Positions 1 through 48,366 of a stretch of DNA of 48,366 nucleotides are shown here, piece by piece. Location of the stretch: contig NZ_JPMX01000092.1 of assembly GCF_000761485.1 (NCBI RefSeq), forward strand, positions 1-48,366. The letters run 5' to 3'. Within the stretch, counting starts at the first letter, position 1, and every line of letters starts with the position of its first letter. Source of the stretch: Modestobacter caceresii (lineage in GTDB: Bacteria; Actinomycetota; Actinomycetes; Mycobacteriales; Geodermatophilaceae). The position numbers and the translations under genes were made by a program. Below the pieces are notes generated by a model. The model was not told the DNA's origin and ran no database searches. It was given only the letters and a program-made list of their open reading frames with translations.

Positions 1-216
1 CTGACCAGACATGAAGATCACGCGGTAGCCGTCACACACCACGCCAGCGGACTTGACCCTGAGCGAACGGTTCCCGGACGCCCGCTGAGAGGAGGCACGG
101 ACGAACTCGCACCGAGCTGGTGCGCGTCGACGCGACCTGCCTCGGGGCCACGGATACAGTGGCTGACACGTGAGGTGCGTCACCCCGCGCCCGCTCCGTC
201 GCGAGGACAGGACCGC

Positions 217-1458
217 ATGCTCTACACCGCCTACGACCTCCAGCGCCGCATCGCCTCTCCGCTGGTGACCGCGTCGGAGAGGACCGCACGGGCGCTGAAC
301 GCGGTGCCGGCCCCGCTCGCCGGGTGGGGCGTCCGTCACGCCCGGGCAGCCTGCGACATCCTCGCCCATGCCCGTCCCACCCACGACCGTCCGCCATTCG
401 GGATCGACGCTGTCCCGGTAGGCGCCCAGATGGCCGTCGTGACGGAGCACCCGACGCTCCGGACGCCGTTCGCCACGCTCATCCACTTCCAGAAGCCGTC
501 GGTGACCGGGCAGCCACGCGTGCTCGTCGTCGGGCCGATGTCGGGGCACTTCACGACGCTGATCCGGCCCACCATCCAGACCCTGCTGGGCGACCACGAC
601 GTGCACGTCCTGGACTGGCACAACGCCCGGGACATCCCCGTCGCGGACGGCAGGTTCGGGCTCGACGAGTACATCGAGCACGTCATGCAGGCGCTCCGTC
701 ACCTCGGTCCGGACACCCACGTCGTCGCGGTGTGTCAGCCCGCCGTCCCCGTCCTGGCGGCTGTCGCACTGCTCGCCGCCGAGGGCGACGTGGCCCAGCC
801 GAGCAGCCTGACGCTGATGGCCGGACCGGTCGACACCCGGGTGAACCCCAACCGGATCAACACGATGGCCGCGACCAGACCGCTGTCCTCCTTCGAACGC
901 AGACTCATCGACACCGTGCCGGCGCGGTACGCCGGCGCCGGCCGCCGGGTGTACCCGGGCGTCGTCCAACTGACGGCCTTCATGTCGATGAACCCCAAGC
1001 GGCACCTGGGGGCCCACCTCCGGCTCTACCTCGACCTGGTGACCGGCGAAGACGAAAGGGCGGCCACGACCCGCGCCTTCTACGACGAGTACGGCGCGGT
1101 GATGGACGTCCCTGCGGAGTTCTACCTCGAGACGGTCGGCCGCATCTTCCAGGAGAACCGGCTGGCCACCGGGCGGCTCACCTGGCGGGACATCCCGGTC
1201 GATCCGGGGGCCATCACCAGCACCGACCTGCTCACCATCGAAGGTGCCCGGGACGACATCTGCTCGCCCGGCCAGACCCTGGCCGCGCACGGCCTCTGCA
1301 CCGGGCTCCCGGACCACCGCAAGCACCAGCACCTGCAGCCTGGGGTCGGCCACTACGGCGTGTTCAGTGGCTCCCGTTGGGAGGCGGAGGTCTACCCCGT
1401 CCTCCGTGACTTCATCGCCGAGGTCGAGTGCCGGGAGCCGCTGGCCCCCTCAGCCTGA
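217..1458 (+). CDS. phaZ: Intracellular polyhydroxyalkanoate (PHB) depolymerase
   Basis: The 413-residue product has the layout of intracellular PHB depolymerases of the Ralstonia PhaZ1 type. These hydrolyse the amorphous storage polyester inside the cell to release hydroxybutyrate. The N-terminus (MLYTAYDLQRR) matches the family opening. The nucleophile region AVCQPAVPVL places a cysteine at about residue 173 where ordinary lipases have serine, as known for PhaZ1. A late VGHYGVFSG segment supplies the likely catalytic histidine. An upstream in-frame start at 175 exists, but ATG 217 follows a GAGGACAGG ribosome site and agrees with the family N-terminus. No PHA synthase or phasin gene is nearby, so its partners must be elsewhere. 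Family assignment is firm; polymer specificity is inferred. Confidence 0.9.
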   Translation: MLYTAYDLQRRIASPLVTASERTARALNAVPAPLAGWGVRHARAACDILAHARPTHDRPPFGIDAVPVGAQMAVVTEHPTLRTPFATLIHFQKPSVTGQPRVLVVGPMSGHFTTLIRPTIQTLLGDHDVHVLDWHNARDIPVADGRFGLDEYIEHVMQALRHLGPDTHVVAVCQPAVPVLAAVALLAAEGDVAQPSSLTLMAGPVDTRVNPNRINTMAATRPLSSFERRLIDTVPARYAGAGRRVYPGVVQLTAFMSMNPKRHLGAHLRLYLDLVTGEDERAATTRAFYDEYGAVMDVPAEFYLETVGRIFQENRLATGRLTWRDIPVDPGAITSTDLLTIEGARDDICSPGQTLAAHGLCTGLPDHRKHQHLQPGVGHYGVFSGSRWEAEVYPVLRDFIAEVECREPLAPSA

Positions 1459-1622
1459 GCCGCCCCGGCACTGGCCGGAGGTGGCGGTGGCCTTCGGTCC
1501 GCGCCGTTGGGTCGTGAGCTCCTCGCCCGCGCCAGGGTCTCGGCCAACATCCCGGTTTCGTCTGTCCTCGCCATCGGCATGTCCACCGGCTCCCTGCACT
1601 TCTGCATCGGCTGCCTTGTCCA

Positions 1623-1700
1623 GGACCGGTGGCGTTCGTCGCGGCCAACCTCTTCGTCGTGTTCTTCGGAGTGTCCTGGGGCCCGGCGGTGTGGGTAATG
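1623..1700 (+). pseudogene. Relic of an MFS sugar-porter gene
   Basis: One frame reads GPVAFVAANLFVVFFGVSWG and continues PAVWVMLGE. This is the late transmembrane segment and cytoplasmic loop of major facilitator sugar porters (XylE/GalP type), which normally continues with a MFPNRIR-like motif. Here the similarity stops at the GE and runs into unrelated sequence. Nothing recognisable precedes it in the same frame. Only about 26 codons survive, in the roughly 300-base gap between the PHA depolymerase and the VOC gene, so it cannot encode a functional transporter. The rest of that gap holds nothing I recognise. Confidence 0.65.
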
Positions 1701-1764
1701 CTCGGCGAGTGCCGCAAACGACGGGCAAGCAGCTCGAGGACATGGCCTGACGGAAGATGCTGCG

Positions 1765-2148
1765 ATGGAGGTCCTGAGCAGCCGCATCCTGCTGCGACCG
1801 ACCGAGCCGGCGCGGTCACATGCGTTCTACGGCGACGTCCTCGGCCTGGCCGTCTACCGGGAGTTCGGCCCACCGGAGCATCGCGGCGTCGTCTACTTCC
1901 TGGGCAACGGCCTGCTCGAGGTCTCCGGTCATGCCGAGCAGCCACCTGTGGGGCTCGGTCTCTGGTTGCAGGTACGGGACGTCGCCCAGGAACACGAGCG
2001 GCTGGCGGACGCCGGTGTCACGGTGACGCGACCGCCTCGAGCCGAACCCTGGGGACTGGTCGAGATGTGGATCGAGGACCCCGACGGCGTCCGGATCGCC
2101 GTGGTCGAGGTCCCCGACGACCACCCGCTGCGTCGCGACCAGCGCTGA
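1765..2148 (+). CDS. VOC-superfamily (glyoxalase/bleomycin-resistance-like) protein
   Basis: This 127-residue protein has the paired beta-alpha-beta-beta-beta modules of the vicinal oxygen chelate fold. It opens with a strand, then ARSHAFYGDVLGLAVYREFG, the usual helix after the first strand. It ends with the strand pattern GLVEMWIEDPDGVRIAVVEVP, typical of glyoxalase I-like and dioxygenase-like members. Length is normal for a single-chain VOC protein acting as a dimer. ATG 1765 has a GGAAG ribosome site 8-9 bases upstream. The substrate cannot be told from sequence; dioxygenase, lyase and antibiotic-binding roles are all possible. The next gene runs on the other strand, so it appears monocistronic. 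Confidence 0.8.
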   Translation: MEVLSSRILLRPTEPARSHAFYGDVLGLAVYREFGPPEHRGVVYFLGNGLLEVSGHAEQPPVGLGLWLQVRDVAQEHERLADAGVTVTRPPRAEPWGLVEMWIEDPDGVRIAVVEVPDDHPLRRDQR

Positions 2149-2412
2149 ACCCCCATCGGCGCACGCCAACCGGCATGCCGGGCCGCCACCGGCGGGACCG
2201 CCGAGGTGTCGCGACCGCCCGGACGCGGCGGGCACAGCGGGCGCAGCGGACGGACGGGCGTGACGGCTGCGGCCGGTGGATCGGCGTCCGACCGGCTGTC
2301 GGCACGAGATCGACGGCTCGCCGGAGGCTCGGGTCACAGCCGGGACGTCACCACCGTCCTGGACGTCACCCGAGCCAGCGTCGCCATCGGAGAGTTCGGC
2401 TCCACACGTCGA

Positions 2413-3390
2413 CTACTCGCCCAGCGTGCGGACAGCCTCGGCGATGTCGCTCGCGGTCAGCGTCGACACGTCGGCACGGTCGAGCGCATCCACACTCCGG
2501 CCCTTGTCCCGCGTCAGCCGCAGCGCCTGGCGGTTGAGCGCCTGTTCGAACAGCGTGCGCGCGAAGCGCGCGTTGCCGGACTCCTCATCGGAACTCAGGC
2601 CAGCGAGGGTGCGGCGGAGCGTCACCTCAGCACCGGGCTCCAGGACGTACTCGTGCTGGGCCACGATGTTGGTGAAGATCGCTTCGAGTTCCTCCGTCGA
2701 GTAGTCGGGGAACTCGATCTCGCGAGCGAACCGCGAGCGGAGGCCGGGGTTCGAGCGCAGGAACGACTCCATGAGCCGGGGGTAGCCGGCCACGATCACC
2801 ACCAGGCGATGGCGGTGGTCCTCCATGCGCTTGAGCAGGACCTCGACCGCCTCGGGCCCGAAGTCCAGCCGGCCGTCGCCCTCCGGGGCCAGCGAGTAGG
2901 CCTCGTCGATGAAGAGGACACCGTCGAGTGCCCGGCGGACCACGCGGTCGGTCTTGATCGCGGTCGCCCCGACGTACTGCCCGACCAGGGCAGCCCGATC
3001 GACCTCCACCAGGTGGCCCTTCTGCAGCAACCCGACCGCCCGGTACATCTCGGCCAGGAGCCGCGCCACCGTGGTCTTGCCCGTACCTGGGTTCCCGAGG
3101 AACACGAGGTGCTGGGACGTCGCCGCCTCGGGCAGGCCGTGCACCTTGCGGCGCGCCTGCACCTGCAGGAAGGCGACGAGCGCCCGCACCTGCTCCTTCA
3201 CCGCCTCGAGCCCGATGAGCCCATCGAGCTCCGCCTGGATCGCCGCCAGCGGCCGAGCCGGCCCGGGGCGGCCGCCGAAGAGGTCGCTCACCAGGTCGTC
3301 CACGCCCCGCAGACCGGACCGCGGCAGTTGATCCCCCAGGCGACCGACGGTCTCACGCAGGTCGTCGAGTGGCTTGCGGTTGGAAGCCAT
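2413..3390 (-). CDS. CbbX/SpoVK-like AAA+ ATPase
   Basis: The 325-residue protein is a single AAA+ module of the CbbX/SpoVK subfamily. Visible motifs are Walker A GNPGTGKT (about residue 98), Walker [13 protein letters not shown] (about residue 158), and a sensor/arginine-finger region around [14 protein letters not shown]. The subfamily remodels protein complexes; CbbX itself reactivates Rubisco, but no Rubisco genes are visible, so the client here is unknown. In actinobacteria similar ATPases also accompany type VII secretion, again without support here. The start ATG is preceded at exactly six bases by TAAGCT, a TANNNT -10 element, so the mRNA is probably leaderless. It lies downstream of the MMPL gene on the same strand with 173 bp between. 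Confidence 0.82.
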
Positions 3391-3396
3391 GCCGGG

Positions 3397-3402
3397 AGCT
3401 TA
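3397..3402 (-). promoter_or_regulatory. -10 element of a leaderless promoter for the AAA+ gene
   Basis: On the minus strand TAAGCT is followed by CCCGGC and then the ATG at 3390. This TANNNT-N6-ATG spacing places transcription start at the start codon. There is no ribosome site between them. Confidence 0.55.
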
Positions 3403-3563
3403 TGGGCCATGGAGGCAGCGAGCCCATCGCCAGTACCGCCGCGGCCTCGGCGGCCGAACTCGGTGAGCTCCACCTCGACACCGACCTGCTGGGACGCCGC
3501 GAGACGGACCACGTCGCGGCGGGCGCCCCCGCCTGACGTGGCCCGGCGCGATGTCGAGCCGGC

Positions 3564-5714
3564 TCAGCCGACCGGCACCGGCACCCGCGCGGGAGTCGCC
3601 TCGACCTCGCCTTCCACACGCACCACGGGGAGCAGCCGGTCGAGCCACCCCGGCAGCCACCAGTTGGCCTTGCCCAGCAGCGCCATCGTCGCCGGCACGA
3701 GCACCATGCGCACCACCGTCGCGTCGAGCGCGATGGCGACGGCGAGCCCCAGGCCGATCATCTTGACGAACGGTTCCGGGGTCGCGACGAACGACAGGAA
3801 CACCGCCGTCATGATGAGCGCTCCGCAGGTGATGACGCGGGCGCTGGACGCCAGCCCGCGCGCGACCGCCTCGACGTTGTCCCCGGAGGCGTCGTAGGCC
3901 TCGCGGATGCGCGAGACGAGGAAGACCTCGTAGTCCATCGACAGGCCGAACAGCACGGCGAAGAAGATGGCCGGCAGCGGCGAGGCGATGAGGTAGGTGC
4001 CCTCGAGCCCGATCAGGCCGCCCAGCCAGCCCCACTGGAAGACCGCGACGACGACGCCGTAGGCCGCGCCGATCGACAGCAGGTTCATGACCACGGCCTT
4101 GAGGGCGACCGTGACGGACCGGAACACCACGACCAGCAGCAGGAACGACGCGGCCAGGACCGACCCCAGCAGCAGCGGCAGGGTCGAGCTGAGCGAGGTG
4201 TCCAGGTCGATCGCGAGGGCGGCCTGGCCGGTCACGTGCACGCCGTCGGGCGCGCTGGACCGGATCCGCTCGAGCGTCCGCGCTGTGGCCGGGTCGGCCG
4301 GCGCGGTGGTCGGCAGCGCCGTCAGCACGGCGGTGTCGCCGTCCGTGGAGAGCCTCGCCTCGGCGACCGAGCCGATGCCGGGGTCGGCTGCGATGCGCTC
4401 GGCGAGCAGCGGGACGTCGTCCACGCCCAGGCCGGAGCCCGAGAGGTCGGCGACGACGAGCAGCGGCGCGTTGATGCCGGGCCCGAAGCCCTCGGTGAGC
4501 AGGTCGTGCGCCTGCCGGTGCGTGGTGCCCACCGGCGCGTCGCCGGCGTCGGGGAAGCCGGTCTTCATCGACAGCGCGGGCGCGGCCAGCGTCAGGAGCA
4601 GCAGCGACGCCACGACCAGGTACGGCCAGGGCCGCGCGGAGATGCGGTGGGACAGCCGCCACCAGACGGTCGCCTCGACGGGACGCGCGGGACGCCGCCG
4701 TCCGACCACCCGACCGGCGTCGATGCGGTCGCCGAGCAGCGACAGCAGCGCGGGCAGCAGGGTGAGCGCCGTCGCCACGGCGAACAGCACGACGAGCGAC
4801 GTCGCGAGGCCGATCGACGCGAGCACGCCCATGCCGGTCAGCACGAGGGCGGCCATGGCGAGCACCACGGTCACGCCGGCGAAGAACACCGCGGTGCCGG
4901 AGGTGCCCATCGCGGCCGACAGGGCCGTCGCGTTGTCCTGGCCCGCGATCCGGTTCTCGCGGTAGCGGGACACCAGGAACAGCGCGTAGTCGATGCCGAC
5001 GCCGAGCCCGACCATCGCGGCGATCACCGGCCCGGAGGTGGAGACGTCCATCGCGCCGGCGAGCAAGGTGATGCCGCTGAGCCCGGCGGCCACCGCGATC
5101 AGCGCCAACGCGATCGGCACGAGCGCGGCCACCACCGTGCCGAACGCGACGACGAGGACGACCAACGCGACGAGGACGCCGACCGCCTCGGCGCCCGACG
5201 GCTCGGGCTCGGTGTTGAGGAACACCGCCTCACCGCCGACCTCAGCGGTGAGCCCGGCGTCGCGCGCCGGGGCGAGGGCCGCGGCGAGCGCCTCGGCCGG
5301 CTCCGGCCCGAGCTCTCCGGACGGCGCGTCCATGACGATGTCGGCGAAGCCGATCTGCCCGTCGGGCGAGACGGCGCCGCTCGCGAAGGGCTCGGTCACC
5401 GCGGTGACGCGCTCCACCGCGCGCAGCTGAACGAGCGTTGCCTCGACGTCGTCCCGGTAGCCGGTGAGGAGCTCGCCCTCGGGCGCGGCGAACACCGCGA
5501 CGGCGGAGCCGACGGCCGCCTCGGGGAAGCCCTGCTCGAGCAGCTCGGTGGCGGCGGCGCTGTCGCTGCCCCGCACGGTCAAGTCGTCGAGGTAGGCGCC
5601 GCCGAGCGTGCTCGAGAGCGCGACGACGAGCGCGGCGAGCAGGGCCCAGGCACCGATCGTCCGCTTCGGGCGGCGGGCGCTCGCGGTGCCGATCCGTCGG
5701 ATCCAGCCGTTCAT
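3564..5714 (-). CDS. MMPL-family (RND superfamily) membrane transporter
   Basis: The 716-residue protein has the MMPL layout. A first transmembrane helix follows the N-terminal RRPKRTIGAW segment, then an extracytoplasmic domain, a block of five helices, a second helix and outer domain after about residue 365, and a final helix block ending near residue 700. The signature DYALFLVSRYRE (after helix 4) and its mirror DYEVFLVSRIREAY show the two internally homologous halves. Such proteins export lipids or hydrophobic drugs using the proton gradient. An upstream in-frame ATG exists at 5747, but ATG 5714 follows CTGGAGCGACC, a clear ribosome site. It is divergent from a kinase/regulator pair whose starts are 173 bp away, a usual arrangement for a regulated pump. 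Confidence 0.9.
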   Translation of the reverse strand: MNGWIRRIGTASARRPKRTIGAWALLAALVVALSSTLGGAYLDDLTVRGSDSAAATELLEQGFPEAAVGSAVAVFAAPEGELLTGYRDDVEATLVQLRAVERVTAVTEPFASGAVSPDGQIGFADIVMDAPSGELGPEPAEALAAALAPARDAGLTAEVGGEAVFLNTEPEPSGAEAVGVLVALVVLVVAFGTVVAALVPIALALIAVAAGLSGITLLAGAMDVSTSGPVIAAMVGLGVGIDYALFLVSRYRENRIAGQDNATALSAAMGTSGTAVFFAGVTVVLAMAALVLTGMGVLASIGLATSLVVLFAVATALTLLPALLSLLGDRIDAGRVVGRRRPARPVEATVWWRLSHRISARPWPYLVVASLLLLTLAAPALSMKTGFPDAGDAPVGTTHRQAHDLLTEGFGPGINAPLLVVADLSGSGLGVDDVPLLAERIAADPGIGSVAEARLSTDGDTAVLTALPTTAPADPATARTLERIRSSAPDGVHVTGQAALAIDLDTSLSSTLPLLLGSVLAASFLLLVVVFRSVTVALKAVVMNLLSIGAAYGVVVAVFQWGWLGGLIGLEGTYLIASPLPAIFFAVLFGLSMDYEVFLVSRIREAYDASGDNVEAVARGLASSARVITCGALIMTAVFLSFVATPEPFVKMIGLGLAVAIALDATVVRMVLVPATMALLGKANWWLPGWLDRLLPVVRVEGEVEATPARVPVPVG

Positions 5715-5875
5715 GGTCGCTCCAGGGAGTCGGTGGGAGGCGGTCACCTCGGACTGTCCGCGAGAGCCGCGCTGCCGTCGCCCGGCGCGGGACGGGCTCG
5801 GGGCGGCGCCGTCTCCCCCTGGAGGAGGAGACCGGCGCCCGACTCCGGACCGGCGACAGCAGCGCCGGGCGCGCC

Positions 5876-5881
5876 TACGTT
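5876..5881 (+). promoter_or_regulatory. -10 element of a leaderless promoter for the histidine kinase
   Basis: TACGTT is followed by CAGCGC and then ATG 5888. The TANNNT-N6-ATG spacing and the lack of a ribosome site suggest that transcription and translation begin at the same base. Confidence 0.6.
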
Positions 5882-5887
5882 CAGCGC

Positions 5888-7027
5888 ATGCGACCCGGCC
5901 CGTTCACCCGCTGGCCGCGGGCGGCCGACGCCGTCCTCGCCGCGGTGCTGTTCGTGCTCACGGTGTTCTTCACGACCGGGCCGGACGACTCGTGGGTGCT
6001 GCGCGACCTCGGCGACGTCCCGCTCTGGGTCGTGCTGCTGTTCGCCGTCGGCAGCGGCGCGCTGTACTGGCGCCGCCATGCACCTGTCGTCGTCCTCGCC
6101 GTCGTCCTCGCCGCGTGGGCGCTGACCCTCGGCAGCGGCCACGCCGACCTCGGCGGCCATGCGCTCTTCGCCCTGTACGCCCTCGGGCGCTACGGGTCGG
6201 TCGAGCGGTGGGGACACGTCGGGGTCGACGTCGCGCTCGTCGTGCTGGTGCTCGACGGCGTCACCGGCGACGTCCCGTGGAGCGGGGTCGGGTTCGGCGT
6301 CGTCATCTTCTTCGCGGTCTGGTACGTCGGCCGCCGGCTCCGGCTGCGCGCCGAGCGCGCCGTGCTGCAGGAGCGTGAGCTGAGGGAGCGGGAGCGTCGC
6401 ATCGTGACCGAGGAGCGGTCCCGCATCGCGCGCGAGCTGCACGACGTCGTCGCCCACCGGGTCAGCCTGATGACCGTGCAGGCCGGGGCGGCCAAGACCG
6501 TCGCGGCGGACGACCCGGTGGCGGCCGCGCGCGCGATGGGCGCGGTCGAGGAGGCCGGCCGGCAGGCGCTGGACGAGCTGCGGTACCTGCTCGGCGTGCT
6601 GCGCCCGTCCGCCGTCACGGACGACACCGCCCCCCAGCCCGGCCTGGCCGACCTCCCCGCGATGGTGGCGCGGATGCGCGAGGCAGGCCTGGACGTCGAC
6701 CTGGACATCGACGGCGTGACCTGCGGGCTGCCTGCGCGGGTGGAGCTGTCGGCGTACCGCATCGTGCAGGAGTGCCTGACGAACGTGGTGAAGCACGCGG
6801 GTCCCGGCGCACGCACCGGCGTCCGGCTCACGACTGAGGGACGGGATCTCGTCGTGGAGGTGAGCGACGACGGCAGCGGAGCGACGTCGCTGCCCGGCGC
6901 CGGGCACGGCATCGTCGGCATGCGCGAGCGCGCGCAGCTGCTCGGCGGCTCCCTCGACGTCGGCCCGCGTCCGGACGGCGGGTTCGCCGCGCGGGCCCGC
7001 CTGCCGCTCGACGGCGGGGCGGCATGA
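5888..7027 (+). CDS. NarL-type sensor histidine kinase
   Basis: The 379-residue protein has four to five transmembrane helices within residues 14-147 and no obvious periplasmic sensor domain. A coiled linker (QERELRERERR) leads to a HisKA_3 phosphoacceptor box ARELHDVVAH with His185. The HATPase_c domain shows an N box (QECLTNVVKHA), a G box (DDGSG) and a final GHGIVGMRERAQLLGGSL. It should autophosphorylate on His185 and pass phosphate to the response regulator whose ATG overlaps its stop (ATGA). It is divergent from the MMPL exporter, so membrane or envelope stress is a plausible signal, but the ligand is unknown. Confidence 0.9.
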   Translation: MRPGPFTRWPRAADAVLAAVLFVLTVFFTTGPDDSWVLRDLGDVPLWVVLLFAVGSGALYWRRHAPVVVLAVVLAAWALTLGSGHADLGGHALFALYALGRYGSVERWGHVGVDVALVVLVLDGVTGDVPWSGVGFGVVIFFAVWYVGRRLRLRAERAVLQERELRERERRIVTEERSRIARELHDVVAHRVSLMTVQAGAAKTVAADDPVAAARAMGAVEEAGRQALDELRYLLGVLRPSAVTDDTAPQPGLADLPAMVARMREAGLDVDLDIDGVTCGLPARVELSAYRIVQECLTNVVKHAGPGARTGVRLTTEGRDLVVEVSDDGSGATSLPGAGHGIVGMRERAQLLGGSLDVGPRPDGGFAARARLPLDGGAA

Positions 7028-7686
7028 CGATCCGGGTGGCCGTCGTCGACGACCAGGCGCTCGTGCGTGGCGCGTTCGCGATGGTGCTGAACCACCAGCC
7101 GGACATCGAGGTCGTCGCGGAGGCCGGCACCGGCGTCGAGGCGATCCACGTCGCCCGCCGGGACCGGCCCGACGTCGTGCTGATGGACATCCGCATGCCG
7201 GAGATGGACGGCCTGGAGGCCACGGCGCGCATCGTCGCCGAGCTCGGCGACGCGGTGCGGGTGCTCATCCTCACGACGTTCGAGCCGGACGAGTACGTCT
7301 ACCGGGCGCTGCGGGCGGGAGCGAGCGGCTTCCTCCTCAAGGACCTGCCGCCCGAGCAGCTGGTCGTTGCCGTCCGCACGGTGGCCGACGGCGGCGCGCT
7401 GCTGGCGGCGTCGATCACCCGGCGGCTGATCGAGCGGTTCGCGGCGCAGCGCTCGCCCGACACTGCCCTCGCCGGACGGCTGGAGAGCCTGACCGCCCGC
7501 GAGCGCGACGTCGTCACCGCCGTCGCGAGAGGGCGGAGCAACGCCGAGATCGCGCGCGAGCTGTACATCGGGGCGGCGACGGTGAAGTCGCACGTGTCGA
7601 GCGTGCTCACCAAGCTCGGCCTGCGCGACCGCGCCCAGGTGGTGGTGTTCGCCTACGAGGCGGGGCTCGTCGAGCCGGGCGCCTGA
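7024..7686 (+). CDS. LuxR/NarL-family response regulator
   Basis: The 220-residue protein has a receiver domain with acidic pocket D9/D10 and phosphoacceptor D55 in VVLMDIRMPEMDG. A C-terminal LuxR helix-turn-helix starts at LTARERDVVTAV and contains NAEIARELYIGAATVKSHV, the recognition region. It overlaps the upstream kinase by four bases and is almost certainly its partner. The likely target is the divergent MMPL promoter between 5715 and 5887, plus its own. Length and motifs are fully typical of the family. Confidence 0.92.
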   Translation: MTIRVAVVDDQALVRGAFAMVLNHQPDIEVVAEAGTGVEAIHVARRDRPDVVLMDIRMPEMDGLEATARIVAELGDAVRVLILTTFEPDEYVYRALRAGASGFLLKDLPPEQLVVAVRTVADGGALLAASITRRLIERFAAQRSPDTALAGRLESLTARERDVVTAVARGRSNAEIARELYIGAATVKSHVSSVLTKLGLRDRAQVVVFAYEAGLVEPGA

Positions 7687-7845
7687 ACGCCGGGCGACGT
7701 CAGTCGGCCCGTCCGGGCGGCCCACAGTGCGGGCAGAAGCCTTCCCCCATGGAGCTCGGAAGCCGGATGGGGTGGCCCTGGACATGTCCATGCGTTGGCC
7801 CACGCCCCCACGACGAAACAGGTGGTACGTCGCGTGACAAGTGCA

Positions 7846-7862
7846 CCGACGTGTCACGTCGG
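7846..7862. repeat. Perfect 17-bp inverted repeat
   Basis: CCGACGTG-T-CACGTCGG is a perfect palindrome with 8-bp arms. It also contains TGTCAC, which pairs with GTGACA at 7834-7839. It lies about 70 bp upstream of a broken RelE toxin sequence. It could be an operator left over from that toxin-antitoxin locus. No antitoxin is recognisable between the palindrome and the toxin relic. The rest of 7687-7925 holds nothing I can assign. Confidence 0.4.
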
Positions 7863-7925
7863 TGGCCAACCCACTCGACGAGGCGCAGGTGCGGCGGCTC
7901 TCGCCGCTCAGCGCCGGTGACCGGT

Positions 7926-8160
7926 CCGCGGACCTACACCGTCGTCCTCTCCGCGGCCGCCAAGCGGGCGACCTAGCGCGACCTCCCCCAGCCGGTGGCA
8001 GTGGCGGTCGTCGGTCTCCCTCTACGGCCCGCTGGCCTCGGATCCCCACCGCGGCGGCAAGCCCCTGCGCTTCGAGCTCGATGGCCGTTGGTCCGCACGG
8101 CGGGGCCAGTACCGCGTCCGGGTCGTGCGCATCTCGCACCGCGCGGATGCCTGTGGCTGA
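7926..8160 (+). pseudogene. Broken RelE/ParE-family toxin gene
   Basis: Two reading frames together give most of a RelE toxin. The first reads RTYTVVLSAAAKRAT, hits an in-frame TAG at about 7974, then continues RDLPQPVAVAVVG. After a one-base shift the next frame reads LYGPLASDPHRGGKPLRFEL, then DGRWSARRGQYRV, and closes with VRISHRADACG and a TGA at 8158-8160. These blocks match the beta-sheet core and the C-terminal arginine-rich active region of RelE mRNA interferases. The usual YRID-type strand between QYRV and the final strand is also shortened. A stop, a frameshift and a small deletion make an active toxin unlikely. No antitoxin frame is visible upstream. Confidence 0.8.
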
Positions 8161-8307
8161 CCCGTTCGTGCGCACGGGTGGAGGCGCGTGCGGAAGTACC
8201 GTGTCGCGCCTCGGACACCAGCAGTGGACCCCTCGGTCACCGACCGCGGGGGTCCGGCGTCCATGGGCGGCAGGTCCGGGTACCGCGGACGGCCACGCCG
8301 CCGCACC

Positions 8308-10002
8308 ATGGGAAGCGTGGTGGAAGCGCTCGAGCAGGCCCGTGCGGCCATGGACGTCCAGGCCTGGGACGTCACCTGCAGGCTGCTCGTCGCCGTGGAC
8401 TCCCGGGGTGGTCTGGCTGAACCGGAAGATCTGCAGCGGCTGGCATTGAGCGCTTGTCTCACCGGCCGGGACGAGGTGGCTGACGCCGGCTGGGAACGGG
8501 CGTACCACGCCTTCCTCGACCGCGGAGAGGTGCTGCCGGCCGTCCGGTGCGCGTTCTGGCTGGGCCTCGTCCTGAGCACCGCCCGGGACGACGAGGCACG
8601 CGGGAACGGCTGGTTCGCCCGGGCGCACAGGATCCTCGGTGAGCGAGCGCCTCGGAACTGCGCCGAGCGTGGCTACCTCCTGCTCCCGGCGGCCCTCCGG
8701 GACCTGGACGGCGGTGATCCCCAGGGCGCACTCCGCGCGTTCGCGGACGCGGCCGCCATCGGCGAGCGCTTCGGCGATGCTGACCTGTCCACGCTCGGTT
8801 GCCTCGGGCAGGGGCAGGCGCTGATCCGCACCGGCGAGACCGCGCGGGGGCTGGCCCACCTCGACGAGGCCATGGTGACGGTCGGGACCGGCTGCGCCTC
8901 GCCGATCGCGGTCGGCATCGTCTACTGCGCAGCGATCATCGCGTGCCAGCAGGTTCTCGACCTGCGGCGGGCCCAGATGTGGACGGCGGACCTGGAGAGC
9001 TGGTGCGATGCGCATCCGGATCTCGTGCCCTTCCGGGGCCAGTGCCTGGTGCACCGATCCGAGCTCGCCCGGTGGCGGGGCGACTGGGACCAGGCGGTCA
9101 TCGAGATCGACCGCGCCTGCCGGTGGCTGACCGGCTCGTCGGATCCAGCGGCCGGGATGGCCCACTACCAGCGCGGCGAGCTCCACCGGCTGAGAGGAGA
9201 GGACGCGCTCGCCGAGGCGTCCTACGAGGAGGCCATCGCCGTCGGCCACGACCCGCACCCCGGCCTCGCGTTGCTGTGGTTGGCCCAGGGACGCACGGAG
9301 GCAGCGGCCACTGCGATGCGCTGCGCCGTCCAGGCGTCCTCCCCCGACCTCCCGGGTGTCGTGTCGGAGCTCCGCGCCCCCCGGCCGCGTGTGCTGCTGC
9401 TGGACACGTACGTGGAGGTCATGCTCGCGGCGGGAGACGTCGCGGCGGCCCGCGCGGCGTGCGTGGAGCTGGACGGGGTGGCGGACGTCGTCCGCACGGG
9501 CGCGGTCAGGTCCATGGCTGCCCGCGCCCGCGGGGCGGTGGCCGTGGACGAGGGGCGGTACGCACCAGCGCTCCAGGCGCTCGGCGACGCCCGCGCGGGC
9601 TGGATGCAGCTGTCCGCGCCCTGGGAGCTGGCCCGGACCCGCATCCTGCTCGCCCGGGCCCTGCGCGCGCTCGGCGACGACGAGACCGCGGCGCTGGAGG
9701 AAGCCGCGGCCGAGCGGGTCTTCCAGGCGACCGGTGCCGCACGTGAGCTCGAGGGCTCGACGGCCCAGCCGGCACCTGGTCCGGCAACTCGGCTGACCTC
9801 GCGCGAGCTGGACGTGATCCGGCTGGTGGCTGCCGGCCACACGAACCGCGCGATCGCCGAGCGGCTGGTCATCAGCGACAAGACCGTGGCACGCCACCTC
9901 CACAACGCCTTCACCAAGCTCGGCCTCCCCAACCGAGCCGCGGTCACGGCCTACGCCTACGAGCACCACCTGGTGCACGGGGACGTGCACAGGACGGTGT
10001 AG
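8308..10002 (+). CDS. LuxR-family transcriptional regulator with TPR-like helical body
   Basis: The 564-residue protein has a long alanine-rich alpha-helical region (about residues 5-480) that reads like tetratricopeptide-type repeats. A C-terminal LuxR DNA-binding domain begins at LTSRELDVIRLVAAGHTNRA and includes ISDKTVARHLHNAFTKLG. There is no receiver domain and no Walker A motif, so it is neither a classical response regulator nor a full MalT/LAL ATPase. The helical part may bind a ligand or partner. I placed the start at ATG 8308 because the sequence before it looks non-coding; several in-frame alternatives exist upstream to 8188 and the ribosome site is weak. The FAD monooxygenase gene follows 98 bp downstream on the same strand and may be a target. 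Confidence 0.82.
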   Translation: MGSVVEALEQARAAMDVQAWDVTCRLLVAVDSRGGLAEPEDLQRLALSACLTGRDEVADAGWERAYHAFLDRGEVLPAVRCAFWLGLVLSTARDDEARGNGWFARAHRILGERAPRNCAERGYLLLPAALRDLDGGDPQGALRAFADAAAIGERFGDADLSTLGCLGQGQALIRTGETARGLAHLDEAMVTVGTGCASPIAVGIVYCAAIIACQQVLDLRRAQMWTADLESWCDAHPDLVPFRGQCLVHRSELARWRGDWDQAVIEIDRACRWLTGSSDPAAGMAHYQRGELHRLRGEDALAEASYEEAIAVGHDPHPGLALLWLAQGRTEAAATAMRCAVQASSPDLPGVVSELRAPRPRVLLLDTYVEVMLAAGDVAAARAACVELDGVADVVRTGAVRSMAARARGAVAVDEGRYAPALQALGDARAGWMQLSAPWELARTRILLARALRALGDDETAALEEAAAERVFQATGAARELEGSTAQPAPGPATRLTSRELDVIRLVAAGHTNRAIAERLVISDKTVARHLHNAFTKLGLPNRAAVTAYAYEHHLVHGDVHRTV

Positions 10003-10058
10003 CCCCAACCGGCGCGCAGATGCACCGATCGGCCGACGCGGGGCAGCCCGGGTCCTTC

Positions 10059-10067
10059 CTAGCGTGG
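10059..10067 (+). promoter_or_regulatory. Putative -10 region of the FAD monooxygenase promoter
   Basis: CTAGCGTGG contains TAGCGT, a TANNNT -10 hexamer also seen in the minus-strand promoters of the 13-18 kb region. A start site about 7 bases downstream would give a leader of roughly 30 bases carrying the AGGAGGGG ribosome site at 10091-10098. No clear -35 is visible. Confidence 0.4.
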
Positions 10068-10100
10068 GAACCCAGAGCACCGCCGAACCGAGGAGGGGCC

Positions 10101-11486
10101 GTGGACCACCTGGGGAAGCACGCGATCGTTCTGGGCGCCGGCATGGCCGGGCTCGCGCACGCCGTACCGCTGGCCGAGCACTTCGACCGTGTCACGCTGG
10201 TCGAGCGGGACTCCCTGCCCGCCCGGGCCGAGACCCGGCGCGGCGTGCCGCAGGGGCAGCACATCCACCTGCTCGTGCCCGGAGGGCTGACCCGCCTGGA
10301 GGAACTGCTCCCTGGGGTGGTCGACGATCTGTCCGGCCACGGGGCCGAACTCATCGGGTCGCCGGAGTGGCGCTTCCACATGGGCGGTGGCCGGCTGGCG
10401 CTGAGGGGTTCCGACTTCCACATCACCGGGGCGACGCACCCCCTGATCGAGGACGTCGTCCGCGCCCGGGTGCTGGCGCTCGCTGGTGTCGAGGTGCTCG
10501 ACGGCTGGACCGCCCGCGAGCTGCTGACCACCGACGACCGGTGCCGGGTCACCGGCGTGCGGCTGCGGTCGGAGGCTGCTCCGGCCGAGGAACGCACCCT
10601 GGAGGTCGACCTGGTCGTCGACACCACGGGCCGGGGCTCCCGGTCACCGCGCTGGCTCGCGGACCTGGGGTATCCGCCGCCGGCCGAAGAGCGCCTGAAG
10701 GTCGACGTCCACTACACCACGCGCCTGTTCCGCAGGAGTCCCGGAGACCTGGGCGGGAGCCGCAACGTGCTGGTGGACGTCCCGCACGACGGACGCCGCG
10801 GTGGCGTGGCCCTGGCGGTCGAGGAGGGACGCTGGCTGGTCACGCTCATCGGGATGCTCGGCGAGCGTCCGCCCGCGGACCTGACCGGCTTCACCGACTA
10901 CGCCGCCGGGCTCTGGAACGGCGACGTCCACGAGGTCATCTCGGGCGGGGCACCGACCGGGGAGGCCGTCCGGGCTGCCTTCCCCTCCTTCTCCCGCCAC
11001 CGCTACGACCGGCTGCGGCGCCTGCCCGAGAGGTACCTCGTCGCCGGTGACGCGGTCTGCTCCTTCGATCCGCGCTTCGGTCAGGGCATGACCGTGGCGA
11101 TCATCGAGGCCCTGGAGTTGCGCCGCGTCCTGGGCGCGCACAGCCTGGACCACATCGGTCCCCGGGTGCTGTCGGCGGCTCGGTGGGCCGTGCAGGACGC
11201 CTGGGACCTCGCGGCGGGCGGCGACCTCACCCACCCCGAGGTCGAGGGGCCGCGGCCGCCGTCGTGGCGGCTGACCACCGCCTACCTGCAGCGCCTGCTG
11301 CCGGTCGCGCACCACGACCCGGTGGTGGCGACGGCGCTCATCCGGGTCATCGGGATGCTCGATCGTCCGCAACGGCTGATGCGCCCGCAGGTGCTCCGGC
11401 GCGTGCTGGGCGGGTCCCGCCTGAACGGCGCAACGGCGGCGCAACGCCGTCCTGCTTCTGAGACGGTCCGACCAAGCACGTCCTGA
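10101..11486 (+). CDS. FAD-dependent monooxygenase / oxidoreductase
   Basis: The 461-residue protein belongs to the class A flavoprotein monooxygenase-like superfamily. The N-terminal dinucleotide-binding motif reads IVLGAGMAGLAHA (about residues 9-21). An acidic residue follows at the end of the second strand (LVERD), and the second FAD motif is GDAVCSFDPRFGQGM (about residues 317-331). GTG 10101 is chosen because AGGAGGGG lies directly upstream at good spacing; an earlier in-frame start at 10020 would cover the promoter. Members hydroxylate aromatics, polyenes or polyketides or reduce isoprenoid chains; the substrate here cannot be told. It may be controlled by the LuxR regulator immediately upstream. 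Confidence 0.85.
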   Translation: MDHLGKHAIVLGAGMAGLAHAVPLAEHFDRVTLVERDSLPARAETRRGVPQGQHIHLLVPGGLTRLEELLPGVVDDLSGHGAELIGSPEWRFHMGGGRLALRGSDFHITGATHPLIEDVVRARVLALAGVEVLDGWTARELLTTDDRCRVTGVRLRSEAAPAEERTLEVDLVVDTTGRGSRSPRWLADLGYPPPAEERLKVDVHYTTRLFRRSPGDLGGSRNVLVDVPHDGRRGGVALAVEEGRWLVTLIGMLGERPPADLTGFTDYAAGLWNGDVHEVISGGAPTGEAVRAAFPSFSRHRYDRLRRLPERYLVAGDAVCSFDPRFGQGMTVAIIEALELRRVLGAHSLDHIGPRVLSAARWAVQDAWDLAAGGDLTHPEVEGPRPPSWRLTTAYLQRLLPVAHHDPVVATALIRVIGMLDRPQRLMRPQVLRRVLGGSRLNGATAAQRRPASETVRPSTS

Positions 11487-11576
11487 GCCACGCTCGATCG
11501 GTGTCCATGGAGGCATGGCGATGGCGGCCGTGGCCATGAGCCTCAGGTGGCGGTGCGCCCAGGACGACGGCCGGCT

Positions 11577-13001
11577 TCAGCCACCCCCGGACGACGCGGC
11601 CCCACGACCGGTGACGGCTGGCGCCGGTCCCGATGACACCCTGGGACTGCCAGGCCCGATTCCCGCCGCCTCGAACTCCTCGAACAGGCGCTCCATGGCC
11701 AGGCGGCCGTAGACCTGCTGCTGGGTGGCCACCCGCTGGGCGCGGCCGCGGCCGAGGAAGCTGACCATCCAGTGCAGCACAGTGGTGATGCGGCTCCTGA
11801 AGCCGACCATGTAGAAGAGGTGAACGGCCAGCCACATCACCCAGGCGAGGAAGCCCCCGAACTCGACGCTACCGATCTGCACGACGGCGGAGAAGCGGGA
11901 GACCGTGGCCATCGAGCCCTTGTCGAGGTACCGGAAGGGCCCCCGCGGGCGCTTTCCGGCGCGCCGGCGCTCGATCGCGTCCGCGGCGTACCTGCCGCCC
12001 TGGATGGCCACCTGAGCCACCCCGGGTAGTCCGTCCAACGCCGCCATGTCACCCACGACGTGCACTTCGGGATGGCCGGGCAGCGTGAGGTCCGGCTGCA
12101 CGACGATCCGTCGGGCATGGTCGATCTCCGCGCCGGACTGGTCGGCCAGGATGCGGGCGAGGGGGCTGGCTTGCACTCCGGCAGCCCAGATCGTGGTCGC
12201 GGCGTCGAACCGGTGGCCGTGGCCATCGCCGTCCTCCATCTCGATGCCGTCGGTGTCGACATCGGTGACCGTGGCGCCGACGTGGACCTCTACGCCCATG
12301 CCGCTCAGCCGACGGCGAGCGAGGCCACCGAGCTTCTCCCCGAAAGCCGGCAACACGCCCGGGGAGGCATCCAGCAGCACGACCCGGGCGCTGGTCGGGT
12401 CGACGTGGCGGAAGTCCTCGCGCAGGGTCCGCCGCGCCAGCTCGGCGACCTGACCGGCCATCTCCACACCCGTCGGACCGGCGCCCACGACGACGAAGGT
12501 CAGCAGCCGGTCGATCTCTCCCTGGGTCTCGGCCAGCTCGGCCAACTCGAAGGCCCCGAAGATCCGGCCACGCAGTTCGAGCGCGTCGTCGATGCTCTTC
12601 AGGCCGGGCGCGAACTCGGCGAACCGGTCGTTGCCGAAGTAGGACTGGCCGGCCCCGGCGGCCACGATCAGCTCGTCGTAGCCGTGCACCGTCGTGCGAC
12701 CGAGGACGTTCGAGGTGACCGTGCGGGCGGTGAGGTCGATGCCGGTCACCTCACCCAGGACGACGCGGGCATTTTGTTGCCGGCGAAGGATCTCCCGGGT
12801 CGGTGCGGCGATCTCCCCCTCGGACAGGATCCCGGTCGCCACCTGGTAGAGGAGGGGTTGGAACAGGTGGTGACCGGTCGCGTCGATCAGCGTGACCTCG
12901 ACGTGGGCGCGGCGCAGGGCCTTGGTGGCGAACAGCCCCCCGAAACCCGACCCGATCACCACGACCCGTGGCCGTGGGTGCGTGCGGTGCTGGTTGTTCA
13001 T
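11577..13001 (-). CDS. ndh: Type II (non-proton-pumping) NADH dehydrogenase
   Basis: The 474-residue protein has two Rossmann motifs, VVVIGSGFGGLFATKALRRA for FAD near the N-terminus and VVVGAGPTGVEMAG for NAD(P)H near residue 170. It also has the NDH-2 signatures HHLFQPLLYQVATG and a late GDMAALDG FAD-contact segment. A C-terminal hydrophobic stretch (FLAWVMWLAVHLFYMVGF) is the usual membrane anchor. It passes electrons from NADH to the quinone pool without proton pumping. ATG 13001 has GGAG six bases upstream; the upstream in-frame ATG 13034 has none. Its promoter region carries the repeated box described for 13144-13211 and is divergent from a kinase/regulator pair, suggesting redox or oxygen control. 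Confidence 0.92.
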   Translation of the reverse strand: MNNQHRTHPRPRVVVIGSGFGGLFATKALRRAHVEVTLIDATGHHLFQPLLYQVATGILSEGEIAAPTREILRRQQNARVVLGEVTGIDLTARTVTSNVLGRTTVHGYDELIVAAGAGQSYFGNDRFAEFAPGLKSIDDALELRGRIFGAFELAELAETQGEIDRLLTFVVVGAGPTGVEMAGQVAELARRTLREDFRHVDPTSARVVLLDASPGVLPAFGEKLGGLARRRLSGMGVEVHVGATVTDVDTDGIEMEDGDGHGHRFDAATTIWAAGVQASPLARILADQSGAEIDHARRIVVQPDLTLPGHPEVHVVGDMAALDGLPGVAQVAIQGGRYAADAIERRRAGKRPRGPFRYLDKGSMATVSRFSAVVQIGSVEFGGFLAWVMWLAVHLFYMVGFRSRITTVLHWMVSFLGRGRAQRVATQQQVYGRLAMERLFEEFEAAGIGPGSPRVSSGPAPAVTGRGAASSGGG

Positions 13002-13143
13002 CGTTGCTCCACGTGACGAGTGGGATGGATTCATGCACGGCGGGTGGGTGACCAGGCCCCGCCGTCAGCCGCAGCCGAGGAGGCGATCCCAGTGGTCACG
13101 AGCCAACGGCGGTCTGCTGGTCCGCGGTGTGTCGTGCCTGGAT

Positions 13144-13211
13144 GACGGTAGGGAGGCCACCCGCGCCACACAGGTGCCGGCGGTAACCGGTCCCGGCCAT
13201 GACTTCCGGCA
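13144..13211 (-). promoter_or_regulatory. ndh promoter with tandem upstream boxes (copy 1 of 3)
   Basis: Read on the minus strand the order is 16-mer TGCCGGAAGTCATGGC (13196-13211), 12 bp, 18-mer CCGCCGGCACCTGTGTGG (13166-13183), 14 bp, then CTACCGTC (13144-13151) with TACCGT as the -10. The same order and spacing recur at 16293-16360 and 17630-17698. The 16-mer is identical to copy 2 and the 18-mer is identical to copy 3. On the plus strand TACGCT at 13236-13241 could be the -10 of the divergent kinase gene, with the 16-mer centred near -44. Confidence 0.65.
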
Positions 13212-13261
13212 CCCGCACAAGGGCCTCGCCGTCCCTACGCTCCGGGTGGGAGGTGGCAGCC

Positions 13262-14422
13262 ATGATGTCCCGGGCCGCGGTGCGGACCATCGCCGTAGCC
13301 GCGCTCGTCTCGCTCGTCGCCGTGGGCGCGGTGGTGCTCATGGCGCAGTTGGACCACGAGCCGGGCTCCTCGCCCGCCCACCCGGCGTGGTGGTGGACGG
13401 CCTACCTCCTCTACGTCCTGGTCTTCCTCGTCATCGGCGATTGGCTACCGCGGCCGCCCGGGGTGGCCGACGACGCGTTGGTCGTCGCGGCGGTCGTGCT
13501 CGGCATCGCCGTCTTCATGCTGTTCCCAGACCCCGGTTGGACCGCGATCGTGCTGGTCGTCACGGCGGCGGGCGCGGCATTCGTCTGGCCATCGCGCGCC
13601 GTCGTGGCCGTCATCGCCCTCCAGACCTCTGCAGTGGGGCTGGCCTTCGGCATCGGTGTGGCGACCAAGGGCTGGCCCCTCTCCCTGCTGGTGCTCTCCG
13701 TGCTGGCGGACGGCAGCTTCCAGTTCTTCGCCGCGCTGCTGGTGCGGACGGCGCGGCGGGAGGCAGAGGCCCGCACGGACCTCGCCGTCGTCCACGCCGA
13801 ACTGCGCGCCGCCTACACGCTGCTCGAGGTGACGAGCCGGGACGCCGAACGGCTGCGCATCTCGCGCGACCTCCACGACGTGGTCGGTCACAAGCTCACC
13901 GCACTCGTCCTGGAACTCGAGGTCGCCTCTCATCTGGTCGGCGAAGAGGAGGGCGAGCACGTGACCCGGGCCCGGACGATCGCCAAGGACCTGCTCGGTG
14001 ACGTCCGTGCGACCGTCGGCCGGATGCGGGAGAGCGGGCACCTCCTCGAACCCATGCTCCACTCCCTGGCACGTGACGTGCCGGGACTCGAGGTGTCCCT
14101 GCACGTGGAGGCGGGCCCGGTCGAGGGAGACCAGGCCCAGGCGGTGCTGCGCTGCGTGCAGGAGGCCATCACGAACACCTTGCGGCACTCGGGGGCGAAC
14201 CACCTGCACGTCGCCGTCGTCGCCGACGCCTCGGGCATCTGCGTCGAGACACGGGACGACGGCTGGGGTACCGCGGTCATCGTCCCTGGGAACGGCTTGA
14301 CCGGGATGCGGGAACGGTTCCAGGCACTCGGTGGCAGCCTGCACGTCGTCTCCAGCCCCGGCCACGGCTTCACTGCAACCGGACGTCTGCCGGCGAGGAT
14401 CCCCGCAGGACCATCGACATGA
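13262..14422 (+). CDS. NarL-type sensor histidine kinase
   Basis: The 386-residue protein begins with about five transmembrane helices over residues 7-162. A HisKA_3 box LRISRDLHDVVGHK follows, with His205, then a HATPase_c domain with QEAITNTLRHSG (N box), DDGWG (G box) and NGLTGMRERFQALGGSL. No separate GAF or PAS sensor is seen, so it differs from the DevS type of hypoxia kinase. ATG 13262 is preceded by GGGAGGTGGCAGCC. Its stop overlaps the ATG of the next gene. It is divergent from ndh, and the 16-mer box between them could serve both promoters. Confidence 0.9.
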   Translation: MMSRAAVRTIAVAALVSLVAVGAVVLMAQLDHEPGSSPAHPAWWWTAYLLYVLVFLVIGDWLPRPPGVADDALVVAAVVLGIAVFMLFPDPGWTAIVLVVTAAGAAFVWPSRAVVAVIALQTSAVGLAFGIGVATKGWPLSLLVLSVLADGSFQFFAALLVRTARREAEARTDLAVVHAELRAAYTLLEVTSRDAERLRISRDLHDVVGHKLTALVLELEVASHLVGEEEGEHVTRARTIAKDLLGDVRATVGRMRESGHLLEPMLHSLARDVPGLEVSLHVEAGPVEGDQAQAVLRCVQEAITNTLRHSGANHLHVAVVADASGICVETRDDGWGTAVIVPGNGLTGMRERFQALGGSLHVVSSPGHGFTATGRLPARIPAGPST

Positions 14423-15075
14423 CCGACGCGCCGGTCCGCGTCCTCCTCGTCGACGACCAGACGCTGGTGCGACAAGGCATCCGCGGCCTCCTCGCTCTCA
14501 CCCCGGAGGTCGAGGTGGTCGGCGAGGGCGCCGACGGTGATGAGGCCCTGCGTCTGCTCGACGAGTGCGACGTGGACGTCCTGCTCCTGGACCTGCGCAT
14601 GCCCGGCCGCGACGGCATCGCCACGCTGGCGGCGATGCGCGAGCGCGACGTCCACGTCCCCGTGCTGGTGCTGACCACGTTCGACGACGAGGAACTCGTG
14701 CTGCAGGCCCTGCGCGGCGGCGCCCGTGGCTACCTGCTCAAGGACGTCACCCTGGAGCAACTCGTGAACACCGTGCGGTCTCTCGCCTCGGGTGGCACGG
14801 TCTTGCAGCCGGCGCTCACCGAGCGACTCCTGCGGGCGATGGTCGAGCGGCCAGAGATCATCGAGGGAATCCAGCGGCCGGAGCCGCTCACTGCCCGCGA
14901 GGTCGACGTGTTGCGGCTCGCAGCCGCCGGGTGGTCCAACCGGGAGATCGCCCACGGACTGCACCTGGCCGAGGGGACGGTGAAGAACCACATGTCCAGC
15001 GTCCTGCTCAAACTGGGGGTGCGGGATCGCACTCGAGCCGTCCTCCGCGCGCTCGAGCTCAGGCTCCTCACCTAG
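14419..15075 (+). CDS. LuxR/NarL-family response regulator
   Basis: The 218-residue protein has a receiver domain with D12/D13 and phosphoacceptor D58 (VLLLDLRMPGRDG). Its LuxR helix-turn-helix starts LTAREVDVLRLAAAGWSNRE and continues HLAEGTVKNHMSSVLLKLG. The ATGA overlap with the kinase makes the pair co-translated. This is the best local candidate for a factor binding the repeated boxes at the ndh, DUF2867-DUF6463 and SDR-side promoters; that link is inferred from position only. About 160 bp of non-coding sequence follow before the next, convergent gene. Confidence 0.92.
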   Translation: MTDAPVRVLLVDDQTLVRQGIRGLLALTPEVEVVGEGADGDEALRLLDECDVDVLLLDLRMPGRDGIATLAAMRERDVHVPVLVLTTFDDEELVLQALRGGARGYLLKDVTLEQLVNTVRSLASGGTVLQPALTERLLRAMVERPEIIEGIQRPEPLTAREVDVLRLAAAGWSNREIAHGLHLAEGTVKNHMSSVLLKLGVRDRTRAVLRALELRLLT

Positions 15076-15236
15076 TGGTACGAGACAGCCTTGCTCAGCA
15101 GGTGGGAGTCGGAGACCGGGGTAGCTGCCAACGGGTCAGCGGGTTCGAGCCGACTCGCGCAGGGGGTGCCGGCGTGGACCTCGGTCGTGAGCCACCGGTC
15201 GACGCCGCGCCGCCTACGACCCTCGCGACTCCTGCG

Positions 15237-16199
15237 TCATCGCCCGCGGGAGTTCGCGGACCGGCGCGCCAGCCATGCGATGGGCAGGAACAGCCAGAAG
15301 GGCGAGACCGGCATCAGGAGGGCGCCCCACAGCCCGGTCGCGACGAGGACCGTGGCCGTCGCGGGAGGCGGGCGTCCGTGCACCTTCTCGTGACCCCGGA
15401 CGATCGCGCCCAACCCGATCACGAGGAGTCCCGATGTGACGTACCAGAACCCCACGGCCCTGCGTTCGGTGAGCACGGGATCCGCGTCGACCGAGGCGAT
15501 CACTCCCCCGTCCATGACACTGCGGACGGATTCGGGATAGGAGGCGTTCACGGAGGCGACGTGCGCGACGCCCAGCACCATGGTCCACAGACCCGCGCTG
15601 CGCACAGGAGGCACACCGAGCCGGCTCAAGGCAGCCGCCGACGGCGCGGTCCCCTGCCGGAGCCCTCCCGTCACGACCCGCCGCGCCGTCCTCCGGTGGA
15701 GGATCCCGACGATCACCCAGACCGCCCGGGTGAGCACCGGCCGCCGGTACCGCAGGACGGTCGTGAGCACCCTGCGCCCCGGTTCGGCATTGCGGGCGAC
15801 CATCACGGTGTCCATCAGCCGGTCGGAGTCCTCCAGCACGACCACAGCGGCATCGGACTCGACGATGCGGACCGAGCCGAGGCCGTCGGCGTTGCCGGCG
15901 ATCCGCTTGATCCAGGTCGGTGTGGCGTCCACTCCCGCGCGTACCCATTCCTCGGGCGAGCAGCGATCCGGCCCCTCGAGCCGCAGCTCGAAGGCGTCGG
16001 CGTAGTCATACCGCCGGGCGGCGGCGATCGGGTCGGTGACCTCCACGCGGCGCCCCAAGGTGGGGGCCCGGCCCGTCCTCCCAGCCGCCCGGCCCGACGG
16101 GGATCCGGCACTGCGGCGTGCTGCGCCGCGTCGCCCACCGTCAGCACCTGCCGCGCACCCGGGGACGGTGCAGGCTGTGCGGTCGGTTCGAGTCTTCAT
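15237..16199 (-). CDS. DUF2867-like domain fused to DUF6463-like membrane domain
   Basis: The 320-residue product joins two parts. Residues about 45-180 are soluble and resemble DUF2867 proteins, with YADAFELRL early, a RIVESDAAVVVLEDSDRLMD stretch and a closing LTTVLRYRRPVLTRAVW. Residues about 205-315 carry about four transmembrane helices. The pattern AGLWTMVLGVAHV, then FWYVTSGLLVIGLGAIVRGHE, then SPFWLFLPIAW resembles DUF6463 proteins. Neither family has a settled function. ATG 16199 has GGAGGACAGCACG upstream; in-frame sequence further up lies inside the promoter. Transcription probably starts just downstream of the -10 at 16294-16299, giving a leader of about 90 bases. The domain names are from memory and moderate in certainty. 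Confidence 0.65.
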   Translation of the reverse strand: MKTRTDRTACTVPGCAAGADGGRRGAARRSAGSPSGRAAGRTGRAPTLGRRVEVTDPIAAARRYDYADAFELRLEGPDRCSPEEWVRAGVDATPTWIKRIAGNADGLGSVRIVESDAAVVVLEDSDRLMDTVMVARNAEPGRRVLTTVLRYRRPVLTRAVWVIVGILHRRTARRVVTGGLRQGTAPSAAALSRLGVPPVRSAGLWTMVLGVAHVASVNASYPESVRSVMDGGVIASVDADPVLTERRAVGFWYVTSGLLVIGLGAIVRGHEKVHGRPPPATATVLVATGLWGALLMPVSPFWLFLPIAWLARRSANSRGR

Positions 16200-16292
16200 C
16201 GTGCTGTCCTCCAACACCTCGGGGGGGTCTGTCTCGACAATGGAGCGAGTGGTGGCCGGCGGCTTCGGCGGCGCTCGCCCACTGCCGTCGCC

Positions 16293-16360
16293 GACGCTAG
16301 GAGGCGCCGAGCGCTGACACAGGTGCGTGTGGTCAGCACTCCTGGCCATGACTTCCGGCA
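16293..16360 (-). promoter_or_regulatory. Promoter with tandem upstream boxes (copy 2 of 3)
   Basis: On the minus strand the 16-mer TGCCGGAAGTCATGGC (16345-16360) is followed 12 bp later by a degenerate form of the 18-mer sharing GCACCTGTGT. After 14 bp comes CTAGCGTC (16293-16300) with TAGCGT as -10. The spacing is the same as in the ndh promoter, while the sequence between the blocks differs. It would drive the DUF2867-DUF6463 gene. Confidence 0.65.
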
Positions 16361-16551
16361 TGGCTGCCCCATGGGCGGCTGGAGGCGTACGGAGGCGTGG
16401 TGCCCGACTGCTGCGCTCCCAGGGCGGGCTTCGGCGTCGGGGCATCGGGGTCCATGAGACGACGGGGATGCCCGTATGCGCCGCGCCTGGGCAGGACCGG
16501 CCCGGGACGGACCGGACGTCGTCCCGGTGGCCAGCATCGCCTGGTGCGTCG

Positions 16552-17361
16552 TCACCCCACCGTTCCCGCGCCGGGCGAGGTCCCGGTCGACACGCCGGGG
16601 ACCGAGGAAGGTCGAACCTCTCTGGCTTCGGGGTCGGCGCCGTTGGCCGCACGGCCGCCGTCGACGGGAAGGACGGCACCGCTGATGAAGCCTGCTGCCG
16701 GGGAGAGCAGGAAGGCGACCGAGGCGGCGACCTCACGGGAAGTGCCCACGCGTCCGAGAGGGTGCAGGAGCGCCATCTGGTCGTCGGCGTCCGGGTGCTG
16801 GGCCCGGTACTCCTCGTAGCGCTCGGTGGTGATCGAGCCGAGGGCGACGGCATTGGCGCGGATGCCGTCGGGGCCGTGGTCCACAGCGACGGCGCGGGTC
16901 AGTCCTTCGATGGCCGCCTTCGCCGCCGCGTACGGCAAGGCGCCCCGGACGGGGCGTTGGGCCTGGTGGGAGGAGACGTTGACGATGGCTCCGGCTCGCC
17001 CGTGGGCGAGGAAGTGACGGACCGCGGCGGAGCAGCCGGTGACGGTCAGTGCCAGGTTCGCGGTGATGAGCTCGGTCACCTGCAGCGCCGAGGACGAGGT
17101 GAGGGTGGCGTCCCGGAAGACGGCGGCGTTGTTGACCCATCCGGTCAACGGGCCGGCGGCCTCGGCTCGGCGGGCCGCCTCGGCGGTGACCTGGGGGTCG
17201 CGGGCGTCCCCGGTGACGAGCTCGACCCGCTCGTGTCGCCAGTCGAGGCGGTCGGTGACGTCGATGACCACGACGTGACCGTCTTCGGCGAGGTGTTCGG
17301 CGATGGCCCGGCCCACTCCTCGGGCGGCGCCGGTGACGACGAAGGACGGCCAGGCGGTCAC
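16552..17361 (-). CDS. SDR-family NAD(P)-dependent oxidoreductase
   Basis: The 269-residue protein is a classical short-chain dehydrogenase. It has the cofactor motif TGAARGVGRAIA (about residue 10), the structural motif NNAA (about residue 77), a catalytic serine in VNVSSHQAQ and the YxxxK pair in LPYAAAKAAIEG. A closing ISGAVLPVDGG segment is typical. The tail after VDGG is about 35 residues of low-complexity sequence and longer than usual. The start is a GTG preceded by GAGAGGCAGGGAAC. It lies directly behind the SnoaL-like relic and the third repeated promoter, which probably drives it. The substrate is unknown. The 190 bp between its stop and promoter copy 2 hold no gene I recognise. Confidence 0.88.
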   Translation of the reverse strand: MTAWPSFVVTGAARGVGRAIAEHLAEDGHVVVIDVTDRLDWRHERVELVTGDARDPQVTAEAARRAEAAGPLTGWVNNAAVFRDATLTSSSALQVTELITANLALTVTGCSAAVRHFLAHGRAGAIVNVSSHQAQRPVRGALPYAAAKAAIEGLTRAVAVDHGPDGIRANAVALGSITTERYEEYRAQHPDADDQMALLHPLGRVGTSREVAASVAFLLSPAAGFISGAVLPVDGGRAANGADPEAREVRPSSVPGVSTGTSPGAGTVG

Positions 17362-17385
17362 GTTCCCTGCCTCTCCCGGGAGCTC

Positions 17386-17625
17386 TCAGGTCCGGACGGT
17401 GTTCTGCCCGGTGGCGATGCGCAAGCCGGCCGCCGTAGCGGACGGTGGCGGTACCGAGCCCGCCAGGGGACGACCGTGCGCAGGTGAGCCTCCAGGGCTT
17501 GCCTCGATGGCAGACCCCGCGACTGGTCACCCGTACGGCATCGTCGGCGAAGAAGGCGACGTGTGCCTCGACGTCCTCCCCCGCGTGGCCTCGGCGGATG
17601 CGACGACGAAGTCCTGTCTTCCCGT
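17386..17625 (-). pseudogene. Relic of a SnoaL-like (NTF2-fold) protein gene
   Basis: A minus-strand frame contains HAGEDVEAHVAFFADDAVRV, the alpha-helix and first strand typical of SnoaL-like or ketosteroid-isomerase-like proteins, followed by TSRGVCHRGK, the usual next block. The frame then continues without stop into sequence with no family likeness. A second frame gives GLRIATGQNTVRT and a TGA at 17386, which looks like the lost C-terminus. A frameshift is therefore likely. It sits between the third repeated promoter and the SDR gene, as if it were once the first gene of that operon. Confidence 0.5.
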
Positions 17626-17629
17626 GCAC

Positions 17630-17698
17630 GACGCTAGGAGCAGCGCAGGGCCCACACAGGTGCCGGCGGACACCACCTCCCCACCATGGCTTTCGGCA
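17630..17698 (-). promoter_or_regulatory. Promoter with tandem upstream boxes (copy 3 of 3)
   Basis: On the minus strand TGCCGAAAGCCATGGT (17683-17698, two substitutions in the core against the other copies) precedes, after 13 bp, the 18-mer CCGCCGGCACCTGTGTGG (17652-17669), identical to the ndh copy. After 14 bp comes CTAGCGTC (17630-17637). It points at the SnoaL-like relic and the SDR gene. Confidence 0.65.
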
Positions 17699-17772
17699 CG
17701 TGCGCCTCCGGACGGCTGTGGCGGGCGGGCGACCTCTCATGACCACCGTGCGAGACGTCCCGCCGAGCCTCT

Positions 17773-17862
17773 GGGCCGGCAGACTTGACTGCACGGGAGA
17801 CCCAGGTGCTGGTGCTGATCGCCACAGGCGCGTCCGCGAACCAGGTGGCTCGCATGCTCACG
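17773..17862 (+). pseudogene. Truncated LuxR-type DNA-binding domain
   Basis: The plus strand reads GPADLTARETQVLVLIATGA and then SANQVARMLT. This is helix 1, helix 2 and the start of the turn of a LuxR/NarL helix-turn-helix domain. The recognition helix and everything after it are missing, and no receiver or sensor frame precedes it. It is best read as the stub of a lost regulator gene. It lies beside the third copy of the repeated promoter, so it may have been the tail of an earlier regulator of this island. The rest of 17700-17967 holds nothing I recognise. Confidence 0.6.
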
Positions 17863-17967
17863 GCCGTAGCCGTGTGCGTAGGTGGCGTGTCGCCCCTCGG
17901 ACACCGCGTTGAACCCTCACCGCCCAGGGCCGTGGGGGTTCTGTCGTTCCTGGCTCCGGTACGTCCG

Positions 17968-18015
17968 GTCTCGGATGAGCCGCAGCGGACGCCCCCGCTG
18001 AGGCTCATCCGAGAC
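17968..18015 (-). terminator. Long hairpin at the end of the CPBP gene
   Basis: GTCTCGGATGAGCC and GGCTCATCCGAGAC form perfect 14-bp arms. After one G/A mismatch an inner CAGCGG/CCGCTG stem extends the structure, leaving a 6-base loop. On the minus strand the hairpin begins inside the last codons of the CPBP gene and includes its TGA. There is no T-run, as is common for terminators in GC-rich actinobacteria. It could act in both directions. Confidence 0.7.
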
Positions 18016-18721
18016 GGTGGGCAGCGGTTGCGGCCAGCGCACCCAGACTGTTCGTCGCCAGGTGGAGGAGGGCCGGGGCCAGCAGGCTGCCGCTCCGGAG
18101 GCGCAGCCAGGCGAAGAGGACCCCCGCCGCCGCCGTGAACGCACATCCCAGCAGGACGGCGACGACGAGTCCCGCAGGCCCGTCGGTCAGGGTGTTGGCC
18201 GTGGCCGCGCTCAGCGTGGGACGGATGTGCCAGATCCCGAAGAGGACCGCCGAGACCGCGACGGCCGTACGCGGCCCCACAACACGCATCAGCGCCGCCA
18301 GCAGGACGCCACGGAAGGCCGTCTCCTCCCACAGGACGGTGCCGAGCGGGATCCGGACCAGCGCCTGGTAGGCGACCTCGGCGGAGCTGGCACCGGCGAG
18401 CCGTGCGTCCGCCAGGAGGGGGCGGACCGCCGAGACCGCTAGGCCGGCCGCATAGCCGGCGGCGACCACGGCGGAGCACGCTCCGCCCCATCGCAGTCCG
18501 GCCCGGACCCTCCTCGGATCGAGTCCCAGCTCCTTCCAGGTGAAGCCGACGGACCGAGCCCCCACGAGGAGCAGGCCCGTCGCCGCCAGGTTGACCGGGA
18601 CGTAGGACTGCGGGTAGCCCGGCGTCCGGGTGATGACGACGTTGTTCCAGGCGGCGAGGAGCACGGCGACGGAGGCGGCGAACAGGAGCGCGCCCCGGCG
18701 GCCTGCTGGGCGAACGTGCAC
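18005..18721 (-). CDS. CPBP-family intramembrane glutamic endopeptidase
   Basis: The 238-residue protein has six to eight predicted membrane helices. It shows the three conserved CPBP (CAAX protease/bacteriocin-processing) blocks: EETAFRGVLLAAL with the paired glutamates, FGIWHIRPT with a conserved histidine, and ALLHLATNSLG with the final histidine and asparagine. These line an active site inside the membrane and cleave membrane or prenylated proteins; many bacterial members have unknown targets. The GTG start at 18721 is only two bases from the GTG of the divergent gene, so one true start may lie further inside. Confidence 0.85.
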   Translation of the reverse strand: MHVRPAGRRGALLFAASVAVLLAAWNNVVITRTPGYPQSYVPVNLAATGLLLVGARSVGFTWKELGLDPRRVRAGLRWGGACSAVVAAGYAAGLAVSAVRPLLADARLAGASSAEVAYQALVRIPLGTVLWEETAFRGVLLAALMRVVGPRTAVAVSAVLFGIWHIRPTLSAATANTLTDGPAGLVVAVLLGCAFTAAAGVLFAWLRLRSGSLLAPALLHLATNSLGALAATAAHRLG

Positions 18722-18723
18722 GC

Positions 18724-19110
18724 GTGAGGTCTTCCCCGTTCGCGCGCCGGCTCACCTTCGCGGCCATGGCGCTGTCCTGCGTCGCTGCTGTACTGGTCTG
18801 GGGCGAACTGTCGGTGGGGGCGCTCGTCGTGATCGGTGCCGCCGGGACCGCCGTCGTCGTCGTGGCGCTGGTGCGGCAGTCGGGCCAGACCGCTCCACCG
18901 GTGGGGCGACGAGGGCTGCCGTGGCTCGCCCTCGTGACCGCCGCCGTGTCCTGGGAACTCGTGACCCTCGCCGACGACCAGCTGCCGACGGCGAGCGATC
19001 TCGCGGATCCGTTCCTCGCCGAACCGCTGCTGCGCGGCGCCGCCACCGTGTGCTGGCTGGCCATCGGGGCCTGGCTGCTCGATCGTCCGCGCCGCCGGCC
19101 ACAGCGATGA
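18724..19110 (+). CDS. Small membrane protein of unknown function
   Basis: The 128-residue product has four hydrophobic segments, roughly residues 9-25, 30-50, 65-82 and 103-120, with a short basic C-terminus (RPRRRPQR). I recognise no family. Its stop overlaps the ATG of the next small membrane gene (ATGA), so the two are probably translated together and may form a complex. The GTG start leaves no room for a promoter between it and the divergent CPBP start. ATG 18766 is an alternative start but lacks a clear ribosome site. Confidence 0.65.
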   Translation: MRSSPFARRLTFAAMALSCVAAVLVWGELSVGALVVIGAAGTAVVVVALVRQSGQTAPPVGRRGLPWLALVTAAVSWELVTLADDQLPTASDLADPFLAEPLLRGAATVCWLAIGAWLLDRPRRRPQR

Positions 19111-19307
19111 CCAACGGCGTCCTCCTGAGCGCTGCCGGCTTCCTGGGGTTGCTCGTCGTCGGTGTGGCGATCGAGGTCTGCGCCCGGCTCGGACTCGGTC
19201 CGGCCACCGCGGGTCGAGCTCTGTGCGCCGCCATGCGGACGACGCCCGGCCGCGCAGTCGTCCTGCTCACCTGGCTCTGGCTCGGCGTGCACTTCCTGGC
19301 CCGTTGA
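19107..19307 (+). CDS. Small membrane protein, DUF6186-like
   Basis: The 66-residue protein has two transmembrane helices, residues 5-26 and 48-63. It ends in VLLTWLWLGVHFLAR, a pattern I associate with the actinobacterial DUF6186 family. No function is known. It is translationally coupled to the upstream membrane protein through an ATGA overlap. About 140 bp without a gene follow before the convergent methyltransferase. Confidence 0.65.
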   Translation: MTNGVLLSAAGFLGLLVVGVAIEVCARLGLGPATAGRALCAAMRTTPGRAVVLLTWLWLGVHFLAR

Positions 19308-19449
19308 TGCGCACGACGCTCGTCCGGGCGGTCCGCCATGACGTCGCAGGCGTGTGCGGGCGGGCGGGCTCAGTCCCTCGTCACGTCACGTCGGAACCGC
19401 CCTGGACGATGCCGTCCTCGTACCAGCGCCGGGATCGGAACTGCCCGGG

Positions 19450-20115
19450 CTACCTCCGCCGCGCGGTGCCGACGATGTGCGGCGCCATGGGCAGCTGGAT
19501 CCGCGTGTCCGGCATGCGACGACGCTCCAGGCGCTCCACGGTGAAGCCGGCGGCGGTGATCGCCGCGGCGGTGTCCCGTCCGACGTGGCATCCACCGCTC
19601 AGCAGCGGCCAGACGGTGCGGTCGAGGGCGTCCTGCACGATCGTCAGCGGCGGCCGCTCGGCCCGGACGTGCTCCCAGAAGACCAGCCGCCCGCCGGGGC
19701 GGAGCACCCGGTGCAGCTCGGCCAGCGCGCGCGGCTGGTCGGCCACGCTGCACAGGACCAGCGTGACGACGGCCGTGTCGAACTCGCGGTCGCCGGCGGG
19801 CAACGCCTCCGCGACGCCGTCCACCACGCTCACCGGCACGGGTGCTCGTCCGGCGGCCTGCTCGGCGAGTCGGCGCAGATGCGGCTCCGGCTCGACGGCG
19901 ACCACCTGACCGACCGCGTGCGGGTAGTGCGCGAAGTTGCTGCCCGATCCCGCCCCCACCTCGAGCACCCGGCCGGCAGTGTCGGCGAGCAGTCTCCCCC
20001 GTACCTCGGCCAGCCCGAACCGCTCCCCCGCCGCGGCGAGCCGACCGAAGACACGGGCGAAGACGGGGTGGTGGACGGGAGCGACAGCGGACGGCACAGC
20101 CCCAGGATCAGTCAC
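19450..20115 (-). CDS. Class I SAM-dependent methyltransferase
   Basis: The 221-residue protein has the Rossmann-type methyltransferase motif I VLEVGAGSGSNFAHYP at about residue 50. The acidic end of strand 2 (VVAVEPEPHL) and motif IV (FDTAVVTLVLCSVAD) follow, then motif V (LRPGGRLVFWEHV). This pattern is that of the UbiE/METTL7-like small-molecule methyltransferases. The GTG start follows GGAGG and lies 24 bp behind the purU stop on the same strand, so it is likely the last gene of the sdaA-purU transcription unit. In a locus that feeds the one-carbon pool a methyltransferase is a logical passenger, but its substrate is unknown. Confidence 0.85.
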   Translation of the reverse strand: MTDPGAVPSAVAPVHHPVFARVFGRLAAAGERFGLAEVRGRLLADTAGRVLEVGAGSGSNFAHYPHAVGQVVAVEPEPHLRRLAEQAAGRAPVPVSVVDGVAEALPAGDREFDTAVVTLVLCSVADQPRALAELHRVLRPGGRLVFWEHVRAERPPLTIVQDALDRTVWPLLSGGCHVGRDTAAAITAAGFTVERLERRRMPDTRIQLPMAPHIVGTARRR

Positions 20116-20139
20116 GCGCCTGGGCCTCCGCCGCCGGGT

Positions 20140-20988
20140 TCAGCGGAAGACCACCGTGCTGTGACCGTTGAGCAGCACCCGCCGCTCGCTGTGCCAGCGC
20201 ACGGCCCGGGAGAGCGCGAGCGCCTCGGCGTCCTGGCCCACGGTGGCCAGGGCGCGGGGGTCGTGGGTGTGGTCGATCCGGATGACCTCCTGCTCGATGA
20301 TCGGGCCCTCGTCCAGCTCGGGGGTCACGTAGTGGGCGGTCGCCCCCACCAGCTTGACGCCGCGGTCGAACGCCTGGTGGTAGGGCTTGGCGCCCTTGAA
20401 ACCAGGCAGGAACGAGTGGTGGATGTTGATCGCCCGTCCGTAGAGCGACGCGCACGTCTCGTCGGAGAGGACCTGCATGTACCGGGCGAGCACCACCAGG
20501 TCGACGCGGTAGGCGTCGACCAGTTCGAGCAGCCGGGCCTCGGCTTGGCGCTTCGTGGTCGGGGTCACGGGCACGTGCTCGAAGGACAGGCCGGCGGCCT
20601 CCGCCATCGGCCGCAGGTCCTCGTGGTTGGAGACCACCGCGACCAGCTCTCCGCCGAGGTTGCCCGCCCGCCACCGGAAGATCAGGTCGTTCAGGCAGTG
20701 CCCGAGCTTGGAGACCATCACGAGGATCCGCTCCGGCTGATCGCCGGCGACCCGGTACGACATCCCGAACTGGTCGGCCACCGCGCCGAATGCCCGGGAC
20801 AAGCGGTCGACGTCGCTGTCCTCGGCGCAGACGAACGCCGTGCGCAGGAACAACTGCCCGCGGAGCGGGTCGTCGAACTGCTGGTGCTCGACGATGTCGC
20901 AGCCCTGCTCGAACAGGAACGAGCTGACGGCGTGCACGATGCCCGGGCGCTCGGCGCAACTGAGCGTGAGGGTGAAGGGGTGGGACAC
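20140..20988 (-). CDS. purU: Formyltetrahydrofolate deformylase
   Basis: The 282-residue protein is PurU, which hydrolyses 10-formyl-THF to formate and THF. An N-terminal ACT domain (FTLTLSCAERPGIVHAVSSF) is followed by the formyltransferase-like domain. Visible active-site blocks are NIHHSFLPGFKGAKPYHQA and AHYVTPELDEGPIIEQE, the latter with the conserved Asp. GTG 20988 has GAGGAGGCACCC upstream. It sits directly after sdaA with a 10-bp gap. In sarcosine and betaine catabolism PurU regenerates free THF when oxidative demethylation loads the pool, which fits this neighbourhood. A FolD enzyme is needed in between and is not in the window. Confidence 0.93.
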   Translation of the reverse strand: MSHPFTLTLSCAERPGIVHAVSSFLFEQGCDIVEHQQFDDPLRGQLFLRTAFVCAEDSDVDRLSRAFGAVADQFGMSYRVAGDQPERILVMVSKLGHCLNDLIFRWRAGNLGGELVAVVSNHEDLRPMAEAAGLSFEHVPVTPTTKRQAEARLLELVDAYRVDLVVLARYMQVLSDETCASLYGRAINIHHSFLPGFKGAKPYHQAFDRGVKLVGATAHYVTPELDEGPIIEQEVIRIDHTHDPRALATVGQDAEALALSRAVRWHSERRVLLNGHSTVVFR

Positions 20989-20998
20989 GGGTGCCTCC

Positions 20999-22372
20999 TC
21001 AGCACTCGACGATGTTGAGCGCCAGCCCGCCACGGGCGGTCTCCTTGTACTTGTCCTTCATGTCCGCGCCGGTCTCGCGCATGGTCTTGATCGCCTTGTC
21101 CAGGGAGACGTGGTGCCGGCCGTCGCCCCGGACGGCCATGCGGGCCGCGGTGATGGCCTTGATCGAGCCGACGGCGTTGCGCTCGATGCACGGGATCTGC
21201 ACGAGCCCCCCGACGGGGTCGCAGGTGAGGCCGAGGTTGTGCTCGATGCCGATCTCGGCGGCGTTCTCCACCTGCTCCGGGGTCCCCCCGATGATCTCGG
21301 CGAGGCCTGCGGCGGCCATGGAGCAGGCGGAGCCGACCTCCCCCTGGCAGCCCACCTCGGCACCCGAGATGGACGCGTTCTCCTTGAACAGCAGCCCGAT
21401 CGCCGCGGCGGTGAGCAGGAAGCGCACCACCCCGTCCTCGGAGTAGGAGTCGACGAAGTCGCGGTAGTAGTGCAGGACGGCGGGCACGATGCCGGCGGCG
21501 CCGTTCGTGGGAGCGGTGACCACCTGTCCGCCGGCCGCGTTCTCCTCGTTCACCGAGAGGGCGTAGAGCGTCACCCACTCCATCGCCCGGAGCGGGTCGG
21601 ACTCGTCCGGGTGCTCCTCCAGCTGGGTGCGGAGTGCGGCGGCGCGCCGGCGCACCTTGAGCCCCCCGGGCAGGACGCCGGAGGCCTGGGTGCCGCGGTC
21701 CACGCACTCCTGCATCACCGACCAGATGTGCAGCAGTCCGGCGCGGACCTCCGCCTCGGTGCGCCAGGCCAGCTCGTTGGCCAGCATCACGTCGCTGATC
21801 CGCAGGCCCGTCTCCCGCGTCCGGGCCAGCAGCTCCTCACCGCTGTGGAACGGGTACCGCACCGGTGTCGAGTCCTCGACGATGGCCGGGTTGCCCGCGT
21901 CGTCCTCGTCGAGGACGAACCCGCCGCCCACCGAGTAGTACTCCCGTCGGCTGATCTCGTCGCCGTGCGCGTCCAGCGCCCGGAAGAGCATGCCGTTGCT
22001 GTGGAAGTCGAGGCGCTTGCGCCGGTGGAGCACGACGTCGTCGTCGATGGAGAAGGAGATGAGGTGCTCGCCCGCCAGCCGGAGCTTGCCCTCGGTACGA
22101 ACGGCGTCGACCCGGGGTTGGGCGGCCACCGGGTCGACCAGGTCGGGTCGTTCGCCCTCGAGGCCCAGGACGACCGCCTTGACGCTGCCGTGTCCGTGTC
22201 CGGTGGCACCGAGGGACCCGAAGAGCTCGCAGCGCACCCCGGCGACACGAGGGAGCAGCGCCTCGTCGTGCAGCCGGGACGCGAAGGAGCAGGCCGCACG
22301 CATGGGCCCGACGGTGTGCGAGCTGGACGGGCCGATCCCCACCTTGAACAGGTCGAAGGCGCTGATGGTCAT
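20999..22372 (-). CDS. sdaA: L-serine ammonia-lyase, single-chain iron-sulfur type
   Basis: The 457-residue protein converts L-serine to pyruvate and ammonia. The N-terminal beta domain opens with [19 protein letters not shown], the family signature. The C-terminal alpha domain has the cysteines expected for the 4Fe-4S cluster in [13 protein letters not shown] and IPCIERN. The last residues NIVEC give the conserved C-terminal cysteine tail that enters the active site. ATG 22372 follows GGAGCCTGC; the earlier in-frame start lacks support. It is the final step of the betaine-to-pyruvate route and is divergent from the GntR regulator. The palindrome at 22414-22431 lies in the shared promoter. 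Confidence 0.94.
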
Positions 22373-22413
22373 GCAGGCTCCTCGCAGCACCGGCGGCCGG
22401 AGCGATCGCGGTC

Positions 22414-22431
22414 ACTGGTTGATATACCAGT
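22414..22431. promoter_or_regulatory. Candidate GntR operator between sdaA and gntR
   Basis: ACTGGTTGATATACCAGT is an 18-bp palindrome with perfect ACTGGT/ACCAGT arms. The core TGGTATATCA (minus strand) recurs exactly at 33021-33030, just upstream of glyA. It overlaps the promoter region of the GntR gene. The other GntR-regulated unit would be the glyA-sox operon. Confidence 0.6.
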
Positions 22432-22433
22432 TG

Positions 22434-22439
22434 TAGGAT
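22434..22439 (+). promoter_or_regulatory. -10 element of a leaderless promoter for the GntR gene
   Basis: TAGGAT is followed by CAGCGT and ATG 22446. The TANNNT-N6-ATG spacing favours ATG 22446 as the start, even though an internal GTG at 22503 would give a more usual family length. Confidence 0.5.
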
Positions 22440-22445
22440 CAGCGT

Positions 22446-23171
22446 ATGTCTTTCACCACATGGAGGCAAGTCTCGGCGATCGTCAGCCCCTACGATCAGG
22501 GCGTGACCGCCGTACCGCTGGACCTGGACCCGTCCGCCGTCACCTCCTTGGCGGACAAGGCGTACGTGGCGATCCGGGACCGGCTGATCATGCTGGCCAT
22601 CAGCCCGGGCGATCCCATCGACGACGACGCACTCGCACAGGACCTCGGCGTGGGCCGGACCCCGGTCCGCGAGGCGCTGAAGCGACTGGAGGTCGACCGT
22701 CTGGTCGTGTCGTACCCACGACGCGGCACGTTCGCGACCGGCATGGACATCTCCGATCTCGCCCACATCTCCGACATCCGCGCCCAACTGGAGCCGCTGG
22801 CGGCCCGCCGCGCCGCGGACCGGGCCTCCCGAACCGGGCCGGCCGAACTCGAGGAGCTGGCCCTGCGCATCGAGCACCTCGACGTGGGCCAGCTCGACCG
22901 GACGGAGCTGATGCGCTGGGACCTGGCCGTGCACCGGACCATCTACCGGGCCGCCGGCAACCCGCACCTCGAGGACGTGCTCATCCGCTACGACAACCTG
23001 GCGACGCGCATCTTCTGCCTGTTCCTGGACCGCCTGCCGAAGGTCGACGAGCACGTCGGGGAACACGTGGACCTGCTCCGGGCGATCGCGGCCGGTGAGC
23101 CCGACCGGGCCAGTGACCTGGCCCGTGAGCACGTGCTGGGCTTCGAGCGGGCCATCCGTGCGGTGATCTGA
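22446..23171 (+). CDS. GntR-family regulator, FCD subfamily
   Basis: The 241-residue protein has an N-terminal winged helix with AYVAIRDRLIMLAISPGDPI, the recognition region DDDALAQDLGVGRTPVREAL and KRLEVDRLVVSYPRRGTF. A C-terminal all-helical FCD effector domain follows, with the metal/ligand residues seen in RWDLAVHRTIYRAAGNPHL and late EHVDLLRAIAAG. Such proteins usually repress catabolic genes until a carboxylic acid binds. Two starts are possible: ATG 22446, supported by a leaderless promoter, or GTG 22503, supported by family length. It is divergent from sdaA and convergent with folP. The shared palindrome upstream and at glyA suggests it controls the sarcosine/serine branch. Confidence 0.88.
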   Translation: MSFTTWRQVSAIVSPYDQGVTAVPLDLDPSAVTSLADKAYVAIRDRLIMLAISPGDPIDDDALAQDLGVGRTPVREALKRLEVDRLVVSYPRRGTFATGMDISDLAHISDIRAQLEPLAARRAADRASRTGPAELEELALRIEHLDVGQLDRTELMRWDLAVHRTIYRAAGNPHLEDVLIRYDNLATRIFCLFLDRLPKVDEHVGEHVDLLRAIAAGEPDRASDLAREHVLGFERAIRAVI

Positions 23172-23187
23172 CAGCCGCCGGGCCCCG

Positions 23188-24060
23188 TCAGACCGTCTCG
23201 ACGGCCGCCAGGACGGCGAGGACGTCCCGCGTGGCCGCCACGTCGTGCACGCGCAGCACCGCAGCACCCCGCTGGGCGGCGATGACGGCCGCGGCCAGGG
23301 AGGCGGGCAGCCGCTCCCCCACGGCCCGACCGGTGAGCTGCCCGAGCATGGACTTGCGGGACAGCCCGACCATGATCGGCACACCGAGGCTGCTGAGCCT
23401 GCCGAGGGACGCCAGGAGCGCGAGGTCGTGCGACAGGTCCTTCCCGAACCCGAAGCCCGGATCGACCACCAGGTGCTCCGGCCGGATGCCGGCCTCCACG
23501 CAGGTCCGCAGTCGCTCGGCGAGGAAGGCACGCACCTCGGGCACGACGCCCTCGTAGCGGGGCTCGCGCTGCATGGTGTCCGGCGAGCCCTGCATGTGCA
23601 TCAGGCACACCGGCACCCCCGACTCCGCGGCGGCCTCCAGTGCACCCGGTGACCGGAGTGCCCGTACGTCGTTGATCATGCTCGCGCCGGCGGCGACGGC
23701 CTCCCGCATCACCTCGGGCCGCGAGGTGTCCACGGACAGCGGCACCGCGAGCCGCCGCACCAGTTCCTCGACCACCGGGACGACGCGATCCAGTTCCTCG
23801 GCGAGGGTCGGCGGGTGGGACCCGGGCCGGGTGGACTCCCCGCCGACGTCGATGAGGTCCGCCCCGTCGTCGGCGAGCGTGCACCCGTGCTCCACGGCTG
23901 CGGCGACGGTGGGACACCGCCCCACGTCGGAGAAGGAGTCGGGAGTGACGTTGAGGATGCCGCAGACCAACGGCCGCCTCGCCGCGAGAGCCCCGCCGAG
24001 GGAGTGCGGCGAGCCGGCACTGCCCGCCGGCAGACCGGGCACAGCGTGCGCCAGGGTCAT
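23188..24060 (-). CDS. folP: Dihydropteroate synthase
   Basis: The 290-residue protein joins dihydropterin pyrophosphate and p-aminobenzoate in folate synthesis. It has LVCGILNVTPDSFSDVGR (first signature), DLIDVGGESTRPGS (second signature), DVRALRSPG, VDPGFGFGKDLSHDL and the late IMVGLSRKSMLG with RVHDVAATRDV. These cover the full TIM barrel. I used ATG 24060; another in-frame ATG at 24104 is possible and neither has a strong ribosome site. It stands 65 bp behind the dimethylglycine oxidase gene on the same strand. This may be a second folP in the genome, placed here to raise folate supply for the THF-dependent demethylases. Confidence 0.92.
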   Translation of the reverse strand: MTLAHAVPGLPAGSAGSPHSLGGALAARRPLVCGILNVTPDSFSDVGRCPTVAAAVEHGCTLADDGADLIDVGGESTRPGSHPPTLAEELDRVVPVVEELVRRLAVPLSVDTSRPEVMREAVAAGASMINDVRALRSPGALEAAAESGVPVCLMHMQGSPDTMQREPRYEGVVPEVRAFLAERLRTCVEAGIRPEHLVVDPGFGFGKDLSHDLALLASLGRLSSLGVPIMVGLSRKSMLGQLTGRAVGERLPASLAAAVIAAQRGAAVLRVHDVAATRDVLAVLAAVETV

Positions 24061-24125
24061 GACGTCGTCCGATCTGTCTGTCCCCGGCACGCCGTCCGGT
24101 GGCATGCCGAGGAAGGGGTCCGGTC

Positions 24126-27220
<3,095 letters not shown>

Positions 27221-27228
<8 letters not shown>

Positions 27229-30088
27229 CGCGACGGGCTCCTTCGGGGTCGACCAGCACCGAGCCGGTGACCTCGACCGGGACGAGGGTGCCGTCGACGG
27301 GGACGTGGACGGTGTCACCGATGCGCGACCGGCCCCCCTTGACCAGGGCGAGGGCGAAGGGACGCGCCAGCTCGGCGCTGCGGTAACTGGAGGTGACGTG
27401 GCCGAGCATGGGCACCGGCGGTGGTGGCAGCTGGCCGTCGGCGTGGAGCTCCACGATCTGCGAGCCCTCCGGCAGCACCGTCCGCCGGTCGACGGGCAGG
27501 AGCCCGACCAGCTGCTTGCGCAGCGGGTCCTGGTTGGCCTGGCGGGCGAAGGAGCGCTTGCCGACGAAGTCGGGCTTCTTCTTCGACACCGCCCACGCCA
27601 TGCCCAGGTCGTGCGGGGTGACGGTGCCGTCGGTGTCCTGCCCGATGATCGGGTAGCCCTTCTCCGCGCGCAGGACGTGCATGGTCTCGGTGCCGTACGG
27701 CGTGATCCCGTACGGGCGGCCGGCCTCGAGCAGCCGCTCCCACACCGCGACCCCGTACCAGGGGTTGACGTAGACCTCGAAGGCGAGCTCGCCGGAGAAG
27801 CTGATCCGGGCCAGCCGGACCGGCACCCCGTCGAGGGTGGCGTCCCGCCAGGTCATGAACGGGAACGCCTCGTTGGCGACGTCCACCTGGGGGAAGACGG
27901 CGCCGATGACGTCGCGGGAGCGGGGGCCGACGACGGGGAACGTGTTCCACTGCTCGGTGACCGAGGTGCAGTGCACCCGCAGGTCCGGCCACTCCGTCTG
28001 GGCCCACTCCTCCATCCAGTCGAGGACCTTCGCCGCACCGCCGGTGGTGGTGAGCAGCAGGAAACGGTCCTCGGCCAGGCGCAGCACGGTGCCGTCGTCG
28101 ATCACCATGCCGTCGACGCCGCACATGACGCCGTAGCGGACGGAGCCGACCTTGAGGCTGCTCATCAGGTTCGTGTACAGCCGGTCGAGGAGGACGGCGG
28201 CATCGGGGCCCTGGACGTCGATCTTGCCCAGCGTCGAGCCGTCGAGGAGCCCGACGCCGGTGCGGGCGGCGGCGCACTCGCGGAGGACCGCAGCCTCCAT
28301 GTCCTCACCGGGCCGCGGGTAGTGGCGGGGACGCTTCCACTGACCGACGTCCTCGAAGACCGCGCCGGCCGCCACGTGCCAGTCGTGCAGCGACGTGACC
28401 CGCTCGGGGTCGAAGAGCCGACCGCGGTCGCGGCCGGCGAGGGCAGCGAAGGCCACCGGGGTGTAGGGCGGGCGGAACGTGGTGGTCCCGGTGGCCTGCA
28501 CCGGGACCCCGAGCAGCTCGGCGGTGATCCCCGAGGTGAGGACGCCGGAGGTCTTGCCCTGGTCGTGCGCGGTCCCGATCGTCGTGTAGCGCTTGATGTG
28601 CTCGATGGAGCGCAGGCCGGCGCCGACCGCCCGTTCGATGTCGGCGACCGTCGCGTCGCGCTGCAGGTCGACGAAGGAGGTGTGCCCGCCGGCGCCGGAG
28701 GTGTCCGGCACCCGCCACAGCACCAGGGGCGCCGCTGGCGCGACCGGCTCCGGCGCCGTGGGCAGCCGGTCCTCCCCCGGCGGCGGGACCGCCAGCGCGG
28801 TCAGGGCGGCGCGGGCCACGCGCTGCCCGTCGGTCAGGCACCCCGCCAGGTCGAACACACCGGCCGCCGCACCGGTGACCGACAGGCCGTCGAGCTCCTC
28901 CGCGGGGAGGAACGCCCCGAGGGCCTCGTCGTAGCGGAGCCGTCCGCGGGCCTGGCTGAACAGGTGCACCGCCGGGTTCCAGCCACCGCTGACCAGCAGC
29001 ACGTCGCAGGCGATCGCGCTGACGGCGCCGACCTCTCCGTCCGCGAACGCGGCGACGCGGGCGTGCGTGATCCGCTCGACGCCCTGCGTCCCCGTCACGA
29101 CGGCCCCGGACAGGACCCGGATCCCGGCGCGCTCGCACTCCTCCCGGCGCGGCGAGCCCGCCGGCCGGGCGTCGACCACTGCCTGGACGCGCACGCCCGC
29201 GCGGTGCAGGTCCAGGGCGGCGTCGTAGGCGCTGTCGTTCGTGGTGAACACGACGGCCTGGCGGCCGGGCAGCACGCCGTAGCGGTGCAGGAACGTGCGC
29301 GCGGCGCCGGCGAGCATGGTGCCCGGGCGGTCGTTGTCGCTGAAGACCACCGGCCGCTCGTGGGCCCCGGTCGCGACGACGACGGAGCGGGCTCGGAGGC
29401 GCCACACCCGCTGACGCGAGACGTGTTTGGGCGCCGCCGTCCCGAGGTGGTCGGTGCGCCGCTCCAGGGCAAGGACGAAGCCGTCGTCGTAGCTGCCGAA
29501 GGCGGTGGTGCGCTGCAGGTGCAGGACCTCGGGGTGGCCGGCGAGCTCGGCGACCGCCGCGGCGACCCACTCCAGCGCCGGGCCGCCGTCGAGGCGGTCG
29601 GTGCCGCTCAGCAGCGAGCCGCCCGCCTCGGACTGGTCGTCGACCAGGGCGACGCGGGCACCGGAGCGGGCGGCGGTGAGCGCGGCGGCCAGGCCCGCCG
29701 GCCCGGCACCCACCACGAGCACGTCGACGTGGTGGTGGACGGCGTCGTACCGGGCGGAGTCGGAGATCTCGGCGAGGCGGCCCTGCCCCGGCAGACCGTG
29801 GGCGACCAGCCCGTCGTGGAGTTCCACCGTGGTGGCCAGCAGCATGGGCTCGGGGAAGGGCTCCTCGATCTGCACCAGGCCACCCGGGTCCTCGGCCCAG
29901 GCCGCGGCGATGCCGCGGGGTGGGCCCAGCTTGATGCTCGTGGCGACCTGGTGCCGGCCGGCGGCGAGCAGGGCCGAGGCGAGCGTGTCACCGGGATGGC
30001 CGGTGTGGGTCTGCCCGTCGAAGGTGAACTCGAGGGTCGTGGCGCGGTCGATGCGGCCGCCCTCGGCGGTGCGGAAGGGGCTGGTCAT
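27221..30088 (-). CDS. soxA: Sarcosine oxidase alpha subunit
   Basis: The 955-residue protein starts with a ferredoxin-like domain without iron-sulfur ligands (TLEFTFDGQTHTGHPGDTLA). It continues with an NAD-binding Rossmann domain (VLVVGAGPAGLAAALTAARS, about residue 120) and ends in a GcvT-type THF-binding domain after about residue 570, including VGLLDGSTLGKIDVQGPDA and MHVLRAEKGYPIIGQDTDG. The complex oxidises sarcosine to glycine, makes 5,10-methylene-THF and reduces O2 to peroxide. ATG overlaps the soxD stop (ATGA) with GCAGGAGCAC upstream. Length and order are standard for the Corynebacterium and Arthrobacter enzymes. Confidence 0.95.
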
Positions 30089-30396
30089 GGGGCTGTGCTC
30101 CTGCGTGACCTCGCGAGCTCGGTCGCGTGCGGCTGGGGGGCGTCGAGGCGGTGGACGCTCTCGAAGCGGTAGGTGGCGGTGTCGCGGATCGCGTTGAACC
30201 AGCGACGGCAGCCGGCGCTGTGGCACCAGCGCTCGGCGAAGCGGCCCTTGGTGTTGTCGCGGAAGAACACGTAGTGCGCCCACTCCTCGTCGGAGACCTC
30301 GGCGGGGTGGTCCGGGTACGGGACGTGGGCCTGGCCGCCGTAGTGGAACTCGACCTCCTCGCGGGGGCCGCACCACGGGCATTCGATGAGCTGCAC
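30085..30396 (-). CDS. soxD: Sarcosine oxidase delta subunit
   Basis: The 103-residue protein is the zinc-binding small subunit of sarcosine oxidase. Cysteines C6 and C9 (IECPWCG) pair with a second cluster RWCHSAGCRRW (C58, H59, C63), the known zinc site. The blocks DEEWAHYVFFRDNTKG and FNAIRDTATYRF are family hallmarks. The GTG start lies 13 bp after the soxB stop and the stop overlaps soxA by four bases. The last 15 residues, rich in Ala and Arg, are less conserved. Confidence 0.95.
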   Translation of the reverse strand: MQLIECPWCGPREEVEFHYGGQAHVPYPDHPAEVSDEEWAHYVFFRDNTKGRFAERWCHSAGCRRWFNAIRDTATYRFESVHRLDAPQPHATELARSRRSTAP

Positions 30397-30409
30397 GGGG
30401 ACTCCCTGG

Positions 30410-31660
30410 TCAGTGGGCCACGGCGGCGGCGCCGTGCTCGTCGACCAGCGCGCCGGTGACGAAGCGGTCGAGGGTGAACGGCGCCACGTTCGCGTGGGGC
30501 TCGCCGTGGGCGATGGTGTGCGCCAGTGCCCAGCCGACGCCGGGGGTGGCCTTGAACCCGCCGGTGCCCCAGCCGCAGTTCAGGTAGACGTTGTCGTAGG
30601 GGGTCCGGCCCACGATCGGCGAGGCGTCGGGGCTGGTGTCGACGATCCCGGCCCAGGTGCGCAGCAGGTGGGCGCGGGCGAACACCGGGAAGAGCTCGAC
30701 CGCGGCGGCCATCTGACGTTCGATGACGTGGAAGGCGCCGCGCTGCCCGTAGCCGTTGTAGGAGTCGACGCCGGCGCCCATGACCAGCTCGCCCTTGTGC
30801 GCCTGGGAGACGTACACGTGCACGGCGTTGGACATGACCACCGTGGGGTGCACGGGCTCGAGCAGTTCGGAGACCAGCGCCTGCAGCGGGTGGCTCTGCA
30901 CCGGCACCCTGATCCCGAGCATGTCGGTGAGCACCGAGGTCTGGCCGGCGGCGCAGAGGGCGACCGTGCCGGCGGCGATGGTGCCGCGCGTGGTCTGCAC
31001 ACCGGTGACCCGGTTGCCGTCGGTGGCGAACCCGGTGACCTCGCAGTCCTGGATGAGGTCGATGCCGGCCTCGTGGGCGCGGCGGGCGAAGCCCCAGGCG
31101 ACGTAGTCGTGCTTGGCGATGCCGGCCCGAGGCTGGTAGGTGGCCCCCAGGACGGGATAGCGGATGTCGGTGGAGGTGTTGACGATCGGGCAGACCCTGC
31201 GGACCTCGTCGGGCTCCAGCCACTCCGCGTCGACACCGTTGAGCTTGTTGGCCTCGACCCGCCGCACGCTGTCGCGGACGTCCTGCAGGGTGTGGGCGAG
31301 GTTGAGCACGCCGCGCTGGCTGAACAGGATCGGGTAGCCGAGGTCCTCCTCGAGCCCCTCCCACAGCTTGAGCGACTGCTCGTAGATCGCCGAGCTCTCG
31401 TCCCACAGGTAGTTGGAGCGGATGATCGTGGTGTTGCGGGCCATGTTGCCGCCCGCCAGCCAGCCCTTCTCCAGGACGGCGACGTTCGTGATCCCGTGGT
31501 TCTTCGCCAGGTAGTGCGCGGTGGCCAGGCCGTGCCCGCCCCCGCCCACGATCACCACGTCGTAGGACCGCTTCGGCTCCGGGTCACGCCACAGGAAGTC
31601 GGGGTGCTCCGGCAGGTCCGCGCCGGGGGTGCGTGGGGCGTGGGAGGGACCGGGACTCAT
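30410..31660 (-). CDS. soxB: Sarcosine oxidase beta subunit
   Basis: The 416-residue flavoprotein carries the catalytic FAD site of sarcosine oxidase and, in characterised members, a covalent FMN. It shows [20 protein letters not shown] (about residue 35), the family block [17 protein letters not shown] and the C-terminal [22 protein letters not shown] 31660 overlaps the glyA stop (ATGA) and has CGGAGG upstream. Co-translation with glyA links sarcosine oxidation with use of its product glycine and methylene-THF. The length is normal for the family. Confidence 0.95.
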
Positions 31661-32985
31661 CGGGGGACCTCCGTCAGGTCGGGGTAGAGCGGGTGCCGGC
31701 CGGCCAGCCGGGTGACCCGCGCGCGGAGCCCCGCGAGCTGCTCCTCGCCCACCGCGGGCCGCAGGGCTGCGGCGATCACGTCGGCGACCTCGGCGAAGTC
31801 GTCGAGGTCGAAGCCGCGCGCCGCCAGGGCAGGGGTGCCGATCCGGACACCGGAGCTGACCATCGGCGGGCGGGGGTCGAAGGGCACCGCGTTGCGGTTG
31901 ACGGTGATGCCGATCGAGTGCAGCCGGTCCTCGGCCTGCCGGCCGTCCAGCTCCGAGTGCCGCAGGTCCACCAGCACGAGGTGGACGTCGGTGCCGCCGC
32001 TGACCACGTCGATGCCGGCCTCGCGGGAGTCGGGGGCGAGCAGCCGCTCGGCCAGCAGTCGGGCGCCGGCCAGCGTGCGCTCCTGGCGCTCCCGGAAGGC
32101 CGGTTCGCCCGCGAGCTTGAAGGCGACGGCCTTGGCGGCGATCACGTGCTCGAGCGGGCCACCCTGCTGACCGGGGAAGACCGCGGAGTTGAACTTCTTG
32201 GCCAGCTCCCCCGTGGCGAGGATGACGCCGCCGCGCGGCCCGCCGAGCGTCTTGTGGGTGGTCGAGGTGACCACGTGTGCGTGCGGGACGGGCGACGGGT
32301 GCAGCCCGGCGGCGACCAGCCCCGCGAAGTGCGCCATGTCGACCATCAGGTAGGCCCCGACCTCGTCGGCGATCCGCCGGAACTCGGCGAAGTCGAGCTG
32401 CCTGGGGTAGGCCGACCAGCCCGCCACGATGAGCCGGGGCTGCCGCTCGTGGGCCAGCCGCTCCACCTCGGCCATGTCCACGAGGTGGTCGTCGGCTCGG
32501 ACGTGGTACGCCGCGACGTCGTAGAGCTTGCCGGAGAAGTTGAGCCGCATGCCGTGGGTCAGGTGCCCCCCGTGGGCCAGGTCCAGGCCCAGGATGGTGT
32601 CGCCCGGGTCCAGCAGGGCCGACATGGCCGCGGCGTTGGCCTGCGCACCCGAGTGCGGCTGCACGTTGGCGTACTCCGCGCCGAACAGCCCCTTCAGCCG
32701 GTCGATGGCCAGCTGCTCGATCACGTCGACGTGCTCGCACCCGCCGTAGTAGCGCCGCCCCGGGTAGCCCTCGGCGTACTTGTTGGTCAGCACCGAGCCC
32801 TGGGCCTGCATGACGGCCACCGGCGCGAAGTTCTCACTGGCGATCATCTCCAGCGTCTCCTGCTGCCGGGTCAGTTCGGCCGAGATCGCGCGGTGGACCT
32901 CCGGGTCGGTGTCCGCCAGTGAACGGTCGAGCACGGGGTCCGGGACGGCCACGGCCCGCAGAGCTCCTTCGACCTGCGCCACCAT
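31657..32985 (-). CDS. glyA: Serine hydroxymethyltransferase
   Basis: The 442-residue PLP enzyme condenses glycine and 5,10-methylene-THF to serine. The PLP lysine is K245 in [16 protein letters not shown]. Other signatures are [29 protein letters not shown] and [15 protein letters not shown] 32985 has CAGGAGGAGCCGG immediately upstream. It is the first gene of the glyA-soxBDAG-dmg-folP operon, so both products of sarcosine oxidation feed it. The palindrome at 33019-33042 sits across its promoter. A housekeeping glyA probably exists elsewhere; this copy looks dedicated to the catabolic route. Confidence 0.95.
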
Positions 32986-33018
32986 CCGGCTCCTCCTGTC
33001 AGAGATTGGAGAACGGGG

Positions 33019-33042
33019 ACTGGTATATCAGTGGTGCACCAC
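33019..33042. promoter_or_regulatory. Candidate GntR operator at the glyA-sox promoter
   Basis: ACTGGTATATCAGT (33019-33032) is an imperfect palindrome whose core TGGTATATCA is the same as at the sdaA/gntR promoter. It overlaps a second perfect 12-bp palindrome GTGGTGCACCAC (33031-33042). Both lie 35-57 bases upstream of the glyA ATG, where a repressor would block transcription. Confidence 0.6.
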
Positions 33043-33178
33043 AGTAGGGTCGAGGACGAGCGGGGTCAAGGAGTCCGTGGCAGCGATGTCCCGCTCGCCG
33101 GCACCGAGGCGGTTCCCCGACCGAGGGAGCCGGACCACCGCCTCCGCCACGCACGTCCCGAGTGAAGGAGACCCCGCC

Positions 33179-33439
33179 ATGGCCCACGAGGTGAAGGGCG
33201 TCGTCGGCCGCAAACAAGGGCGCACCGGTGACCGTCGAGACGATCGTGGTCCCCGATCCCGGCCCGGGTGAGGCCGTCGTCGATGTGCAGGCCTGCGGCG
33301 TTCGACCTGTACCTCCAGGGCCGCTGCCCGCTGGACGAGTTCGTCAGCGAGGCCATCGGTCTGGACGACGTCGAGGAGGCCCTGGACGACCTTCCGCCGG
33401 GGCGAGGTCCTGCGCTCGGTCGTGGTCCTGGACAAGTGA
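33179..33439 (+). pseudogene. Internally deleted S-(hydroxymethyl)mycothiol dehydrogenase-like gene
   Basis: The ATG at 33179 has a GAAGGAG ribosome site and opens MAHEVKGVVGRKQG. After a one-base shift the sequence reads APVTVETIVVPDPGPGEAVV and then DVQACGV, the N-terminus of class III-like zinc alcohol dehydrogenases. The next codons jump straight to FDLYLQGRCPLDEFVSEAIG and LDDVEEALDD, which belong to the far C-terminus. A further shift gives GEVLRSVVVLDK and a TGA at 33437. About 270 central codons, with the zinc ligands and the cofactor domain, are missing. The likely ancestor detoxified formaldehyde with mycothiol, which suits a demethylation locus. An intact copy would be expected elsewhere. 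Confidence 0.8.
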
Positions 33440-33569
33440 GCGAGCGCGTCGTCCCGGTCGCCCCCCCGTCGGGCCGACCGCACGACGGGGGACATGTGCG
33501 TGGCCACGGGCACGCGCCGCGGGGCCGGGAAGACGTCGCTCCCCCGACCCCGCGGCGGTCGGTGCCTGC

Positions 33570-34691
33570 TCAGCCCGACAGGCGCTGCGTCAGCCACTCG
33601 TGGAAGGCGCCGATGTGGTGCTCGGAGGGCACGAGGACGCCGCCGTTGGCGTAGGCACGTGAGGACATGGCCGGCTGGGTCCGCTCGCACGCGGCGAAGT
33701 CCTGCTGGTTGACCCGGTGGAACAGCTCCACCGACCGCGTCACGTCCCTGCCGGACTCGACCACGTCGCGGGTGTACAGCCAGTCGCACTGCACGATCGT
33801 CCGGTCGGCCGAGACCGGGAACATGCGGTGGAAGATGACGTGGTCCGGCGCCAGGTTGACGAAGACCGTCGGCCGGACCGTGATGGCGTAGTAGCGGCGG
33901 TCCTGGTCCTCGTCGACGCCCGGGAGCCGGTCGAAGCCCTCGCTGCCGTCGACGGTGAAGCCCTTGACGTCGTCCCCGAACTCCGCGCCGTGCCCGACGA
34001 AGAACTGTGCCGCGTACCCGTCGGCGAACTCGGGGAGCACCTCGGTGAGCTCCGGGTGGATCGTCGCGCAGTGGTAGCACTCCATGAAGTTCTCGATGAT
34101 GAGCTTCCAGTTCGCCTCGACGTCGTAGGTGATGCGGCGCCCCACGGACAGCGAGTCGACGTCGTAGCTGTCGATCACCTCCACGCTCCCGAGGCGCTCG
34201 ACGACGGCGCCCACGACCTCGTCCTCGAAGGACGGGGGCTCCTTCGCCAGGCACACCCACGCGTAGCCCAGCCACTCACGCAGCGCCACCGGCACCAGGC
34301 CGTACTCGACCCGGTCGACGTCGGGCATCTTGGTCAGGTTGGGGGCCGCGATCAGCTTGCCCTCGAGGTCGTAGGTCCAGGCGTGGTACGGGCACTGGAA
34401 GGCCCGCTTGACCGTGCCCGAGTCCTCCGTGCAGATCTGCGCACCGCGGTGCCGGCAGATGTTGAGGAAGGCGCGCAGCTGCCCGTCCCGGCTGCGGACC
34501 ACGAGCACGCTCTCCTTGCCCACCTGGACCTTCTCGAAGGATCCGGGCGTCGGCAGGTCGCTCGATCGCACGACGCAGAACCACATGTCCTCGAAGACGC
34601 GCGACTGCTCCAGCGCGAAGACGGCGGGGTCGGTGTAGTAGCGGCCCGCCAGCGTGGAGATGAGGCTCGCGGGCTGTTCGGTGATGGTCAT
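33570..34691 (-). CDS. Rieske-type oxygenase, probable glycine betaine monooxygenase subunit
   Basis: The 373-residue protein is a ring-hydroxylating-type oxygenase alpha subunit of the GbcA group. The Rieske 2Fe-2S ligands are C79/H81 (NICRHRGAQ) and C100/H103 (QCPYHAWTY). The mononuclear iron site begins NFMECYHCATIHPEL with H207 and H212. GbcA proteins demethylate glycine betaine to dimethylglycine and formaldehyde. Here the flanking Dmg and Sox genes support betaine as substrate; carnitine or proline betaine are alternatives. The reductase is not a GbcB-like fusion but the separate ferredoxin and FAD reductase genes upstream of the transporter. The gene follows iclR on the same strand, and an IclR-type palindrome lies at 34822-34838 upstream. 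Confidence 0.88.
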   Translation of the reverse strand: MTITEQPASLISTLAGRYYTDPAVFALEQSRVFEDMWFCVVRSSDLPTPGSFEKVQVGKESVLVVRSRDGQLRAFLNICRHRGAQICTEDSGTVKRAFQCPYHAWTYDLEGKLIAAPNLTKMPDVDRVEYGLVPVALREWLGYAWVCLAKEPPSFEDEVVGAVVERLGSVEVIDSYDVDSLSVGRRITYDVEANWKLIIENFMECYHCATIHPELTEVLPEFADGYAAQFFVGHGAEFGDDVKGFTVDGSEGFDRLPGVDEDQDRRYYAITVRPTVFVNLAPDHVIFHRMFPVSADRTIVQCDWLYTRDVVESGRDVTRSVELFHRVNQQDFAACERTQPAMSSRAYANGGVLVPSEHHIGAFHEWLTQRLSG

Positions 34692-34821
34692 GCGGCACCT
34701 CGGATGGCGTCGGCGACCCGGAGGTACGCCGGAACTCGGACAACACAGGCCCTGCGACTGCTCACGGACGTCACCCGTCAGCGAGCTCGCGACGACCGGT
34801 GTGTTTCACATTACACATCTG

Positions 34822-34838
34822 GTCTCGCATGCCGCAAC
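34822..34838. promoter_or_regulatory. Candidate IclR operator upstream of the Rieske oxygenase
   Basis: GTCTCGCATGCCGCAAC reads, on the minus strand, GTTGCG-N5-CGAGAC. It is the weakest of three 17-bp sites of the form GTTGCG-N5-CGCAAC in this locus. It lies in the 290-bp gap between the IclR gene and the oxygenase gene, about 130 bp before the oxygenase ATG. The rest of that gap holds no gene I recognise. Confidence 0.5.
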
Positions 34839-34981
34839 AACTCGCGGAGTGTGGACAGCACTCGAACAGCCCCGATCGCCGCCCCGTCCGCGTCAGGCGC
34901 ACGCAGCGATGACCAGGGCGAGGTGACCGACGAGGTCAGGACCGCGCGTCGACCCCGTTGCCGGGAGGAGGACCCGCTGGG

Positions 34982-35782
34982 TCAGCGCGGCTGACCGAAG
35001 AAGCCCAACCTCCGACTCAGCTCGTCCGCGCCCGCCATCACCCGCCGGGCCAGCCGGGGATGGTCCTCCTGGTGCATGCGGAAGGCCGGTCCCGAGACGC
35101 TGAGGGCCGCGATGATGCTGCCATCGGCGCCCCGGACGGGTGCGGCGACGGCGTTGAGCCCCACCTCGAACTCCTCGACGGTGCAGCCCCACCCCTGCTC
35201 GACGATCTGGTCCAGGTTCTGGCGGAGTGCTTCGGGATCGGTGAGCGTGGCCGGGGTGAAGCTCTGCATCCCCCGGGAGAGCAGGTCCTTGCGAAGGGCG
35301 TCGGGAGCGTGGGCCAGGAGCACCTTGCCGCTCGACGTGGCGTGCAGCGGCGTGCCCTGCCCCACCCAGTTGAGGGTGCTGAGCGCCGCCGGCCCGCGGG
35401 CCTGGGTCACGTTCACCGCTCGATCGCCGTCCAGGATGGCGATGTTGACCGTCTCCTCGAGGTCGGCGGCGAGCGCCTCGCAGATCGGCCGGCCCTCCCG
35501 GGCGATGTCCAGCTGCGCGACGGCCGCGCCGGCCAGGCGCACGACCCCGAAGCCCAACCGGTACTTGCCCCGATCAGCCAGTTGCTCGACGAAGCCCCGG
35601 CTCTCCAGCGTCGCCACCAGCCGGAAGGCCGTGGACTTGTGCACGCCGAGTTCGGCGGCCACCTCCGTGACGCCCGCCTCGCCCTCGGCCGCGAGGATCT
35701 CGAGGACGCTCAGCGCGCGGTCGACGGACTGGACACCAGCGACTGGGCCGCGATCTTCGCTCTCGCTCTGCGGCTCACTCAT
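34982..35782 (-). CDS. IclR-family transcriptional regulator
   Basis: The 266-residue protein has an N-terminal winged helix (SVDRALSVLEILAAEGEAGV followed by the recognition segment ELGVHKSTAFRLVATLESRG). The C-terminal IclR effector domain includes GTPLHATSSGKVLLAHAPD and ALSVSGPAFRM. IclR proteins control catabolic operons and respond to small acids. A TAGGCT -10 element six bases before ATG 35782 implies a leaderless mRNA. It lies between the oxygenase and the ferredoxin genes. Three similar palindromes (34822, 35876, 37606) stand at the oxygenase, ferredoxin and transporter promoters, making it the likely regulator of betaine uptake and demethylation. Confidence 0.92.
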   Translation of the reverse strand: MSEPQSESEDRGPVAGVQSVDRALSVLEILAAEGEAGVTEVAAELGVHKSTAFRLVATLESRGFVEQLADRGKYRLGFGVVRLAGAAVAQLDIAREGRPICEALAADLEETVNIAILDGDRAVNVTQARGPAALSTLNWVGQGTPLHATSSGKVLLAHAPDALRKDLLSRGMQSFTPATLTDPEALRQNLDQIVEQGWGCTVEEFEVGLNAVAAPVRGADGSIIAALSVSGPAFRMHQEDHPRLARRVMAGADELSRRLGFFGQPR

Positions 35783-35788
35783 GGAGCC

Positions 35789-35794
35789 AGCCTA
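35789..35794 (-). promoter_or_regulatory. -10 element of a leaderless promoter for iclR
   Basis: On the minus strand TAGGCT is followed by GGCTCC and then ATG at 35782. This is the same TANNNT-N6-ATG arrangement seen at several other genes of the window. No ribosome site is present. Confidence 0.6.
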
Positions 35795-35875
35795 GGTGGA
35801 CCACGGCGGAGCACCCCTTTCTTCCTCTTGACGATGGGATGAAGCCCGACGATGCTGTTGCGCTATCAGCGCAGC

Positions 35876-35892
35876 GTTGCGGTCATCGCAAC
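35876..35892. promoter_or_regulatory. Candidate IclR operator between iclR and the ferredoxin gene
   Basis: GTTGCGGTCATCGCAAC is a perfect GTTGCG-N5-CGCAAC palindrome, 20 bases before the ferredoxin ATG. A looser GTTGCG...GCGCAGC copy lies directly upstream (about 35857-35875). It is placed to control the ferredoxin-reductase unit and perhaps iclR itself. Confidence 0.7.
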
Positions 35893-35912
35893 ATGTTTCG
35901 CCTGGAGCGCCC

Positions 35913-36233
35913 ATGATCCCGGTCTGCCCCACGACAGCGTTGCCACCCGGCGAGGCGATCCGCGTGGAGGCTCCTGAGCCCATCGCGGTCTTCAACGTCG
36001 ACGGCGACTTCTACGCGATCGACGACACGTGCACGCACCAGGACGCCTCGCTGGCCGACGGCTGGCTGGACGGGTGCGCGGTGGAGTGCCCCCTGCACGC
36101 CTCGTGCTTCGACCTGCGCACCGGGAAGGTGTCCGGCCCGCCGGCGAAGACCCCGGTCCGGACGCACCGGGTCGTCGTGCAGGGCGGCACCGTCTACGTG
36201 CAGCCGGGGACCGCCGCGGACGGTGCCGCATGA
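35913..36233 (+). CDS. Rieske 2Fe-2S ferredoxin
   Basis: The 106-residue protein is a small soluble Rieske ferredoxin of the aromatic-dioxygenase type. Cluster ligands are C40/H42 (DDTCTHQDASL) and C59/H62 (ECPLHASCFD). ATG 35913 follows CTGGAGCGCCC; an upstream in-frame start at 35877 would run through the operator. Its stop overlaps the ATG of the FAD reductase. Together they would carry electrons from NAD(P)H to the Rieske oxygenase across the divergent promoter, a three-component chain. Confidence 0.93.
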   Translation: MIPVCPTTALPPGEAIRVEAPEPIAVFNVDGDFYAIDDTCTHQDASLADGWLDGCAVECPLHASCFDLRTGKVSGPPAKTPVRTHRVVVQGGTVYVQPGTAADGAA

Positions 36234-37402
36234 GCCGTACGGTCGCCGTGGTCGGAGCCTCCCTGGCCGGCCTCTCGGCGGCCCGAGCGCTTCGCGAGCA
36301 GTGCTACGACGGCCACATCGTGGTCATCGGCGACGAGGCGCACGCCCCCTACGACCGCCCACCCCTGTCCAAGGAGTTCCTGGCGGGAAGGGCGTCGCTC
36401 GACGACATCGCACTGGGCACGCCGGACGACGCGGACCTCGACCTCGAGTGGCGGCTGGGTACGACGGCGGTCGGCCTCGACCACCTGGGCCGCTCGGTGC
36501 TGCTGGCCGACGGCAGCGAGGTGCGGGCCGACGGCGTCGTCCTCGCCACCGGAGCCCGCGCCCGACGCCTGTCCGGCAGCGAGGGGCTGGGCGGGGTGCA
36601 CGTGCTGCGCTCGCTGGACGACGCGGTCGCCCTGCGCGAGGACCTGGCCACGGCCGGACGTCTGGTGGTGATCGGCGCGGGGTTCATCGGCGCCGAGGTC
36701 GCCTCCACTGCCCGCACGCTGGGGCTGGAGGTCACCGTCATCGAGACCCAGCCCGTCCCGCTCGCCGGCCCGCTGGGTGCCGACATGGGTGCGGTGTGCG
36801 CCCAACTGCACGCCGACCACGGCACCCGCCTGCTGGTCGGCACCGGTGTCGCCGGGCTGGTCGGCACCGGCAGGGTCGAGGCCGTCGAACTGACAGACGG
36901 CACCCGCCTGCCCGCCGACGTGGTGGTCGTGGGGATCGGTGCCGTCCCGAACATCGAGTGGCTCGCCGACTCCGGCGTGTCCCTCGGCAACGGCGTGCTC
37001 ACCGACGCGCACTGCGCCACCAACGTCCCGGGCGTGGTCGCCGTCGGCGACTGCGCTGCGGCGTGGTCGGCCTCCCGCGAGCGGCACGTCCGCATCGAGC
37101 ACTGGGCCCACGCCCTCGAACAGCCGGCCACCGCGGTCGCCACCCTGCTGGGCACCGACCGGCCGGCGTCGACGCCCGTGCCCTACTTCTGGTCCGACCA
37201 GTACGGCGCACGCATCCAGTTCGCGGGGTCGCGCCGCGAGGACGACGTGGTCCGCGTCCTGGAGGGCAGTTGTGCCGACCGCAGCTTCCTGGCGGTCTAC
37301 GAGCGCCACGGGCACCCCGTAGCCGTCCTCGGGATGAACCAGCCCCGCCTGTTCACCCTTTGGCGCCGCCAGCTGCGTGCCGCCGTCCTGACGCACTCCT
37401 GA
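36230..37402 (+). CDS. FAD-dependent ferredoxin reductase
   Basis: The 390-residue protein has the layout of oxygenase-coupled ferredoxin reductases (BphA4/HcaD type). An N-terminal FAD Rossmann motif VAVVGASLAGLSAARAL comes first. The family block YDRPPLSKEFLAG, an NAD-binding motif LVVIGAGFIGAEVASTA near residue 145 and the second FAD contact GVVAVGDCAA follow. A C-terminal dimer-like reductase domain includes PYFWSDQYGARIQFAG. ATG overlaps the ferredoxin stop by four bases, so the two proteins are made together. It should take electrons from NADH and reduce the ferredoxin that feeds the oxygenase encoded on the other strand. Confidence 0.92.
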   Translation: MSRTVAVVGASLAGLSAARALREQCYDGHIVVIGDEAHAPYDRPPLSKEFLAGRASLDDIALGTPDDADLDLEWRLGTTAVGLDHLGRSVLLADGSEVRADGVVLATGARARRLSGSEGLGGVHVLRSLDDAVALREDLATAGRLVVIGAGFIGAEVASTARTLGLEVTVIETQPVPLAGPLGADMGAVCAQLHADHGTRLLVGTGVAGLVGTGRVEAVELTDGTRLPADVVVVGIGAVPNIEWLADSGVSLGNGVLTDAHCATNVPGVVAVGDCAAAWSASRERHVRIEHWAHALEQPATAVATLLGTDRPASTPVPYFWSDQYGARIQFAGSRREDDVVRVLEGSCADRSFLAVYERHGHPVAVLGMNQPRLFTLWRRQLRAAVLTHS

Positions 37403-37605
37403 CCCCGACCGGTCCGTCCACAGCACTGCCCTGCCCGGACCGGTGGGCGCCGATCGGGTGGAGTCGCCGGGAGCCGTCCTCGCACGGACCCCCACCGGTT
37501 CGTCACCGCCCCGACACGCTGGGTCGACTCGCGGAAGTTTTGTGCTCCAGGTCACTGTTTTCTCTTGTTCCACGGTGGGCCGTCTGGTTCCCTCATGCGC
37601 ACCTG

Positions 37606-37622
37606 GTCGCGTAGTACGCAAC
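37606..37622. promoter_or_regulatory. Candidate IclR operator at the BCCT transporter gene
   Basis: GTCGCGTAGTACGCAAC differs by one base in one arm from the GTTGCG-N5-CGCAAC palindrome and has the same 5-base spacer as the sites at 34822 and 35876. It lies 15 bases before the transporter ATG and just upstream of its CTAGGAGAG ribosome site, a repressor-like position. Confidence 0.65.
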
Positions 37623-37637
37623 GGCTAGGAGAGAGCC

Positions 37638-39371
37638 ATGGAACACCCGGGTCCCGAGCAGGTCTCACCTCCCAGCTCCCCGAGTGCCGGGCCGACGGGT
37701 GGCCCTCCGACTGGCGCCGCGTCGACCGCTGCCCGGGAGCCCACCGCCCCGCCGCAGACCGACCGGGTCGTCTTCGGCGTCTCCCTGGCGCTGGTGGTGG
37801 CGTTCGCACTCTGGGGGGCGCTCGCCAGCGACAGCCTCTCGACCGCGGTGAGCGCCGCGTTCGGCACGGTCATCACCAACGCCGGCTGGGTCTTCGTCGT
37901 GACGAGCTCGGGGTTCGTCGCCCTCGCGGGGTTCCTGGCGCTGTCCCGCTACGGACGCATCCGGCTGGGGAAGGACGACGAGCGCCCGGAGTTCAGCACG
38001 GGCTCGTGGATCTCCATGCTCTTCGCGGCCGGGATGGGCATCGGGCTGCTCTTCTGGGGCGTCGCCGAGCCGCTCTCCCACCTCGCCGCCGCCCCGCTCG
38101 GCCTCGAGGAGGGCGGGACCCCGGAGGCTGCCCGGCTGGGGCTGCAGTACACGATCTTCCACTGGGGCCTGCACCCCTGGGCGATGTACGCCGTCATGGC
38201 GATGGCCCTCGCCTACGGCGTCTTCCGCAAGGGCCGGCCGAGCCTGGTCAGCTCCGCGGTCGTCCCGCTGGTGAACGAGAAGCGCACGGGCGTCCGCCGT
38301 GCCGTCGACATCCTCGCCATCTTCACCACGGTGTTCGGCGCGGCCACCTCGCTCGGTCTCGGCGCACTGCAGGTCAACAGCGGGCTGGCCGCCAACTACG
38401 GCGTCCCGCGCAACAACGGCGTGGCCGTGGCCATCATCGCCGGCCTGGCGCTGCTCTACGTCCTGTCCGCGGTCAGCGGCGTGCACAAGGGCATCAAGCT
38501 GATCAGCAACACCAACGTGGTGCTGGCCGCCCTGCTCGTGGCCTTCATCTTCGTGCTGGGCCCGACCACGCACGTCCTCAACACCATCACCGACGCCACC
38601 GGGGACTACCTGACCGCCCTCCCCGCCATGAGCCTGGCCTCGGGGGTCTGGGGCGGCCAGGAGTGGCTCGCCGGGTGGACGTTGTTCTACTGGGCGTGGT
38701 GGATGTCCTGGACGCCGTTCGTGGGGACGTTCATCGCGCGCATCTCCCGCGGCCGAACGATCCGGCAGTTCGTCACCTTCGTGATGATCATCCCGACCAT
38801 GGTCAGCATCGTGTGGTTCGGCGTGCTGGGCGGCACCGCCACCCACCTCGAGCTCACCGACCAGGCCGAGCTCAGCCAGGCCCTGCTCGACGACGGCACC
38901 GAGGGTGCCCTGTTCGCCCTGCTCGGTGAGTTCCCGGTGGTCACGCTCACCGTGCTGCTGGTGATGGTGCTGATCACGCTGTTCTTCGTCAGCAGCGCCG
39001 ACTCCGCCTCCATGGTCCTCGGCATGCTCTCCCAGCGGGGCACGACCTCGCCCGCCCGCGCGGTGGTCATCCTCTGGGGCATGTGCATCGCGGCCGTCGC
39101 CGCAGCGCTCACCCTCGCCGGGGGGCTCCAGGTCATCCAGTCGGCCACCATCCTGGTGGCCACCCCCTTCGTGGTCGTGCTCATCGCCATCTGCGTGAAC
39201 CTGGTCCGCGAGCTCCGCCAGGAGCCCTACACCTCGACGCTGGACCCGCAGGTCCGGCGAGCCGTCGTCGCCCACCTCCACGACATGCCGCACCCGAACG
39301 GAGCAGGGCCCACCTCGCCCGGGGTCCCGGTGGTCACCGACCCCGACCGTGAGCCGGCCGGTCAGCAGTAG
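37638..39371 (+). CDS. BCCT-family betaine/carnitine/choline transporter
   Basis: The 577-residue protein has twelve predicted membrane helices after a Pro-rich cytoplasmic N-terminus of about 45 residues. The BCCT hallmarks are present: AAGMGIGLLFWGVAEPLSH in the glycine-rich helix 3 and FYWAWWMSWTPFVGTFIARI with the tryptophan substrate site. These carriers take up quaternary amines with sodium or protons. The ATG has CTAGGAGAGAGCC upstream. It lies behind the ferredoxin reductase with 235 bp between, so it has its own promoter. The palindrome 15 bases before the ATG ties it to IclR control and to betaine as a nutrient rather than only an osmolyte. Confidence 0.93.
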   Translation: MEHPGPEQVSPPSSPSAGPTGGPPTGAASTAAREPTAPPQTDRVVFGVSLALVVAFALWGALASDSLSTAVSAAFGTVITNAGWVFVVTSSGFVALAGFLALSRYGRIRLGKDDERPEFSTGSWISMLFAAGMGIGLLFWGVAEPLSHLAAAPLGLEEGGTPEAARLGLQYTIFHWGLHPWAMYAVMAMALAYGVFRKGRPSLVSSAVVPLVNEKRTGVRRAVDILAIFTTVFGAATSLGLGALQVNSGLAANYGVPRNNGVAVAIIAGLALLYVLSAVSGVHKGIKLISNTNVVLAALLVAFIFVLGPTTHVLNTITDATGDYLTALPAMSLASGVWGGQEWLAGWTLFYWAWWMSWTPFVGTFIARISRGRTIRQFVTFVMIIPTMVSIVWFGVLGGTATHLELTDQAELSQALLDDGTEGALFALLGEFPVVTLTVLLVMVLITLFFVSSADSASMVLGMLSQRGTTSPARAVVILWGMCIAAVAAALTLAGGLQVIQSATILVATPFVVVLIAICVNLVRELRQEPYTSTLDPQVRRAVVAHLHDMPHPNGAGPTSPGVPVVTDPDREPAGQQ

Positions 39372-39392
39372 GGCAGCGGGGAGCTGATCACT

Positions 39393-39424
39393 CTCGGGGC
39401 GTCCGGTCCGCCGGACGCCCCGAG
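39393..39424. terminator. Bidirectional hairpin terminator
   Basis: CTCGGGGCGTCCGG-TCCG-CCGGACGCCCCGAG is a perfect 14-bp stem with a 4-base loop. It lies between the convergent BCCT and DUF2252 genes, 21 bases behind the first stop. No long T-run follows on either strand, as is usual for actinobacterial terminators. Confidence 0.85.
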
Positions 39425-39481
39425 TGCTGCGCCGTCACACCCGTCGGCCGCACGGACCGGAGGTCGGTCGGCACCGGCACA

Positions 39482-40903
39482 TCAGCCGCCCGGCTCGGCG
39501 GGCAGGGCACCGCGGGCGACGGCCTGCACCAGCGTGTGGTGGTCCCGCTCCGTCTGGTCGGCGTAGGCGCGGGCGAAGCGGCACAGCGCCACGTCGACGT
39601 TGTCGGACTTGCCCAGGTAGCCGGCGATCATCGACGCGCCGCTGGTCCGGGCGTGCCCCTTGGCCAGCAGCCGGCCGCACACCCCCGCGTAGTCGCTCAG
39701 CGCAGCGGCGTCGAGGGAGTCGACCGCGATGGTGCCCTTCATGTTCCTGAACTGGCGGACGTAGTACTGCCGGGACCCGATCGTGGCCCAGCCCAGCAGC
39801 GGGTCGCTGACCGTCTGCAGCGCCTGCTGGTACTCCACGACCCGCTGCCCCTGGTGGGCGTGCCAGGCCGACTCGCCGTGGACGTGCTGGGCCACGACCG
39901 ACCGTCGGGCCTGCTTCAGCTGCAGGAACACCACGTCGTCCGGGCTGCTGCCCTCGCACAGGGCCACGTAGGCACGCAGCCCCACGCTCCCCACCCCGAC
40001 CACCTTGTGGGCGACGTCCACGACCGTGTACCCGCTGAGGACCCGTCGCCAGTGGGACGGCAGCGTGTCGACGTAGCCGTCCAGCCCATCGACCACCTCG
40101 GCGGCCTCGTCCCGGTCGAGCCGGGTGATCAACGGCGGCTCCTCGATGATCCGCCGCCCGTCCTCCCGCTCCTCGGTGAACCGCGGCAGCGCCCGGTCGC
40201 TGACCCGCTTGCGGGCCCGCCGCGAAGCGCGCCCGATCTCCTTCCGCAGCGACCGGTCCTCCACCGTGGTGTGCAGCCGTGAGACGTCCAACCGCTCGAA
40301 CGACCGTGCCAGCAGCGGCTCCCCGGCCAGCCAACGCACGTGCTCCCGGTAGCGGCGTCCCATGGACGCGACCGCGTCCGCGCACTGCTCCTCGGTGGCC
40401 GAGTTCTGCCGCCCGGCGACCCAGACGCTCGCGGCCAGCCGGCGGAGGTCCCACTCCCACGCACCCGGGTGCGCCTCGTCGAAGTCGTTGAGGTCGATGA
40501 CCAGGTCACGCTCCGGCGAGGCGTAGAAGCCGAAGTTGCCCAGGTGCGCGTCCCCGCAGACCACCGGCCGGATCCCGGTGGCCGGGAGACCGGCGAGGTC
40601 CGCGGCCATCACCACCGCCGTGCCCCGGAGGAAGCCGTAGGGCGAGGCGGCCATCCGGGCCACCCGCACCGGGACGAGGCGCTCCACGCGTCCGACGTGG
40701 GACTCGCGGACCTGGTCGACCACGTCGGGCCGGTCGACCGGGGCACTCCACCGCCCGAGCTCGGACCGCGGCACCTGCTTGCGCAGCGACCGCCCGAGGG
40801 CGTACCGCTCCGCGCGAGGTGTGGCGGGACGCCGCAGCGATCCGTAGCCCTCGCCGTCAGCTGCCGTGAGCACCACGTGCCCACCCTGTCGCGCACCGGC
40901 CAC
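39482..40903 (-). CDS. DUF2252-family protein
   Basis: The 473-residue protein matches DUF2252 proteins, which are common in actinobacteria and have a distant kinase-like (APH-like) fold. The most telling block is RPVVCGDAHLGNFGFYASPE with a following VIDLNDFDEAHPGAWEWDL, reminiscent of the HxD and DxD motifs of aminoglycoside-phosphotransferase-like kinases. It also has VVGVGSVGLRAYVALCEG and RQYYVRQFRNMKG. The biological role is unknown. The listed GTG start has no obvious ribosome site, and in-frame GTGs a few codons downstream are alternatives. It appears monocistronic and ends at the shared terminator hairpin. Confidence 0.88.
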   Translation of the reverse strand: MAGARQGGHVVLTAADGEGYGSLRRPATPRAERYALGRSLRKQVPRSELGRWSAPVDRPDVVDQVRESHVGRVERLVPVRVARMAASPYGFLRGTAVVMAADLAGLPATGIRPVVCGDAHLGNFGFYASPERDLVIDLNDFDEAHPGAWEWDLRRLAASVWVAGRQNSATEEQCADAVASMGRRYREHVRWLAGEPLLARSFERLDVSRLHTTVEDRSLRKEIGRASRRARKRVSDRALPRFTEEREDGRRIIEEPPLITRLDRDEAAEVVDGLDGYVDTLPSHWRRVLSGYTVVDVAHKVVGVGSVGLRAYVALCEGSSPDDVVFLQLKQARRSVVAQHVHGESAWHAHQGQRVVEYQQALQTVSDPLLGWATIGSRQYYVRQFRNMKGTIAVDSLDAAALSDYAGVCGRLLAKGHARTSGASMIAGYLGKSDNVDVALCRFARAYADQTERDHHTLVQAVARGALPAEPGG

Positions 40904-41008
40904 GGGACTCCCCAGACAGTCGACGGACGGCTCTCGGCCCTCGGTGCATCCTCCTCCCCCAGCCGCTCGACCGTCAGGGCGTGGGAACCGCTGGCAGCCG
41001 CGAGGTGA

Positions 41009-41530
41009 TCAGGTGCGGACCCGGTCGGCGTCGGTCGCCGTGAGGTAGGTCTGCAGGGTCACGTCGTCGAGGTGCAGGAGCTCCGGGGCAGGCCTGCGGT
41101 CGGCGCGGCGTGGGGGCAGGGACACCGGCACCAGGGTGATGGTCCGCAACGCGTCGCCGGCGGCGAGGAGGCGCTGCAGCGCATCGGTGATGGTGACGTA
41201 GGTGTCGAAGGACGTCAGCGGGGGCGCGAGGCGGAGGTCCTCACCAGGTGCCGGAGCGTCGCAGTGCCCTTCGCCGCCGTAGCACCCGCCGTGGCCGAAG
41301 ACGGTGTAGCGGCCGGCATAGCCCCGCTCGGCCGTGCGCGGTGTGGTGGCGGTGGCGTCGGGGTCGTTGAGGAAGAGCCTGACCTCGTAGGACGTGCTCG
41401 AGTGGTCGACACCGGTGACGACCAGGTCGGCGCGGCTGAAGGGCGCCGGTGGGACGTCCACGGGGAAGACGAGGTCGATGACACGGGTCTCGTCGTCCCG
41501 TCCGGCGCGTGCTTGGTCGAGCGTCGCCAT
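41009..41530 (-). CDS. Tyrosinase C-terminal-domain-like partner protein
   Basis: This 173-residue protein resembles the beta-sandwich C-terminal domain that follows the copper domain in many longer tyrosinases and polyphenol oxidases. Typical blocks are VTGVDHSSTSYEVRLFLNDP and GYAGRYTVFGHGGCYGGEGH. A terminal TYVTITDALQRLL is also in keeping. Here it is a separate gene that starts 10 bp after the tyrosinase stop, with GAGGAGGCCGCG before its ATG. In fused enzymes this domain shields the active site. The HGGCYGGEGHC segment could bind copper, which is an inference. No signal peptide is visible. Family recognition is from memory. Confidence 0.65.
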   Translation of the reverse strand: MATLDQARAGRDDETRVIDLVFPVDVPPAPFSRADLVVTGVDHSSTSYEVRLFLNDPDATATTPRTAERGYAGRYTVFGHGGCYGGEGHCDAPAPGEDLRLAPPLTSFDTYVTITDALQRLLAAGDALRTITLVPVSLPPRRADRRPAPELLHLDDVTLQTYLTATDADRVRT

Positions 41531-41540
41531 CGCGGCCTCC

Positions 41541-42341
41541 TCAGCCGATGACCTGGGCGGCGTACTCGTAACCCAGGCTGGAGATGTCCAGGGTGTCGCG
41601 CACCGTCGTGGGGAACGGCGGCAGCGGTCGGTCGAGGAGCCTGACCGGCGGATCGCCGTTGCGCGGGGAGAGCTGCCACAGGTACCACAGCCGGTCGATC
41701 ATCGCGTGGTGCGCCCAGAAGACCGGGTCGAAGGCCGCAGTCGGCGCTGCGGACATGGCTCCCCCGACCCAGCCGTGGACGCCGTTGTGGATGCTCTCCA
41801 GGATCCGGCTGAAGTCGGTGAAGGTCGTGGCGCGCAGCGCGCGCTGCACGGTCGGGTCCCGCGGCAGTTCGGCGGGCTCCTCCGGGTCGCGCAACGTGAC
41901 CGGGTCCTCGCCCTCGCTGATGGCACCGGGGAGGTTCTCCCGCACCAGTCGCAGGTCGTCGGGGCCGAGCACGACCGGGCCGGCGCTCAGCGGGTTCGTC
42001 GGGCCGTCCGCAGTCGACCGGAACGGGGTGGGCAGGCCCCGGTCCTGCGAGACCGCCGAGGACCAGTCCCACCACGGGAGACCCACCTCGACGGTCTCGT
42101 CGCCACGCGCTCGACGCAGGGCGGCGGTGAGCGCCCGTTCGAAGTGGTACAGGTACGCCCGGTGCCACGGCAGGAAGAGCGCGGTGCCGTGTTCGCAGTA
42201 GACCGGCAGCGGCAGGCCGTGGATCCCGGCGAAGAACCCGAAGCCGCGATCGTCGTCGATCCGGTAGACCGCCTCGAACGCCTCGCGCAGGTCGACCAGC
42301 TCGGACGGCGTCAGGTTCTCGGCGTTCTTCCGCACTCCCAC
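41541..42341 (-). CDS. Tyrosinase-family copper monooxygenase
   Basis: The 266-residue protein is a type 3 copper enzyme of the tyrosinase family. CuA ligands appear as H41 (AGIHG), H51 (CEHG) and H60 (FLPWHRAYLYHFE). CuB ligands appear as H185 and H189 (SIHNGVHGW) and H211 (FWAHHAMIDRLWYLWQ). Members oxidise phenols to quinones and can make melanin-like pigment. I chose GTG 42341 because GAGGAG sits five bases upstream; the GTG at 42347 would overlap that site. There is no secretion signal and no MelC1-like copper chaperone nearby; the following small gene may help instead. The divergent MerR regulator may control it. Confidence 0.88.
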   Translation of the reverse strand: MGVRKNAENLTPSELVDLREAFEAVYRIDDDRGFGFFAGIHGLPLPVYCEHGTALFLPWHRAYLYHFERALTAALRRARGDETVEVGLPWWDWSSAVSQDRGLPTPFRSTADGPTNPLSAGPVVLGPDDLRLVRENLPGAISEGEDPVTLRDPEEPAELPRDPTVQRALRATTFTDFSRILESIHNGVHGWVGGAMSAAPTAAFDPVFWAHHAMIDRLWYLWQLSPRNGDPPVRLLDRPLPPFPTTVRDTLDISSLGYEYAAQVIG

Positions 42342-42500
42342 GGGCACTCCTCAGCCACATCTCCCGCCCTGCGGTCATCGTCGCGGCTGGCGACCGGGGT
42401 GTCCACCACCTGTCAGGATCCGCCGGCACAGTCGTTGACCTGGCCCCAGGGGCCGGGCACACGCTGGGGTGAGGCAGTCCCGACTCGAGCGAGGAGACGC

Positions 42501-43397
42501 GTGCACACCCATCTGAGCGCCGGTGAGTTCACCGCGCTGACCGGCTTGTCGGCCAAGGCACTCCGGCTGTACGCAGAGCGAGGAGTCCTCTCCCCCGACA
42601 CCGTCGACCCGCACACCAACTACCGCAGCTACTCCCCCGCGCAGTTGCGCCAGGGCGTCACGGTGGACCTCCTCCGCCGGGCGGGGGTGCCGGTGACCGA
42701 ACTGACCCGATGGGCCGACTACCCCTTCGCCGATCGACGGCAGGAGCTGGCCTTGCGCCGGGCGATGGAGGACTTCTCCCTCGACGTCGCCGAGGAGATC
42801 AGCCGCTCCGACCTCGCACGCCTGACTGTGCAGAGCACGCCGGCCGACCCCCTGCCGTGGGCAGGCGTCTCGTACGGGTTCCCGGTCCCCGGCGAGGCCC
42901 AGGAACGCATCGAGGTGTTCGGTGCCCAAGCCCTCGTCCTGCCCGCTGTCGACGCCGCCTTCGAAGAAGCCATGACCGACCTCGGCCTGGCCCCAGCGAC
43001 GCACCGGTGGACCGCTGTCCCCGAGGCGACCGGCCCGGCAGCTGCCCAGCAGGCAGCCATGGTGATCGCCCGCCCCTGCTCCACCGACCTGTCGGCTGCC
43101 GGACGGCGGCACGTCGCCGAACGCGTCCAGCAGCACTCCGGTGTCGCGGTCGCCGTCGTCACCGGCACCCTCCCCCGTCGGCTGGAGATCACCTTCCCAG
43201 TGGACGGCCTCGACGAGCGCACCCCGGTCCAGGAGGCTGCGCACGACTACCAGCAGCTGCTCGCCTTCGCGCACCACTGCACTCGCGAGGGACTGACCAT
43301 GATCGGGAAGTCGGCACGTCAGGTCGTCGCCGGTTCCTCGCTCAGCACACCGGCTGCGCCACCGACCACCGTCTTCGACGCCCAGCCGAACGCCTGA
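42501..43397 (+). CDS. MerR-family transcriptional regulator
   Basis: The 298-residue protein has an N-terminal MerR helix-turn-helix (SAGEFTALTGLSAKALRLYA, then NYRSYSPAQL) and a short dimerisation helix. The C-terminal region of about 200 residues has two repeated folds reminiscent of GyrI-like effector domains, as in BltR/BmrR-like activators. I infer that it senses a small ligand, not a metal, because no cysteine pair characteristic of metal-binding MerR proteins is visible. GTG 42501 follows GAGGAGACGC. It is divergent from the tyrosinase pair across 159 bp, so that promoter is its likely target. Confidence 0.87.
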   Translation: MHTHLSAGEFTALTGLSAKALRLYAERGVLSPDTVDPHTNYRSYSPAQLRQGVTVDLLRRAGVPVTELTRWADYPFADRRQELALRRAMEDFSLDVAEEISRSDLARLTVQSTPADPLPWAGVSYGFPVPGEAQERIEVFGAQALVLPAVDAAFEEAMTDLGLAPATHRWTAVPEATGPAAAQQAAMVIARPCSTDLSAAGRRHVAERVQQHSGVAVAVVTGTLPRRLEITFPVDGLDERTPVQEAAHDYQQLLAFAHHCTREGLTMIGKSARQVVAGSSLSTPAAPPTTVFDAQPNA

Positions 43398-43414
43398 CGG
43401 CCGTCGGCAGCTCC

Positions 43415-45349
43415 CTAGGAGGCGGGTGTGGCCTCCACCGTGGGCGCAGGCGCGTCGAACTGCTCGGCTGCCGGTGGCTCGTGCGTCGGCATCATCGGGC
43501 CGTCACCGGCCGGGTCGAGCACGTCCTCCTCGAACCACGCGTACCGGCCGGAGAGCACCTGCTGGGCGGCCCGGTACTGGTCTCGGTCGTCGTTGTCCCA
43601 CAGCTCCGCGAACAGCCGATCGGCCCGGCGACGGGCCTGACGGCAGAACAGGTCGGCCAGTTCCGCGGCCTCCTGCCGGCGGGCGGGCTGCTCGCTGCCG
43701 ATGGTGTCCGCGTACACGCAGGCGCACGAGATGGCGTACAGCTCGGCGCCGATGTCGACGATCCGGCCGAGCAGGTGGCCCTTCTGCTCGAGGCGGGCCC
43801 GATGTCGGCCCATCGCGTAGAAGGTCGAGCGGGCGAGCTTGCGGGAGTGTCGTTCGACGTAGCGCAGGTGCCTGGCCAGCTCCCCGAACTCGGCGTAGGA
43901 GCCGGGGCGCTGTCCGGCGCCGGTGGCCAGTGTCGGGAGCCACCGGGCGTAGAAGGTCCCCGCCTTCGCGGCGGCCTTGACCTTCTCGGCGTGGCGGGCG
44001 TCCCCGAGCACCAGGTCCCCCGCGACCTCGAGGTGCGCGTCGACGGCCTCGCGGGCGATCAGCAGGTGCATGATCTCCGTGGACCCCTCGAAGACCCGGT
44101 TGATGCGCATGTCCCGCAGCAGCTGCTCGGCCGGCACGGGCTTCTCGCCGCGCCGAGCGAGCGACTCGGCGGTCTCGTAGGCGCGCCCGCCCCGGATCTG
44201 GACCATCTCGTCGACGGCGGTCCAGCCGAGCTCGGACGAGTACAGCTTGGCGAGGGCTGCCTCGATGCGGATGTCGTTGCGCTTGTCGTCGGCCAGGCGA
44301 CTGGACACGTCGAGCACCGCCTCGAGGCCGAACGCCGTCCCCGCCAGCCAGGCGAGCTTCTGCGCGACCGGGTCGTGCTCGCCGATCGGCCGCCCCCACT
44401 GCCTCCGTTCGACCGACCACTCGCGAGCGATCTTCAGCGAGTACTTCACCGCCGAGGAACAGAACGCCGGCAGCGACAGGCGGCCGGTGTTCAGCGTGGT
44501 GAGGGCGATCCGCAGGCCCTTGCCCTCGCCGCCGATCACGTCTTCGGTGGGGACGAGGACGTCGTCGAAGCGGGTCACAGAGTTCTCGATGCCCTTGAGG
44601 CCCATGAACTCGTTGCGGTGCTCGACCGTGATGCCCGCGCGGTCGCACGGGCAGAGGAACGCGGTGATGCCGCCCCGATGGCCGTCCGACCTCGGGACGA
44701 CGGCCATGACCACGACGACGTCGGCGATGGCGCCGTTGGTCGCCCACAGCTTCGTGCCGTTGATCCGGTAGCCGGTGCCGTCGTCGGTCGGGACGGCGGT
44801 CGTGCTCATCCGCGCCGGGTCCGAGCCGACGTCCGGCTCGGTGAGCAGGAACGCCGAGATGTGGTCCCTGGCCAGCCTGGGCAACCAGTGGCGCTTCTGC
44901 TCCTCGGAGCCGAACAGCCGCAGCGGCTCGGGCAGGCCGATCGACTGGTGTGCGGAGAGCAGCGTCGAGATCGACGAGTGCCACGTGCCGGCCATGGCCA
45001 GCGCCCGGTTGTAGTACACCTGGCTCAGCCCGAGGCCCCCGTACTCCTCGGGGATCTTCATGCCGAGCGCGCCCAGCTCCCCGAGGCCCCGGAGGACGTC
45101 GTCGGGGATCTTCGCCTCGCGCTCGATCCGCTGCCGGTCGACGCGCTCGGTGAGGAACGTGCGGAGGCGCTCGAGGAACGCCTCGCCCTTCTCCACCGCG
45201 GCCACGTCGAGCTCCGGTTGCGGGTGGACGAGGTCGAGCCGGAAGTCGCCGAGGAACAGCTGCTTGCCGAACGACGGCTGGGTCCACTCGGTCTCGCGGC
45301 TGGACTCGGCGACCTGCTTCGACTGCTCGTACGACGGTTGCGACGCCAT
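43415..45349 (-). CDS. Acyl-CoA dehydrogenase (long-chain type)
   Basis: The 644-residue protein is an FAD acyl-CoA dehydrogenase with the catalytic glutamate region VFEGSTEIMHLLIAREAVD. Other hallmarks are AFLLTEPDVGSDPARM and RRQWGRPIGEHDPVA. It is longer than the usual 380-400 residues; the extra C-terminal region of about 200 residues resembles the VLCAD/ACAD9-type extension used for membrane association. It should catalyse the first step of beta-oxidation on long acyl chains. No other fatty-acid gene is next to it. The stop is 17 bp from the convergent MerR gene. The ATG lies close behind a GATGCT sequence but has no clear ribosome site. Confidence 0.9.
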   Translation of the reverse strand: MASQPSYEQSKQVAESSRETEWTQPSFGKQLFLGDFRLDLVHPQPELDVAAVEKGEAFLERLRTFLTERVDRQRIEREAKIPDDVLRGLGELGALGMKIPEEYGGLGLSQVYYNRALAMAGTWHSSISTLLSAHQSIGLPEPLRLFGSEEQKRHWLPRLARDHISAFLLTEPDVGSDPARMSTTAVPTDDGTGYRINGTKLWATNGAIADVVVVMAVVPRSDGHRGGITAFLCPCDRAGITVEHRNEFMGLKGIENSVTRFDDVLVPTEDVIGGEGKGLRIALTTLNTGRLSLPAFCSSAVKYSLKIAREWSVERRQWGRPIGEHDPVAQKLAWLAGTAFGLEAVLDVSSRLADDKRNDIRIEAALAKLYSSELGWTAVDEMVQIRGGRAYETAESLARRGEKPVPAEQLLRDMRINRVFEGSTEIMHLLIAREAVDAHLEVAGDLVLGDARHAEKVKAAAKAGTFYARWLPTLATGAGQRPGSYAEFGELARHLRYVERHSRKLARSTFYAMGRHRARLEQKGHLLGRIVDIGAELYAISCACVYADTIGSEQPARRQEAAELADLFCRQARRRADRLFAELWDNDDRDQYRAAQQVLSGRYAWFEEDVLDPAGDGPMMPTHEPPAAEQFDAPAPTVEATPAS

Positions 45350-45461
45350 GCACCAGCATCGCCCCCGCGCCCCCCGTGAGGCAACGCCCCTCGGCGCCGT
45401 CGGTGACAGGAGCAGGGTGGCGGTGGCCGTGCCGCCGGCGCGCGGGCCCCAGCGGCAGGCT

Positions 45462-45467
45462 TAAGGT
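45462..45467 (+). promoter_or_regulatory. -10 element of a near-leaderless promoter
   Basis: TAAGGT is followed by CGCGC and then GTG 45473. The TANNNT element five bases before the start codon suggests little or no leader for the phosphodiesterase mRNA. Confidence 0.5.
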
Positions 45468-45472
45468 CGCGC

Positions 45473-46753
45473 GTGGACTTCGCCGACCTGAGCCGGCCGT
45501 TCGTCATCGCCCACCGCGGCGGCTCCCTGCAGGTTCCCGAGCACACGATGGAGGGCTACCGGGTCGCGGTGGGCCAGGGCTCGGCGGTCATCGAGCAGGA
45601 CGTGTCGAGACTCGCCGACGGCGGTCTGGGTGTCATGCACGACGGCACCGTGGACCGCATGACCACCTCCAGCGGCAACGTCGCCCACCACACGTCGGTG
45701 ACCTGGGGACAGCTCGACATCGACGCCTCGGTCACCCTCGGCGGAGGCTGGCCCGACGGGCTGCGCCCGCCGCTGTTCGAGGAGGTGCTCACCGAGTTCG
45801 GCAACCGCGTCCTCCTCTGCGCCGAGGCCAAGAGCAGCGATGCGATGGGCCCGACGATCGACGCGCTCGAACGACACGGGATCCACCCGGCGTCCGTGCT
45901 GCTCCAGTCCTTCGCCCTCGCCGACTGCCGGCTGGCGCTCTCCCGGGGCTGGCACGTCATCTGGCTCGGCAGCACCGACGTCGCCCGGGCCGCCGCCGAG
46001 GGCATCGGCTGGATCGGCCCGCCGGCAGGTCGCGTCACGGCGGCGGTCTGCGACGCCGCACATGGGGCGGGGATCGAGGTGGCCTGCTACACGGTGAACC
46101 GCCGCCACCAGCGGGACGCCGTCGTCGCCGCCGGCGTGGACGCGATCTTCTCCGACGACCCCCGCTACGTCGCTGGGGACGCGGGCCGCCGCACCTCGGA
46201 CCTCTTCGCCCGACAGACCTGGCTGCCCGGGATGCTGCCGGACACCAGCCGCGGCCGGTTCCACCCGGACGACTCGTCCTGGGGCCTCGACGCTTGCGAC
46301 ACCGTCCACTCCACGCTCATGGGCTTCCTCGCACCGCCGGACCCCAAGGCGTTCACGCTGGACCTCGACGTGCGGGTGGACCAGGCGTGCCGCAGGAGCG
46401 GTGGGCTCGTCTTCCTGAGCACCGACGACCGCCCGTACCGGCCGTCGTCCCGGTCATCGCCCGGCGCCGACGGCTACCTCTGCACGCTGCGGGGGGACGG
46501 CAGCCTGGACGTCCAGCGGGTCGTCGGGGGTGTCGCCACCACGCTGGCGTCCTCGACGGGGGGAACGGCGCCGACGCCGGGCACGTACGCCCGGCTGCGG
46601 ATCACGGTCACCGGCGCGGGGCTCTCCTTCGCGCGCGCCGACGCCGACGCCGAGACCCTGGCCGTGGCGGACGCCACCTGTCGTCCCGTGCCCGTCGTCC
46701 ACCTCGGCAGCGCGTTCGCCGGGGTCCGTTTCAGGAACGTGGTGCTCACATGA
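45473..46753 (+). CDS. Glycerophosphodiester phosphodiesterase with C-terminal extension
   Basis: The 426-residue protein begins with a GDPD TIM-barrel domain. FVIAHRGGSLQVPEHT carries the HR motif and the conserved glutamate. VIEQDVSRLADGGLGVMHDG carries the metal-binding E/D and second His, and DAIFSDDPRYV closes the barrel. It would hydrolyse glycerophosphodiesters to glycerol-3-phosphate and an alcohol. Residues about 240-426 are an additional beta-rich region resembling a concanavalin-like (LamG) domain, which is not part of standard GDPDs. No signal peptide is seen. The stop overlaps the next small gene by four bases (ATGA). Confidence 0.87.
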   Translation: MDFADLSRPFVIAHRGGSLQVPEHTMEGYRVAVGQGSAVIEQDVSRLADGGLGVMHDGTVDRMTTSSGNVAHHTSVTWGQLDIDASVTLGGGWPDGLRPPLFEEVLTEFGNRVLLCAEAKSSDAMGPTIDALERHGIHPASVLLQSFALADCRLALSRGWHVIWLGSTDVARAAAEGIGWIGPPAGRVTAAVCDAAHGAGIEVACYTVNRRHQRDAVVAAGVDAIFSDDPRYVAGDAGRRTSDLFARQTWLPGMLPDTSRGRFHPDDSSWGLDACDTVHSTLMGFLAPPDPKAFTLDLDVRVDQACRRSGGLVFLSTDDRPYRPSSRSSPGADGYLCTLRGDGSLDVQRVVGGVATTLASSTGGTAPTPGTYARLRITVTGAGLSFARADADAETLAVADATCRPVPVVHLGSAFAGVRFRNVVLT

Positions 46754-46923
46754 CCGACCCCTGCGAACGCCCAGGCCACGGCCCGGCCGACCCGGAGGGC
46801 TACCTCGTCGAGCGGACCCCGGACGGCTACCGGTGGACGTGCCGCGCCGACGGCCGCACCGCCGGGCCGTTCCCCAGTCGCGAGGAAGCCGTGGTCTCCG
46901 CCGAGGCCGACCAGACCGCCTGA
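46750..46923 (+). CDS. Small hypothetical protein
   Basis: The 57-residue product starts at an ATG that overlaps the stop of the phosphodiesterase gene (ATGA). It contains GYLVERTPDGYRWTCRADGR followed by GPFPSREEAVVSA, a short beta-hairpin then helix pattern typical of small actinobacterial proteins. No family is recognised. Translational coupling and codon use like the neighbours favour a real gene. Confidence 0.55.
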   Translation: MTDPCERPGHGPADPEGYLVERTPDGYRWTCRADGRTAGPFPSREEAVVSAEADQTA

Positions 46924-46936
46924 GGCACCGGGAGGC

Positions 46937-47044
46937 ATGGGGTGTGAGTCCGCTGCCGAGCTCTCGCCGACCGTGGTCGTCGGGAGCGAGTACCTGACCG
47001 ACCCGTCGTCGCGGCAGGTGCGCGAGGCGATGGCCCGCCGCTGA
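46937..47044 (+). CDS. Very small possible ORF
   Basis: An ATG with a good ribosome site (CCGGGAGGC) opens a 35-codon frame ending in VREAMARR and TGA. I recognise no family. It may be a small protein, a relic or chance; only the ribosome site and the position 13 bp after the preceding gene support it. Confidence 0.25.
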   Translation: MGCESAAELSPTVVVGSEYLTDPSSRQVREAMARR

Positions 47045-47137
47045 CTCGTACTGCGTCGGCGAGCGCCGTGGCGAGCCGCCACAGCCGCACGGCCAGCGGG
47101 GTGTTGCGGCCTGCAGCGGCCGCGGGTGAGATGAGCC

Positions 47138-48136
47138 ATGGTGTGGGCTCGGGGAGACGGGCGCGGGACGCGGACCGCAGCGCCTGGCCGTCGTCCCCCG
47201 GCCAGCGACGCCGACTCGCCCCGGAAGATCTCCGCCCTCGGCTGGCGCCGCATCCTCCGGCGTGTCCGGGTGCACGTGATCAGCGATCGGCTGATGGTGC
47301 AGAGCGCAGCGGTGGCGTTCTTCGCCATCCTGTCGATCGCCCCGGTGCTGGTGACGGCGATATCGGTCTACGGCGCGGTCAACACCCCCGAGGGAGCGCT
47401 CCAGCAGCTGTCACGCGTGACCGGGATGCTCCCCACCGAACTCCGGCCGATGGTGGCCGACCAGCTCACGACGATCACCGCCGCCTCGACGCACGTGCTC
47501 ACCTGGCGCGGGCTCGCCGGGCTGGTGGCCGCGCTCTGGACGGCGACGACCGCCATGACCTACCTGATCGACGGGTTGACCCTCGCCTACCACGAGACCG
47601 AGACCCGGAGCTTCTTCCGTCGCGGCGGCCTCGCGGTCCTCCTCGTCCTCGGTGGTGCTCTGGTCCTGGGGGCCCTGGTCACTGCGGCCGGCGTCGTCTC
47701 GAGATCGCTCGCCGCGGCTCCGGACTTCGTCCGCACGCTCTCGCCCGTTCTCGCCTGGCTGTGCCTGGCCGCCCTCATGACCTCGGCGCTCGCCGTGCTG
47801 TACCGGGTGGCCCCTGATCGCAAGGAGGCCCGCTGGCGGTGGACCACGGCGGGCTCGACCGTCGCGATGCTCCTGTGGTTGGCCACCACGCTCGGGTTCT
47901 TCGCCTATGTCGAGCGCCTGGGCACTTACCACACGACCTACGGGGGCCTCGCCGGGGTGGCGATCAGCATGGTCTGGCTGTGGGTGACCGTGTTCCTGAT
48001 CATCGTGGGCGCGGCGATGAACGCCGAGACCGAACGCGAGACGACCCATGACTCGACGGTCGGACCGGAGCAGCCGCTGGGTGAGCGCGGGGCGGTCGTG
48101 GCCGACAGCGCACCGCCGTACCCGGACGAACGATGA
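47138..48136 (+). CDS. YihY/virulence-factor-BrkB-family membrane protein
   Basis: The 332-residue protein has about six transmembrane helices between residues 55 and 305. The family core is visible as RLMVQSAAVAFFAILSIAPV at the first helix and VVSR plus LAWLCLAALMTSALAVLYRV in the middle. A final NTEGGL-like turn appears as YHTTYGGLAGVAISMVWLWV. The function is not established; the old ribonuclease BN label for this family is wrong. The basic N-terminus of about 40 residues and the acidic C-terminus are probably cytoplasmic. The ATG lacks a strong ribosome site, so a slightly downstream start is possible. The next 145 bp hold no gene I recognise. Confidence 0.85.
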   Translation: MVWARGDGRGTRTAAPGRRPPASDADSPRKISALGWRRILRRVRVHVISDRLMVQSAAVAFFAILSIAPVLVTAISVYGAVNTPEGALQQLSRVTGMLPTELRPMVADQLTTITAASTHVLTWRGLAGLVAALWTATTAMTYLIDGLTLAYHETETRSFFRRGGLAVLLVLGGALVLGALVTAAGVVSRSLAAAPDFVRTLSPVLAWLCLAALMTSALAVLYRVAPDRKEARWRWTTAGSTVAMLLWLATTLGFFAYVERLGTYHTTYGGLAGVAISMVWLWVTVFLIIVGAAMNAETERETTHDSTVGPEQPLGERGAVVADSAPPYPDER

Positions 48137-48281
48137 AGCCCCCACCCCTGAGGACGGCGGGAACCGTCTCTCCGACCGTCGTCTCGCACCCGGTGCGTCA
48201 CTCCGATCGCCGACGAGCTACGAGCGGAGGACCGTGGGCCCGTCGTCGCCCATGGCCGCGCCAGGTCCGGAAGGAGGTCGC

Positions 48282-48366
48282 GTGAGACTGGTCCACCTGC
48301 TCGCCACGGGCGGCACCATCGCCAGCCGGCAGGGGCCGGACGGGCTCGCGGCGGTCACCCCCGCCG
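48282..48366 (+). CDS. Asparaginase-family protein, N-terminal fragment cut by window end
   Basis: The frame starting at GTG 48282 after AAGGAGGTCGC reads VRLVHLLATGGTIASRQGPD. TGGTIAS is the first active-site motif of type I/II L-asparaginases and contains the nucleophilic threonine. An in-frame ATG at 48252 is a possible earlier start, but the ribosome site favours the GTG. Only about 28 codons are inside the window. L-asparaginase would release aspartate and ammonia; glutaminase-like members cannot be excluded from this stretch. Confidence 0.8.
   Translation, partial: MRLVHLLATGGTIASRQGPDGLAAVTPA

Follow-up and report, generated by a model that had tools for sequence, protein, structure and literature searches.

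Three promoters in the window, the 48,366-nucleotide stretch of DNA from the soil bacterium Modestobacter caceresii (Geodermatophilaceae) analyzed here, carry similar sequence blocks, which raises the question of what these blocks are and which regulator reads them. The original prediction placed them on the minus strand at 13144-13211, 16293-16360, and 17630-17698 (copies 1, 2, and 3), and all three were present there. The 16-mer common to copies 1 and 2 occurs without mismatches at 13196-13211 and 16345-16360, as does the 18-mer common to copies 1 and 3 at 13166-13183 and 17652-17669. The 16-mer of copy 3 (17683-17698) has 3 mismatches, and the 18-mer is present only loosely in copy 2 (16315-16332), because 5 positions are mismatched. 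One unrelated 16-mer match with 3 mismatches lies at 12406-12421 on the plus strand. The layout also held, with gaps of 12, 12, and 13 bp between 16-mer and 18-mer in copies 1 to 3, followed in each by 14 bp and CTASCGTC. Alignment of the copies with MAFFT gave 40 invariant positions in 69 columns, and the best ungapped pair scores of the three upstream regions were 28, 20, and 25, compared with a simulated maximum of 18 (150 first-order Markov simulations). The view that one regulatory element is common to the three promoters is supported.

The blocks had been read as two tandem boxes. Instead, because the N13 spacing is fixed and the site is symmetric, the conserved core is one 37-bp inverted repeat, TGCCGGNNGTCA-N13-TGACNNCCGGCA, with an N14 spacer in copy 3. 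The 16-mer consists of the distal half-site plus flank, and the 18-mer consists of the proximal half-site plus a lineage-specific tail. Outside the window lineage, the repeat takes in bases 1 to 12 of the 16-mer and the beginning of the 18-mer; among the sites aligned, the CTGTGTGG end of the 18-mer occurs only in Geodermatophilaceae. The 17 aligned sites read TGCCGGARGTCATGG, then TGACNNCCGGCAC, then CCTAGCGTC. A model-free symmetry scan found 30 distinct N13 sites with at least 17 of 20 half-site positions right (loci L103 and L144, from the same genome, share one site, counted once) and 0 to 2 sites for each of the other spacers from 8 to 19. Complementarity in 28 sites was 0.68 about the axis versus 0.12 to 0.31 about shifted axes, a score that is inflated because these sites were picked partly by symmetry. 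Two models were built without symmetry: R1, a sequence-only model from the three window copies, and R2, a 17-site model whose training sites include the window and Blastococcus xanthinilyticus. In Nakamurella, the half-sites are 23 bp apart, 10 bp more than usual, or about one helical turn. The N14 spacer of copy 3 counts against an operator reading.

The genome (4.95 Mb, 139 contigs) was scanned for further copies, as the original prediction had proposed, and none that was strong was found elsewhere, which the prediction had listed among its refuting outcomes: the three strong copies all lie inside the window, no more than 3.3 kb from the regulator gene. Allowing up to 3 mismatches, the fixed-gap pattern returned only copies 1 and 2, the gap of copy 3 being different, and the repeat pattern returned copies 1 and 2 plus one further place at 3 mismatches. 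Copy 3 cannot match the N13 pattern because its spacer is N14, and matches with 3 mismatches are at chance level because a reversed control pattern gives 2 per strand. The proximal word plus −10, at up to 2 mismatches, matched all three copies exactly and two other places with 2 mismatches. R2 gave 37 rows at an E value of ≤1; the next match after the three copies was copy 1 itself, read weakly on the other (plus) strand (E = 0.008).

Table 1. Features of the window that bear on the putative operators
Feature	Position	Strand	Remarks
ndh, NDH-2-like NADH dehydrogenase	11577..13034	-	start could be 12999; Pyr_redox_2 E 6.4e-46; NDH2_C below cutoff
−10-like hexamer TACCGT for ndh (copy 1)	13145..13150	-	24 bp from repeat
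Putative operator copy 1	13175..13211	-	inverted repeat, N13, 19/20; between ndh and kinase gene; model E 8.4e-15
−10-like hexamer TACGCT, kinase-regulator	13236..13241	+	24 bp beyond the opposite end of the repeat; kinase ATG 20 bp downstream
Sensor histidine kinase	13262..14422	+	HisKA_3 (PF07730 E 9.4e-15), HATPase_c (PF02518 E 7.3e-7)
NarL-family response regulator, putative operator binder	14419..15075	+	Response_reg PF00072 E 8.8e-28; GerE PF00196 E 8.9e-18
DUF6463 protein with DUF2867-like front part	15237..16199	-	DUF2867 subthreshold
−10-like hexamer TAGCGT, copy 2	16294..16299	-	
Putative operator copy 2	16324..16360	-	inverted repeat, N13, 18/20; model E 2.2e-14
SDR oxidoreductase	16552..17361	-	downstream of copy 3, after degraded frame; adh_short_C2 E 2.2e-43
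−10-like hexamer TAGCGT, copy 3	17631..17636	-	
Putative operator copy 3	17661..17698	-	inverted repeat, N14, 17/20; model E 1.3e-13

Conservation in relatives, whose absence was another of those refuting outcomes, was clearly found, with the repeat standing beside kinase-regulator pairs of distant bacteria. R1 matches adjoin such a pair in B. xanthinilyticus, Cellulomonas, Actinotalea, Nonomuraea, Prauserella, and others, and among 26 loci collected for relatives of the window kinase, the repeat was counted in 17 and not in the other nine. A quick tree of 67 regulators placed the repeat in 30 of 35 rows of the clade of the window regulator (SH-aLRT support, 94) and in 0 of 32 rows outside it; the rows are not independent, some coming from one genome, and the label was set by hand (N13 or N14, at least 16/20, position judged fitting). 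A cutoff of at least 17/20 anywhere in the locus gave 27/35 and 0/32, and at least 16/20 gave 31/35 and 1/32, adding L076 and L186; the latter, outside the clade, has an N13 match of 16/20 that was not counted by hand. The five clade rows lacking a counted repeat are L067 (a degenerate N13 form, 15/20), L076 and L195 (one sequence, an N23 form, 17/20), L075, and L189. Four loci were dropped before the tree: L083, L085, and L088 (distant, no repeat) and L103 (with the repeat). No regulator match was obtained for L080, L087, or L099, and L081 was kept off the tree. Paralogue controls had flanks of about 5 kb only where contigs allowed. Sphingomonad loci L077, L078, L079, and L086 have N13 repeats of 16 to 18/20, with the regulator 1.2 to 6.6 kb away, and sphingomonad loci L080 and L081 have none. 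Counting against an operator reading, the symmetry scan found no repeat beside a Kocuria plasmid kinase-regulator pair (57%) that adjoins an ABC transporter or beside a Deinococcus pair (50%). In its symmetry and in following a single regulator clade, the repeat has the marks of an operator.

Linkage by itself does not distinguish a binder from a target, and another regulator, encoded elsewhere, could be supposed to bind the repeat, the kinase-regulator genes being mere targets. Genome G687 fits this alternative: its operator-like site (E = 7.8e-8) is kept without a clade regulator, its best regulator being only 53% identical and outside the clade. It is one of three genomes with a site at E ≤ 1e-7 in a family survey of 112, with the window genome and B. 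xanthinilyticus (G039). We nevertheless consider a second regulator unlikely. The repeat tracks the clade of the window regulator across many actinobacterial families and sphingomonads (linkage was examined for this regulator family), and in 394 genomes of the class, all 10 with an R2 match at E ≤ 1e-7 are among the 12 with a regulator homologue at E ≤ 1e-60, compared with 0 of the 382 others. The operator and regulator scans are assumed to have used the same 394-genome sample, as size and handles agree, and eight of the 10 genomes (all but G000 and G039) have sites that were not among the 17 used for training. Relaxed cutoffs gave 22 genomes with a site at E ≤ 0.001 and 13 with a homologue at 1e-55. 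G049, which has a close regulator, has a weaker match (4.6e-5) beside it; G431 is a counterexample, because neither R2 nor the symmetry scan found a repeat there although its regulator matches at 62% (E = 2.3e-68). Eleven class genomes without the regulator gave weak R2 matches (E = 2.7e-5 to 9.8e-4), taken as chance. The clade and class-genome co-occurrence thus point to the NarL-family regulator named in the original prediction, encoded next to copy 1 and the kinase gene, as the best candidate binder. Two further matches, G039:C7:55030 (E = 2.9e-5) and G171:C4:91519 (E = 6.0e-6; best regulator, 46%), were weak and were set aside as unexplained or chance. Both lie before a transport-binding-protein-like frame.

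In copies 1 to 3, the repeat is 24 bp from a TASCGT −10-like hexamer. Assigning the hexamer to −12 to −7 places the repeat at about −73 to −37 and the center of its nearer half-site at about −42.5, which supports the activator-like position claimed for the blocks. The would-be −35 segment shows no conservation among relatives. At 25 divergent sites, −10-like letters occur on both sides of the repeat at distances one base apart. Copy 1 is most likely bidirectional, because −10-like elements flank its repeat on both sides, and it probably drives ndh one way and the kinase-regulator genes the other. Its plus-strand hexamer was missing from the earlier description. B. xanthinilyticus has two tandem repeats at its ndh/kinase locus (L063:7859-7895, N13, and 7913-7950, N14), and window copy 1 aligns to both.

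Sequence similarity is 82% over 44 nt between copies 1 and 2 and 73% over 55 nt between copies 2 and 3; promoter copying followed by drift is therefore a plausible alternative to the earlier view that this is not a simple duplication. The same likeness would fit copies 2 and 3 being passive duplicates of copy 1 that drifted and lost regulation, as would the G687 site: the 148-bp piece that contains it resembles the copy 2 region (75%) and precedes a BCCT gene, with no other module genes nearby. Against such passive copies, the linkers vary between copies and the half-sites, spacing, and −10 are kept, and copy 2 is retained in B. xanthinilyticus, where copy 3 was not found. Duplication and function are also compatible, and loss of regulation seems improbable to us. 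The proposed DevR/DosR-type boxes can be dismissed almost entirely: the regulator does match DevR (E = 2.6e-29), but NarL, VraR, ChrA, and DesR outscore it, the half-site differs from the DosR site, and the best match to the DosR consensus, 11 to 12/20, was equaled or surpassed in 258, 113, and 135 of 300 simulations.

The genes themselves were also characterized. The window ndh is a second copy in the genome (the other, on contig C71, is 72% identical); its best match in each of 22 other genomes of the genus is 70 to 74% identical, and the B. xanthinilyticus ndh beside the same kinase-regulator pair is 90% identical. The N-terminal half of the kinase is hydrophobic, its first 160 residues being largely hydrophobic segments, and among named matches the closest kinase is that of B. 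xanthinilyticus (89%). The regulator matches NarL (1a04) over its full length (E = 2.2e-38) and has the domains of the NarL family; because the adjacent HisKA_3 kinase has an H-box (DLHDVVGH), the pair is assigned to the NarL-family two-component systems. The nearest kin of the regulator outside the family are in Prauserella and Nonomuraea (83%), which suggests acquisition by horizontal transfer. For the gene annotated DUF2867-DUF6463, DUF6463 is firm and DUF2867 falls below the Pfam cutoff (E = 0.039). In the SnoaL relic/SDR unit, the sole match of the relic is to DUF4440, at a subthreshold E value of 0.15.

The neighbors of the repeat differ among lineages. In relatives, it is mostly flanked by the kinase gene on one side and a divergent ABC-transporter gene on the other, and an ABC-ATPase-like frame is beside the site at 12 loci of one set and 10 of another (the two sets share L036 and the L048/L076 genome). 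Pfam analysis of three such loci (L066, L130, and L133) found ABC_tran, with ABC2_membrane in the L130 permease, and the best NCBIfam model for the neighboring exporter was DrrA, below its cutoff. A RibD_C protein is beside the site in Nonomuraea, a look-alike in Prauserella, and a DsbD-like protein in Sphingomonas horti. The window differs, its three putative operators standing before ndh, the DUF6463 gene, and the SDR unit and not at ABC genes.

Our preferred reading, to which we give a probability of about 78%, is that the repeat is the operator of the adjacent NarL-family regulator and that its target genes have been exchanged. The repeat, its spacing and copy number, its co-occurrence with a single regulator clade, its adjacency, and its differing neighbors are observations, from which we infer binding, activation rather than repression, stoichiometry, and the signal. 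The membrane kinase would phosphorylate the regulator, and the phosphorylated regulator, probably in the form of two or more dimers, would bind the 37-bp inverted repeat. The nearer half-site would occupy a class II activator position, from where the regulator would bring polymerase to promoters with a −10 and no conserved −35. Copy 1 would act in both directions, toward ndh and toward the kinase-regulator genes (autoregulation), and copies 2 and 3 would bring the DUF6463 gene and SDR unit under the same control. An old regulator-operator pair would thus have had its outputs swapped, from an ABC transporter in most relatives found to an accessory NDH-2 and two other genes here. The signal is a guess, a membrane- or redox-active compound, because the kinase has a hydrophobic N terminus and ABC exporters are the usual neighbors. 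More speculatively, and we would not expect it to hold in full, a cassette of Actinomycetota and sphingomonads may keep the half-sites and exact N13 and repeatedly swap outputs (ABC exporter, RibD-like reductase, DsbD-like protein, accessory NDH-2 plus SDR). The theme might be defense against a membrane- or quinone-active redox compound, met in the window lineage by a spare NADH dehydrogenase, not an exporter.

If the operator reading is right, the motif can predict the targets of the clade in many genomes, and its sites form a natural series for studying the exchange of output genes under a conserved regulator-operator pair. Here, a second, accessory NDH-2 is linked to a kinase-regulator pair whose relatives mostly adjoin ABC transporters.

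Several known systems resemble this one in part. DevR/DosR of Mycobacterium is likewise of the NarL family with a palindromic site; its 20-bp palindrome was not found in the window promoters. The ChrSA/HrrSA heme systems of Corynebacterium have an exporter next to the pair and control respiration. They share a NarL-type regulator with the window, and ChrA is among the closest solved structures to the window regulator (E = 5.4e-32); in contrast, the exporter neighboring the relatives is DrrA-like, below the model cutoff. LnrJK-LnrLMN of Bacillus subtilis is a NarL/LuxR-family two-component system beside an ABC-2 exporter. The window shares with that type a HisKA_3 kinase with a hydrophobic N-terminal half and a NarL-type regulator, and its relatives share the ABC-2-type transporter as usual neighbor (e.g., at L130), whereas the window operators serve NDH-2, DUF6463, and SDR genes and no ABC-2 output. 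A search of PMC7472640 for six binding-site terms found none, and searches of the open-access literature yielded no description of the operator. The repeat is a precise operator prediction for a NarL-family clade for which no motif was found in searchable papers. As far as searched, the kind of system is known, and the operator and its changing outputs are new.

In Blastococcus xanthinilyticus, two of the putative operators stand in tandem at the place where the window has a single copy, and this copy can be aligned to each of them. The difference of one versus two operators is such as direct-repeat recombination or tandem duplication would leave. The DUF6463 gene also differs between the two: it is a single frame in the window, whereas its two parts occupy two frames, ~470 bp apart, in B. 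xanthinilyticus, so that in the window the two parts appear to have been fused by a deletion. An inverted repeat in the window (21 nt, 95% complementary, 6-nt loop) is possibly a terminator.

Coordinates of the features discussed here
Source	Position	Feature
Window	5888-7686	second pair of a HisKA_3 kinase and a NarL-type regulator
Window	15237-16199	DUF6463 gene
Window	17968-18015	inverted repeat
B. xanthinilyticus locus L063	7859-7950	tandem operators
L063	9829-11287	two-part DUF6463 gene
Sphingomonad MAG locus L077	2167-2203	operator
L077	3734-3770	operator
L198, stretch of genome G687	4968-5114	orphan promoter-like piece
G039, contig C7	55030-55096	weak operator-like site
G171, contig C4	91519-91585	weak operator-like site
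Kocuria rosea plasmid NZ_CP127860.1 (L233)	101219-109780	locus with related kinase-regulator pair

The two operators of the sphingomonad MAG, 1.6 kb apart, have very similar flanks, and one lies upstream of a frame similar to the DsbD-like protein in another sphingomonad locus (L079). In genome G687, an orphan piece resembling the copy 2 promoter, operator included, lies upstream of a BCCT transporter gene; module genes are absent from the surrounding 10-kb stretch, and the piece may be either a relic or a moved promoter. The weak site common to two Blastococcus-group genomes precedes a transport-binding-protein-like frame in both.

The regulator of the second window pair is 46% identical to that of the first. 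No operator of the N13-repeat kind lies near this second pair, which is adjoined by a divergent MMPL transporter frame, and no N13 repeat was found at the K. rosea locus. There, the related pair is divergent from an ABC transporter and adjoined by an erm gene, on a mobilizable plasmid.
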